From NCBI GenBank assembly GCA_032433595.1, contig JASWJB010000075.1, positions 1 to 64,000 on the forward strand: a stretch of 64,000 nt of DNA. Reading direction: 5' to 3'. Position numbers and translations under genes: made by a program. The stretch is from Conoideocrella luteorostrata. Lineage: Eukaryota; Ascomycota; Sordariomycetes; Hypocreales; Clavicipitaceae. The notes under the pieces are model-generated. The model ran no database searches. It had not been told where the DNA came from and was given only the letters and a program-made list of their open reading frames with translations. This document shows, one piece after another, positions 1 to 64,000 of this stretch. Position 1 is the stretch's first letter; each line of letters starts with the position of its first letter.

Positions 1-1306
1 AAAAACCAGACACTAATGCAACGCAAGGGAGAGCGAGGCACAGAGAAATGTAAGCCGAGAATAAAGGCCCGTGTACATTAAAATCGAGCCGAGTCTGGTC
101 CTGCAAAGTGCAAGGTGCAGAATAGCGCGTCGCCAACAGTTCGACCCAGGGTGTTTACCCCTCACCAGGGGGTGACAAATTACGTGAGCCTTCACGGCTA
201 GCCCAACCACGCCGCAAAAGGTCACGCAATTTTGTTCCCCACACGGTCCCTCTGCGTCGTCTCTTTTATACATTAATTTTTAAGAAATTAAAGATATTTT
301 GCGTCACACTTTTGGACATAGATACTAATAAGTAGGACAAGATAGGAGTTTTGGGTAGTTAAGAGGCCTAAATAACACTTTAGGTTATTAGTATATTTAC
401 TATCGAGTGAAAGTGAGTTGAAATTGATACTTCCAACATATTTTTAGAGCTGCTATTCACTTTTTATGGGGAAATTAAGTAGTTAGGAAGGGTTGTCCAG
501 AGTTGGACATTCCAACTAGTTTATCCGAACGCATGAAATACTGTTACATGTTACTAGATTTCCAACATCGTTACATCCGATGCTTATGGCCCCGCCCTCG
601 TTATCTCCGCCTGTAATGTCGTATCAAGGCAACATGCCCAAGAGGAGCAACGAGATGTATTCAACGCTCGCTGACTGGAATTCGGCCCCGAATGGTGCAT
701 CTACGAGGCCCAGCTCACCATACCAACAACATCTTGTCGCCCGACTATTCAAGGGTAAGGATATGATTATATATGCCGTCCTTCCAGGTAACTTGTCCTT
801 GCAAGCTCTGTCCGTAGCATATTTATGGCCGTGCTATGCTAAACACCCGTAGCCCACCATGTGGAATGAGCTAGCCTATATATACACCTGCCCTTTGATA
901 CAGTATATATTTGTGGTACCTCAACGCCAAGTCTCATGTCTTGTCGGTCGAGGAATTCATCATAGTATCTTCAAACAGCCGTTGGACACAACGTGATATC
1001 GTTAATCGCGGTCTGTGCGGGCGGGGCTGGCTAGACCAGCGCTAAGATGAAGATTGCGCTGGAGTCTCATAGGCTCAACCCCCTGGCATTTGTGGACCCT
1101 TCCGCCTTAGGCCGCGGAAGGAGTTAGACACTAGCCATCTACTCCGCAGTCAGTCTGACCGTTCGTCGGCCCAGGCGCTATTCTGCACCCGCACTTCGCA
1201 GAACTAGACTCGCCCTTTATTCTCGGCTTAAATTTCTCTCTGCTTCGCTCTCCCTTGCGCTCGGTTAGTTTTCGGTTTTCTTTTTCTTTGTGACCGCCGC
1301 TGCAGC
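1..1306. other. Gene-poor upstream region
   Basis: No convincing gene is visible. The stretch at about 270-560 is AT-rich. Short ORFs (for example 580-852 on plus) have low complexity, no recognisable domain and no splice context. The last 150 bases before 1307 are pyrimidine-rich and probably form the promoter and 5' leader of the STAND gene that follows. Confidence 0.5.
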
Positions 1307-4300
1307 ATGAAAAGTTGGCTCAAGTCGCGCAGAAAGCCTACCAAACAGCGCGTCTTTGATCATGGTGCTGGACAAGACGCGGATGCTTCGAGCTCGGCTG
1401 CACACAGCGCTACGCTCAGATCCACAGATGGTCCCGGAGAGTTAGCAACGAGCCGCCTAGGGCTACAAACCGTGTACAGCCCTTCAGCGCGGCCGAGAGT
1501 AGATATCATTTTTGTTCATGGCCTAGGAGGTACGAGCCGCGGAACATGGACGCTGCACAAGGATCCCAGCCTTTTCTGGCCCGGGTCCTTCCTACCTTTC
1601 GACGTCTCCGAAGCCCGTATTCACACATTTGGTTATCGTGCAGATCTGTTCAAGTCGAATAAGTCATCTGTGCTAGACTTTGCTAAAGAGCTTCTTTTTG
1701 AGATGAAGTATTCCAAGGATCAGGAGGGGATGGATGTGGAAATTGGTGCCGTAAGTTGCTGCTGGGTGAAGACGCTTTGCGACCAATGTTTCTTACCCCA
1801 GTTCAGAGACCGCTTATGTTCGTTGCGCACTCCATGGGAGGGTTGACAGTAAAAGAAGTGTGTTGCCTTCTCAGATACCCGTTTCGACGTCTTTGTGTTA
1901 ACCGTGACATGAAGGCATATTTGCAAGGCCAGCATGATCCAGAATATTGCGACATCATCAGGGCCGTTAAAGTGATGGTCTTTATGGCGACACCCCATCG
2001 CGGCGCCGACTTGGCGGAAACGTTGAACCGAATCATTCAGGCGACATGCATTCACTCGCCGAAAGCCTACATATCCGATCTAGCCCGCAACTCGAATACC
2101 GTACAACGAATCAACGAATCATTTCGTCATTATGCTGTGCCCGGGCTCCAAATCATGTCTTTTTATGAGACAAAGGCCACGGCCATCGGTCAGGCAAAGA
2201 TGCAGGTGGTATGTCTACCCGTAATATCATTCTCTCCTGGCGACATATGTACTTAAAGTATGGGAAATAGACTGTTGTCAGTAAAGACTCAGCCGTTCTG
2301 GGTTATCCGGGTGAAACCTCAAGGGGTCTTGATGCCGATCACAATAGTATCTGTAAATATTCCAGCCCTCAAGACCCCAACTACATCGCGGTGCGTAACT
2401 ATTTACAGTCCGCTATCGCAAAAATGCTTGCGATGCACACTGAAGACAACAACTCTTCCAATACTGCGCGTGCTGATGCTGGGTCCCGAGAACTCGAGGC
2501 CTTATTCCGCATCACCGAGTCTCCAGACAACGATTTTATCTTCTTCAGGGACAGGTGGACCTCCAAAACCAGCGACTGGATCTTCCGCCACAGAACTTTC
2601 CAAGACTGGTCAAATAGCACGGGCCCAGAAGTGCATCCCAAGCTCCTATGGGTCCAAGGTCTTCCGGGCAGCGGCAAATCAGTCCTTGCCTCGTTCATCA
2701 TCAACCACCTGGTAGAGACGGGACAGTCTTGTCAATATTTTTTCGTAAGATGCGCAAATCAATCCAAGCGCTCCTTGCGGACAATATTGAATCATCTGGC
2801 CTACCAAATAGCATTGGCGAATCCTCAAGTGAGCCGAGCGCTGGGTCCGTTACTTCACAACCTTCAATCCCGACTTACAGACTCTCGGTATATTTGGCAG
2901 CACGTTTACAAGAACGTCATATTGAAACAGTATTTTTCGAGCCGAATGTACTGGATTATTGATGGCTTAGAGGAGTGCGATGATCCTCGTGGCGCTGCAA
3001 GGATACTGTCAGAGATGTTGGGCCTGGATCTGCCAATCCCGATACGAATCTTGATCACGAGTCGACCCACCGTACTTGTTGAAAGCGAGCTCGGCAAGAT
3101 CGAAGACCAAGGGAAAGTTCACATCATCTCGCTGGAGAACCAGAACCAGATCGCCGACTTTCGTATGTACATACGAAACGAACTTCTGTGGGATGACGTA
3201 CCCGAATTCCATCGGCGGATAGCCGAGAGGCTCCTGACCATGGCAGGCAATAGCTTCCTTTGGCTCAGCCTCACCGTTGAGCGAATCAATGGTTGCCATA
3301 CCGAGGAATCCGTTGAACACGTGCTCAACGAACTCCCCCCCGATATGGAGGAGCTATACGCTCGCATGGCCATTGCGATAACACAGCACAACCTTGCCGA
3401 TCGAGAATTGGCTGTGGCCCTACTGGTTTGGATTGCGTGCGCCAGGCGGAATTTGACCATCATTGAGCTTGAAGATGCCATGTCTTTTAAGAAAGGCCAT
3501 GCCCATAATCTTCAACGATCATTGGGCACATTGTGTGGAGGATTTGCTGTCACCGGAGGTGACGGAATGGTATCGTTGGTCCACCAGACAGCAGGCGATT
3601 TCCTGTTGTCGGACCTCGGTGCAGACTCAGTCGTCAACATTTCACCTATATTGGCACATCAGAAAATTCTCCTCCGTTGCCTACAGTGTCTGACTACACC
3701 TGGTCTGCGCACAAAGGTGACTCGTAATCAACAGCCGCCTCTGTTTCCATATGCTATTACATTCTGGGCGAATCATCTAGCATACTGTGACCCTTCTTCT
3801 GACGAGGTTCTGTCAATGGTGGGGAAATTTCTCGGTGGCCCTGCCATCCTTGTCTGGATTCAGGAGCTCGCCAAGGGAAAGTCTCTTGAGGTCCTGCTGC
3901 AAGCTTCTGTTCACCTATCCGTATTTTGTCGCAAGCGCCGGACGATGGAAGCATGTAGGGTGCCAGACGAGCGCACTCCTGATGTTTTGGAGTTGTTGGA
4001 AACCTGGTCAACGGAACTGGGTCGGATCGTCGGAAAATTTGGGACTCGATTGACTCATCTGCCCGAAAGCATCTTTGGGGCGATTGCTCCATTCTGCCCA
4101 AAAAATTCCATATTTCGAAAGCAATTCTTAGATCCTGATACACAGTCCATCAGTGTCTCTACGACATCTACTTCAGATAAGTGGGGAGACGGGGTCGGAA
4201 TGCTCCCCCTGGGCGTTGACGACGAGGCAACTGCCTTGATCGCGGAGGGGCCGTGGCTGGCAGTGCTATACCACCATGGTGACAATAACAACAGTAGCGT

Positions 4301-6284
4301 CGCTTTGTATCACTCATCAACCCACGAGAAACATCTGCAACTGGAACATGGAGGAAGAGTGCGTCGGATACAGATGAATGCTCTGGGCACATTGCTGGTA
4401 ACATGCGGGCTGGTGGATACGAAAATTTGGGATACTTCCTCTGGCATTTGTGTCCGGGCGACACAGAACCCCCCGGGGAGGCCCCGCCCGCAGACCATAG
4501 TATTCTCTGAAGACGATGAATGCATCACAATCGGAACAGATGATAAGCGTTGCTGGTCAATTGACTTGCGTGAAGACGCAAAGGAAGAATGGCAGGAAAT
4601 TTCCCAAATCCTTGAGACTCGGGGACAAGGAGGACCAGTCAACTCACCAACCTGCATGAAAATAAGCCCCGATGGCTGTCGCGTCGCAATGGGTTATCGT
4701 TTGAGAGCACTGAGTGTCTGGGATGTCGACTCGTCGGAATTGGTGGCCGCCAGTCACGAGCTGATGCGCGCCACCCATATCGTTTGGCACCCGGACCCGT
4801 CAATATTGGAGATTTTCGGCATTATGCTCCATCTCGGTGGAAGAGTCTTCAAATGGCAGTTGGAAGATGTCAAGCCCACAACGCTGGACGTCGAAGCCTC
4901 CAGCATCGCCATAAATCATGACGGTTCGCTCCTTGCGCTTGGTGACCAACATGGTCATGTGAAGCTTCTCAATACGGCCGATTTGGGTTTCGTTTACTAC
5001 ATGGCCGCACAAGACGCCGTGATAAGTGTTGCATTCAGCATGGATAGTAGATATCTCTATGACCTGCGATATTCACACTCAAACATCTGGCAACCCAACG
5101 TGCTCCTCAAGATAGCAGAAACCACATCTCAGCCGAGTGATGGTGGTATCGATGTTGAGCGGGCTCTCATCGAACCGATGTGGGACTCCTCTGAAGTCCC
5201 TGAATACTCCAAAATAGATCCCATCACGGCTCTCAGCGCACAGCATGGCAGTAATTTATTCGCATTTGGCACAAGAGAAGGAACCGTCCAACTTTTCCAG
5301 AAGTCTGGCCATAAACTGCAATGTCTCCATCAATCTCCGAATTATTTCGGCATACAGGAGATTGCCTGGTCTGATGATGGTGCAACGCTCTGTTTTGCTG
5401 ATGTTAGTCGGAATGTACATGTCCAAGTAATTGACAAGAAAACCCGCAAAGCGTCCACCTTGTTCGAATGCCGCCCTTCCATGTTGGAAGATAACATCGA
5501 ACAGCTGTTATTCAACGCGGCCGGTGATAAGCTACTCGTTGCTAGTCAATCCACTGCGGCGATCCTTTGCATGTCCGAAAAAAAGATCGTATCTATGTCC
5601 CAAAACGACATCAGAGGCGGTCGATTTATGCGCCATTTCCACCATGATGAACTTATCGCACACATTACTCCGTGGGGTGTCACAACCATCCAATGGACTG
5701 ACCTATCAGGATGCTCAGTATATGGGTTCGGAGAAGGAGACGTTGGGTTCCTTCCATACGGAGACTGCGCTGATGCGAAAGCCGCAGAGTTCATTCCTCC
5801 CCAGATGCGCAGAGGCGCGGACCTCAAAGTCACAGACGTACTGGTGGCGCAGAACAATTCATCTTCTTACCTGATTATCTGCGTTAGATCGTCCGAAAAC
5901 AAAACTTTCCTCAGATTGGTTCGTTTCCTGCAAGACGCACCAGACCACCAATACACGGTAATAGCTCTGCCCGTTGAATTAGGCCACCGAATGCGCTGTC
6001 CACTCATGTTGGAAGATACTAGTTCATTGTCGGAGACTCTCGTGTTTTTAGATGTGTTTGGCTGGGTCAGCACCTGGCCACTGGGCGAATATGGTGCAAC
6101 GATACAGAGACCTGGGGAGCAGCAGCGGCCAGCTACAATTCGATTTGATTCATGCTATTGTCTGCCAGATGATTGGACTGGCCCTGGGTCCTACGGGTTA
6201 CTGAAAATGGTGGACAGAAATATCCTTCTCTGCCCTAAAGACGGCGAGGTAGCTATTGTTGAAGATTCAAGCCTTGAGACGTAG
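1307..6284 (+). CDS. STAND/NLR-like protein: alpha/beta hydrolase - NACHT - beta-propeller
   Basis: Putative intracellular signal-transducing ATPase of the fungal NLR class, about 1619 aa. Three exons fit: 1307-1750, 1807-2208 and 2271-6284; introns have GTAAGT and GTATGT donors and all phases agree. Residues 1-320 form an alpha/beta hydrolase of the SERAC1/lipase-like type, with an oxyanion HGLGG near 71-75 and a nucleophile HSMGG with Ser near 157. The hydrolase ends with the conserved VVSKDSAVLGYPGE stretch just after intron 2, which fixes that splice. A NACHT NTPase follows: Walker A GLPGSGKS near 411-418 and Walker B DGLEECDD near 513. The C-terminal about 900 residues contain degenerate WD40-like blades. 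In such proteins the propeller is thought to sense, NACHT to oligomerise and the hydrolase to be the effector. The last exon is fully open, so the gene looks intact. No partner is obvious next to it. Confidence 0.88.
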
Positions 6285-6417
6285 AGAGTGGAAACAAGAA
6301 CATAAAGGCTGTGCGTGTGTATATTTTGTCTAATGGAATAAGAAGCTAGTCAATGCATTATAGATATCGCAATGAGCGGGTGATGCCGCAAATTGGTCCG
6401 GTGAGAGACCACTGTCA

Positions 6418-8604
6418 TTATTCTAGGAAAAAGTCCTGAATGGCGTTCCTGACGCGTGTCTGAGATTCCTCGTTGAGATACGCATGCATTGGTAGACTGA
6501 GTACTCTTTCCGCAGCTCTTTCCGCATTAGGACATCTGTCGCCAACGACCGGAAACTCTCGATACGCTGGCTGCATGTGCAGAGGATGTGGGTACAAAAT
6601 GGAGGATGATATCTTGCGCCTGTCGAGATGCGATCGTAGACCCTTCGGATTGCTCGTTTGTATTGTGAACGACGCCCAGGCGGACACGACACCCGGACGG
6701 GTCTCAGGGAGGTCAACCAAACCTCGGAGAAGATGCCGATAAAATCTCGCCACCTCTTGTCTCGCTGTGATCTCTTTTTCGAACATGTCCATTTTCGCGA
6801 GCAAGATGGCCGCTTGCATTGTGTCAAGTCGGCTATTAAGGCCCGTTCGCACGCTCTCAAATTTGTCATGGCCCCGACCATGGGCTCTCAGAGATGTCAA
6901 TACCCCTGCTAAAGTTTCGTCATGAGTAAAAATTGCTCCCCCATCACCATAGCATCCCAGTGGCTTTGATGGGAAAAAACTCGTGGTTGTAATAGTCGCA
7001 AGTGTACCGACTCGCTGATCACCTATTGTAGCCCCAAAGCTCTGGGCGGAATCGGCGATTATCCAAAGGTCATGTCTTGAGGCAACGTTAGTCATTGATG
7101 GATAATCAGCTGGGTGGCCAAATATGTCAACTGCGATGATTCCTCTGGGGGTGCAGCCGACTGCCTTGGCGAGTCGCACACCGTCTTCAACCAACTCAGG
7201 ATCTAGTGTAAGATGATGTGGCTCAACGTCGACGATTATCGGTGTCGCGCCGAGAAGAACTATGGGTTCTATAGTGGCCACGAATGTGAACGCAGGCACC
7301 AAGATTGCGTCACCTGTCTGAACACCAAGGGCCATGAGTGAGAGGGTTATAGCATCCGTGCCATTAGCACATGTCACAACATGAGGACTGCGGGTGAATC
7401 TTTCGAGCTTTTCCTCCAGCAATCGGACTTGAGAACCCATGATGAAATCGTGCTTCATAATCACATCGTTGAGATTCTTGATGATGTTGGGCATAATGTG
7501 CTTCCGCTGTGCCTCGAGGTCGATGAGCGGGAGGGGTGTATCTGAGGACTCGTCGTCCTTGGTTTCTGAATCGACTTTGGAGTATGACGACAGTACTTGT
7601 TCGACGTCTGTCCGAAGGACATTACTGGTTCTGTCTTGCATTGCCTCCAAGACCTTCACGACAGCGATACTTTCGTGAACATCGGTTTCAGGTTGTTTGC
7701 CTTCAGAGATGCACTTCAAAAAATGAGACATCTCCTCATACAGGGGCTCAGCAGGATTCAACGGGACGGCAATCCCTGCTGATTCTGTAGCAATGGGTTG
7801 GCCCTGAATCCAACGAATACCGCATTTGAAGAATACAAGTTTCTCGTCCCACGACTTGCAGTCATCAAAAACAGCCATTCCATTGTCGCCCACGATAACT
7901 AGTTTCCTCTCCTTGACTGGGTACAGCCAACTGACACGGACTTCTGCACACAAACCTGATTCAAAGGTGAGTCGCGCTGATGCGAAATCTGCCACGCACC
8001 GTTGCAGGTGATTCGAGCAGTCGGATTGTATGCCGAGGGGATATTCCCCAGCTAAATCCAGAATCATGGATACGTCGTGTGGTGCAAGATGCCAGAATAT
8101 ATGGCCTGTTTGCCTAATTCGGCCCATATTGAATCTCGTCGAGACAATATGCTTGAGCTTACCCAGTTTGCCGCTTCGAATAAGAGATCTGAGTCGCAGG
8201 TAACCCGGATGATAACGAAAGACGTGTCCAACCATGGCTAACTTTTTTGAGCTTTCAACTGCCGAGGCAATTGATCGGGCACCCTGTTCACTCAGTGCAA
8301 GTGGTTTCTCTACAAAGACATGCTTCCGTGCCTCCAGCACCTCCCTGGCCAGCGTTTCGTGGTGCTCAGGCGGCGTCGCGATAACGACAGCAGTAATTTC
8401 GGGGTCGACAAGTACATCATGCCAGTTTTGGAATCGAGTATTGTATGATTCGATAATACCGGTCGCGTTTTCTTCATTTATGTCACTGACACAGTGCAAC
8501 ACACGCAACGCCGACAATGTGCGAGCGATTTTCGTTCCCCATTGACCACACCCAACCAGGGCTAATTTGTGGCTAGTGTCAACGAAACCAGATGTATCCC
8601 CCAT
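6418..8604 (-). CDS. Fused Gfo/Idh/MocA dehydrogenase - DegT-type sugar aminotransferase
   Basis: Single-exon gene, 728 aa, predicted to oxidise and then transaminate a nucleotide sugar. Residues 10-350 are a Gfo/Idh/MocA oxidoreductase: NAD-binding GCGQWG near 18-23, catalytic EKP at about 99-101, and HLAPHD near 172. Residues 358-728 are a DegT/DnrJ/EryC1/StrS (fold type I PLP) aminotransferase: FIMG start, CANGTDA, IIADSAQSFGA with the cofactor Asp near 518, and SFFPSKPLGCYGDGGA with the PLP Lys near 547. In bacteria these are separate enzymes, such as the WbpB/WbpE pair of the UDP-ManNAc(3NAc)A pathway; both motif sets resemble that pair. I chose the inner ATG at 8604, with a Kozak-like context, because the upstream extension to 8823 is Cys/Pro-rich and not family-like. 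No intron and a bacterial-type architecture suggest horizontal acquisition. Exact substrate is unknown. Confidence 0.9.
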   Translation of the reverse strand: MGDTSGFVDTSHKLALVGCGQWGTKIARTLSALRVLHCVSDINEENATGIIESYNTRFQNWHDVLVDPEITAVVIATPPEHHETLAREVLEARKHVFVEKPLALSEQGARSIASAVESSKKLAMVGHVFRYHPGYLRLRSLIRSGKLGKLKHIVSTRFNMGRIRQTGHIFWHLAPHDVSMILDLAGEYPLGIQSDCSNHLQRCVADFASARLTFESGLCAEVRVSWLYPVKERKLVIVGDNGMAVFDDCKSWDEKLVFFKCGIRWIQGQPIATESAGIAVPLNPAEPLYEEMSHFLKCISEGKQPETDVHESIAVVKVLEAMQDRTSNVLRTDVEQVLSSYSKVDSETKDDESSDTPLPLIDLEAQRKHIMPNIIKNLNDVIMKHDFIMGSQVRLLEEKLERFTRSPHVVTCANGTDAITLSLMALGVQTGDAILVPAFTFVATIEPIVLLGATPIIVDVEPHHLTLDPELVEDGVRLAKAVGCTPRGIIAVDIFGHPADYPSMTNVASRHDLWIIADSAQSFGATIGDQRVGTLATITTTSFFPSKPLGCYGDGGAIFTHDETLAGVLTSLRAHGRGHDKFESVRTGLNSRLDTMQAAILLAKMDMFEKEITARQEVARFYRHLLRGLVDLPETRPGVVSAWASFTIQTSNPKGLRSHLDRRKISSSILYPHPLHMQPAYREFPVVGDRCPNAERAAERVLSLPMHAYLNEESQTRVRNAIQDFFLE

Positions 8605-9063
8605 GGCTTGGCAACAGAGACAATGAGATGACTTTCTTAGCTGGAACGACTCTTCTACGCAGAGACGGTCTGGACAACCCCCGGGCTGCGGCGAAGAGGA
8701 CCTTCGTGGGTGGTGGTGACAAGGCCGAGCGGGGAAGTGGCAACAACTCAGAATAATGAAAGCCTCAAGCGTCAGAGCATACATGCCGGGATAATTTCGT
8801 TGCCTCTGCATATGCATGCCCATGGCAATCTATGGGTAACCCACCTCAACACGACAACCGAGGCAGGCGGCTGATGACATCATGCAGGAAGAAGCGGGGT
8901 AGGAATATTTGAAGCCTGGTAAAGTTGTTATCTCACTGACAACCAACTCAGTGGTAAACATCAGCCAGCGCTCGACATAAGCTGAACTAAATCATGGATT
9001 CGGTGAGAAGCCTCTTTCGGAACAGCTGACCAGACATGACCGCTCACCACAGCCTTGTGCACC
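8605..9063. other. Intergenic region upstream of the fusion gene
   Basis: Contains the open but unlikely N-terminal extension of the fusion gene (to 8823) and otherwise no gene. It is the shared upstream region of the minus-strand fusion gene and the plus-strand 2EXR remnant. Confidence 0.5.
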
Positions 9064-9890
9064 ATGCACGGGGGCCAGAAGCAGGCCACAGTGTCCGCTC
9101 ATGACTTCGATTTGTTCGGCAAACTCTCCAGAGAAATCCGCTTGGAAATATGGCGCGCCCCTGCCTCCCACACCGCGTGCTCGAGGTCAATTGTACGGAC
9201 GAGGACCTCGACTTCGAAACTCCAGGAACAGCTCACGTCTGTGTCAGCAGACGAACAGCCCAGGAGCAGAATTACCTCCCGCCGCTCCTCCTCAGAGTAT
9301 GCCACGAATCAAGACAAATCACCCTAGAAAATGGCCGCGTCCACTATTTTTTTAGCGACTGAGCCAATCTAGTGGCAGCCTCGCCACAACAGCATCTTGT
9401 TTCTGCACATGGACCTGCCCCGATTCCACTCGGTCGAGGGTGACGCTGGATTTGGCATTTTGCAAGAAAAGGAAGCTTATTACGCTTTTTTGATCAAGTC
9501 CAGCGCTAACATGACACCTTGTCTCTACGCTGCCCTCCTGGCTGGAAGTCCCCGGACTGGGACGGCGTCAACTATCAGTACAGAGGAAGTCCCCATACGA
9601 CCAATCTGGGCCTGATAAGAAAATGGACGGACACAAGAGGGATTCCAGTGTCTCTGATGACCATCATCTTCCATGTGACGAAGGAGGACGACCTCAGGCC
9701 TGAATTATTCGGAATCCTCGGCGAGGAGCCCATTCATTCACCTGGTTAGTGTCTACAACCATCAGATCCTAAGCGCATATTACGATCCCTGGTCTAAATG
9801 CTCCCTGGACAGGTCAGCCCACACATCACACAAAGAATTCGAACTCATACTGCAGCAAGCGAAATTTCGAGCCACGGTGGCTGGCTGAAT
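9064..9890 (+). pseudogene. Decayed 2EXR-domain gene
   Basis: The start of a fungal 2EXR protein is visible: FDLFGKLSREIRLEIW at about 9108-9155. The reading then jumps one frame at the CCCC run near 9157, continuing as CLPHRVLEV and, at about 9270-9310, PPLLLRVCHESR, which is also typical of 2EXR proteins. A stop follows near 9360. Later pieces (9380-9600 and 9560-9750) lie in other frames. At least two frame breaks make this a pseudogene, although a one-base assembly error in the C run cannot be excluded. Function of 2EXR proteins is not established. Confidence 0.55.
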
Positions 9891-11211
9891 GGTTGGACCC
9901 AGCCTATCACACCCTCATCAGAGGCATTGGGTCATCCCCCTCGCACAAGGATCCATCGACCGAGACTCTGAGCCAGCAGGCAATATCTTGTCAGCCCCCA
10001 GTTGAGCCAGACCGGTTCCCAAAAATGGACAAGAACACACTGAATGAAAGCCACCATTGGGTGCGACAAGCGCCCGCCCCAAACTACCCACTTTAATCCT
10101 CATGATCAACTTCCGATGTTGCTCTGACCGGCCCATGTGTCTCTTTTGCATCGGATCTAGAATAGGAGAGGAGTCATATGATCCTGATCAGACGATACAA
10201 GATCCGCCGTACAATCGATATCGGCCTGGGAGCTGGAAGTATCGGTGTTTGAACTCGGATATCAAGCGACGTGAGTGGCGCAAGAAACGTGGAGTGTGAC
10301 ATCTGGGAGTCTTGTCTTTCTGAGACATACGAATGGGGTCATAAGTGTTTAATTTGGTTGTGGTCGAACGTCTATTCAGGCGGCTCGTCTTTCCGTGCCC
10401 CGGAATGACCTGTTGTGGCTCTGAAAGACGCTGCGCATGTGTTCATCGCGTCCTGTTCTTTGTCGTGGCGCGCTCACGACTTGCCGTGCACTGGTCTTGT
10501 TCATTCTGGCCTGAACATTGCCTTCACGGCCGGTCAACCTGCTTGTATGATTGACCATACAGTATGGAACTACGCATCTAACCTACTATCGAGAGTTGCC
10601 CTTGCATGTGCTGCAACCAGCCACAAGGGGAACTCTCACTTGGTGTTGGTTGGTCTTTTGTTTCCATATTAAACCTGGAGTTTAACTCTACCCATCAGCA
10701 TGGCTCCGGTTCGATGGGCAACTAAGAGTGCGGCCAAGATGGACGCAAACGGCTACTAAGCGGGTGCCAAGACTCGAAAACAAACACGCTCAGCCCCAGC
10801 TGCAAATATGAGTAATGGGGACCTCGTCGTCGAGGAAGAAGAGGTCAAGGCCGACAAAAAGCAGTCGCCGTGTCTGCCCGTTGACCGAGAGCAAGAGGTC
10901 CACGAAGCGAAGCCAGACCACCCCATGCCCTTCCCCTTAGATTTGGATTTGCATTACGTATGCAAGGTCCCAGGCACGCTGAAGCTGAGGCATGCCGTGG
11001 CCGCCAAGCTGGTCGAACTCGCCCCGAGGAGAAGTTGCACGCCCTAAAAGTCCTGAGCCTTGTCTTGCAGGATGCTTGCCATCTTACTCTGTCTGATCGG
11101 GAAGGGCTTCGAAGTTCGCTGGATCGCAACCGCGATATCATCTAGGAGTGACGTTCTATGTAGCTCTCGGCAAACGAGTACAGCGCCTTTGCGTACGGCG
11201 TGGTTGAGCAC
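9891..11211. other. Open region without a recognised gene
   Basis: Only short ORFs of 60-85 codons, none with a domain, signal peptide or splice signal I trust. A 79-codon plus ORF at 10808-11047 is acidic/basic and charged but has no further support. Confidence 0.4.
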
Positions 11212-11216
11212 GCAAG

Positions 11217-11426
11217 TGAGGGTTGCGTAGGGTCTTTTGCAAATATCGATACCAAGCGGTCAAAATGCAATGCAATATGTTCAATAATTTGTGTCTGTCT
11301 AAGAAGAGGAAACAAGTCAGGGAGAAAGCCTTGATATCGTTGTATAAATACTATGGCCGCAAGGTGACCACGTGACCTGCTCCGAGCTTCCTATTGTGCT
11401 TAAATCGTGATCCTGCGATGCAGATT
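11217..11426 (-). repeat. Solo LTR, family A, degenerate
   Basis: Read on the minus strand it matches the LTR at 18102-18314 along its length: CACAATAGGAAG, GGTCACGTGGTCACCTT, a TATTTATAC TATA box, TTGTTTCCTCTTCTTAGA, GGTATCGATA and a terminal GCAACCC. The sequence GCAAG lies directly on both sides (11212-11216 and 11427-11431), fitting a 5-bp target-site duplication. The left terminus has diverged from TGTTGG, so that boundary is approximate. Confidence 0.65.
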
Positions 11427-11673
11427 GCAAGGTGCGTAGATGCTTCATCGACAAGAACGGCAAATGCATATTCGCGACAAAAAAACGTCCCATAATCGTG
11501 TATGAATGTAAAGGGCTCAAAAGCTGCCTCGTTGTCTATTCTTGCGACTGTAGATTGCGGCTACATAGTACAAGCTATGCAATTGGCTACGTATATATAA
11601 TCCGGCAGCTTAAGCTTTCCACCACATAAAATAAAAAAGAGAAATAGGAAATAAAAATAGAAGCTAGATATAT

Positions 11674-11927
11674 TTAACCAAGCTGGGCGGTATAGTCGTG
11701 AACTTCGTCACCATCGTTACCTTTGATGGTGCGGACGGTGATGAAGTCGCTGCCACGTGCGGCTGTTTCATCTCCATCTTGTTTAATGAACTACATCCAC
11801 GGCTGATTTGGACACTTTTTGTTTAGTGCTGGAGAGAAATATTTAGACTAGTGTAGTGACATTATAGTAGGCTCAACTTACAGCCTCCTTCAATGTTTGC
11901 GGAGGTTTTGGCAGCGGTGACAGGCAT
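11674..11927 (-). CDS. Very small two-exon protein, family unknown
   Basis: On the minus strand an ATG at 11927 opens MPVTAAKTSANIEGG, followed by a GTAAGT donor at 11881. Downstream, the frame ending at TAA (11674-11676) reads TAARGSDFITVRTIKG, then a short Asp-rich tail and YTAQLG. With exon 2 from 11777 (acceptor CAAG) the protein is 49 aa and in frame. A more usual-looking acceptor (GTAG, exon from 11790) is out of phase, so the splice is uncertain or damaged. The two coding pieces have balanced codons and no internal stop. I do not recognise a named family and propose no function. Confidence 0.5.
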
Positions 11928-13360
11928 GGTCAGTGGATATCAGGATCGTAGGTTGCTGAAGAATGTTTGAAGTACGTGGATATGGAGTAGCTTTGGACAA
12001 GTGCGTTGCGAAAGATCTTGTGAAGATGAAGGATGTATGGCGAGCTTATATAGCAAGATGGGATGCTACAAAGGTAGCTACTAATAGCAACTATTCCCGT
12101 TTGCAATAAGCTTTACCCATACAGAGTCAAGAACTTGGTCAGCCCCAGATAAGGAAGCTTTGTGGCGTCATCTCGACCCAATATAATTATAAATGCCCCT
12201 AGGTTAGGACCAATGCTTGGGCGACGGATAGAATCTATGAATAAGAACAACAAGGCAGACTCGACAAAGGGACATTTCATTACTGATGAATTCCGCTATC
12301 ACGATTTGACGTTCAAAGCCTGGCGAGATAAGGACTCGTCATTAGACATCTTTGAATTGCATTGCTAATAAATTCTGCGATCACTAATTGACGCTCAAAA
12401 GCCTGGCTTGAGATAAGAACTCACTGGTTAACGTCTTGTAAATGTGATGACGAATCTGCGTTTAATTTTCATACTCATGGGAGGAGTTTCAGCTCTGAAA
12501 GCTTGAGTGCATATACTGTTGGTTCTGTTGTATTCTCATGCGGAGTTTCTGGCTGGTTGCATGTGCCGTGCTGCCCAGCTTTCGGTGTTGCGTGCTCTTG
12601 GTACAATTTCATTGGAAATGAGGCAGGAGTTTGTTTGCCAAGAGCTACTGCGACTCTGATCACAAGCGGCACCTTATCATCCTTCTTGCATGGGATCGGC
12701 ACACTCTGGACAAATGACACTTTGAGATGCTGGGATCTAGATAACAGAGTATTGCAGATTATAAATCACACGAGAGCGTGCTCATTTTGGGTAACGCAGG
12801 GCCTGCACTTCATGTACCGGAAAATGACAGGATATCAGAAATCAGGCTTGAATATTACCCCAGCATGATCCCCGCAAGACTGGGTGTATGCCATGACAGC
12901 ACACGTCAGAGTGTCTTGTGGTTTGTAGCACAATTATGCGGCTGCACGCCCAGTATTGAGATAATTTTGCGATAGGCTCTCCCTTGCCTCATGCAATGCT
13001 AAGCAAATATGATTTTCAGTGACATGGATACGACATGTACATAGAACGCCCGCCCGACCGACAACCCCGCACACAGACGAGACAATAGAAGCGGTATTCG
13101 CGGCTCCAGATCTCAAGGTTCTGATATAGTAAATAGTGTATATGCGGAAAAACTTCTGCTCTATTATTAATCAAAAAGCGCAGGCCTAATATTCTTTATC
13201 ACACATTATCTTGGTATATCATCTGCGTGGCCCTTTATCATTAAGTAAGTGGTGAGGAGTGCAAGTTCCTTTCATCTCATAACCCTGCCTTTCCGTGGTC
13301 ACGCATCATTTGCATCTTCCGTTGAGTGGAGAGTCCGAAAAACTTTCAAGCACTCTTACT
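11928..13360. other. Intergenic region with a diverged 80-bp duplication
   Basis: Holds the likely promoter of the small minus-strand gene at its left end. Around 12287-12440 an approximately 80-bp segment is repeated twice in diverged form; both copies contain CAAAGCCTGG or a close variant, a GAGATAAG(G/A)ACTC core and a GAC(A/G)TCTT end. ORFs at 12475-12975 have no recognisable domain. Confidence 0.45.
12287..12440. repeat. Diverged tandem duplication, two units of about 80 bp
   Basis: Two successive segments share the order GATxAATTCxGC, GATTTGACG/AATTGACG, CAAAGCCTGG/AAAAGCCTGG, GAGATAAGGACTC/GAGATAAGAACTC and GACATCTTTG/ACGTCTTG. Roughly three quarters of positions agree by eye. No coding role is visible. 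Confidence 0.5.
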
Positions 13361-14460
13361 ATGCCTACCGCCTCCGGTCAATTTGATTGACTTCAATGGA
13401 AGCCTTTGTTTAAGGAAGAAAAACTATATTACCTGTACACTGATCCTCCTCCTGGACAGCCTAATGCAAACTTCTCCACTCAGCCTGGCGAACCTGAGCC
13501 AATCCATGATGTACGGGGGGAAGAAGATCAATTTAACCTAGATGACCATGCATTTGCATTTTGTCGTCAAAACTACCCTTATGAATTGGAGAATGTTGAC
13601 GAGATCTCCGTCAAGAGGCAATACTTGCCATCACTGGAGGTGTTGATTCGTGAGCTGCTCCAGCAGAACTGCGAAATCTTCTGGTTTGACTGGAGGGTAG
13701 GCTCAAGCCCTGTGACTGACTTAGCGATATATATTTTGTCACTAATGTATCGCGCAGAAAAGATCCAGCAGTGACAAAAAGTCTAAGTTCAAGGAGGGTA
13801 CAGTTATTAGTCTCGAAGATCGCCGGGTGACGCTCGCGCCCATTAAAGCTGTCCACGTCGGTAAGTTGATATACTCCTTATTTACCAGTAGCACGCTTAT
13901 GAAGGGCTGTTTTATGAATTTTCACTAGACCAAACCCCGTCGGCTGCTATTGATCGTGTGTATCGACATGTTCCTGAACGGGCGGAAGAGCTCCTGAAGA
14001 AATGATTCAGGATCATCAAGTATGGCTCAAAACATGTCCTTCCGGAAATATCATATGTGCTGACAGATATAAGCGTATGGAGACCCATCGGCAAGCGAGT
14101 AGAAACTTTCCCCTTAACATTAATGGATGAAAGCTTGGTTCCCGAAGAGAAGCTAGTCGAGGTTGACGCCGTACGTCGCTCGTTTCCAGAAGAAAGCTAC
14201 TACCCACTCGAGCATAAAGGCTATAAGTGGCACTTCTTGAACCAACAGACTCAAGATGAGATCTTGTTCATGAAAATGAACGACCCCAAGGAATCTGTTC
14301 GGGCACAGTGTAAGTGAAAGCTGTTCATCGGCTTGATATGTTATTTGCTGAAACATTTTGTTTAGGTTGTCCAAATGCTTCACTTCAGCTTTTGCCAGAT
14401 CCAGAGCTGAGGCCAAGAGAGAGCATTGAGGCTAGGGTGTTGGTTTTCACAGATTATTAG
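13361..14460 (+). pseudogene. CmcJ/NvfI-like oxygenase-family pseudogene with two in-frame TGA codons
   Basis: A nearly complete five-exon fungal CmcJ-like gene (family of small enzymes acting as hydroxylases, desaturases or methyl-transfer-annotated proteins in natural-product pathways). The ATG at 13361 opens MPTASGQFD, but the tenth codon is TGA (13388-13390), after which the expected LQWKPLFKEEK continues in the same frame. Conserved blocks follow: IHDVRG, LDDHAFAF, KRQYLPSLE, FDWR | KRSSSDKKSK, IKAVHV | DQTPSAAIDRVY, then a second TGA (14003-14005) inside KK-stop-FRIIN, joined across an intron to VWRPIGKRVE, then YYPLEHKGYKWHFLNQQT, and the C-terminal PRESIEARVLVF. Four introns splice cleanly. 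Both stops replace single residues; TGG or CGA would each need one transition. The rest is well preserved, so inactivation seems recent. Confidence 0.8.
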
Positions 14461-15407
14461 GAAGACTGCATCAACGCCATGACTTGGTCTTGATAAATTG
14501 GATAATTTAACCACGGGTTTCAGCCAATGGTGGCATATTCAGAGGAGCGATCAAGAGCCTCTCTTGTGATCAGAGTTCGGTTATAGCTCTTAAACTGACG
14601 ACTGGGAAATTTCCGTATCTTAATCCCAGCACCGATGGGTTAACTAAGGCATTGTATTCCATGGAGAACAATGGTCATGCGGCAATACTACTAGGACATT
14701 AGGGTCGCCCTAGCTATTCTACGCACTTCTTGTGGAATTCAATCGTCTTTGTGCGAAATCAAACGTAGCGTGCCAAGTTTCAAGAAGCATTTTCACAGGT
14801 TATAGGTATGTTGGAATAAGTTGCCGCTCGACCACTGTGGCTGCAATTATGGCTCATATCCATCGCATTAATTGTACCACATCCTCGCTGCTAGCGTGTA
14901 GCTTCAACTAGTGCAGAGTTTTCTGACAAGTCCAAATAAAGTACTCTGTAGTGATCCCGGGCTAGCTGCCGTAGCCACGAACGTATCCTATTGCCCATCT
15001 TCTCACCGATTCTCCGCCTGACGCCGTGCTCCACCCCCATATTGTGAGCGTATTTTCGTGACGAGCGCCAAGCCAACGCAAACACCCAAGTTAAATTTTA
15101 TTGGGCCAATTAGTGCTACGTACCCCATTTTTTTGTTGGCTGGATGACTGCCTCAGTCGTACGTGGCAAAGATGCATGTTGGTTCAATAGCTGTCACACC
15201 GACTGCCACGCGTCATTGCGCTCCAGCTTATCTTTGACTTTAATTCTCTCATATTCAATCTCCCCGCTCATTTTGTCTTGTCATGCATATCTCAAAGTAT
15301 TTTTCATTTATTAGCCTAGTGCCCAGAGCTGCCTTACCTCGAGTACGGGAGCACGAGTAGCAACAAACAACGAGTGCCCGGAACTTTGTGTCGGTTCTCA
15401 TCCGATC
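14461..15407. other. Intergenic region before the MFS gene
   Basis: Nothing recognisable as coding on either strand. The last 200 bases are CT-rich and probably contain the transporter promoter. Confidence 0.45.
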
Positions 15408-17238
15408 ATGTCAACGGACGCCAATCAAGGCGATAATGGTGGAGAGGGGCTGCCAATGAACAGTGAGGTAAGCTAAACAGCCACGCAGCCGCAAAATAGA
15501 TGTGGGACTAGGTGACTTGTTCTAGCCCTTCTCTTTGGTTGAATAGAACAATTCGTCGCAACTAATACAAGGTAATAATAATAATAGTCGCAAATCAGGG
15601 AGAAAGCCGAAGAATTCATAAACAGAGCATCGAGCATCCCAGGTATTACAACTGAGCGGACAAATGGACAAGGACTACGCTATGACTTGCTTCCAACCAC
15701 TGACATGGATGACGACACCATAGGCTGGGAAAGCCAGCATGACCCCGAGATACCTTTTAATTTCCCAAGCTGGCAGAAGTGGACGTGGGTCGGACTTTTA
15801 TCTGCTATAACCTTCCTTACCCCGTTCGCGTCCTCAATCCTCTCGCCTGCCATTGGAACACTGAATAAAGAGTTCGGTAACGACAGTGCTATCGTGGGGT
15901 CCATGACCGTCAGTATATACCTGCTTGGTTATGTCGTTGGCCCGATATTTATAGCACCGCTGTCCGAAATTTATGGATCGAAACTAGTGTTGACTGTATC
16001 AAATATCATCTTCTGCGTTTGGCAGATTGGGTGTGCCTTGGCACCTAATATCAAGACCCTAATCGTCTGTCGGTTCTTTTGTGGTGTTGGCGGTGCTGCA
16101 TGCTTAGTAAGTGCTGTCCCTGTTCTAAAAAGGGGGAAATATTCTAATCAACGCGTTAGACTCTTGGAGGTAGCATTATTGGTGAGCTATTTCGCCCACA
16201 TCAGCGCGGTTTGGCGATCGGTGTTTGGAATATTGGTCCCTTGATCGGTTCGTCTCTCCAGCACCTTCATTCCGACGTCGACATATCCACGCTCTCGTGT
16301 GAATGTTAGGGCTAAATTCACAAGGACCTACTATTGGCCCCATCCTCGGAGGTTTCTTAACTAAAACTATTGGTTGGCGTTGGGAGTTTTGGATAGTATT
16401 GATTGCTGCCGTCCCCGTGACCATACTCATTGCGTTACTAACGAAGGAGACGGGACACAAGGCTCTCATTCGGCGAAAGGTTGTACGCCTTCGGAAAGAA
16501 CTCGGCAAAAATACATTGAAGAGCTGTTATGACGGTCCGCGCAATGATTCCACAGCTCAGGTTCTTCTTGTTTCTCTGACCAGACCCCTCAAGATGCTCG
16601 TCCTCTCTCCACTTGTGTTTTTTCTTTCCCTGTATATTGCGTTTGTGTTTGGTGCTGTTTACTTGCTTTATACAACAATCCCAAGCGTCTTCAAAGAGAC
16701 TTACGGATTCAACCCTGACCAAGCTGGGCTTGTGTACATATCTCTCGGTGTCGGCAATGTCCTCGGTTGGCTCGTCACCACATTCCTCTCTGATAAGCTT
16801 GTCGTTAAACTCGCACAAGCAAATAGTGGTGTTTTTGAACCTGAAATGCGCCTGAAAATCAGCATCTACTTTGGTATGTTTCTTCCAATTACCTTTTTCT
16901 GGTACGGTTGGAGCTCCTTCTTCCAGCTCCACTGGGCATCCACCATTATGTCGCTTATCCCGTATGGCTTCGGAATCATGGGGCTTTTCCTTCCTATCAC
17001 GACGTATTTGGTGGATAGTCATCCCTTGTATGCGGCGTCAGCAGTTGCCGCCAATGTCATTCTGAGAAGCGTGGTGGGAGCATTCCTTCCATTGGCTGGA
17101 CCGCCCATGTACGTGTCGCTGGGATTAGGCTGGGGCAATACTTTACTAGGTTTCATCTGTGTTGCAATGATTCCGCTGCCTCTTATTTTTTATAAGTTTG
17201 GAGCTAGTTTGAGGGCATCTCGGAGCTTAATGCTGTAA
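15408..17238 (+). CDS. MFS drug:H+ antiporter-1 type transporter
   Basis: Plasma-membrane efflux pump candidate, 531 aa in four exons: 15408-15467, 15588-16106, 16160-16247 and 16310-17238. The exon 2/3 joint restores the conserved ACL|TLGG with GSI and ELFRPHQRGLAIGVWNIGPL; exon 3/4 restores GLNSQGPTIGPILGGF. All phases agree. The N-terminal about 80 residues are cytosolic and end in FNFPSWQKW, typical of the DHA1 multidrug/polyamine-type subfamily. Helices then begin (WTWVGLLSAITFLTPFASSI), with GYVVGPIFIAPLSEIYG as the loop 2-3 signature, and the sequence runs on to a hydrophobic C-terminus, consistent with 12 helices. Substrate cannot be told from sequence. It lies between two CmcJ-like genes and an isochorismatase-type hydrolase, which might fit export of a small metabolite; this is inference. 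The gene looks intact. Confidence 0.88.
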
Positions 17239-17274
17239 AACACGACAGTATTAGTGTGTTTACATGTCATTTAG

Positions 17275-17491
17275 TGTAGGAAGCACAGGGGCTTCGAGTG
17301 ACGAGGGTATCGATACGGGAAGGTGAAGCAAAACAATTTGCGAAACAATTCAATTATTCGTGACTATCTAAGAGAGAAGAAGAAGAAGAAGAAGAGGAAT
17401 GCCCCCGAGCGCGCCGTATAAAAGAGGAGCGCTAGGGTGGCCACACGACCTTGTCCGCAATTGCTCGTAGGCTTGACGAGGGATTCCAACA
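17275..17491 (-). repeat. LTR family B, minus orientation
   Basis: Begins TGTAGGAAGCACAGGGGCTT and ends GGATTCCAACA, i.e. on the minus strand TGTTGGAATCC...CTTCCTACA. A run of AAG triplets, CCCCCGAGCGCGCCGTATAAAA and CCTTGTCCGCAATTGCT are shared almost base for base with 58320-58531 and, inverted, 59874-60076. No coding part is attached. I see no convincing target-site duplication. Confidence 0.75.
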
Positions 17492-17735
17492 TAGCTAGAA
17501 ATTAAGGAAAACTCTACTACTCAGATAAACCATAGCTGATCACTTCGTGACAGAAAACATTTCCGACCAAGAGGCCGAAAATGATAGTAGTTTCTGAAAG
17601 CAAAGTCGCAGGACAGTTCTCCGTAGGTACACGCTTGCCATCACTGAGACTGTAGTTAAGTTAGCGGTATTGGCACAAATAACAATATGTTGCATACCAA
17701 ATAGTCACAGCTAGCAGAATTATTCAGAGAAGAAT

Positions 17736-17929
17736 TTATTGGAACCTCCTGTCAAGCACGTGCTAGGTCACATGTTTCCTCGGGCATGCTTGCTATTTAT
17801 ATTGTTTGTAGGAACAATGCACTTGCTTCTCCTACAGATTATTGAATATAGTGTTTTATGTTATTTGCTTTACGCCGTTAGTGTCGATCCCGATTGCACA
17901 ATTCCCTGTGCAACCTCTACAGAATTACA
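17736..17929 (+). repeat. LTR family A, badly decayed
   Basis: Contains TTGGAACCTCCTGTCAAGCAC, AGGTCACATG, a TATTTATA box, and ends GTGTCGATCCCGATTGCACA then CCCTGTGCAACCTCTACA. The order and spacing follow the family A LTR at 18102-18314, but many transitions separate them. Confidence 0.5.
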
Positions 17930-18101
17930 CGACTTTACGAATAACCCTAAATCTTACAATGTCAGGGGCGAAGCATCGTACATACACTGAACTCTATCAA
18001 ATATTAGACGCTAAGCTTGTAGGTCTACTTATCTTGCTGCGGCATGGATGGGAAGATTCGAGTTTGAGCTCTTTAATAAGTAGTACGAGGATTGGAGGAA
18101 C

Positions 18102-18314
18102 TGTTGGAATCCTACCGTTAAGCACAATAGGAAGCCGGGAGCGGGTCACGTGGTCACCTTTCGGCTGCGATATTTATACGGCGATATCGAGCCTTCCACC
18201 TTGACATGTTTTCTTCTTCTTACATAGACATATAAAGACATTATTACATATATTTCATTTTGACCGCATATTGGTATCGATACCGGTATTGCACAACACC
18301 CTGTGCAAACCACA
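18102..18314 (+). repeat. Solo LTR, family A, with 5-bp target duplication
   Basis: Starts TGTTGGAATCCTACCG and ends CCCTGTGCAAACCACA, so TG...CA termini. GGAAC precedes it (18097-18101) and follows it (18315-18319), an exact 5-bp duplication expected of LTR-retrotransposon insertion. It has a TATTTATAC TATA box. Best-preserved copy of family A in the window; no internal region remains, so it is a solo LTR. Confidence 0.85.
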
Positions 18315-18319
18315 GGAAC

Positions 18320-19796
18320 ATTTGAATTTAGCCGGCTGTGTCGGGGAGGCCTTTGGGGGGATTGCAGATTAAGGTTACGCTTCTGAACAATGATCGGTGA
18401 ATTCACGGCCAACGTTGACTGTTGATTCCCGAATGCTTCCCTTCCGCGACGACGAAGTTTGTGGTCAAGATGATTGAATGAGCGCCCTCAATGCTAGCGC
18501 TTACAGCCATCGATATGCAACGGCTGGAACGACGCAATATGTGCTAAAGAGCCGAAAAGATCAGTCAATTGCTGCAATCACATGCGGAAAGAATGCAAGC
18601 ATCTAGCAACTAAACTATATATTCCTGGCTTGGTTGCAATCGGCGCCTACGCACCGTTCGCAAACAGTTCCGTCACCCAAGAATTTACAGAAGTGCCACA
18701 ACACCAAACATTACATATCAACAGGATCATTTGCAACACTAACCTCAGTACTCACCACAATAACCGCAGCAACAGCCCCCGAAAAAGTCCAAGTACAACA
18801 CATCAGAATCTCAGCATGCCACACCTTAAAAGCCCTACGAGACGTTACTCAATGAATTCCGTCATCGGACCCGGAGGGTTGTCTCACGATATCTCCACAA
18901 GTCAGAATCCGTAACCGGCTCACTGTGATCCGTAACACATTTGTAACATGCTTCGTTTAATAAGCGCGCCTTGTGTTGCGTTATGTGCCTTCATGTGTGA
19001 GAGAAGGAGCAATTTGGCAACAGTGGAAATAGGCGGAATAGATAGATTTGAGAGTGCAAGTAGTGATAATGATAGATGCTGTTCTGACTTGAATAATACC
19101 CTCTGACGGGCATCGTGACCCTTCTTTATAGGCCTTCAGCGACCGGAAAAAATTCTCTGGAATTCAGGTGCCTCAGGCTTGCATTCCTTGGCATCGTGCC
19201 ACCTTTCCCACTATCGTACGATTCTAGCTAATACGAGGCATCAGGACCTTCTGAAGGTGCCATTCTAATCTCAACACCTTGTAGGTACGCAAGCTTAAGC
19301 TCGAGTCCTTAATAGCTATTTTATACTAAAAAAAAAATACATAACTTAAAGGGATAAAGTAATTATAAAAGAAAAGTAAGCGTTGTGAGGCATCTTGCGC
19401 TGTGAGGCACAATAGCTATCCCTAAGGGGTACTTAAATTCCTCTAGCGTTGCGAGGCATCTGGCGTTGCGAGAGGCAGAAAGTAAGCTTATGCCAAGAAG
19501 ATGCCATAATTCGTACTGTGTGATCTGTATATGCCCAGCATATGATGGGCATAAACATTTCTGCCCATAACTTGCCCCAATCTGAACCATTGCATCAATA
19601 GGTTGGACCTGAGATTTACTGTGTCCCCCGCATTTGCCAACTAGGCCATGGACCCTTTCCATCAACCAACTGCCCAGTGATGAGTAGCGTGTGATGATGA
19701 CTGAGTGGATTCAGATACCCGGGCTCATAACTGTCACACAAAAAATGGCGTAGCCAGAGGCCACTTTTAATGTGTAGTCACGACCCTTAAATAGGC
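18320..19796. other. Intergenic region with a LINE-like 3' tail
   Basis: No gene recognised. A 30-bp sequence at 19210-19239 is identical to 33909-33938, which there follows a LINE remnant, so 19190-19370 may be a truncated LINE 3' end; an A-rich stretch (about 19328-19340) lies about 90 bp downstream. Confidence 0.45.
19210..19239 (+). repeat. 30-bp sequence shared with the LINE remnant at 33.9 kb
   Basis: Runs from ACTATCGTACG to AATACGAGGC and is identical to 33909-33938. Flanking bases also agree in part (GCCACCT upstream, AACCCCAACA versus TCTCAACACC downstream), suggesting a dispersed element end rather than chance. Confidence 0.6.
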
Positions 19797-20756
19797 TCAT
19801 CCTGTGACAATATGGTCAACCCCATCCGCAAGCGCCACGCAACTTGAGACAAAACCCCACGACTTCTGACAGTTGAAGTCCACCATCTGCCTAGCGTACT
19901 CAGGGCTCGTGGTTCCACAGCCATCCTTGAGAAGCACAGTATCGTACCCTTTAGTTGACGCGTCCTGTAAAGTCGCCAGGACACACTGGTCGGTGTTGAC
20001 ACCAGTGAACAGTAGAGTGGTGATGCTTTGCTTTCGCAGGAACGCCTCCATGTCCGAGTCCGAGCCCCAAAGACCGGACAGCCGCTCCTTGTTGAAGCGA
20101 ACATCGGGGACAGTGGCACCCAAGCCCTCCTGATACGCGTCCTGCAGTGGTTCGTGTAAAGCAGTATTCCACTGGCCTGCAATGAGCATCCGCCCCGCGT
20201 CGACCACCGTGCCGTTGTCCAATTTGACCTTGCCGAGCGGTGACCCGATGCCGCCATCGCTCTTCCGTTCCGATCGCACTACCATCTGGCCTGGCACGGC
20301 GTCGGGGCCGTCATCGTCGACATTGAAGGCACCGTCATCAGTAATTTCCCAGCCAAAGATGCGCCAAATGGTAGGAGGCAGTGTTTTCAATCCAGCCTCA
20401 GTGATGCCCCATGTCAGCCAAATTATCTGGATACCAGCCCGTCGAGCAGCGGGGATTCCAATCCTCAACAACGTGACCTCGGCCTCATGTCCCTCCCCGC
20501 GGCTACGGCCGAAGGCAGATGACAGGAAGAAATTCTGCATATCGATGATAACCATAGCTGTCTTCGCCGGGGCAATTGTGACGGGACTGTTGGTCGTCTT
20601 CAGTGTTACGCGGGGGTACACAGGTGGCGACAAGGGTGAGGCTGGGTGTGTCATGTCGAACCCGCCATGGTTGGTGAATTGCCAGAAGTTGGATCCCCTG
20701 CCCACTACTGCAGGAGGGGCCGTAGATGGCGACGATGCCGAGATTGAGGTAGACAT
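19797..20756 (-). CDS. Isochorismatase-like cysteine hydrolase
   Basis: Single-exon gene, 319 aa from the ATG at 20756 (an ATG at 20771 would add five residues). Isochorismatase/nicotinamidase-like hydrolase superfamily. Catalytic triad candidates are visible: Asp in MVIIDMQNFF, Lys in RFNKERLSG and the nucleophile Cys in TGVNTDQCVLATLQDA. The cis-peptide-type motif precedes the Cys as usual. It is longer than typical bacterial isochorismatases (about 200 aa) because of an N-terminal about 55-residue lead with NFWQFTNHGGFDMTHP, a feature I associate with a fungal subgroup. Substrate unknown: members act on isochorismate, nicotinamide, ureidoacrylate and related amides. The frame is intact. 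Confidence 0.87.
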   Translation of the reverse strand: MSTSISASSPSTAPPAVVGRGSNFWQFTNHGGFDMTHPASPLSPPVYPRVTLKTTNSPVTIAPAKTAMVIIDMQNFFLSSAFGRSRGEGHEAEVTLLRIGIPAARRAGIQIIWLTWGITEAGLKTLPPTIWRIFGWEITDDGAFNVDDDGPDAVPGQMVVRSERKSDGGIGSPLGKVKLDNGTVVDAGRMLIAGQWNTALHEPLQDAYQEGLGATVPDVRFNKERLSGLWGSDSDMEAFLRKQSITTLLFTGVNTDQCVLATLQDASTKGYDTVLLKDGCGTTSPEYARQMVDFNCQKSWGFVSSCVALADGVDHIVTG

Positions 20757-22147
20757 GCTAACGACGATCACCGAGGTGAGGTTTCTGAGCCTCTGAATCT
20801 AAAAAATGGGACAAGAGTCAGCAAGGAGCGCGCCGTCACCATTCGGACGCAACCACGATATAGGAAGAGCGGGTGGTGAGCCTGAACGAAGAGGGAAGTG
20901 ACCTCATCAGCATTTGCTTCCCGCAGCGGTCACTTCAACCACTGAGAGGCACAGACGATGGGAATCGAAGCACTTTGGGCGTTTCCACAGCTGAGCATAC
21001 CAGGCAGTAATGAAGACGCCGAGCTGCACCTTTTCCTGGCAACATGTGGTGAGGAGGCTAGGGGAAAGGGCTGGAGTATAGTTGATTGAGCTAGCTTGGT
21101 GCTGCCTGCATTCGTCAAATATTATGCCGGCTGAAAAAAAGATGACTGAATGGTCAGGACTTGACTGAGCAGAGGTGAGATGACGTGTCGCGAGGAAAGA
21201 AGATCAATGTAGCACCATAAGATGGCGAATAGCAAAGACGAGAAAACACCAGACCAGATTGAGTGAGCATCCTTTTGAGTGCCGTAAGGTGCAGCGGAGC
21301 CAGGCGGACCCACCAGTAGCACAGGTACGAGCGCGGTACCTCACTTGCTCTCACAGCGCGTCAGAGGAGAAGCCTCGCAACCTAAATTACCATACTAATT
21401 ATTCAGGCTTTCGTCATGCAGCCTTGAATATCATGGGCTACGCTGCGGTCAGCCTTGGTCACGAAGCTCAAGGAAGCCTCTTACTGAGGTCAATAGCAAC
21501 GGCAAAATAAAGCCCTATTCAATAACCTTTGGTTGTGATGTGTGCGATGTAGCTATCTGTACACAAGGAAATTGCTGGTACTTATCTCATAGTGAGATTC
21601 ACTAGTAAAATAATGTAGCTATAATATGGATGCGACTTAATTGGCCGCACATCCCTGTTGCTGTTCTCCACTGCACCTTACGGCACTTAAAGCGATAGCC
21701 GGCGCCCACATTGGGCTCCATTGCGTCAATCTCTGTCCGGAGGCTAGCGCAGCACGTTAGGCTCTATTGCGTTAATTCCTATCGGGAGGCCAGTGCAGCA
21801 CAATTCTTTTCGGGATGCCAGCGCAGCACGTTGGGCTCAATTGTGACAATCCCTGTCGGGAGCAATAGGTAGGCATGTTTGGCCCTCAAATCCAGCTGGG
21901 CCTAGAGCCTATCATGGGATGCTCCACCCCCCCCCTAGTAGGCGCAGACTACGGAGTAGGAACTCGTGGCAACATAGATTCCTGCAGGTGGCTTGAAACG
22001 TAACGCCAGACTGCGAGGTTGCAACCTCACTTTCAAACTGCGACTACTCGGTACTCCGTACAAAGCCGGCAACTAGCAACAACATCATGTCCGCTTGAGC
22101 CTTATCTACTCTGTCATATTCTCATCCACCCTCCTTCGCCCAAATCG
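20757..22147. other. Intergenic region with degenerate 45-50 bp repeats
   Basis: No gene recognised. Contains degenerate tandem repeats at 21712-21862 described separately, and a C-rich run near 21930. Confidence 0.45.
21712..21862. repeat. Degenerate tandem repeat, unit about 45-50 bp
   Basis: The motif order GGCTC(C/T)ATTGCGT(C/T)AAT, (T/C)GTC(C/G)GGAGGC and GCGCAGCACGTT(A/G)GG recurs about three times with drift, one copy being incomplete. No coding frame runs through it. Confidence 0.55.
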
Positions 22148-23217
22148 TCAACGGAAGGCAACCACCCGCACTTCAATGCTGTGACGTGGCTGACCTACGG
22201 CCAATGGGTTGTTGAACGCGGCGTGAAAGGCCCCTGCAAGCAAGAATAAGCGTCACACGAAACCCAATAGTCGACTGCGTACGGAGCATACGGCTGCATG
22301 AAGAAAGTAGCTCACTTACTGGCTCGCATGCCCTCCGAGTCCGTGTTCCGGAATACAATCAGGTCATTTGGCTGCTGGTGGCTTAGGTAGAACCAGCGAT
22401 GGCTCTCATGGCCCATCAGCAGCCAATTCTCTCCAACCCTTGTCTGGTGAAGACAATCGTTGCGCAAGACATCCCGCTTTATGTCGACTGACTGGAAGTC
22501 GCATACAGCCAATGGCCAGTCGTCATTTGGTCCAATAAGGACGCGCCACACACTATCATCGCGTCAGCATGAGCTATGTGGGGGGGAAACAACAAACGAA
22601 CTTGATCAAATCAAAGCTTTTACTCTCGTAGTGCTTCTCTTGGCCTGGAAAAGCCTCGCACATGCGCATGAAGGCGCCTTCGACCGAGAAATCTGTGTGC
22701 GGCATGGCAGCCGGCTGCTCATATTCCACCCGGGTGCCTACCGCTGTTGGAAACCCCTCGGCCCTCTTGCGAACCTAGGTTTGTTATCAGAACACATTCT
22801 TGACAAGCTTTATACCTTGCGTGAGCTCCGAACCTGAAAATCCATGACCTCAATTCTGGCGTATTCTGGAAATTTGTGATACAGCAGCTTTTCAATCTCT
22901 TGAAGATACTTCGTCAAAGCTGGAGTTTGGGCATTTGACGCCAAATCCGGGGTAATCGAGGTATCCGCCCGTAGAAAGCAAAACCCATTCGTATCAAGGT
23001 TGAAGGAATGCCTCACTGGCTGTGCGTCTCTGATCACCATCGGAAACTTCTCGAATTCATGGTTCGAGAGCTTAGAATCTTTGAAATGATCCACAGGGAA
23101 GTCCGCTCCATAAGGTTTCTCCTTATCATAAAGCTCGTCTCGAACGAGATAAGGTAGATAGGTATCAATGTCGACGGCCGTGAAGCTGGGAAGACGCTCC
23201 GTGGTCGCCATGCCCAT
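22148..23217 (-). CDS. CmcJ/NvfI-like oxygenase-family protein
   Basis: Intact four-exon gene, 297 aa: exons 23217-22816, 22774-22602, 22552-22320 and 22233-22148; all phases agree. The N-terminus has RDELYDKEKPYGADFPVD, then exon 2 carries PHTDFS, a His/Asp pair of the type used as iron ligands, and exon 2/3 restores SFDLIN|VWRVLIGPNDDWPLAVCD. HRWFYLSHQQPNDLIVFR is typical, and the last exon gives FHAAFNNPL and PRHSIEVRVVAF, the family's hallmark C-terminus. Homologues catalyse hydroxylation or related steps in fungal secondary metabolism; the reaction here is unknown. A start six bases inside (23211) is equally possible. It is a diverged paralogue of the pseudogene at 13.4 kb. One donor is GTTCGT, unusual but followed by a good branch site. 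Confidence 0.85.
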
Positions 23218-23533
23218 GTTGACGTTGAATCAAGGTATGGGACGTCTAGGGTGGGGGAATAAAACAAAACAGCAGGAGGTCATGCGTTGCCAGTTATATT
23301 TATTGACAGTAACAGCTACAGTTCGAAGAAGCCTGACACTCCACGTGGTCGTATCTTGGTCACCCAATTCATCACTTTTCGCCTCAAAACTTTTGAACTA
23401 TTAGATTGAATACTTGTATTCCCTATTGCTATTGCATCTACTGATCATCAAATTCATTCTGCACTAAATCCCCCGTCAGGTCGCGCCATGTGATCGAGCC
23501 AAAAGTCTGCTCGTTGTTGTAGATTATCACCAG
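23218..23533. other. Short intergenic region
   Basis: Upstream region of the CmcJ-like gene and downstream region of the small minus-strand gene. No further feature seen. Confidence 0.5.
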
Positions 23534-23719
23534 TTACTGGGGCTTGGCCTTGGGCTTGCTAAGATCCACATCAATGGACAAGCATGCGTCGGCTCCATTG
23601 CCAGGACCGTTCCCAGCCAAGAGGGTGGGCCAGACGAAGTAGCTTCCTGCGACTACTTCAGATGCAACCTTGTACCATCCCTTCCAAGGTTGCTCAGGGT
23701 TGGTCTGGCTGGACGGCAT
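23534..23719 (-). CDS. Small conserved-looking protein, 61 aa
   Basis: ATG at 23719 in a Kozak-like context (ACAATGCC) opens MPSSQTNPEQPWKGWYKVAS; the C-terminus is Pro/Lys rich (SKPKAKPQ). The ORF is intronless, has no signal peptide or membrane helix, and has a TATA-like AAATATATT on its upstream side near 23812. The sequence is rich in Trp and Gly and not of low complexity. Family and function unknown; it lies in the same orientation as the CmcJ-like gene 316 bp away. Confidence 0.5.
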   Translation of the reverse strand: MPSSQTNPEQPWKGWYKVASEVVAGSYFVWPTLLAGNGPGNGADACLSIDVDLSKPKAKPQ

Positions 23720-25358
23720 TGTCTTGACACTTATTGTTAGTTGCGACTTCGAGGAGAATGCGATGTACCTACTGGCTTTGAGTGTAAATGAATTGGCACT
23801 ATTGTTTGTGTAATATATTTATTAGTGAATCGATTTAGTTTGTGCAAGTTTGTGTGTGTCGGTTTCCGCCATCATTCTAGAGAGTGCACGCAGGAGAGTT
23901 CATTTATTTATGGTCATGGAGAGCACCCGATGTCTACGGAGAGCCGATGCAGATTATTCCCGTAAGATGATTATGACCACGACTGCTCCGTAGAGCTGCG
24001 CCGTATCTCCTCGGTGACCGTAAGGTCGCACTATTTTATGACGACAGGGGTCCGTAGCCCATTAAAAGCAGCACGTGGGAGGGTACTTCTTCTGCCTGCT
24101 AAATTTCACTACGATGGAAGTCACAGCAATTTTCCGACTTACGAAGAGCTACTCCGTGCGTCGCACGTCTGGCGTGCCCAACAGACTTCAGACCACTACA
24201 GAGTACGGAGCACCAGAGGTCATTCTATGTTGCACGGTAGATAAGGGGTGGTAACACGCACGAAAAGTGGCCTCTGGGCTATGCCATTTTTTGTGCAAGA
24301 TTCTAGGTCATCCGTGTTGACAGGGGGTACTTGTGGGTCCGAATCGGAAAGTGAGGCTAACACGAGGTACGGAGTACAGTCAGATATGATCCCGCTGCAT
24401 GATTGAATCAAGTCACACCATGCCAAGTGTGCACTGATTACTAGCCGCGGATCGCGAAAAAAAAAAAAAAAAAAGGGTGTTCTAGCCCCGGCGAAAATCT
24501 TCGAGGCATTCGCAGGCTCTTCAAGATCTGGGGCAAGCGTTAGCTGCAATCCCGCGCGTGCGAAAACTCCGGAGGTGAGTACCACTACTCGGAGCTGTAG
24601 AAAAATACGCTAGAAAACGCTGTAATCCACATCTAGCCTGTTTTAGCCTAGAGTGTTAGTTGCCACACCCTACCGAAACGCGAATACGAACATCACGCGT
24701 TTTCGCATGTAGCACTATCTTCGCTGCCACTTAGATGCCCGTATTTTATATGGCACGGCGTGGTGATGGTGATACGTGCGTATAAAATGTGGATTACAGC
24801 GTTTTCTAGCGTATTTTTCTACAGCTCCGAGTGGTGGTACTCCCGGAAGGTACCCGTGAGGACTCGTCAGCCTCGAGGTCAGGCTTTGAAGTAGCCAAGA
24901 GGTCGCAGTCCTCCACCTCTTGCCAAGTGCGTACGAGATTCAGCCTTGTCCAGAGCCTGCGCAGCAGTGCTGCGTGTCTGGCTTGCAATGTTGGAGCGGA
25001 GCAAAAGTGGGCAAGAAAGAGCGTTCTATGCTTGGCCATTTTGAAGCTATGCATCAAGTATTAAAGATGCTGCAGTGCCAGGTGGAAAAAAGTCCGTTTC
25101 GGCTCCTTATAACCAGACCGGCTAATAAGTCTGTACCATGTGGAAAAACACAAACAGTGGCAACAGTGGAACTAAGCTGGTGAGTCGAAAGCAATGTCCC
25201 CTATTTACACGCTGTGGTTGCGACATATTCGGTTCTAAGAGGGGTTTTAACTAAAAGAGGGGCCTGTCTGGTGCTGCCTCTGCATGTAGCCAAGATTGTT
25301 GCATAGGTTTCGACCTCCATCACTTGCACAAGGTGCCGGCAGAGATGTGGAGAAGAAC
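23720..25358. other. Intergenic region holding a MITE-like element
   Basis: Besides the element at 24582-24837 there are several TACGGAGTA / CTCCGTA words, common in mould genomes, and an A-run at 24459-24474. No convincing gene. Confidence 0.45.
24582..24837. mobile_element. MITE-like element, 256 bp with 50-bp terminal inverted repeats
   Basis: Positions 24582-24631 and 24788-24837 are inverted copies differing at one base; the outer end reads CCACTACTCGGAGCTGTAG. TA flanks both ends (24580-24581 and 24838-24839), as expected for Tc1/mariner/pogo-type insertion. The 156-bp interior has no ORF. Its length fits a non-autonomous element mobilised by a Fot1/pogo-type transposase, none of which is present here. 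Confidence 0.85.
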
Positions 25359-26938
25359 ATGCCGGCTACAAGCCCTACTGTTGCAATCAAAGACAGGTTA
25401 TCACACGCAATCTTCGGTATTACGAGCGAGGCCCGAAAAGACTGGCCCGGTATCGACGCATATCTCAGCTATGTAGAGAGCCAGATGAAGCAATGTGGAT
25501 CGACACGTTTTTTGCCACTTTGGAGAACCCTTCAACTGCCTGTGCCTATCACACTGGAGGACCAATTTGAAGTCTTACACAGAATCGTTCTGCTTCTGCA
25601 TGAAACAAATAAAGAATGGACAATTGATGGCATATTGCAGATGCTGCTTGTACCGTTTGGGCAGCGACTGCAGGATCTAGACGACATGTCTCAGAGGTCT
25701 TGTCGCCAAGCCGTCTTCAATGCCCTGTCTTGGTTGTTGATGCTTTTCGAGGCCTCTCAAGATGACAAATGCGAAGGTTTTAAGATAAATGTACCCTCAG
25801 GGGTTGTTGGTGTTCACGACAACCAGGGTATTGCGATGTCCGGAAGGCCCGTTAGTCGGCTATGTCGTGGGTTTGGACCACTGTTACCCAGCAGAGATGA
25901 GATTTATGCAGCAGTTCAGGACAACTGTCCCGATCTCTTGCATGTTTCTAATCTCAATATGGCCTCACTCAAGCTCATCAGCAAAATCCGCATCACGTGG
26001 ACTGATTCACTGGGATATCACTTGCTCTTCAACCCTTTGAAACGTACTGTGATGGTCTATCGATTTCCCACATTCTGCGCACTCAATTCATCAAAAGCGC
26101 CAGAAACGTCCATATTCAATAGGTAATTTTGGCCGATCGGGATATATTCAATGCAAGAAAGAGTTACTGACCCAACATAGTGTGCTCCACGATCATTCCC
26201 TGAGCTCAGACACTATGTCCGAGCTTGCAGCACTACATCGCGAGATTATCATGTCGTACCGCGTGATTTTCGGTCAGCGTTCCGACTCGCGTAAAGTGTT
26301 CCGAAAGGTCGAGAAGAAACGAGTTACCGAGTCGGCAGCCCAGTACGACACCCTTCTAGGCATACTCTGTGGTGAGCTGTTGGATTACACGGGTGTGTGT
26401 GGACCGGATGTGTGGATGCACGGGATGTGCAAGGAAGGTTACGTGGCCTCTGGGCCTAAGGCAGGAATTCAGGACGGAAGTGTCTCAGATTATAGGGGTA
26501 TTTATAGGGGGATTTGGACGAGGCCGTCAGACGGGGGATTCTGGATCCATCATCCAAGTAACACAGCTGGTCCCAACAATGCAAACAAATTTGAACCTCT
26601 CCTATCAATTCCAACATGAGCCGAATAGTCGTCGGTTGAGATTATTGCCACGGGAGATCTGGCCGGCAGCCAGTCTTGATGAAAATGGTAGACTTCTGGA
26701 ACAAGACGTATATAGCACCTCTCTGGACTTTCCGCTTCTTGGGGCACGTCTGCTGAAAATCCAGGAATTTGATCTTCGCCAGCGGCCAAGCCAAGTACGT
26801 GACATGTGGCGTGACCGCCGCAACCCGCTCCAGTGGTATGCCTTTTGGGCAGTATTAATTGTGGGTGGCATCACAATTGTACTTGCCTCCTTGCAGTTAG
26901 CGGTTGCTTGTATTGCATTAGCGTACCAGGTTAAGTAG
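25359..26938 (+). CDS. Uncharacterised fungal protein with C-terminal membrane helix
   Basis: Exon 1 runs 25359-26122 and joins exon 2 at 26181 (GTAATT donor, AACATAG acceptor) to read IFNS|VLHDHS in frame. The first 254 residues are soluble (KDRLSHAIFGITSEARKDW, a central LSWLLMLFE helix). The end reads LRQRPSQVRDMWRDRRNPLQ, then a hydrophobic helix WYAFWAVLIVGGITIVLASL to a TAA-type end at 26938. This SRVRDLWRDRRNPLQW-helix pattern recurs in many fungal hypothetical proteins; no function is known to me. Between 26550 and 26640 the reading changes from one frame to another and I could not find an intron that fits, so there is either an unrecognised splice or a one-base change. The exact model of that part is therefore open. 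Confidence 0.6.
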
Positions 26939-26995
26939 ACGCGCGTATTGCAGTGCAAGATAACTTGGATGCGAAGAAGTCTGAAGTTTGGCTCG

Positions 26996-28388
26996 CTATT
27001 CTTGTAACAATTCCCTCAATACAGACGCTAGTCGGACAACCCCAGCTGCAAGATTTTCTTTACTTTCCCATGAGAAGCTCAATCGAATACATCGTTTGCT
27101 CAAAGCATCTTCCAAGCCTTTCATTGTCTCAACCTCGAACTCAGTTCCCGCCATGATGACTAATGCTTTGTCTTTGAGCGCCCTCTGTGCAAGTGACTGT
27201 GCCGTGACTTTGTCTGGAAGATGAATCCATATGAAGAACCCGCCACTTCTCCCATTCCACCCCGATTGCGGCAAGTGAACACCCAGCGGGACCAGGTGTT
27301 GCTCTATCGCCGACAACATCATTTTATGTCGAAGAGCGTACTCTGGTAATAGCTGCCCTTCCAGAAAGTCCTCCATCATCGCTTCTTTTAGGAAGTGATG
27401 GATGAAGGACGCTGCAAACTGGGACGGAGCACCCCCAGAGCGAGTAGATCCGCTACATGATATGGTCAGCATCTTTGGAGAAGTGAACAAGACACGGCTA
27501 AATGAAAGGCACTGACGTCTGTGAAATCCCGTAAATGAGTTTTTTAGTGCCTTGACACCATCCCGTGCGACAGCCAGGCCCAACAAGCTTACTGAAGCTG
27601 CCGTTGCTGACACTGTGACCAAATGCATCTTTGGGGCCACCATCAAGATGTCCATCAATGTCCACGATACGTGGGAGACAGGCAGTCGTTGGGATATGTG
27701 TCTCGACGCCCGTATTGTCCCACTGTACCATGTCGTATATATCATCTGTCACAATTAAAGCATCAAACTCTCTTGCGAGCCTGACAAGGTCCTGGCGGCA
27801 ACGCAGGTCCATGACTGTTCCACATGGGTTCGAGTATGTCGGCACAGCGTAGACGACATGCTTATAAATTTTTCTCCACGGCTTTGATGTCTTGTACTTT
27901 GGAAACAACTCGCCTCCCGCTCGCGCGACTGCCTCGCTCACCCCCAGCTGCTCCTTAAACCAAACAAAGTCTATCCCGCCGCCGACTTCTCGGACGCCAC
28001 GCAACTTCTGCGCAAAACCGGAGTCTTCGAAAATCCTGATAGCGCACATGTAGGTGGGCACAACCATCCAAACATTTCGCGTAAAGGCAGGATCTGTGAA
28101 TGTTTGCAGGATGCACGCCAAGTTCTGGCTCGCTCCACCCGTGATGCAGATATTTTCCGCTGGGATGAGCTGCCCGATTTGGTAGAACCTTGTCAACCAC
28201 TCCGCTATAGACTTCCTCAGGACTTCGGACCCCTCGTCGGTTGCATAACCAAGCGGGCTCCCCTTCGCTCTGATGTCGGGGTGCAGAAAGACATCGGCAC
28301 TGGCCTTGCGAAGGCCGTCAACAGCCAAGAGATTCGGATTCGGCCACCCTACGGCGAGATTGATTGACTTGAGGCCGACTGTCGCCAT
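26996..28388 (-). CDS. PLP-dependent class I/II aminotransferase
   Basis: Fold-type I aminotransferase, 442 aa, two exons (28388-27517 and 27452-26996) with a 64-nt intron. The joint restores ISQT|GSTRSGGAPSQF. Residues show NLAVGWPNP at the start, SPLGYATDEGSEVLRKSI, CITGGASQNL, VPTYSNPCGT, DALIVTDDIYD with the cofactor Asp, SNGSFSKLVGPGCRTGW with the PLP Lys, and GGFFIWIHLP near the end. The family includes YER152C-like and 2-aminoadipate/valine-pyruvate-type transaminases; the amino acid used is unknown. ATG at 28388 has a good context and begins just before the conserved NLAVGW; the frame stays open to 28472. Intact. It may supply an amino-group reaction to the neighbouring metabolic genes, but there is no direct proof. 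Confidence 0.88.
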
Positions 28389-28828
28389 GATTCTCTTTGC
28401 GTGATTTATTTTGTGTGCTTCAGGCTTGGCGAATCTACTTGAACTTTGCGGGGCCAAAAGTTTGAGCATCATGAGCTTTTATACCTTTCACGCCAGAGTG
28501 GCTCAAGCTGCAATGCAGCGCCACGTATCCTTGGTGGCAGTCACCAACAAAGTCCGGAGCCGCGGCGGCAGGGAGGAGAGAGGGAAAGGGGGCGCGTCAT
28601 AGGCAACTGATTCACGTATTGTTTGTGTCGACGACTATGTAAACACTACACGGAGAAGTTCTGATACTATATGCTCAGTTAGTATGAGATAAAACCTCGA
28701 ATGTACGTTAAGGAGCCTGCTAAAATCTTCCACTCGTTTCGATGGCAGGGATTTTCTTATCGGACGTAAAAGCTAGCGGCTAAGGTGATGCGCTGTGTCT
28801 GACCACCCACAGGTGAACCGTGCCATGC

Positions 28829-29060
28829 GGGGGACAGTTTAACTGAGCCATGTCGTCCACATTGTCCAATTGACCCTTTTAATTCGAACAGCCACCACAG
28901 TTGCAATTAAAGCTTATTATTAATAAAATATATTACCTAAATAGCTATTTAAGCTATATAATAGTTTTTTTTTTTTTTTTTAAATCTTGTTTTTGGTCGC
29001 TAAGGCATTAATCTCTTGCAGAGTTAATGCTACCTCGATGGCTCAGTTAAACTGTCCCCC
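28829..29060. mobile_element. MITE-like element with 23-bp perfect inverted repeats
   Basis: GGGGGACAGTTTAACTGAGC with CAT following (28829-28851) is exactly inverted at 29038-29060. The interior is AT-rich with a run of 19-20 T near 28962-28981 and no ORF. A direct repeat of about 17 bp (GTGTCTGACCACCCACA) flanks the element on both sides at 10-35 bp distance. No simple target duplication touches the termini, so the class is unclear. Confidence 0.7.
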
Positions 29061-29135
29061 AATTGCCGTGTCTGACCACCCACACGTGAATTTTGGCTGA
29101 CCGCCCACACCTCTCTTGCATAAAGCATAAAGAGC

Positions 29136-29281
29136 AGTCCTCTTGCATTCCTATCATTTCTTGCTGCATTGTCTGCCAGTCCTCTTGCATTCCTATCATT
29201 TCTCGCTGCATTGTCTGCCAGTCCTCTTGCATTCCTATCATTTCTTGCTGCATTGTCTGCCAGTCCTCTTGCATTCCTATC
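29136..29281. repeat. 42-bp minisatellite, about 3.5 copies
   Basis: Unit starts AGTCCTCTTGCATTCCTATC and ends GCATTGTCTGCC; copies at 29136-29177, 29178-29219, 29220-29261 and a 20-bp partial to 29281. Copies differ by a single T/C. The unit is a multiple of three, so ORFs run through it on both strands, but the array lies upstream of the NB-ARC gene's likely ATG and is probably 5' UTR or promoter. Confidence 0.85.
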
Positions 29282-29350
29282 TCACATCTTTGCCTTCTCG
29301 GCTCAACGTCATGGTTAACCACGCGAATATGGAGCAGCCGTTGGACAGGT

Positions 29351-32300
29351 ATGAAGAGCCCGAGTCTGCATAGCATTTATGATTTGACCCCTCCTAGCGC
29401 TCATCCCTACGCACAACAATGCAAAGCGGCTATTCTCCGATGCTCTCAAGGCCACGAGCATGAAGATTTGCGATATCTCGGCGTCAAGCGAAGTTATATG
29501 GATGTGAAGCGGGAAGTCAATGCATTGAGGGAAGAAGCTGAGCCAGAAATTTTGAACTCGCTATCCATCATCGAATTTTCGCTCAATGGCTTTGAGAGAC
29601 TCGAGATCTTCCTGGCAAATGGCTTGCCGAAAGATATTGACACCAAGGTTTTGTGGACGATGATGAGCTTGCTCATCCATGTATGGAAGACCTGTCATTT
29701 TTCTATCAATCCGTCCCCACTCCAAAGTCAATATCTTGCTGACACTATGGAGGCTTCTGCAAGGGAATCAAACGTTATTTCGAGCATAGCTCGATCGTTC
29801 AAGTCGCTATGTCACAAAATTGATCTCTTCAACACCTACTGCACCAAAGAGCCCAAGCTACATCGGCTGTATGAAGCAGCGATCGACATATTTGTAGAAG
29901 TGATTACGTTTGAATGCGCTACTATTCATTTCCTGCGATTCACAACAGAGTTTGGTTAGCGGCAAAGTGGCTCCTTCTGCGCCTGGTGACGATATGACTA
30001 ACAAGACTTGCAGAGCGAACAAATGAGAATTCATGGGATAGGTATCACGCCGCTTACCAGTCAGCCACGGACAATATTGAGGAGGTTCTCCAAAGATCCG
30101 AGAAGTATGCTCGCTTTTCAAGCCATGTTGATGAGCTGCAAAGACTGCAGATTCTTCTATCCTTGAACGCCAACTCTGGGGACAAGGCCAACCTTCCCTG
30201 CTCAAATCTGCCAGTAGCGCGGAGCTCCCGTTTTTACGATAGAGAGAATATCATTGACCAGATTCACACTCACTTTAACAGCACAGTGGATGGGAGGGAT
30301 ATCCGCTCCTTGGCCTTGCATGGACTTGGAGGTGTGGGGAAGAGTTACGTCGCGCTGAAATATGCCCATACCATGTCGTCCGAGTATTCTGCTGTGCTTT
30401 GGATTCATGGCGAGACCGCAGCTTCGCTGGCGCAGAGCTTCAGCGAGATTGCTAGCCGGCTCAAACTGCCGGGAGCTGAACCTCAAAGACACGACGAGAA
30501 CCGTATCTTGGTGCTCGACTGGCTGCAGAAGACTAGCAAGTACACCCATTAGCCCCCCCCCCCCCCACTCAACCACTGACTGACCGCTCGGTTTCAGGCG
30601 CCTCGTGGCTTCTCATATACGACAACGTAGAGAAGTTGGATCTCCTCCTTAGATATTGGCCCGTGGCTGAGCAGGGATGTGTTTTGATAACCACTCGGAA
30701 CCACATGTTCGCTTTCGAACCAGCTGACACAGGCATCGAGATACTTCCCTTCGACAGAGAAACAGGCTCAAGGTTCATAATACATCTTCTCTCGCGAGAC
30801 ATTGCCACAGACATAGATTCCAGTGACTTGGAATCTGCACTTGAACTATCTGACAAATTAAGTGGCCACGCGCTTGCGATCACACAAATGGCCGGCTTGA
30901 TTCATAGAAGGTCTTGGAGCATCGAAGAGTTCTTGGAGACCTACAACCGGAACACCAGGCAGATGCTCGGAGCACCGGGGAGAAATTCAATGGATACAGT
31001 GTGGAGACTCTCGTTCGGGTCCTTGAACTCAGATGGCGCCAATCTCCTGGGCATCATGTGCTACCTGACCCCAGATACTATCCCCCAAGCGCTCTTCGAG
31101 CAATTCGACGCGGAGGACGTTTTTCCACAACTACGCTTCTGCTCTCATGAACTTTTGTAAGATCTTGCGAGGTTCCGTTGCGGGTAATTCACGTCTAATG
31201 TGGATAGTTTATCCGACGTCATCGACGATCTCATGACATTAGCCTTGATTAAGAGGGAAAAGTCGAACCGCGCACTCTCGCTGCACCGTCTCGTACAGGC
31301 ACAGTTTCGCTACTTTGTCAGCCCCTCTGATAACCAACGCTTCTTCGACCAGACAACATATCTGCTATTCCAGGCATTTCCGCAGTCAGGTGCGAAAAAG
31401 GGGCAGCTGTACGATAGATGGGATGAATGCCAGCTCTACCTGCAGCATGTCCAGAGCCTTAAGAATCAATACAAAGAGTCGTTGGGTACTCCAGACCCAC
31501 TGCTTCCAAGCCTCAGATTCTGTAGGCTTTTGAAGAGCTTGTCGAGGTATTGCCCTAGAATGGGCCATCACAATCGCAGTCGAGCAGCATCCACTGACAA
31601 TGTGCTAGATTCCTTCTCGAATCTGCCTCGTATCTCGAAGTGGAAGATGTCCTCGAGGTGGCAAGATCGGCTTTAGAGAGGCTACAGCCCGATGAAAATG
31701 ATAAAGAACTATACGCAGATCTTTGTGCATCATCAGGTTTGGTGTCGGCCCACCGTGGACTGTTTACTCTGTCGAGACGGTGGCAAGAACATGCACATAA
31801 GATCCGAAGTGAGGCTGACCCGCTAGACAGATTGGAATTGAGCTGGACGGAGGTGAATATGGGGAATCTGGATGCCTCGACAAATCGCAATCAAGACTCG
31901 CTCGACTGGCAAATCAAAGCGCTCCGCAATCGACAAATGGCTGGCGGTGATGATTACGCAGTCATGAAGCCCCAAGGTCTGCTGTACCAGAATTTAGCCC
32001 GCTCCAAGTACTTGACTGGGAACCTGCAGGAAGCCCACATCTGGTGCCATATTGCAATTGGAGTTCTCTCCGACTCCCAAAACTGGGCAATGCTCGCATA
32101 GTAAGCAACACACTACGTGCCTCTCCCCTCGGACCCGCTGCGTTGTCCCAATCAAACACTACACGAAATCCAAACTGATTGTCAAAGCACATACTTCGTG
32201 CTCGGAAACGTCCATCGTAGCGAAAGCAATCTCACGGAAGCGCAGACCCAGTACTCAAATGCTCAAAGGGTCTGGCTAGAGCATGGACAGCTGCGCACCC

Positions 32301-32666
32301 ATCATTTCAACGGCGCTTGCCTGTACAAGTTAGGATGCGTCGCATTCGAACAGGGGGATATAGACGGCGCCATGTTCGCGATCCCCTTCCCCAAGAGCCA
32401 AGAACTTCGAGCTAACCAACGTGCATAGTACATATCTGGAAGAATCTCTGTCCATCTCCAAATGTCACCAAGAAGTGCTCGCTGGCGACCACGCCAGAGT
32501 GCTCCACAAGCTCTCCGTGATCCTCGGAAGCAAGGACGCGGTCAGGGCAGCAATAATGGCGCAAGAAGCGGAGGCTATTGTAGTCTCCCGTCAATGTGCT
32601 GTGGTGGAGTTGGATTTTGATGATGAGAAGACCTATAATGATTTAGTTTACATCCTTTGGCGGTAA
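29351..32666 (+). CDS. NB-ARC - TPR STAND (NLR-like) protein
   Basis: Fungal NLR-type regulator. Proposed exons: 29351-29954, 30014-30539, 30598-31156, 31208-31546, 31609-32100, 32188-32373, 32429-32666 (about 980 aa). An N-terminal about 240-residue helical region precedes a linker with SSRFYDRENIIDQI and the NB-ARC P-loop LHGLGGVGKSYVALKYAH; then LLIYDNVEKLDLL as Walker B, VLITTRN as the RNBS-B-like motif and LSGHALAITQMAGLI as the GLPL-like motif. After a winged-helix part (LHRLVQAQFRYF) come TPR-like helices to the end (EEVARSALERL-type, GNVHRSESNLTEAQTQY, AITYLEESLSIS). Six junctions have good signals, but exon 2 ends in phase 2 while exon 3 needs phase 1, so one base is unaccounted for at 30540-30597. 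Either sequence error or a damaged gene. Confidence 0.78.
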
Positions 32667-32918
32667 CAATGTTTATGACACGGAAATTTCTTATGAAAGG
32701 TGGCAAAGAAACTGATGGGGATGACAAGTTTGTACCTGATGAAGTACCTTTCTTAAACTTGGGGCTTTTCCCACCTAAATTAACGAGCAGGCGTCGCAGA
32801 ATGTAATGCTAGCTCGCAGTTATTCAGTATGCTTAAGACTTAAGACCTCAACTTCAAACATAAAGTAGCAGTAGTAGTTATTATTTGTGATTTTAAGCCT
32901 GGCCAACGAAAATATTAC

Positions 32919-33990
32919 ATGAGCCAGAGCCGAGATGAAACAGTAGGAAAATATGCAATGGTTTTTGTACCCCAAGCAGGACTTTCCCAGGACCCACCAC
33001 TGTCACCGATACTCTTCTTATTCTTCAACGCAGACCTAGTCCAGACCAATATCAACCCCATGGGCGGTTCAATAGCCTTTGTTGACGATCATCCGGCATT
33101 TATAACGGGCCGAACCGCGGAGTCAAACAGAGAAGGTATCGAGAGGAACATTGACCGCGTGATAAACTGGGAGAAACGAAGCGGCGCATCTTTCGAGAGC
33201 AAGAAAACATCTATCAAAAAATTCACATGTCTTGTCAAGCGAACAGATGGCTCACCGTTCGTCATCAAGGGAGAAGTGGTCACGCCGAAACAGAACGCGT
33301 AAATCCTGGGTGTGCATGACATGGGCATGCAGGAAGGAAGTTCTACGTCAATGTTCTCACGCTGCCCGCGACACACACACTTACGAGATTTAAGTTGTCC
33401 GATAGCCGAAGATATGTCTCGTCAATGAAAAGGCTGGTGGCCGCGCAGGGTGAAGATGCTGTGAGTCGGATGGAGAGAACTCAGGCATTCATATTGCCTC
33501 CATGGTGCGCATATCTGCCTGTCACTGCTGACATTGACTAGGAGAGGTTGGTCGAGATAGCCACAGGATCTAGGGCATTATCGTGGCTACAAGCGCATCC
33601 GAAAAAAAAACGGGAACAGTGGGTGCTGGAGGTGCCTTGCGTGACACGTCGAGGGTTGGAGTAGATGATAGGTTGGCATAATACGCCATCACCATCGACT
33701 CTAGGGAGGAGCAGAACACATATATGGCAGAATTTGCTTCGATGACCATGACGCTTGGATGCTTATCTAAGTGGCTCTGGAACAGGGACGGGACGCTGAT
33801 ATCCACCAATCAGTCATCAATGCAAGTCATAGCCAGACACCAGCTGTGGTCGGGGAGAGCGCATCGTGCATGAGATCTACGTTCCGCAGGATCCTGCCAC
33901 CTACTTCTACTATCGTACGATTCTAGCTAATACGAGGCTTCGGTCATTTCCGAGGGACCGCTCTAACCCCAACAGCTTTGGCTTCTGCTA
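32919..33990 (+). mobile_element. Non-LTR (LINE) retrotransposon remnant
   Basis: Reverse-transcriptase core: LSPILFLFFNADLVQ and SIAFVDDHPAF with the catalytic FVDD, then TAESNREGIERNIDRVINWEKRSGA, typical of Tad1-like fungal LINEs. The frame stops at 33300. Farther down (33590-33860) RNase H-like pieces are visible (AITIDSREEQNTYMAEL, LSKWLWNRDG) with stops between. 5' end and most of ORF2 are missing. The end carries the 30-bp sequence found also at 19210. Confidence 0.75.
33909..33938 (+). repeat. 30-bp LINE-tail sequence, second copy
   Basis: Identical to 19210-19239; located directly after the RNase H-like remnant, which suggests that it belongs to the LINE 3' end. Confidence 0.6.
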
Positions 33991-34013
33991 AGATCGAATC
34001 GCTCACCGCCGAG

Positions 34014-34397
34014 TCATCGTCCCCAACGCCATGTTCCTGCTAGTACCTGCTGGCGGCCCCGGAGTGTGATCTTATAATTGATGTTAGTCGTATTCATGAC
34101 GGAATTGACACGGAAGCCGAAGTAGTCCTTCATAATGCGCCGGATTATGTCGGTTGAGTCGCAATTCTTGGCGTGGCCCGAAGGTGCATCTTCGTACACT
34201 GTCGGGCCACGCGCGTACCATGTTACCATCCTCCCTGCTAGGTCGACTAGAATAAAGTCATTATTGCGCCTCGTTAGACTATTGTAGATCTTTAGCCGGG
34301 GGAGCTGGGAAAAGGGTTGGGCTGGGGGGTATCCATGGCGGCTGTTTGCGACCGTCGGAAGCCATGCTACCTTGTGCGTGCGCTTAACTGTTTGCAA
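34014..34397 (-). pseudogene. Cysteinyl-tRNA synthetase, N-terminal fragment
   Basis: About 120 codons on the minus strand read PRLKIYNSLTRRNN, MVTWYARGPTVYEDA, GHAKN, STDIIRRIMKDYFGF and NSVMNTTNINYKI, the catalytic N-terminus of class I cysteinyl-tRNA synthetase. In working enzymes the zinc-binding Cys is in WYxCGPTVYD and the HIGH-type motif follows; here the Cys is Arg and the first His of the HIGH-like motif is lost. The remaining about 600 residues are absent. A decayed duplicate of a housekeeping gene, not the cell's working copy. Confidence 0.82.
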
Positions 34398-34950
34398 TTG
34401 AGATTTTCAGCGTCAAAGAGCTTTTTTTGTCTGACAAGGAAAGGAAGAAAGAAGAAAGAAGAAGGACGGTCATTTAAGGAGGGGAAAGGATATAGGTCGA
34501 CTTGGTGGTGTGGTAGTTATGACCATACACGAGGGTATGCACTCAATAAGTAATCAAGAGTGTAACGCTGTTGGGTGATAACGTAACTGATCCGATTCTA
34601 CTTCAGCTGTCACGTATGACTCACCTGAGCAATCTCTACTTCAGCGTCACGTTTGGCCATGCATGACTCACCTGAGCAATCTCCTACCCTTCATTCCTGG
34701 CCCGCCGCAGAGCTCCGGTTGAGGGGGGATTGGTTCTACAAAATCCAACATATTCCTAAATATATCCCTTATTTCTCAATTATGTCTATATTGATCTTCA
34801 TGCCTGCCTTCTTCCTTGACGGTGAAATCTATCTTGTCTATTCTTTGGCCTTCATGCTATGCAATAATATGGAATGAATGCTAAACACCCCTGTAGATAA
34901 AGTTACATTTTACGCAAACTTTACTCTGCGACCGGGGACAAGTCCCCGTT
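34398..34950. repeat. Possible LTR-like region with a 38-47 bp tandem duplication
   Basis: At 34598-34682 CTACTTCAGC(TG)TCACG ... GACTCACCTGAGCAATCT occurs twice in succession. A TGTTGGGTGATAACG word starts just upstream (34568), a common start of fungal LTRs, but no matching end or second copy is in the window. Confidence 0.35.
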
Positions 34951-35283
34951 CTAATCCTCCGCAGCGCAGTACCCTTCTCCGTGCTTGTCTGCCCATGACG
35001 GTCCGATCTTGGAAACTGTAGGCTTGATGAGCCTGTATAGTTTGCAGGAAGGGGTAGTTATGGTTCTGTACCGGCCGCAAAGATTTTTCTCGAGTACTTT
35101 TTGAAGATAAAGTCTCTTTTTGACGCTACGCTCCTTGTGTTGAGATATGAAAGACTCGGCGAGAAGTTGAGAGACGGGGCTTGACGTCCTCATCTGTGTT
35201 GTCAATCCCCAGCGTAGTCCGTTAACGTGTCGTTCTGTCGTAGCAACAAAATGCAAAAGTTAGCCACTGCTCCGACGCTAAAC

Positions 35284-35945
35284 TCAACAGTCTATGAGGT
35301 GCAGAATAATTAACTCGCCCCACATTCGCCGCGCTCGAACATCTCTCGGGCAAGGTACATGGCGCCTGGCCACGACGGGCTGGTGCGGTACGGTAGGAAG
35401 CGGTGATACAGTAGACTGAGCTCCATCAGGCACTTGCATATGGTACGGCAATCGATAGGATAGTCGTCTGCCTTGAACTAACGCCGCAAGAAGTTCAGAG
35501 GGCTGGGATAGATGGCGTATGGTGAAGCCGATAACCTTGGGGATAAAGCGCTCGCCCCTCACAATCCCGTCGCCCGTTACTTGGTCGTAGTCTAGGACTA
35601 TACTACAAAACTCTTCAACGTGGAGAACCTCGTGATTTCCTCGTAATTGCTGGCCAGCCATAGGACGGAGATTCCCAGAAAATGAAGACCCCCCAAGGTG
35701 TACTACCTTGGAAGTTACGTACCTGTCGAGTAGATTGATCGCGCGAGGAAGAGCGTCTCCGAGATAAGCGGAAGCGGTAGTGACCCTATATGAGCGAGCC
35801 TGCAGAGATAGTCGTTGCACGCCATGACAGGTGGTCCTGGTAGTCCATGTAGGATGGATGAGTTGGGCTGCGTCTTGCATTCGTCTAGATAATAGTTATC
35901 AAAGATTTCCGGGGGCTGACATCGACCAGCCTGCCCAAGATCCAA
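35284..35945 (-). pseudogene. A/B-type cyclin pseudogene
   Basis: Cyclin-box pieces appear in order on the minus strand but in different frames: LPLPLISETLFLA, then AINLLDRYVTSKVV, then LWLASNYEEITRF, then FIPKVIGFTIRH, then ELSLLYHRFLPYR and AMYLAREMFERGE. Each is a hallmark of the cyclin N and C folds of G2/M cyclins. At least three frameshifts and several stops separate them. Sequence on both sides (36093 to 35900 and 35256 to 34951) may hold more distant parts, for example SVKKRLYLQKVLEKNL, but I am less sure there. Confidence 0.65.
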
Positions 35946-36913
35946 GCCAGCCGTTGAAAGGAGAGTTGCTTCTGTCAGGAAGATCAGTGCCGTAAATAGC
36001 TAAATCAGTGACGGCATCATTGAAGGCATTATTGAAGCAGCTGAACAAGCTAGTGAGTAGCTGCAGGAGGCTTTCAGCTGTGTAAGGCATCATGAAATCC
36101 GAAGGAATCTGACGGATTAGTTGAAGTCAGGCATAAAAGAAAGGAATTCCCCGTCAATTCGGAAGGTATTACACATCATCAACATCATCACTTTCTATCC
36201 ATTCCTATCAATTTACACTGTGAAATTTCTCTGGCCTCAATAACATAACAATAGCATGATAGGTAGATACCGGCTGATTCTTTTCTGCAGATGGCAATGT
36301 CGCATGAACACATAGTCGCTCTGTCAAGTAGTGTACAAGTGTCCCGTGTCCTCTCGTGGGGTCAATAAAAAAGCTATTTCCGTTATCTTTGTACGAAAAA
36401 TAATGTTCCCTGTCTCGATAATCGTAAGATAATTGCAGACCGCAGACTCTCCTGCCAAGCCTCACACTGCTGGCGATGGATCTCTCAGAGCAGCCAAACC
36501 GTCATCCAATATTGAACGTGCAGAGCAGCAGCCGGCCTAGCAAGACAGGGCATGCGCATTTTTCTCCATAGAGGGGACTCTCCATGCGGGGGACAACAAG
36601 ATGTACCGGCCGGTTAACTCCGGCCGTGCTCGCTGGCGCCGACGCTACGGGAGGAACTTGATGGTCGTTGATACTCTGGTTGGTCAGTTGGTCAGTCGGT
36701 CGCGGGAGCTACCCGCTTAAAAACCACAAGACAGAACAAAACAGGCGGCCGCAAACCGTTTTTTTTAGCCCCGGAGCATACTTGCGCACTCGCTTGCACT
36801 CGCACGCACACGCACATGCCCAGTCGGAGAGTGGCGGTCCGAAAACGCTGAGCATTCTAGATGCGAATACGTGCATTGTGGCGTGCCGTCTTCCTCAACT
36901 AAGGTTTGTTTGC
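35946..36913. other. Region between pseudogenes
   Basis: Possible N-terminal remains of the cyclin pseudogene to 36093 on minus; otherwise no gene. GC-rich and low-complexity words near 36590-36660, CA-rich near 36790. Confidence 0.4.
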
Positions 36914-38340
36914 ATGGATAAAGACGATATCCTGTGGCAAAAACTCGACGATGCGGCCGACGAATGGTGTAAGTTCATTCGCATCGAGAAGGTATACCGC
37001 AGTGTCGGCAACCTCATCCTCGAGTACAAGCATGGTCAACCGGGATTGATGCATACCGTGACCAGGGGCGGGTATAATATCATATATATCCTCGAATACA
37101 ATGACGGCTTATCCGTCATCATGAGAATTCCAATCAAAGGCATGCTATGTCCTGTGCCAAAATTAACTTCCAGAACCACTGGCTAGAGCAAGCAAGCGTT
37201 GTCTTATTTCCAGACGAGAAAGCTCGCTGTGAAGTAGCCACTATGCGATATATTGCTGCTCACACCACTATTCCCGTCCTACGTGTCTACCATCACGCGG
37301 CCGGGGCCGCAAAGCCCACAGGCCTCAGCCCCTTCATTATCATAGACTATATCCCGCACCATCAAAACATGTCTAGAGCACTTATTGATCCATAGCGTGC
37401 CGCTGTGGAACGCCCAACCCTAGACCCAGACATTAGCCAAGATAAGCTGGAGCTTTTATACGCCCAGATAGCTAATATTTTTGTGCAACTATGGACTCTA
37501 TAGTTTCGCGAATTAGTTCACTCGTAAAAAACAAAGACAATGACTCTATTTCTATAAGGGACGTCATTTGACCCAAAACATGAATAACAAGGTTATGCAT
37601 ACCAACGTGCCACCAAGCATCTTACCATCTTGGACCTACGACTCGGAGGACAAGAGGTTTATTGCCCTCGCCGATATGCAAATAGCGCAATTAGCCATCT
37701 AGCAGAACAATGCCGTATAAGACGAAGAGGATGCACGCGATAGGTATACAGCTCGCTGGATATTCCGGAACCTTGCCATCGGGAAAAGCCTCGTGCTAGA
37801 CCACCCCCAAACTAACGGCAGTTCCCTGTTATTCACCAAAGACTTTAAGCCGGCCAACGTTCTTCTTGACCACGATTTACGTGTCGTCGGTGTGATCGAC
37901 TGGGAGTTCGCGTATGCTGCTACGGCATAGTTACCTTTGACCCTCCCTGGTGGCTGCTCCTTGAAGAACCCGAGTATTGGACTGGGGGGTACGCAGCCTG
38001 GATGGAAGCCTATGAACCTCGTCCTTAAACCTTTCTGAATGTTTTGGAAGCCGAGGAGATGAAAATGAACACGTCAAATCTCGCCAGAACCATAACCAAC
38101 GGCATATCGAAGCGTGATTAGTCGTTCTGGGGCGTATGCGGGAGAGCTGGGGGGAGCGGACTTGGATGCTCAACTATGTAGGTAGGAAGAGCTGGTCGTT
38201 TGATTATATCTGGTGAGAATTCCTGGATGAGAGATGCTTTGGGCTAAATGAGAACCGGGACTACCAAGCCAGGCTGGAGCTTGTGTCCGAAGGCCAGAAG
38301 AAGGCAAAGGAGTCCTTTATGAGGTGCAAGATGGAGATCA
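36914..38340 (+). pseudogene. APH-type kinase pseudogene with many TAG stops
   Basis: Begins MDKDDILWQKLDDAADEW; after a frame change near 37145 come EVATMRYIAAHTTIPVLRVY and SPFIIIDYIPHH, then, later, FTKDFKPANVLLDHDLRVVGVIDWEFAYA, the Brenner and IDWE motifs of the aminoglycoside-phosphotransferase fold, and PPWWLLLEEPEYW. Stops are mostly TAG (about 37394, 37500, 37699, 37927) at places where Gln (CAG) would fit, i.e. CpA to TpA changes as made by repeat-induced point mutation. The final helix region to about 38340 is recognisable (RLELVSEGQKKAKE). Confidence 0.72.
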
Positions 38341-38639
38341 GTGGAAGTGGCAAGAAAGCCACGTGTCCTGGTGGATACTTAATGGGTCGCTTGGCTGAGC
38401 TACTTATTTGAAGGTTTGTTCTCGTCCAACGACTGAAGACATGCTAGCGAATGCTCATGACGAGAGGCTGCAAGGATGACGGATGTGCCTTCTTCAACTA
38501 GTAAAAGGGATGAAAGGAGTGTTGCGAAATTAAATGGTCGTCGAAAACCCAATGTAAGCCTGGGTTCGCCACCAGGGGAGATACAAAACGGAGAAGATGA
38601 CCCTGTGGCAACACAAGACGACAACATCGAGAACCCCCT
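38341..38639. other. Short non-coding stretch before an LTR
   Basis: Nothing recognised. Confidence 0.4.
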
Positions 38640-38819
38640 TGTTGGACACATCACGTGGCCACCTTAAGGCGCCTCCTTTTATGCGGCGCAGGCATAAATA
38701 CTCTTCTTCTTCTTCTTCTCTTCTTATATAACCAAGCTACAAATTGAATACTCTGTTTTACCTATTGCTTCGTGCAAGAACCTTTTGACATCAACTCAGA
38801 AGCCCCTGTGCTTCCTATA
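38640..38819 (+). repeat. LTR family B
   Basis: TGTTGGACACATCACGTGGC start, a TTTTATGCGGCGCAGGCATAAA promoter-like centre, a CTT-rich run, and the end CCCCTGTGCTTCCTATA match the family B LTR at 59874-60076. It directly adjoins an integrase fragment. Confidence 0.65.
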
Positions 38820-39345
38820 CCACACCCCTCCAAGATGACCAGACGCTTGCCGCCACAATGGGGGTCTCCCGATTTCGACGTCAGAATGTTCCATTGCCGA
38901 AGCGCAAACGGCTCTGCTGGCGAGAACGAATTTGGGTACGCCAATCATGAGCCCCTGCGCACTCGTATCATCCACAGCACTCACGACTCCGCTCCCACGG
39001 GCCACCCGGGACGAGACATGCTTAAGTCTCTCATTAACCGGCAGTTCTGTTGGCTAGGCCTGGACCAGGATGTTCGCAGGTTTGTGTGCAACTATGGTGC
39101 GTGTGGGTGGAGCAACGCATGGAGTGAAAAGCGCCGCGGTCTGCTGAAGCCCGCTTCTGGTTCCTGAGAGAATATGGTTGAAGATATCTATTGACTTGGT
39201 CATCACGGACCGACTGTCGAAGAGGGTGATGCTCGAACTGGTGCCGGACATAACGGCGAAAGCGACAGCTAAGATAGGTGGACAAGTGTCCGGTACAGCA
39301 TCATCGAATTCCACTGTAACAATGTGGCAGCTACGAGTCATCTGA
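38820..39345 (+). mobile_element. Gypsy-type retrotransposon integrase fragment
   Basis: The zinc-binding H2C2-type region is readable: RIIHSTHDSAPTGHPGRDM, LINRQFCWLGLDQDVRRFV, CNYGACGWSNAWSEKRRGLL, followed after a frame change by the start of the catalytic core, KISIDLVITDRLSKR and LELVPDITAKATA. CNYGACG differs from the functional CxxC spacing. Only about 170 codons remain. Confidence 0.78.
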
Positions 39346-39734
39346 TGCTTTGCAGTGGAAAATTGTCCTTGATTCCTATCTAATTTGACAGGGAATTTGA
39401 CTGCTATTTATCTCTTTAGGATGCTTCTTCCGGATTCATTTATTCTATTGCTTCCGGCGATATCATACGCTTCCGGCAGCATCGTGCATTTCTTCACATT
39501 CACGGAATCCTACTCGATTCCGGGTGACACCTTTCGTGTTCTTGGCAGCTTAGGAAGGTCCTGCTTGTTGAATTTGATACCTGCATTGAAGGCTCCCTGT
39601 ACGGCATCTCTGAACGTGACTGGATTGAATTGATCAAATGGCTCAATTCCAAAGGTCTTTGATATCTGTTGTTTTCCATCGCTTGTTGCGGTATCAATTG
39701 CTTGTGCGTGTTTGTGAGCGCTAGCGTGTACGGC
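39346..39734. other. Non-coding stretch
   Basis: No gene. A TTCCGG(C/A)GATATCATACGCTTCCGGC patch near 39450 repeats CTTCCGG several times. Confidence 0.4.
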
Positions 39735-39910
39735 TGTTGCATGAAGCAGGCCACGTGGTCACCTTTTGGCCACGATATTTATACGACGATAGCAGGGCTT
39801 CCTCCCTGACTTGTTTCCTCTTCTTAGATAGACACCAGAGACTCACTGAATATATTGCATTTTGACCACATTGGTATCGATACTTTGGACGAGACACTGT
39901 GCAACCTACA
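39735..39910 (+). repeat. LTR family A
   Basis: Shows CCACGTGGTCACCTTTTGGC, the TATTTATAC box, TTGTTTCCTCTTCTTAGATAG, TGGTATCGATAC and the end CACTGTGCAACCTACA, matching 18102-18314. It is somewhat shorter at its start, which reads TGTTGCATGAAGC. Confidence 0.65.
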
Positions 39911-40215
39911 GTTAGATGACACCTCAACGAATATCTTGACGCGAGCTTCTGTACAGCCTGTCCCAGGAGCGAGGCACGCCGTCCACACGATGGCACCCTA
40001 TCAAGCATCCAATTTTTTTGGGCGCCGTCTAACACACAGCCCAGCGCCCGGCCCTTGCAAAGACCTTCTAACCTGAGCACGGTTTTCTCGTCACGTTATC
40101 TCGCCGATTCATCTTGTTCCGCCTCTTCTTTTTTTCCTTGGTCTCTCAGCACCGCTCCTCCCCTCGTCGCCAGTTTCTAAAGCCCAAGTTCCAGCAATAC
40201 GTGAAATCCCTGGTC

Positions 40216-40303
40216 GGCGTTTATTTTTCAGATACGCGACAAGGACAGAATCCCCGGTCGGCGTTTATTTTTCAGATACGCGACGAGGACAGAATCCCCA
40301 AGG
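40216..40303. repeat. 44-bp tandem duplication in the last exon
   Basis: GGCGTTTATTTTTCAGATAC and the following 24 bases occur twice back to back with one A/G difference. 44 is not a multiple of three, so the duplication shifts the frame of the last exon of the phosphorylase-ubiquitin-like gene and determines its C-terminus. Confidence 0.8.
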
Positions 40304-42630
40304 CTAGGACGAAACTTTGACCCGTTAGCGGGGAAATAGCCATCGATAATAGTTGGAGTGCAACTTACCTGCGGTAGAGTTATATCTGGTGGCGGGCTGG
40401 GCGACAAGTTAAGCCTGGGGTGCAAGGGTCGCATGAGGGAAACATTGTCATCTGGTGGCGGGCTGGGCGACAAGGTAAGCGAGGGGTCCAAGGCTCGCAT
40501 GAGGGAGACATCGTCGTCTGGATCTTGGGTCTGAAGAGCCGAATGTGCTTGGAACTGCTCATGCTGAGTACTAGGCGTCATGCATGTGAAGTTCGAGGTG
40601 GGTGTTGTCGTAACAGCAGCGATTGCCTCATCTGCCGCTTGTAGGCAGTCTTTCTTGGAGAGACCGCATAATTTGGCAATCGAAATAGCAATACTTTCCT
40701 GGTCTAGCGTGCCACTTAGGCTTAGGAGAACATTGTGCTTCGTGCTACTGTCATCATCATCATCATCGCTAGTCTTCACTACCAGATTAACGTTCACAAT
40801 CTCAACATGCCTGTACCTGCCAATGTCTTCCTCAGCGTTGTGGTGTTCTGGCCGTCTTTTACACGTCAAAGTGGGTTCGCGCGTTGTTTCGGGTGAACGC
40901 CTGTTCACATGTACGGTCTCGAGCTCTTCTACGCGTTGGAAGATGATGCCGCAGATCGAGCTGCACGATACTTTTAGCGTTGAGTGTCCAGGGTTAAGAT
41001 TGAGAACGTAGAAAGTACCACTGTATTCGCTTGTCTGGGCGACCTTGGTTGATGGAGTTGCACGATGGACATTGCGCTTTTGCTAGGTTTCGTTTTCTGA
41101 ATATCATACTCATTTTAAGGGTTTGATTGGGCTATGATGTACTTTAGCCATCTGGACGATTCATATAGGGTGTTGGAGAAACATACCCGGATGAGAGTTT
41201 CCCAGGGATTGCAGAAATCAAGTCTCTTTCCTGTTGCTTGATCTTCCAAAATCCACTCTCCCCGTTCTATCTTTCTTGTACCCAAATCTTTAAATCGAGA
41301 CTTTAATAACTCGATGAAAAGCTAAAGATTATTAGGCTCGGATTCTAGGTCCCAAGAGATGTAATGAAGACGTACCTGCTTTGAGTTGATTGTCTCTAGA
41401 TGGAATGGCAAGTGGCAGCCCCTGGCATCGATGACCATGACCACTTGGAGAGGTATTTGTGGTGGGATACTACTGTATGCTTGATGTGGAGCAGCCATCC
41501 CGCCGCCTATGGTTTAACAATTAGCTAAATGATCGGCATGGAGACCACGAGGCGCGGACAAGCTTACCTCCTGCGGCGTGTTGGCTACAAGCCAAGATGT
41601 CCAAGAGAGCCTTGGCTGCTGCTGCCGCAGCAGCAGCAGCGAAATCTTGCCACATCTTTTCCTTGTGACTGTCAGCGTAGTCGGAGACTCCCTTAACAAT
41701 AAGACAAGGAATTTCGGCCTTGATACCAGCTCCTTCCATCTCAAATGCTATAATCCCTTCAGTTTGTGCAATCTCATCTCGATCTTCACCCGACCTCATG
41801 ACTATATCTCCGGAGGCAATGGCGCCTATGTGAATTACAGGATGTTTCACATTGGAGGTGACGTCTTGCTGTAGACGTCGTTTTTTGTCAGGAAATTCCC
41901 TTGAGACCAAAACCGCCTCATCGCACCCAACATCATGACACGAGGCTTGGAGGGCCATGTCGCAGGTGTGCGTGTCATCACAACATGTTTTGGTGCCGCG
42001 ATGTCTATGGCGATATTGTGCCTCGAACAGATGGTCTTGTCTCCCACCGGGATACTCGTACCTCCTGCAATGATGGCTTTGATTCTTTTTAATATAGTCT
42101 TCCTTTAGCTCCTGAAGATACCGAGATGTCATATGCTCCAGCCGCTGTCGAAGCTGGTCCATCTCCAAAGCGCGGAAGACAGATCGAAGGCTGCGACTCT
42201 GACTCCCAAGATTGTCAGCACCTGATTTTTTCGGGCGGAATCGATCTGGGTATTTTCGGCCGAAATCGAACTGAATAATAGAGTCACCGATGACGATGTC
42301 GCCTAAGAATATCTCGCTACCAGTTCGGCCTGATCGAGGAACTGCGCCGCAGATACCCGTAAGGAGGGCAAGGCGAATGTTGCGATAATTTGCCTTGAGT
42401 GCCGCAGCCCCCGCCGCCGCATGGATCTTTCCAATACCAGGCAGGAGAGCGAGCACTACATTATGTTTTCCAATTCGGCCATGGATATAGAAGTTCGGGT
42501 CTCTCGTGATTGTATGGGTGTGGTCGTCCCAAAGCTCGTCAAAGACATACGAGACTGCGTTGGATTCCAGAGCTAATGCGCAAATGATGGCAATTTCGAA
42601 ATCATTTCGCGTCGCTGGCCTCCCGCTCAT
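40228..42630 (-). CDS. Nucleoside-phosphorylase domain - ubiquitin-like domain - zinc knuckle protein
   Basis: Six exons fit in phase (42630-41568, 41506-41376, 41321-41187, 41131-41019, 40960-40369, 40314-40228; 706 aa). Residues 1-354 are a PNP/UDP-phosphorylase-type domain: RNDFEIAIICALALESNAV, LALLTGICGAVP, IAFEMEGAGI and VKGVSDYADSHKEKMW, followed by an Ala run. A GTAAGC intron then joins a fungal ubiquitin-like domain (VVMVIDARGCHLPFHLE, FKDLGTRKIERGEWILED, NPWETLIR|PNQTLKMSMIFR), then a CPSC...CSIC knuckle completed by the next intron. The C-terminal part is acidic and Pro-rich with a 22-residue repeat (SLMRALDPSLTLSPSPPPDD-type). PNP domains are frequent N-terminal modules of fungal NLR-like proteins; here there is no ATPase. 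Function unknown; a nucleoside-cleaving effector or sensor is plausible. The 40230-40310 exon is the least certain. Confidence 0.8.
40381..40512. repeat. 66-bp in-frame coding repeat, two copies
   Basis: TCTGGTGGCGGGCTGGGCGA begins each copy (about 40384 and 40450); both end CGCATGAGGGA(A/G)AC. It encodes a 22-residue Pro/Ser-rich repeat in the acidic tail of the phosphorylase-ubiquitin-like protein. Confidence 0.8.
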
Positions 42631-43110
42631 CTTGCCACGGTTTCGGACGTCCGTCTTCGAATAAAGTGGATCGCAATAAGCATCCCAGCTCCTGCCAGGA
42701 CCACACTGAAGACTGCAGATATAATTTAATAAAATAGCATTGAAAATGGACAATCCTGTCAACAACACCTGACGTACTCCCACCCCGCCTCGTCACGGGA
42801 CGTTGTTGGTCAAAACAACCAGTCAGATTTGTGTCTTCCAGTAAACCGACTCCACTGTTCCTACGCTTTGCAGCAGCGGGTTGAGGCGCTGAACCTTTCC
42901 CAGCGAAGTACATTTAGGTTTTAGGCGGGCAGCCAAGGGGCGCACGGCGCGGGGTTTCGCGCCCGCAGGCATAGGCATGCAGGCCAAATTCCGCAAATAT
43001 CACAAAGCATCATGCCCTAGTGCTTATGTCGATACTCACGGTTGAATTGTCTGTCGTGTGTCGTCCCTAAATAGTCGTAAATACCACGGGATCAACTGGC
43101 AATTGAGACT
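42631..43110. other. Intergenic region upstream of the phosphorylase-ubiquitin-like gene
   Basis: An open minus frame continues to 42783 without conserved sequence. A GC-rich GGGGCGCACGGCGCGGGG patch near 42936. No other gene. Confidence 0.45.
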
Positions 43111-43280
43111 GCAGGACTGGTGGGCGAAATGCCATTTTTGGCCGTCGGTGGAATTTGTGATTATGCAGATTCTCACAAGAGTAAACCGTGGCAGAATGAC
43201 GCGGATGCGGCTGCTGCAGCGTATGCCAAGGAGCTTCTTTCAGATGCGCCAGCGAAAGTTCTGGGAAAAGGTCGTCACTG
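43111..43280 (+). pseudogene. C-terminal fragment of a second nucleoside-phosphorylase domain
   Basis: In one plus frame: [20 protein letters not shown] followed by [23 protein letters not shown], the end of a PNP domain as in the gene at 40.2 kb but in opposite orientation. The N-terminal 250 residues are absent and a TGA closes the frame. [10 protein letters not shown] is the conserved motif; it is closer to the general fungal consensus than the complete copy's GVSDYADSHK, so it is a separate paralogue rather than a recent duplicate. Confidence 0.75.
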
Positions 43281-43953
43281 ACCGACCTGGCTTCAGACTT
43301 TTATCAGCCATGCTGGGGGGGGAGTGGGGGGAATGCTCGTGAGGGAGATGCTCTAGGAGGAGATGCTTGCTGCGGGGATGCCCGCATGGAGGAGCTCTTA
43401 GCACCAGAAAGCTTTTATGCGATGGTAGCAAGTTATCGTCTAGTGTCTATTGGGCTTAACAGAGAGGTTTAATTTGTCGTTTAAAAGCAAGCGATTTTCA
43501 CAATTGGTTTGCAGCAGTGGAACCAATCTTGCTGAAGATTTTCCTGCCATCTTTAAGCAGCATAATTGGCACTGCGGACAAGATTACGGTGCGACGAAAT
43601 AAAGCCGTGCGCTCCGGCAACTGCTGGCCTAACTACAGGGAGACCCCTTCTAAATTTGTCAAATCTATCGCCGACCGCAGCACCTAACAACATGATTGCT
43701 GCGCAGGGAGATATCACATTCAGGTGTATCATTCGGAGCATCCACGAAGATGGTAAGAACTGCCAGCAGCCTGCAAATAAACTAAATCTGCATTAACCAT
43801 GGTGGCCTGGCTCAGATGCGCCTCAGAATATAGAGTTTAGCCACAAATAGAAAAAGTCTATGCTTCTCAGGATGGTTAGAAGCAATATTCGTGGCAAGCA
43901 TAGTATTCCCGGAGAAATATCCCTTTACTGCTCCAAATTACTCGCACGGCAAA
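43281..43953. other. Region downstream of the phosphorylase fragment
   Basis: No recognised gene. A G-run (GGGGGGGAGTGGGGGG) at 43315-43330. Confidence 0.4.
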
Positions 43954-44478
43954 ATGAGCTTGAAGGATAGAATCACTAATCTGTTTTTGAACCTCGGCCC
44001 GATTTTGAGAGACCATGAGACCTTAATTGTTCTCTACAACAATCAGATTCCAATTGCTGGTGGTGGTTGTGGCGGGGGTGCTATCGTTCAGTCCTCAACC
44101 GGCCTCTGTGTAGCTGGTGGAGGAGGAGCAGGCGGTGGAATTGAGATAGATATAGATGGGAACCCCACCGGAGACCCCACCGGAGACCCCATCGGAGGCT
44201 ATGGACTGAGTGCAGATGCATGTGGGCCAGACATCAAGGTGGTTACGGGGCAAAGGCCATGGCGGCACAGCTACATAGCACTAGCGACGAGTCTAGGGAG
44301 GACGGTGGTGGCGAACTTCTGTCACTGCACAAGCAACCATCCACTTCTGGTAGCTAAGAGGGCTATACAGGTGCAGGGACGGTTTAGTGGTCTACATCCA
44401 GCTATGTACCACCCAAGTTTAGACATCCTTCACCTACTCGTCTCTTCGACCAACAGTTCGGCGAGTGATGTATTTTAA
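43954..44478 (+). CDS. Gly-rich hypothetical protein (uncertain)
   Basis: A 174-codon frame from ATG 43954. The N-terminus MSLKDRITNLFLNLGPILRD looks helical; then IAGGGCGGGAIVQ and a GGGGAGGG run, and three imperfect GDPTGDP-type repeats made of 12-bp DNA repeats. The rest lacks features. The frame also extends upstream without stop to 43891. May be coding or a chance open frame in Gly-rich sequence. Confidence 0.3.
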   Translation: MSLKDRITNLFLNLGPILRDHETLIVLYNNQIPIAGGGCGGGAIVQSSTGLCVAGGGGAGGGIEIDIDGNPTGDPTGDPIGGYGLSADACGPDIKVVTGQRPWRHSYIALATSLGRTVVANFCHCTSNHPLLVAKRAIQVQGRFSGLHPAMYHPSLDILHLLVSSTNSSASDVF

Positions 44479-47148
44479 GTCCCATACGGCTACAGGCAGC
44501 AATGCATCGCCAAACAACACAAACTAAAAACGCAATAGAAGATTAAATATGCAAGAAGCTCATTTATAGTTGCTATCCATTCCCAGAGGTATCGCACCTC
44601 GCATGCTGTATCAAAACTGTACGCGTCCGTCTTTGTGCGGGGAAGATAACAAGGCGTGAGGCATGCTGTTGAGACGAGAATGGCTCCTGCTAGGAAGATC
44701 AGTGTGTTGGATAATAGGGATGCCAGAGATACTGGAGATTAGGGAGTTAACGGAGATACAGAATAAAGAAAAGTGCCATAAGTAGGACGACTTCAGGGCA
44801 TTTGAGGAAGGTTAGAATCATGAATCAATTCGTTTTGAATCCATCTATTTCTGCTGATATCCACTGTTGCAAGTTGCTCTTACATGCTCATGAAGACACA
44901 TAACGCAACACATGCAGCATGCAGCATGCTAAACTCCCATCAAGGACCTCGCCACACCTGGTATTTGCCAGCGATAAGAGAAGCAGGCTACATCCATGCT
45001 GCATGGAGTGTAAGTGACATCGGCGAATTCCAGATGGTCCTGTCTGTGCCTGTTGAGATTAGAGTGGTCCCTCGGAAATCACCGAAGCCTCATATTAGCT
45101 AGAATTGCGTGATAGTGGAAGCAGGTGGTACGATGCCAAGGAATATAGGCCCAAGGCCACTAAATTCAAGGGAATGTTCCGGCTGCTGAAGGATTACATA
45201 TAGGAGGATTACGGAGCTTGCCAGGGCATCATCGTCATCATCGTCATCACCGTCAAGGCTCGTACATTTAATTCGTTTGTGTTCGAGTCCGCCTGTTCCT
45301 GCCGAATGCCGCTGTTGCGAATCGCTCCCTTACATCTATGTAAAGGCACATAACGCAACAGGTGACACCTCCTAATACTGTTCATCAAGTGTGCACTACG
45401 CGACGGGTGAACACCCACTGCTCGTCCCGAACATATTCGGTGGTAGCGTAGCTTGCTTGAGTGGGGGAGGCATGCAGCTTGGCTTCTTCCTACGACGCGC
45501 ATTCTTGGTTCGTAATATAAAAATGCTTTAATGGTATGTACCCATGCATGAATACTATGGTTGGTAGAATACACTTCGTTTTATATAATCCTGTTAGTCA
45601 AGGGAATTTCCCCCGACGAACTAGTTTTTCAGGAAAGAAAAAGACCACAACAGCCCAGTGAAGGCAGTGATAGTGTATCCGTAAGCAGGAATAATTAGAA
45701 GTGCAATTCCAATGCTGTGTGACAGTCGGATCTGTCTTCGGGCGACTTGTCACAAATGTGGAAAGTCAGCAACAAGAATCCCAGCATATAGAGCTCGTAG
45801 GTTTTCTTCTGATCAAATGGTTTATTATTTCAATGTATTCGAATCGGTTGTATCAGATAAATTGTATTGATCTTGAAGCAGCTTCCATTTAACAATTGCA
45901 AAAATGTTGCTTCACGAAGAAGGCATTGTTTTTTTTTTTTTTTCAATTTTGCTCGCAGCTAACTACCCATATAAATGCAACGCAAAAGATGACTCATGTC
46001 ATCGTCAAACGCGACAGATTATGGCATTCTTGCCTACATGCGGAATTTGGATCTTGTGGATGTTCGCCGGGGTGTTTCTCAAGCCCGATAGTCCGCGGCT
46101 GCTGAGTGAGGAGAGAGTCACATGATATATTGGCCCGTATTGTTCTCTGCGGGTGCTGTGGTGATTGCGTGCTGTTCGATAAGCCATGAAAAGTAGATGG
46201 AACTGCTGGTCACATGGAAAGCCAAACTGGGTTACTCTTTAGCCGACCCTAGTCCAAGTTCGTCAATATACATGAATGCTTACTCCGTAGAAAGGTTCAC
46301 ACTAAATCATCGACCCAATGCGGATAGCCCGCCACTCAGCGGGTAGTCAAATTTGTGGGTTCAGGTAGTCTTCGTAAGGCTATCACACTCGTATTCGGAA
46401 ATGAACGAGTTGCGAGATGTGGCACCCCGCAATCCCGTCCCAATCGCCCTTGCCCAGGATGACATGGGTTAGGGAGCCTTCCGCAACTCCGCACGGGCCC
46501 TTACTTACCTTGACTACGCCTTGCCTATATTAGCAGGCACCTTGTGCTGGCCTCCTCGGGGCCGTCTTGAACACCGTTATACCGGCCCCTGGCTGACTTT
46601 CACGTGCATACATACTTACACCACCGTAAACCCGGTGATACTTGTATTATGATGGACTGTGTATTCCAGGTATCCCGACTAGTGTTGCCGATTGGTAACA
46701 GGCGGGGTAGAACTCCTCACAAAGAATGTAGGTTGTTGTTGTTGTTGTCGCCGTGGGTCTGCGGGATAGTCCGCTCAACGCGACCGAGGCATCTCGCACT
46801 CGCTAATCTACCATCGAATCTACTATCGATCTGCAGCCGAATTACATGAGAACAATCTTAAGCGAACAAGACTGAGCTCCGCCACCTGCTTGCGTACCGG
46901 ACTCTGGGATCTCATGCAGCGCGGTGTCTAAGTCGGGGTTCCGACTGCCAACTCTAATGGGCCTGACAGTCCGACTCGCGAACAATCTCGTGTATGCTGA
47001 TGCCATGAATTATATTAGATAGATGCTGCCCAGTTTCACTCGTATGTCATGTTCAATCCACCAGTACAATTCTCTTCATGAAAGCAACGCATTGTCCATC
47101 TTAACGCCAGAGCTTACATGACTCATTAACGGCATCAAGTCTTCAGCC
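44479..47148. other. Long gene-free region with LTR-like repeat
   Basis: Apart from the repeat at 44705-44917 and a decayed partial copy near 45229-45354 (sharing CACATAACGCAACA), I see only short ORFs. A T-run at 45930-45944. The last 500 bases should contain the esterase promoter. Confidence 0.45.
44705..44917 (+). repeat. LTR-like repeat family C
   Basis: Starts TGTTGGATAATAGGGATGCC and ends CACATAACGCAACA (TG...CA). It contains GGAGTTAACGGAGATA, CATAAGTAGGA(C/G)GACTTCAGG and GAGGAAGGT, all present inverted at 52819-53009. No protein region adjoins. Confidence 0.6.
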
Positions 47149-48922
47149 ATGTTGATGTTTCCTGTATCAGCTTCCCTCCTCTGGATAACTACAGTGCTCG
47201 CTTCCCCCACAGGGATTATCGAGGGCCGTGCCGCCAGAACCGCTACGGCTATTATCCCAGCAGGAACAATACTAGGCAATGTCAAGAATGGTATCGAGTC
47301 CTTTAATGGTATTCCGTATGCGAAACCTCCTCTTGGTTCTCTGCGAATGAAGCCGCCTGTGCGTCGAAGCGAATCATTGGAGTTGTTTGACGGCACCGGG
47401 CCTGCAGGTGCTTGTCCGCAGATGCTTTTGTCTACAGACAGCAAGAACTTTCTTCTCGATACTCTTGGGTCCCTTGTCGACTTACCGTTCGTCCAGAATA
47501 TCACTGGGCAGACTGAAGATTGTTTGACAATCACAGTTGCCCGTCCCGAGGGCACAGCTGCTGATGCCAAATTACCCGTCCTCTACTGGATATTTGGGGG
47601 AGCCTTTGAGGTGAGTGGTTTCATGGTTCTCTAATTGATATCAGTCCGTCTAAACTATCATTCGTCAACAGCTCGGATGGTCCTCCATTTACGATGGTTC
47701 CAGCCTGATCAATCACGCCAAGTCCATTAACCAGCCGTTCGTCTTCGTTGCCGTACAATATCGTGTTGCCGGGTATGGCTTCATGCCCGGAAAGGAGATA
47801 ATGGACGAGGGCTCCGGAAATGCCGGGCTTCTAGATCAGCGCATGGGATTAGAGTGGGTGGCCGATAATATTGCTGCGTTTGGGGGCGACCCCGACAAGG
47901 TCACTATTTGGGGCGAATCTGCCGGGGCCATCTCTGTTCTCAACCAGATGGTCATGTACGATGGCGATAACACGTACAAAGGCAAACCACTGTTCCGTGG
48001 AGGCATTATGAACTCAGGAAGCGTTATTCCCGCAGACCCGTTAGATTGTCCCAAGGGTCAAGCGGTATTCGACAAAGTGGCCAAAACTGGTGGCTGTGGC
48101 AGTGCTGCCGATAAGTTGGCGTGCCTTCGAGCTCTTCGTTCCAATGACTTCTTAAAGGCAGTTACATCAGTCCCTGGTTTGTTGTCGTATAGCTCAGTCG
48201 CGCTGTCTTACCTGCCACGACCTGATGGCAAGGTTCTCACTCAATCGCCCGATGCGCTTATTCTGAGCGGGAAGTATGCTCCTGTCCCGGTAATTATTGG
48301 CGACCAGGAAGACGAAGGCACACTATTTGGCCTCTTCCAGCCGAATCTCACCACAACAAGCCAATTTGTGGACTATCTTGCATCATATTATTTTGCAGGT
48401 GCATCCAAAGATCAACTCACCCAGCTAGTAAAGATTTATGGGGACGGCATACCCGCCATCATAGATGGCAGCCCCTTTGATACCGGACTGATCAACGAAA
48501 TCTCTCCCGGCTTCAAGCGAAGGTCCGCCATTCTCGGTGATCTAGTATTCACACTGACTCGGCGTGTCTTCCTTACAGGGACTAGTGTCCTGCATCCCGA
48601 TATTCCCTCGTGGTCTTATCTCTCGTCATACGATAAAGGCACTCCAATTTTAGGCACATTCCACGGGTCTGATCTCATTCAAGTCTTCTACGGGATCAAA
48701 GATAATTACGCCGCGAATATTATTCGCACGTACTACACGAATTTTTTGTACAATTTGGATCCCAATGTTGGGTATTCAGGCAAGTATCCCAATTGGCCTC
48801 GTTGGTCAGACGACAACAGCCTCGCGCACTTTTTTGCCGGCCGATCTGGACTTTTGAAGGACGATTTTAGGCAGGCTGCGTTTAAGTGGATAACGAACCA
48901 TATCTCAGTACTACGATTTTGA
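47149..48922 (+). CDS. Secreted type-B carboxylesterase / lipase
   Basis: Alpha/beta hydrolase of the type-B carboxylesterase family (Candida rugosa lipase-like), 570 aa, two exons (47149-47610 and 47672-48922), intron in phase 0. A signal peptide is visible (MLMFPVSASLLWITTVLASP; ATG at 47155 is also possible). SFNGIPYAKPPLGSLRMKPP is the usual entrance motif; the oxyanion-type YWIFGGAF lies at the exon end; QTEDCL is the conserved disulphide Cys motif; the nucleophile is in TIWGESAGAISV; the acid is probably Glu in DQEDEGTLF and the base His in GTFHGSDL. It should hydrolyse esters or acylglycerols outside the cell. Length and motifs are complete, so it is probably functional. The immediate neighbours are non-coding. 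Confidence 0.92.
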
Positions 48923-50975
48923 TGCTAAATATTTTTTTAAATAAAAAAATTATTGAATGCAGCGCGCGCTAGCTGACGCTGCTCGCCAAAGCTGGCTTGA
49001 TTCGGCCAAGGGGGTTAGTTGCCAGTATTAGAGTTAGTTCTTAAATTAATAAATCCTCTTAAAATTTTAGCATCTGATTGGGAAGCGACATTTGTCTGTC
49101 TGCGCACGGGTTTCTTATTGCTAATAAGCAGGCTTTTACTATCCCTAAACCCCGAGGCGTTTCTCTTAGGTTACAGCATTCGCCTCGACTAGTCACTCTA
49201 GAGGTTTAATCTTAGGCAATAATTTCTATTATTTGTCGAAACGATCCATAATAAGCGCAAGATTATCTCCACAATATACTATTTCGCCATCGTCGCTGTA
49301 TTGCAGGAGGAACAATGGTGGCTCCGTTCGAGCCATCACTCTACTATAGTATAGAAGGGCACGTAACTCAAAGATAGAATTAGACCCAACTGTTAGATAC
49401 TCCAATCTAAGTGCCTTGGATCGACACCCCACACGGTCAGAAATTTCTGATCCTGATGAGGCTTAGTAGAGGCGGGCAGCCGAAGTACGACTGGCGCACA
49501 GCCACTTCCACTACTTTGAGTAAAAGCCTTCATACTGCGAGTGGAGAGTGGTGACGGCACCCGTTTTTTTTGTTTACTGGTGGACTATTACAGGTTCTCA
49601 GAAGATGTTTGTGCTGGTAGTTACGCTATAATATCCACTATTATACGAAGTACGGGTGGAGTTTCTCGTATCCGTTAATTGCCGCAAAAGAGGTTAATTA
49701 ACTTCGCGCTAGTTGTATTTCGGCTGTCCAAGCGCTTTGTTCGTAGAAATACAAGTAAGCTTAAATATATTACGCTATAACATCTACATGAAGTACGCGA
49801 TGGAAATGCGTCTGTTCTCGTAATCTAAATCCCCAAAGTACGGTGCGGGTTTTGCGGCGGTAGGCTGTTTTATCTGCCCATTAACGTGCAAGCGTGTTTT
49901 TGTGTTCCTCCCTACCGTAAAAAGTGCTGCGCCACTCTCAAGCACTTAGTAACCACCGTTTCGGGAGCTTGCTTCAATACCGAGTAAGGATTCACCTTCC
50001 AAGTCAGTATCGGGATCGACGCTGGCTGAACCTTATCATGCGGGGTTCGCAATCCCTTTTTGGTGGCGCCGGTGCCGATTAATGGAATTTTAAATGCCAA
50101 GGCTCCAAGTGTAAGAGCAATGTCTCCACAGCAGCTCCATTATTAGCAGCTGTACTCCGTAGTTTCTTATATGTATTAGTTACCGCAAAAGAAGCTAGTA
50201 GGTTCATTACGGAGCAGCTAACGTATTAGTAGTTTACTCCGTAAAGGGATAAGATTAATATATTAGTGATACTAGAAACATTCTACTACTGTGGATCACG
50301 TACCTTTCGCGAATATATTACCTAATACAGTTAGGCTACTAAACAGAAAGCCTGTTCACTTAGTATAGTGAAAGTAGCTTTGCGCTGGTCGTATTTCGGC
50401 TGTCCGAGCGCTTTCTACGTAGACATGCAAGCCTAAGCGTGTTCAACTAGTAGGATGCTTATTTTATTGCACGTGCTCTCACTAATTCATATTATGGAGG
50501 CATGTCTCGTATCCGTTCAAACTTTAAACGCCGTAAAATTGTCAAATGGGTCATTCGCAATATAACTTATGTATTAGCAGCCAAGGGAACAAAATCAGCA
50601 TCCTAGGAGGGATACGACACATATTTTACTACGATGAATTGGGTAACGCCTATTCGCAAATTGCCTAATTAATTTAGGTTACAAAGCAAAAATTCGAGTT
50701 ACTAAAACGTAATAGAAGTGGAAGTGGAAGTGGCTGATCGCAGACGCTATCTTGACTGTCCGAGTGTTTTGCACGTATACTTAATCTGGGATGTCCAATA
50801 GGGTGCTTTTCCTGTTACATGTGTTCTAATCATTAACATATCTGTGGGCTATTCATTCAAAATTGCCGATCAACTTAGAAATGCTAGGTGAAGGAGCGAG
50901 TAGTATTAGCGTATAGTTCTATACGAACGGATAGTGCTAGCTTAGGTGTACTTTAGTATGGTAGGACCAATATCT
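48923..50975. other. AT-rich gene-free region with degenerate repeats
   Basis: No gene recognised. Holds three spaced copies of a degenerate unit (see repeat entry), several CTCCGTA/TACGGAG words, and many TTAATTA-type AT islands. It forms the upstream region of the secreted protein gene at 51.06 kb. Confidence 0.5.
49705..50800 (+). repeat. Three degenerate copies of a dispersed unit
   Basis: The series GCGCT(A/G)GT(T/C)GTATTTCGGCTGTCC, (A/G)AGCGCTTT, then (T/C)GTAGA(A/C)AT(A/G)CAAG recurs at about 49707 and 50382, and as ACTGTCCGAGTGTTTTGCAC at about 50755. Around each copy sit ATTAACTTA- and CATCTACATGAAGTACGCG-like words. Copies are 670 and 370 bp apart and are quite diverged. Confidence 0.5.
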
Positions 50976-50983
50976 ATATAAAG
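50976..50983 (+). promoter_or_regulatory. TATA box
   Basis: TATATAAA lies 87 bp before the ATG at 51063 and only 15 bp before an upstream in-frame ATG (50991). Transcription would be expected to start about 30 bp downstream, past 50991, which supports 51063 as the start of the secreted protein. Confidence 0.6.
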
Positions 50984-51062
50984 GAGCCTCATGTCATCGG
51001 TTCAAAACAGCCTATTATTGTTTATTAAGGACCTAGCTGCATACAATTCTCTAACAGTCACT

Positions 51063-51839
51063 ATGTTTCCAACCCTAATTATCGCGGTTACATTATGTAT
51101 GCTTCAAACTGTCAGAGCTGGCACTTTGAATCGTGGTCAAATTAAAGCTATAACGGATGAATTGAAGCAGTCCCTCACCATCAGTTCTAAGAAACCACCC
51201 TACTATGACAAAACATTCAAGACTGAACCATCATGCGTCTCGCATTACTTTTCCTGCCACCAAACCGAGTTCTTCTACCGCCACTTTCTCAGGAAAGTCT
51301 ACTCCATCGATATTGTATACACGTCTCACACCGAACGAAAGGAGTACAACACCAACAATAAACCTCTCACTTTCAAGGTTACTACATCAACTACAAACAC
51401 AGTTTCAAGTACCTCTGGATGGAATATTGGTGGAAAGGTTTCAGGAACCATATCACCGATAGAGCTCGAAATCAATGGAGACTTTTCTAAATCCGACACT
51501 ACTTCACACTCAGAAACCTCTACAGTGGAGAATGATGTTACATGTGATCCGGGTTACGAATGCTCTATTGATACTTTGACCTTTTATGCCGTTATTTCTG
51601 GTCTTTGCTCTACAGAGCCCTACGTCAGGTGTGAAGAAGAAGGCAACATATGTCTTTGGAAGAGCCCCCTTGGATGTGGTCAATACGTAGATCACTACAA
51701 CCGAAACTGTTTCGATGGTCGTCATGAAATTGAACCTTTGAACTGCAATGCTACATTTCCGATTTATGATGACACGGGAAAGCCGTTGAGCCGCATTCTT
51801 GTATCGTCCAAGAAGCTGGCTAAAAAGGCTGCGCTATAG
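51063..51839 (+). CDS. Secreted Cys-rich protein with aerolysin-like core pattern
   Basis: Single exon, 258 aa from ATG 51063. Residues 1-20 form a classical signal peptide (MFPTLIIAVTLCMLQTVRAG). The mature protein has about ten Cys (SCVSHYFSCHQ, VTCDPGYECSI, GLCSTEPYVRC, GNICLWKSPLGCG, NCFDG, LNC). The middle alternates Thr/Ser and hydrophobic residues (TFKVTTSTTNTVSSTSGWNI, GGKVSGTISPIELEINGDF, SKSDTTSHSETSTVENDVTC), the pattern typical of the long amphipathic strands of aerolysin/ETX-MTX2-type beta-pore-forming proteins. A lytic or membrane-active role is therefore possible but is only inferred. A basic tail (SSKKLAKKAAL) closes it. The frame is also open upstream from 50991, but the TATA box position and the signal peptide favour 51063. 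No immunity-type neighbour is evident. Confidence 0.72.
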   Translation: MFPTLIIAVTLCMLQTVRAGTLNRGQIKAITDELKQSLTISSKKPPYYDKTFKTEPSCVSHYFSCHQTEFFYRHFLRKVYSIDIVYTSHTERKEYNTNNKPLTFKVTTSTTNTVSSTSGWNIGGKVSGTISPIELEINGDFSKSDTTSHSETSTVENDVTCDPGYECSIDTLTFYAVISGLCSTEPYVRCEEEGNICLWKSPLGCGQYVDHYNRNCFDGRHEIEPLNCNATFPIYDDTGKPLSRILVSSKKLAKKAAL

Positions 51840-53551
51840 GAAGCAGGGCCTCTATAGGGTACGAACGCGTTGGGCCTAACTGTGACGGCGATAAATCTCG
51901 CCCAAGATTTATGTTGGCAGATATTACAAGACGTTGTACTAAGCAATTGGTTACGTTTCATGTTTATTGATAGACCAGAGGTTATAAACAAATGTTATTT
52001 TCAATGTATCGATGGATTAAAGTAAATTATCGTGCTGAGAACTGGCCAACTAACTATCTAGAGAGTGAAAATGGTGGTGCCTCTACGTGGTTCACCTTGG
52101 GCTCACCCGAACACGAGTGTGCATATCAATAACCTGGTTCAATAGTGAGTGGGCAACGGCGGAGAGGTCAAGGCCCTTCTGCTGATAGAGCGCCGGAAAG
52201 GCTGCTCTTAGTCAAAACATGGGGCTGTAGGTTGTTGGCTACCTGCTACTAGTAGTTTTCTGGCATGTTCCTGCAGTGGCAGTGCATTTTCATTAATTGG
52301 TGCGCAGAAATCCTCTGAGCAGTGTGGTCTTTGCACCTTTTGTCCGCGCATGCCGTTTCTGGCTGCCACTGTAGCTCGCGCGTGGCCATGAGCTGCTTTG
52401 CATGTGATCTTCCGACTTCAAGGCAGCTGCGGTATGTATATCTTTGCAGGCATACTCGATGCACCAAGATATATCCCTACACAAAGGCTTTCCTGTGCTT
52501 GGGGTATAGATAATCTGCCAATAGCAGCTGCAAGCTTGTTGGGTGTGACATTACTAGCTTTTCAGACAAATTAGAATGCTATATTCTCGTTCACATACCA
52601 CCTGTATTCAAACTGCAATGAACATTTCAAGGCCAAGTTTTGTTTGAAGCTGCCTGCGGCCACGAAGCTTGACTAATAGTAAGGCGCCTTCAAAGTGGAA
52701 GCCGCAAGCAAGCCGGCCCATGATTGTCGCCGTGATGGTTTTAAATAGGCTTAATAAAATAACGGAAGACAATGTCGAATCCTCGGTTACGGCTACTGGG
52801 TCACATAATGCTGTTGGAAGCAACAGATATGAATTCGAGTGGTCATGATAGTGTGTATATTGAAGAAGTAGATGATGATTGTGACCTTCCTCGAATGCCC
52901 TGAAGTCCTCCTACTTATAGCACCTTTCTTCCTTCCATATCTCCGTTAACTCCCTGATCTCCAGTATCTTCCTAATCTCTAGTATCTCCGGCATCCCTAC
53001 TATCCAACAAATACATGCACCGTCGACTTCTAATTTAATGCTATTGAGGACTCGCTATTGAGGACTCAGATTGAGCGTTGGTGACAAGAACCTCCATGAA
53101 TGTCAAATTCAACGTTCAAAATGCGCAGATATCCATAGCATGCTTTGATTGTCAACTGCTTCATCTTATGGGGGCGGCTCTTGTGTTCATCTACCGCCAT
53201 GACATATCCAACAACCCAGTCATGGCTGATCGATGTGGCTGTGGTTTGGGCTCACGCTAGATCCTGTACACCGGCTGCTGCCTAGACCAACCCCGCAGTG
53301 ATAGACAAGTTTGTGCCCCTCTTTTCTGAGCTGGTTAGGTCGAGGACCACCAAATGCTCAATTCCACAGGCGGTAGGGCTCATGTCCCTCTTTTATTTTT
53401 TGCCTTGGTTTAACCGCAACTTCGGCGGGCAGCAAAAATAATTTCCAAGGCATTTTCATGCAGAGTAATAAAGTTTATTTGATCAACTTCCAGAGCACAT
53501 ATTATATGCTTATCATTGAAGAGAAAAGTTGGGTGGAACCGGATCGATACA
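51840..53551. other. Gene-free region with inverted LTR-like repeat
   Basis: Contains the inverted family C repeat (52819-53009). The direct repeat of ATTGAGGACTC occurs twice at 53043-53070. No gene recognised. Confidence 0.45.
52819..53009 (-). repeat. LTR-like repeat family C, inverted copy
   Basis: On the minus strand it begins TGTTGGATAGTAGGGATGCC and parallels 44705-44917 through GATACT(A/G)GAGATTAGG, GGGAGTTAACGGAGATA, TATAAGTAGGAGGACTTCAG and GAGGAAGGT. It carries an additional 20-bp internal duplication of AGATACTxGAGAT. Confidence 0.6.
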
Positions 53552-54746
53552 ATGGATTTGAACGAACTCGTTCACGATATATCAACCAAGCTAGAGGTAG
53601 AAATCTCTGACGTGAGTGGGCTGATGGATGGCCAGTCTCATCAGATTTACCAGCTAAAGTATCCAAGAGGTGAGGTTTGGAGTTTAAGAATTCCCAAGAC
53701 TGAGGCGGCGGCTTCAATCGGCAAGAGGGGGATGTCGGTTCTTAATCATCTCAAAAAAGTGCAGCCAGCCCTCCAGGTCCCTAAACCGATTTACCAGTCT
53801 AATGAATACGCCTTGTTAAGTTTTCTGGACGGCGACACACTGGGTGCTTGGGATTCAGCTAAGCTACCGGAAAAGCGACGACACCAGCTTCTTAATAGCC
53901 TTGCAGCGTTTTTGTTCGAGTTATGGTTGTCACCCGCTCCCCAATCAGGTAAAAAGTTGATGAAAACCAAGTTTTATGTTATACAGGTCTTTGCTAACTT
54001 GGCTACGAACCAAGTATGCTCAAAGAGCTATAGGGAATGGCTCCGTGACGAAATAGATAAAGCTTTTCTCCGTTCATTGCCAGAGAGCTCTGGATGGGGG
54101 GATCCTCTCACCTTTCTCTATCGACGCGCCAACATGGAGTCCGTTATCGCAGTAGGAAATTGCGTCAAAGTCGCTGTCAGGCATGGCGATCTAAACGCCT
54201 GGAATATTATTGTTGACGAAGAGGGTATCTCTGGGTGAGTATAAACTACAAGCTTCGGAAGCATCCAGTCTGATAATCCATAGCAGCCTCACAAGACTAA
54301 TAATATTTCTAAACAGGGTGATTGACTGGGACACAGCACAATACGTACCCATGCCAGCTGCGGTTCACCATCCCCTTTTTATAGCAGATATTCCCGGCTG
54401 GTCTAACGACATTCCCGAAGGAATGACGTTTCAAGAAGATCGAGCTTACCTAGAAGTGATGCTTCACAAGCTGGCTACAGAGCGGCGTGACTCAAACGGC
54501 CTTTGGATCGCCGACCTTCTCAAGACTTCCTGTGAACGGCAATTTTTTGAGCTCTCTCTTCGCAACAAGCGGATAAATATTTGTTATATCGACATGAGGA
54601 TTGAAAATACAATGGTCGACAAAGCTGTCGTCAAAGAGCAGTTGGACGCGTTACTTTCTATTAGCCCTAAGTTTCGAGGGCACCCCGACATCTTGAAATT
54701 ATATTTGCGTTTAGATGGCGGTGGTTCTGTCCTATTAAACTCTTAA
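53552..54746 (+). CDS. APH-family (aminoglycoside phosphotransferase-like) kinase
   Basis: Protein-kinase-like phosphotransferase, 370 aa, two exons (53552-54234 and 54317-54746); the intron with GTGAGT donor joins EEGISG|VIDWDTAQYVP in frame. N-lobe: LMDGQSHQIYQLKY (nucleotide loop), VWSLRIPKTEAA with the ATP-binding Lys. C-lobe: VAVRHGDLNAWNIIVDE (Brenner motif, catalytic Asp and Asn) and VIDWD with the metal-binding Asp. Helix-rich C-terminus follows. Such fungal enzymes phosphorylate small molecules or are of unknown substrate; antibiotic resistance should not be assumed. The ATG at 53552 was chosen because the frame upstream (53516) adds only 12 poorly fitting residues. Intact. Confidence 0.87.
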
Positions 54747-55806
54747 CTATTGGCAGCATATGATCGTAGCTGCAATTGAAATACTAGAGGTTAGGTTACC
54801 GCGGGCGCGGAGTCCGCTTATCAAAATCTTGACTACACCGTGATGTGAAATGTCACATTGAGCAAGACCAAGGGGTCTCGTACCATCAAATTCCTTCCCT
54901 TAGCTTCGGGTAAGATGGCATAATTCTAGCGGGATGGCTCTGCATTAACTCGGGGGCAATAAAATTACATTTATTGCTCAAGGGAAATGTTTAGTAGTGC
55001 AACCTATCAGCATAGCTTATGCTAACAAGCGAGTGTGATCTAAAGCAAAGTTCCCACCACTTAGGGGAGCAGTCGCTAGTGCATTATGGGTCTTGCAGCG
55101 CCTATCAACTTTGCTGCTGCCCCCCCAAGAGTGTAAATGGGACTGTTGTCGGAAGCGACAGTATGGAAGTGAATTAGAAGGAAAAATTTATAAGCATGTA
55201 AATAGATGAATACTGACGATGATGATTGATGATCTGATTGCCCGTCAAGAGGTATGTACCGTTGGAATGTCACATCATCTCAGCAAATTTGTCTGTCTCT
55301 CTAGAAACAGCACTTTTTCGCGGTCCACCTCGAAGTTTAATTTCTTCTCGGAAGCTGAAATGGGCTGATCCAAAGGCCCAAGCCTCAAGTCTCTGGAGCC
55401 ACCTTGCGCATCCCCGTCGTCAACCTGCTCATACCACTTGTGAAAACCGTAAGCCCACACAGCCCACACACCGTCTCGCTTACAAAGACCGAGTTGTTAC
55501 AGCCATTAGCAAACTTAAAGATGATGCATGACATCCGCCCTACGAACCCGAGCTAACCCGGCAGTCAGCCTGCACCGACTGCATTAAGCGACATGAGAAG
55601 GCTGTGGACGGAGGTTCGATATCTGTAAGGAGAACTCCCTGGAAACAAACCGATAGAGTCACGTGTAGTCACGTGTACACGCAAACGACAGTTGGACCAT
55701 TGCCCCTCTAATACTTCTCCCTTCCACATATCGCACATGTCGCACATGTCGTCCTACACTACACTTCAGTCCAAACTTCTTATCACAACACTATCCATTT
55801 GCCACC
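54747..55806. other. Intergenic region
   Basis: Mostly without signal. A 97-codon plus ORF (55238-55531) is basic and ends AYKDRVVTAISKLKDD, not enough to name a family. The stretch before 55807 is CT/CA-rich like a 5' leader. Confidence 0.4.
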
Positions 55807-56016
55807 ATGCTGAGCGTAACCGAATACCAGCAGAAATATGACGAGATCTCAGCGATTCGCGACGCAGCAAAATCGGATTACACTCTATCCAACGCCAGGA
55901 AGCGGGAGATAGCCCGGGAGTACACAGCCGCTCGCAAGGACCTCATGGCCGCTTCCAAGGCCGCCATGGCTGCTGCAGCGCAGGCATCGGCCACTACTCC
56001 CTCCAAAACTCCCTAG
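55807..56016 (+). CDS. Small Ala/Lys-rich helical protein, 69 aa
   Basis: The ATG at 55807 sits in a perfect GCCACCATG context after a CA/CT-rich leader. The protein starts MLSVTEYQQKYDEISAIRDA and is nearly all helix-forming (heptad-like charges, then an Ala-rich DLMAASKAAMAAAAQAS), ending ATTPSKTP. No signal peptide. A repeated-Ala C-terminus might favour coiled-coil or nucleic-acid contact, but no family is recognised. Followed at 56124 by 13-bp repeats. Confidence 0.5.
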   Translation: MLSVTEYQQKYDEISAIRDAAKSDYTLSNARKREIAREYTAARKDLMAASKAAMAAAAQASATTPSKTP

Positions 56017-56123
56017 AGTTTGGTTGATTAATATTTTCGCTCTCGCGCAGCCAAGATAGCCGCGACTGCAATGTCGACCAGCACAGGCAGGGACTTCAAG
56101 TGGCGGGCGGTCCAAGACAGCGT

Positions 56124-56176
56124 GATTACAGCAGGATTACGGCAGGATTACGGCAGGCTTACAGCAAGATTACAGC
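56124..56176. repeat. 13-bp tandem repeat, about four copies
   Basis: GATTAC(A/G)GCAG recurs about every 13 bp: four full units and a partly changed fifth (GCTTACAGCAA). Confidence 0.7.
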
Positions 56177-56633
56177 TGGGCAGCGGAGTGGCAGCATCTA
56201 CATAGCATATCTTGCTAACAGAATCGGAGGGGGTTTAAACTAACTACGGAGGATATAGGAGCCGAGCGGGGAGAAGAGGCAGAGCACATTTTGACGGAGA
56301 GTTGGGCACTTGGAAACTTGGTGTCTACCGGAAAAAGGCAGAATGCAGATTGCCGAATGCAGATTGCAGAATGTACAGGAGAGACACAAGCACACACAAG
56401 CCAGTTAGTCTACGTTGCAATTGCGGATTTCATGGCATTGCTACTATCTCTGCTAAATATCATGTACGCTTGTCGAGCAAGACTCGCCAACAAATATATC
56501 GACTTTACGTGTTATGAGTGACCTAGTCGCGTCATGGTGATGAAAGTCGCTCTGCCGTGGTGCTGTGGTGCTGTGGTGAAATGCTCTGCGACAACTCACC
56601 CAGCACCAACCGATTCACTCTGTGCAAATCACT

Positions 56634-56702
56634 ATACAAATCACTGTACAAATCACTGTACGACAACTATACGAGCAACTGTACGAACAACTGTACAGGA
56701 GC
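56634..56702. repeat. CAAATCACTGTA / ACAACTGTACGA short repeats
   Basis: Three CAAATCACT(G/A)TA units of 12 bp are followed by related CAACTGTACGA-type units of about 15 bp. Confidence 0.6.
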
Positions 56703-58319
56703 AAGTCTCTCCATACGAAATAAAGGGCTTGATTGTTGCCTTGCGTGCCCAATCCGTACAGCTACTTAGTTCCCACCCACAAGCAGCGAATTTGTCATAT
56801 CATCTTGTACGCGCAATAATTACTCCGAGCTCTGCATCAGCACAATGCGTTTCTAGACTCGAATGCACGAGAGGATATCGAGACGATGGGCGTGGCCGCT
56901 TCTGAGGAGAGCCCGGTTCTTGATCAAGACTGTCAGCGACATGCGTCGTTTTGCACAGCGTTTGCTAGTCTTTTTAGGCTCTAGTTTTCGAATGCCCCGC
57001 CCCGAGGTTGTTTGCATTTGTATCGTAAGTGACTGCAATGCTGGGCGCCTCATGAAACACCAACCTTGATCTTTAGGCGCCGACGATATGCAGCCTTTTG
57101 TGGGCGGCTGACCGCGCTCGAGTATATACCATGGCGAGGAGGGCTTCATTGAGTGGTGGTGATGAAGCCATGTATGCCATGTGCAAGCTGTCTGTCCGCC
57201 CCCGCCGAGACCTGACCACTGTGGTCGACCAATCTCTCCGGCTATTGGTATGCATCAGCAAAAAGTGTAAAGTGTTCGATCTGACTGACTGCGTCCCTCT
57301 CCCCGCCGCCTATTGTATGCCGCACCGGTATGCTGCACCTCCAGGCGACCGACCAGGAATGAAGCCCCGTGCATTCTTGAGTGAGAATGTCCTGCTGAGC
57401 GTGCATGTGTTGGATAGAACGCTAGGAGACGCCTAAGACTAGGGAATGCCGATAAGCTAGGAAAGGCCGTAGCCTCGGTGACGCCAACGACAAGAGGAAT
57501 AGGCGCCAGAGGCAGGGAGGAGAGCAAGCATAAAAGGAAGCTTATGGACGGGAATTAGAAGAGGAGATCAGATCATCCATCATCATCAGTCTATCATCAT
57601 CAACATTCATCAATTTACATGCTTATTATTTTCCCTTCTAATTCACTTCCATATATCGCTTCCGAAAGCATGCGCTTGGCAAAGTAACCGCGCCATTGTA
57701 CCCAAGAAACAGTATATTCTAGCTACCCAAAAGGTGCAGAAACATAATGCCTCACTCGGTTCAACGCTGCTGCCTTGTGGTGCAGCCCACCCATCACCCA
57801 CCACCTCCGCTCATCCCGCTTATCCCGCTTATCCTGCTTATCCCACTGTCTGTTGTTATTGGGCTGGTCCCATGTCCAAGATTGTAAAGAAATTTTCATG
57901 CTGTGTGTCGTACAATAGTAACGCTTTATGACGAGTTTTTGACGCAACGGCTGAACTATTCTCAGGCAATGGCATCTGATACGCCCACCTTGATATGACC
58001 AAATAAGTAATGGAATAAGTAATAGAAGCGGGGTGCTAGCGTTGAACTGGTTGGAGTCTTATGGGCACGCATGACTGTTGTGTATTGCCTTGTTGGTGAA
58101 GGTGTGAGTGAGCATCGTAATGGCTCGGTGAATCGTGCACAACAGTAGCATTGTCTGGAGTGCAAGATAAATACCTGCCAGCCAGTGCGCGCTAATCTGC
58201 TCATCCTATTTTTATCTCTCAAAACAAGATAAAATTCGCCATTTCTATGCTCCGGTCGCTGACGATGGTAAATATATCTAAGAATGCTATCGCCGCAAGC
58301 TCCCTTCACCAACGCAAGG

Positions 58320-58531
58320 TGTAGGAAGCACAGGGCTTCTGATTTGACGTCAAAGGGTTCTTACACGAAGCAATAAGTAAAATAAAGTATTCAATTCATC
58401 TAATCTCTATCCAAGGAAGAAGAAGAAAAAGAACAGGAATGCCCCCGAGCGTGCCGTATAAAAGAGGCGCGCTAGGGTAGCCACGTGACCTTGTCCGCAA
58501 TTGCTTGTGTGCTTGACGAGGGATTCCAACA
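58320..58531 (-). repeat. LTR family B, minus orientation
   Basis: TGTAGGAAGCACAGGGCTTC to GGATTCCAACA. It shares AGGAATGCCCCCGAGCG, CCGTATAAAAGAGGCGCGCTA and CACGTGACCTTGTCCGCAAT with 17275-17491. Confidence 0.75.
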
Positions 58532-59873
58532 TTATCAGTGTCGCTTACATCATGTCTGTCGAAGTTACTGCCGCGAAAATATACTGGATTGTCGGACTTT
58601 GTTGAGCCAAATCCCTCGGAGTCTTCGAATCCAACGTTTTCTTTCGCGGTAAGCTTTGTATCTCGGAGTTCCAACCTTTGACTTGGATCGAGGCTGTGCG
58701 ATGCGAGCAGAACGCTTCTATCCATCTAACCAATTTCTCAGGAATACCTTTTGCTTTAGTCGTTGTATTAATAACAATCTCTCTTTGCAGACCCCATTGA
58801 AAGCTCTCTTACATCAAAACTGGTTAAGCTTACTACTTGGCTTCTTCTCCAAGCCACGTAGATATATTTTTGTAGTCAACAGAGCTTATGTGGTTGCCAA
58901 GAATAGTAGTGACTGAAATTAGAAGACTATTAAGCTGGTTGGTTGTTATTACCGATAATGTCGGCAATAGCTTGCGGCTTTCTACACCGTCCCTTAGTAG
59001 TAGAAATAGGCATGTCCTGTCGCCGTCGTCTGCTTCGCTCAAATGATAATGCATTACAAGATCGAATGAGTTGGGTGCACTTCGATTATTTGTCATTTGA
59101 CCAGTTGTGGATGTTCTACTGATGTAATTACTCGGCCTATAGTACTAGTACTTGTAGGATACCTCAAGTCTCGCTCTAGGTGTACCTTGGGTCTCGAAGC
59201 AACCAGACTCGTCTCCTACGTCATCCTGAAAGCCATCTAATTAGACTATTTATTCATCGCTGTTCAAGTTATTCCATAAATATATTAAGTCCTTTCACTA
59301 ACTCAAAACCTAACTAGTGTACCAGCGCCTTTGGAACAACGGACACCGATACCATAAAAGCACACGGGGCACATAAGTGTGCATGAAAAGGAATCACCCT
59401 TCGGATAGGATAATAGAATTGTGAGTGCTTATCTCCCTATTCACACAAAGCCAAAGAATACGCCCTCTCTGTAGGTAAATAAATATTTGTGGCCCAGACA
59501 TCGGCTAAGAGTCAATAATCCAGACAAATACCTAGACTTCAGCTACAATAAACCCTCCGATCTTGTACAGTACTGTATTGCAGAAGCACATGCTGTCGCC
59601 GACGAGGTCCGTAAGAACAACCAATCCGCTCGATCGTCTTCTAATTTCGGTCCACTATTCTTGGCAGGCGCATGGTACATCATTCGCAAGCACCACTGCC
59701 ACTGCTTGTCATCGGACCTCAGCCGTAGAAATTTGCCATGATATCCAAAACATCTGAAAACATACGACGCTGGCGCGTTGTGTTCGCTCACACTAGTGGG
59801 AGGTTCCAGGGATGTCTGCGTTGAGGCAGACGATGTTCTTCACAAGGCAGGTTTTCATGATACTGTTGGAATC
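58532..59873. other. Segment between two inverted LTRs
   Basis: 1.3 kb without a recognised retroelement protein or gene. As the LTRs face away from each other it is not the inside of one element. Confidence 0.5.
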
Positions 59874-60076
59874 CCTCGTTAAGTATACAAGCAATTGTAG
59901 ACAAGATCACGTGGCCACCCTAGCGCGCCTCTTTTATACAGCGCGCTTGGGGGCATTCCTCTTTTTCTTTTTCTTCTATCTTAGATAGCCACGAATGAAT
60001 TGAATTGGTTTGCACATTGTTTTGCTTCACCTTCCGGTATCATACTCTCGTCACCTGAAGCCCTGTGCTTCCTATA
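59874..60076 (+). repeat. LTR family B, plus orientation
   Basis: Begins TGTTGGAATCCCTCGTTAAG and ends CCCTGTGCTTCCTATA; the centre has CACGTGGCCACCCTAGCGCG and TTTTATACAGCGCGCTTGGG. It is inverted relative to 58320-58531 and ends 65 bp from the stop codon of the CHAT gene. Confidence 0.75.
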
Positions 60077-60140
60077 ATTTCCTATCGGGCCTAATGAATA
60101 AATATAAATACACCACTGATAACTACATACGAACACTGCT

Positions 60141-62486
60141 TCATGCCCCATAATGCACAAACTGTGCCCAATTCAGCGGCATATCGAGATCCCCTGCACG
60201 CACTGCCATCACCGCCCCCTGCAGCGCCGAAGCCACCTCGTTATTATTGATAGCTAACTGGCTCCCCCGTAATACCAAAGAGTAGAACCGCTTCGCTACC
60301 TCAACACACTCCGAGTCCCCAGCTGGCCACAGGCACCCCACAACATGCGGAAAACCCGCTATCTGGAACCCGCTAACAACATGAATCACTTCATCTGACA
60401 ATTCTGCCGCCTTACTCTCCGCCGTAGAGCATGCTGAGAGGTAGGCAATCTGCGCGTGTCTAAGCCGCAGCTCCGAAACCCTTTGGACTGTGAGTCGGTC
60501 TTGTTCGAAAGCCTGGTCAGACCCAGCACTCCTTTGTAGAATCAGACCACTGTTGGAAGGGTCTAAGTAGTCTAATGTTCCGTGGCATGCAAAATGTGCA
60601 ATACGACAGGTCTTGAGGATCCCTAAAACTTGATCCGCGCTGGGGTGGGTAAGAACTGTTGTATGCATTTGAGAGCGAGCCAAGTTGAGAATCTCCTCCG
60701 TCTCTTCTTTGACTCCAGGAAGGTTTCGTAACGCTTTCTTATCAGAAGGCCCTTTTGGCGACGTCGGCATTGCTGCAATAAGGATTGTGCCCTGTGCTAC
60801 CGGTGCATCCTCGACATGCTTCGCCTGATTTTGTGTATAAGCAAGAGCCTTGATCGATGGCGTGTATGAAGATATAATCCTGCTATAGGTGTTCTCCTTT
60901 GACTCTCTAGTATGTACCCCTGCAGCGTGGAAGGGCATCGAGCTCGCTAAACCGGATCCAATCCACCATACTCGCAGACGGCCTTCGCTTGGATGTTTCT
61001 GTGTAGCGGAGATCTCGGAGAGGATGTGTTTAACACAGGCATGCCAAAGCCAAGAAAGATACTTTAAGAACTGATCGTTTTTATATCACTGCTCAGACCT
61101 CTTTTTCGTTGACCAATCTTTACTTACCCAAGACCACGCATCAGATGCTGACAACTCAGGAAGAGCAATTATTTTCAGTGAATTACGGGAGATAAGAATG
61201 GCATCACTTCGAAAGTCGGTGATGTTGATAACTACAATGCAGCCTTCAGCAACAGTTTCCTGCATTTCAGCAACAGTTTCCCCAAGCATAAAGCGCTCAT
61301 AACCGGGAAGGCATCTGATTTCCTTCAAGCACGTATCTAGCTCGGCCGCAGCTTCTCGTCGGCGCTTTGGTATCAAAGTTTCAACCACATCGGGAGCGCT
61401 TTGACGGACAGGTGGATTCATTTCGTCTACGAGACTCTGATATTGGTCGGCTAATTGAGAATGGTCTCGGCGGAGTGAAAAGACATCAGTGCGGTCATCT
61501 AACAATTGACTGATGATGACAGCCCGCCCCTGCTCGAGACATTCGAGGGCCTCACTAAATCGATTCGCGGATAGGAGGAAGGCACATAGGTCAGAAGCGA
61601 CGCCTGCGAATGTTGAAATGACGAACTGCTGGTCATTGCGATCAAGGGCACGTGTATGGACTGAAGGAAGAAGAATGAGTATTTCTTTTCCAAGATCGAT
61701 GGCTTCGTCAACTCTATGCTGCCTAGCAAGTAGTTTCAAACATCTAGCAGCAGCTCTCACACGATAGAAGGGCACAGCGTTCAGACACGCCCAAGCCTCG
61801 AGAAGATAAGTTGAGGCCTCTTTCAAGTCCCCAATCTCTCTAGTCCACGCATATCGGCTCTCAAGCTTGTTTCCAAGGTTATTCAACCACCCTGCCCGGT
61901 CTGGATGGTCGTCTGGCGTAGATTCTACAGCTTGCCGTGATATCTGTATTGCCTCTTCCAGGTCCCCCATCTCTCTAGTCCGCTCATATCGGCTCTCAAG
62001 CCCATGTCCAAGGTTATTCAACCGCCCTGCCCGGTCTGGATGGTTATCTGGCGTTAATTCCACAGCTTGCCGTGATATCTGGATCGCCTCTTCGAGGTCC
62101 CCCATCTCTCCAGTCTGCTTATATCGGCTCTCAAGCTTGCTTCCAAGGTTATTCAACCACCCTGCCCGGTCTGGATGGTCGTTTGGCGTCGATTCCACAG
62201 CTTGCCGTGATATCTGGATCGCCTCTTCGAGGTCCCCTATCTCTCCAGTCCGCTCATATTGTTCAATGAGGAATACCCCAAGATCGTTCAACCGCGGTGT
62301 AAATGATTGATTTGTGTCATTTGTCAGGCGCATACCCAGCTTAGCCAAGAATACGGCTTCGCTAATGTCATCTCTTCTTCCTGTTTGCCTGTATTTCCTG
62401 TATGCGCTGAATGCAAGCTCCGATAGAAGATTAGGGATATCTTCCGTATGGATGCCGGTATCTGCCATAAATGCCGCGATATTCAT
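60141..62486 (-). CDS. TPR - CHAT caspase-like protease
   Basis: TPR repeats followed by a CHAT (caspase HetF associated with TPRs) cysteine protease, about 762 aa. N-terminal residues 1-215 contain four or more 42-residue TPR units (RLNNLGxxLESRYxxTxExG, DLEEAIQISRQAVE, HPDRAGW), encoded by nearly identical 126-bp DNA repeats. A helical linker (SALECLEQGRAVII, LDDRTDVFSLRRDH) leads to CHAT: catalytic His in AHFACHGTLDY, catalytic Cys in YLSACSTAES, and VVGCLWPAGD. In the main frame a TGA lies at 61086-61088, but GTAAGT at 61127 and CAG at 61071 bound a 57-nt (19-codon) intron that removes it in frame; I use this model (exons 62486-61128 and 61070-60141). If that intron is not spliced the protease domain is lost. 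It stands divergently to a gasdermin-like gene and could be its activating protease. Confidence 0.82.
61867..62270. repeat. 126-bp coding tandem repeats (TPR units)
   Basis: Three successive segments share long near-identical DNA, e.g. TTATTCAACC(A/G)CCCTGCCCGG and ACAGCTTGCCGTGATATCTG, at 126-bp spacing. They encode TPR units of the CHAT protein. Such close DNA identity indicates recent unit turnover. Confidence 0.85.
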
Positions 62487-63242
62487 TCCAATAATGACGA
62501 GTCTAAGGTTTGTTTGGGATTTGTTTCGTCACTGGCTGACTGAGGTCGTTCATAAGGATATGTCATAATGATCGGAGTCGGGATTCTATTTCGCCCGGAG
62601 GGATGTCCCTAGAGGGCCTGGTTGCGAATCTATACGGTCCGCCCATTCGTCACATATCACCTCAAGCCCCACCCCCTCTTATCCCACAAGCACCGCCTCG
62701 TCGCTTTATGCCTTGCTTGACAGGCCCGCTCGAGGGCCAATTCCACAAGTGTTTAGCGGCCTATCTTCAGTAGCCGAAGCCTGGTCTGTTGATTTAGTCC
62801 ATCGCTGCGTCCTCTCAAACCGTCACTCTCGGTCCCGTATCTAGCCTCTTTGTTGCTTTGGCGAATTTGATTGTAGCCTTAAACACGTCCGTGTTCGGCG
62901 CCCATTTTTATCGTCCGATGCCGCCTTCCCACCATATAGCACCATGATCACTTCATTGCTACCTAATTGACGCATTGTAGGCATCGCATATTGCGTATCA
63001 TAGCAGGCTTCTATACCGGCTCCTATTCTGCCTAATTTGTGGCGGTGGCTCATTCGCTGTGCCTCGCCGAGCCATATTACGCACTGCCTCTTCAATGCCC
63101 AAACAAGCGGCCTCAATAAGCGCGACTTTGCCACCACACACCGTCGCTGGTCAAATCTATGATTATTTGTCTACATAATGTTCATAATTTTGGAACATTA
63201 AGCTCCTCGCTCATTCTGATTCAATTGGAAAGCTTTTCAACG
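62487..63242. promoter_or_regulatory. Divergent intergenic/promoter region between CHAT and gasdermin-like genes
   Basis: 756 bp with no convincing gene (ORFs here lack domains). It must hold the promoters of both divergent genes, which would allow shared control. I recognise no specific site. Confidence 0.5.
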
Positions 63243-64000
63243 ATGGCCGCGACAGTTATTCCATCTTCATTTTTGCTGCCGCTTGAGTCCGTTAGGCTGG
63301 GGAGATTCATTACAAATATTCACCACCCACATGAGGGTTACTATGAACCCCCATGTGTCGACTTGCCCAAGGCCATCATGATGCAGTTCTCTTTTTCTAG
63401 CCAGGTTCAACAGAATAGCAAGATGCAATTTGGGTCTGCATTGACGTCTCTGATATCCGCAGGATTCTCCAAGCGTCTTCAATCTCACATCCATCTAGCA
63501 CCAGCCCGTGGTAGCAATTACTCCCTTGACAACTCCGATGCATGGTTTGACAGGGTAGTTGGCATCCCGGACACGAGGAAGTGGATCGAAAAAGCAGCCC
63601 TCCGCGGCCACAAGATCTACGTCATAGTCGGCATTCAAACATTTACCAATACCCGCATCGTCCAGAAGTCAGCCCGAGGGCAACAAACCGGGGGCAAAGT
63701 CAACGCGCCAATCAGCGTCTCTCTTGCAGCTGCCACCACTATTATGCCTTTCGCCGAGCTTATTGATCCCGCAATTCATGGGGAACATCAGTTTATCGAG
63801 AGCGATCAACTATGCCTCCTCGCTCCTGGCGAGCAAGTGTGTTCTCTGCAGTACCGCGAGGTTAAAACCAGGTGGTTATCTAGCCGACTGATCGAACCAC
63901 TGCAACTCTCAAAAACCCGTCACTGGTCATGCATGGAGGGAGACAGGCGCGACGCATATGAGGAAAGTGATGAAGAAGACGAGGATATAATCGAGGTGGG
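63243..64000 (+). CDS. Gasdermin-like protein (partial, runs off the window)
   Basis: Open from ATG 63243 to the window end (252 codons, no stop, no intron). It starts MAATVIPSSFLLPLESVRLG, followed by RFITNIHHPHEGYY. The middle has NYSLDNSDAWFDRVVGIPDT, then TRKWIEKAALRGHKIYVIVG, then VNAPISVSLAAA, LLAPGEQVCSLQYREVKTRW, and an acidic end (EESDEEDEDIIEV). The order (a Leu/Asp turn with W, a helix with R and W, G-x-IYVIVG strand, a Gly/Thr loop, and APGEQVxxLQYRxV) parallels the pore-forming N-domain of gasdermins, and the length fits fungal gasdermins (about 250-300 aa). In known fungal systems a short C-terminal tail is cut off by a neighbouring protease; the acidic tail here could be such a tail. 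Assignment is by pattern, unproven. No signal peptide: intracellular. Confidence 0.55.
   Translation, partial: MAATVIPSSFLLPLESVRLGRFITNIHHPHEGYYEPPCVDLPKAIMMQFSFSSQVQQNSKMQFGSALTSLISAGFSKRLQSHIHLAPARGSNYSLDNSDAWFDRVVGIPDTRKWIEKAALRGHKIYVIVGIQTFTNTRIVQKSARGQQTGGKVNAPISVSLAAATTIMPFAELIDPAIHGEHQFIESDQLCLLAPGEQVCSLQYREVKTRWLSSRLIEPLQLSKTRHWSCMEGDRRDAYEESDEEDEDIIEV

Follow-up and report, generated by a model that had tools for sequence, protein, structure and literature searches.

Results

Organization of the locus

The stretch of DNA analysed here, hereafter the window, comprises 64,000 bases of Conoideocrella luteorostrata (bases 1-64000 of C75, a 150,959-base contig) and ends within a pair of divergent genes. 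The assembly is a draft of 46.4 Mb in 620 contigs; the published one, for which 864 scaffolds and 47.39 Mb are given (PMC12352038), may be a different version. The features at the locus are:

60141..61085, minus strand: CHAT (caspase-like) protease half of the TPR-CHAT gene (Pfam, His and Cys codons)
61062..61127, minus strand: stretch omitted by the gene model QQS21_004879 (P0132), in effect a 66-nt intron (alignment to the public model)
61086..61088, minus strand: in-frame TGA separating the TPR and CHAT halves (frame analysis, homologue alignment)
61089..62486, minus strand: TPR half of the TPR-CHAT gene, 466 aa (ORF, Pfam, repeat analysis)
62487..63242, no strand: divergent intergenic region, 756 bp, presumed to contain both promoters (ORF positions)
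63243..64000, plus strand: gasdermin-like protein (fGSDM), first 758 bases within the window (ORF, homologues, AF2 models, fold searches)
63954..64000, plus strand: start of the acidic linker and C-terminal tail, a candidate inhibitory fragment that extends beyond the window (by analogy with HET-Q1; PMC10989679)

The divergent arrangement and the 756-bp gap noted in the first-pass annotation were borne out, as was its acidic stretch close to the C-terminus of the plus-strand protein. The open reading frame of this protein does not stop inside the window: it runs from Met 63243 to contig position 64106, where the stop codon ends, and encodes 287 aa with no intron required. Most aligned homologues use the same start.

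An interspersed repeat of about 210 bases has one copy just downstream of the CHAT gene (window ~59861-60075) and another about 8.5 kb away (C75 ~68348-68488, L009:9349-9489). We considered whether these flanking direct repeats could delimit a mobile element with the pair as its cargo and rejected this reading, because they are copies of a short interspersed element present at no fewer than 41 places in the genome, this locus included. Downstream of the gasdermin gene, there are also two MITE-like inverted-repeat pairs (L009:6366-6620 and L009:7342-7588), with arms of 28-32 nt and exactly 191 nt between the arms.

The protease gene and its in-frame stop

The CHAT half matches the CHAT domain (PF12770) almost from end to end (profile positions 3-289 of 289; Pfam E 4.1e-40, 138.5 bits), and its sequence places it in this protease family. 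It contains the His of FACHGT (codon at 60582-60584) and the Cys of LSACST (60429-60431), which we take to be the catalytic residues. With the CHAT half as query, a PDB sequence search returned nothing at E 1. In the TPR half we found three 45-residue repeats, 88-90% alike at the DNA level. The first-pass annotation of a TPR-CHAT protease therefore stands as regards the CHAT domain, the His and Cys motifs and the TPR repeats, but it overlooked the TGA at 61086-61088, which leaves the gene without a single open frame. Both halves share one frame, split by this codon; the His and Cys codons are kept, but the protease frame is interrupted unless the stop is spliced out.

Among the 120 CHAT homologues listed (of 1872), the stretch around the TGA is open in 113, skipped in six (one of which, P0205, is named 'partial' in its own record) and partly skipped in one. 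The public model QQS21_004879 omits 66 bases here, a skip for which we saw no transcript support, so the protease copy could be null, be restored by splicing or carry an assembly error. Leaving the TGA aside, the CHAT half has one deviation over 97 strongly conserved columns, the median of its relatives being 1; as it is otherwise just as conserved, the interruption would be recent, bypassed or not real.

If the TGA were a true nonsense mutation, an intact gasdermin would stand beside a recently inactivated protease reduced to its TPR half, and would be unemployed or have a partner elsewhere. We give this reading somewhat less than an even chance. It is favoured by the 113 of 120 listed homologues that are open at the stop, and by the absence of an exact CTRAY or YTNAY branch point among the 80 bases that start at the 5' splice-like site. 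Short relatives are moreover not rare, 24 of the 131 listed gasdermin-like entries being below 260 aa, although some of these may be gene-model errors. The conservation of the rest of the CHAT half speaks against a nonsense mutation, and so does the GTAAGT at which the omitted stretch begins, a good 5' splice site by consensus.

Alternatively, the stop could be removed with a short in-frame intron, in which case the protease would be made, perhaps conditionally, and the unspliced transcript would yield a TPR-only protein. From the GTAAGT, the public model omits 61062-61127 (66 nt), and an alternative removal of 57 nt would end at 61071; both versions end in AG and keep the frame, and a near-match to the branch point (CTGAG) can be found by eye. 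The models of four Fusarium oxysporum CHAT proteins omit the stretch corresponding to the one with the stop here, three of them resuming at the 57-nt point (P0172, P0173, P0184) and one later (P0178). On the other hand, the residues that would be removed are coding in 113 of the 120 listed homologues and the exact branch-point consensus is lacking. The annotation is moreover described as made by funannotate, with BUSCO-based training and aligned proteins as evidence, a description that mentions no transcripts (PMC12352038). We put splicing slightly below a nonsense mutation in likelihood.

That the draft assembly introduced the stop by error seems rather unlikely to us. The fragmentation into 620 contigs and the intactness of the remainder of the gene would fit an error, but the published assembly, if it is the same, is reported as polished in five rounds with a coverage of 51.6x (PMC12352038). 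Repeat-induced point mutation (RIP) was also considered as the origin of the stop and rejected: the composite indices are negative in both genes, so there is no RIP signal.

The gasdermin-like protein, its family and its predicted fold

A single-sequence protein search with the plus-strand product gave 103 relatives at E <= 0.001 (best E 1.7e-163), a sequence homology far beyond chance, and a profile search with the family gave 192 relatives, 120 of them listed. The 131 listed entries are mostly of similar length (270-290 aa in 92, below 260 aa in 24 and above 290 aa in 15) and are mostly named 'hypothetical' or 'uncharacterized'. The only precomputed Pfam domain among the listed relatives is in P0099, a cupin-annotated entry aligned to half of the query. 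The species named among them are, we presume, ascomycetes. The window protein is 86% identical to a Dactylonectria relative and 39% identical to the second gasdermin of its own genome. Since this best match comes from another genus, though the neighbouring protease is listed, the window gasdermin seems to be absent from public annotation. An acidic linker and a C-terminal tail begin at about residue 238; with an assumed cut after residue 240, the tail would be 47 aa and 5.2 kDa.

The relation to gasdermins, proposed in the first-pass annotation from the order of motifs, is supported by structure prediction. VIA-align of the window protein's AF2 model returned gasdermin entries in all of the top 20 rows, and that of its paralogue from the second pair (see below) in all of the top 23; the two models are not fully independent, because their alignments have many rows in common. 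For both models RCD-1-1 was the best structural match, and the first match in Foldseek was 7n50, a bacterial gasdermin. The predicted fold is therefore that of a gasdermin N-terminal domain. It is highly improbable that the protein is instead another pore-former (MACPF/CDC-like) or no pore-former at all: the first MACPF/CDC-like entries rank 21st and 24th, behind the 20 and 23 gasdermin rows, and are far longer chains.

Proof of the relation by sequence was sought and dropped. Pfam searches with single proteins and with 45 and 58 family members gave no gasdermin family, PDB sequence searches with one sequence and two profiles gave no significant gasdermin match, and searches of NCBIfam and PADLOC gave no link to gasdermins; weak, chance-level families in these listings were disregarded. 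RCD-1-1 itself appeared in one PDB sequence search at an E of only 1.1 and was absent from another, and a remote relative of low identity can escape such detection. An amphipathicity proxy for membrane insertion, applied to one helix and two long strands, showed no excess over shuffles.

A second pair in the same genome

Another gasdermin-like gene (L014:3735-4568, minus strand) lies head to head with a TPR-CHAT gene (L014:4931-8347, plus strand), with 362 bp between them. The frame of this TPR-CHAT gene is uninterrupted and encodes 1138 aa. Both loci are two-gene clusters with the protease gene within 10 kb of the gasdermin-like gene (756 bp in the window, 362 bp here). The two gasdermin-linked CHATs are about 50% identical to each other and 28-38% identical to five other CHATs of the genome aligned at more than 60 bits; two further CHAT regions (L008/L021 and L022) had no alignment exceeding this score.

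Searching the genome with the gasdermin-like protein returned matches only at the two pair loci, plus one fragment on another contig, so two of the ten CHAT matches of the genome have a gasdermin-like neighbour. A profile search over nine CHAT regions (all except C529) agreed in finding no further such neighbour; a distant subfamily could escape both searches. The fragment (C139:38171-38269, L013) is the short remnant of a third gasdermin-like gene, with about 33 codons and an internal stop.

Co-occurrence and co-divergence in other fungi

Both families also recur together in other fungi, in agreement with the pairing suggested in the first-pass annotation. Taking equal contig size as a sign of co-location, 16 of 129 gasdermin-like proteins lie on a contig of exactly the same size as that of a listed CHAT homologue; in 2000 jittered sets the mean was 0.2 and the maximum 3. 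This count covers the 131 listed gasdermin-like proteins except P0067 and P0126, and 120 listed CHAT matches of 1872, one of them without a size. As only these 120 are listed, most gasdermin-like proteins have no visible partner. On large contigs (up to 37 Mb) equal size shows that the two genes share a contig but says nothing of how close they lie; five of the 16 contigs in question measure less than 35 kb.

Locus tags are consecutive in six cases (FNYG_15027/15026, FNYG_04297/04298, FOQG_16177/16176, FANTH_14908/14909, ACKAV7_003811/003810 and Q7P35_002213/002214) and two apart in V2G26_002332/002330. Two of the five gasdermin-like copies of F. nygamai have a CHAT partner by locus tag among the matches listed. 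In some genomes present in both lists (e.g. H9L39, BFJ68, FTOL and Cosmosporella) the tags are not neighbouring.

The distances among gasdermins and among CHATs correlate over 17 pairs (r 0.961, a value reached in 0 of 20,000 permutations), a correlation to which shared species history contributes. This set consists of the two pairs of C. luteorostrata and 15 outside pairs, seven of them taken by locus tag (FNYG twice, FOQG, FANTH, V2G26, ACKAV7, Q7P35) and eight by equal contig size alone (Dactylonectria twice, Ilyonectria, Mariannaea, Xylaria, Corynascus and two short metagenome contigs). The FOQG pair has consecutive tags and listed contig sizes that differ (clusters of several strains), and for the Cladosporium pair the adjacent CHAT 002214 was taken instead of 002211. 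We excluded Cosmosporella and also Fusarium QSH57, whose contig carries two CHATs. When the two C. luteorostrata pairs exchanged partners, the correlation changed from 0.977 to -0.686. This test is informative only for these two divergent pairs, the swaps within Dactylonectria (0.953 vs 0.947) and F. nygamai (0.973 vs 0.966) being unable to discriminate. The window pair is nearer to pairs from what we take to be Nectriaceae than to the second pair of its own genome, which is nearer to those of Xylaria and Corynascus; their divergence could reflect either old paralogy or transfer.

Discussion

A candidate cell-death module

Our analysis supports the earlier proposal that the gasdermin-like protein and the CHAT protease form a cell-death module. 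We consider it likely, with a probability of roughly 0.82, that the locus encodes a two-gene fungal system in which a TPR-CHAT sensor-protease cuts and releases a gasdermin (fGSDM). For the parts, we rely on the predicted fold, the His and Cys codons, and the co-occurrence and co-divergence of the partners; trigger, cleavage, pore formation and death are inferred. The fGSDM would be a pore-forming core kept inactive by its short C-terminal tail behind the acidic linker. The TPR array would presumably sense a non-self or damage cue, whereupon the caspase-like CHAT domain joined to it could cut the gasdermin within the acidic linker or close to it. Such a cut would free about 5 kDa, and the core could then form membrane pores, leading to the death of the cell. 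In the window, the protease copy may be inactive or dependent on splicing, because of the in-frame stop between sensor and protease.

The gasdermin might also act without cleavage, as RCD-1 does, with the neighbouring protease having another target. The closest structure is indeed RCD-1-1, which according to reviews is not controlled by cleavage. Given that the protease co-occurs and co-diverges with the gasdermin, and that the acidic linker is followed by a tail sized like the fragment removed from HET-Q1, we find this decidedly unlikely.

Food for speculation is whether the stop could be a natural switch rather than damage. The stretch could be optionally spliced, so that splicing decides between the complete sensor-protease and a TPR-only protein. 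Alternatively, a null allele of the protease could be kept beside an intact gasdermin for non-self recognition after fusion, in the manner of HET-Q1/HET-Q2 strains. We regard this as quite unlikely, though allorecognition polymorphism of the hetB CHAT gene is on record (PMC11138114), which makes it reasonable to hypothesise that a protease could be polymorphic next to an intact gasdermin.

Modules of this kind are already known, and there is little new in kind here. What is new, as far as our analysis reaches, lies in the detail: the assignment of the family to a fold, an apparently unannotated gasdermin gene, a second and intact pair, and an interrupted protease. A family of mostly 'hypothetical' or 'uncharacterized' proteins can be assigned to the gasdermins by predicted fold, and it may already lie within the published set of about 1900 fGSDMs. 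For a fungus that is most likely a pathogen of insects (scale insects), the analysis adds a gasdermin/CHAT pair that has good support and is present in two divergent copies. The uninterrupted second pair offers an intact system for studying cleavage, and the interrupted pair bears on whether loss of the protease is tolerated or used. Our literature search found no paper joining gasdermin, Fusarium and the CHAT domain.

Comparison with known systems

About 80% of the approximately 1900 fungal gasdermin genes found in 400 genomes are reported to adjoin a protease gene, and 19% one for a CHAT protease (PMC10197012); a second review gives CHAT domains in about 17% of the partner proteases (PMC10989679). 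The closest parallel is the fGSDM/TPR-CHAT cluster of Podospora anserina, in which an fGSDM gene is likewise clustered with a TPR-bearing CHAT protease, described as activating the neighbouring gasdermin (PMC12881547, on Clave et al. 2022). Our comparison with it is by description, and the in-frame stop belongs to the protease gene of the window.

HET-Q1 of P. anserina resembles the window protein in length (278 aa vs 287 aa here), and it loses a short C-terminal piece of about 5 kDa, the same size as the tail proposed here as inhibitor; the cut is reported at F238, with the loss of 40 residues (PMC10989679). HET-Q1/HET-Q2 differ in that HET-Q2 belongs to the subtilisin-like S8 proteases and in that their genes are described as idiomorphs of a single locus (PMC10989679). 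RCD-1-1/RCD-1-2 of Neurospora crassa provide the best structural match, by predicted model; they differ in being activated when two alleles meet, not by cleavage, and their sequence match to the protein studied here is not significant.

In A. fumigatus (Aspergillus fumigatus), hetB and its kin are described as acting in allorecognition, with the CHAT gene in 22 of 46 assemblies (PMC11138114). This is alike in that a CHAT protein stands at an allorecognition locus and is missing in other strains, and differs in that a gasdermin partner is not established in that account and that the polymorphism is one of presence and absence, vs a stop codon here (PMC11138114). Finally, bacterial gasdermins, described with an N-terminal palmitoylated cysteine, share the gasdermin fold, 7n50 being first in Foldseek, and together with caspase-like proteases they follow the same two-gene logic (PMC10197012).
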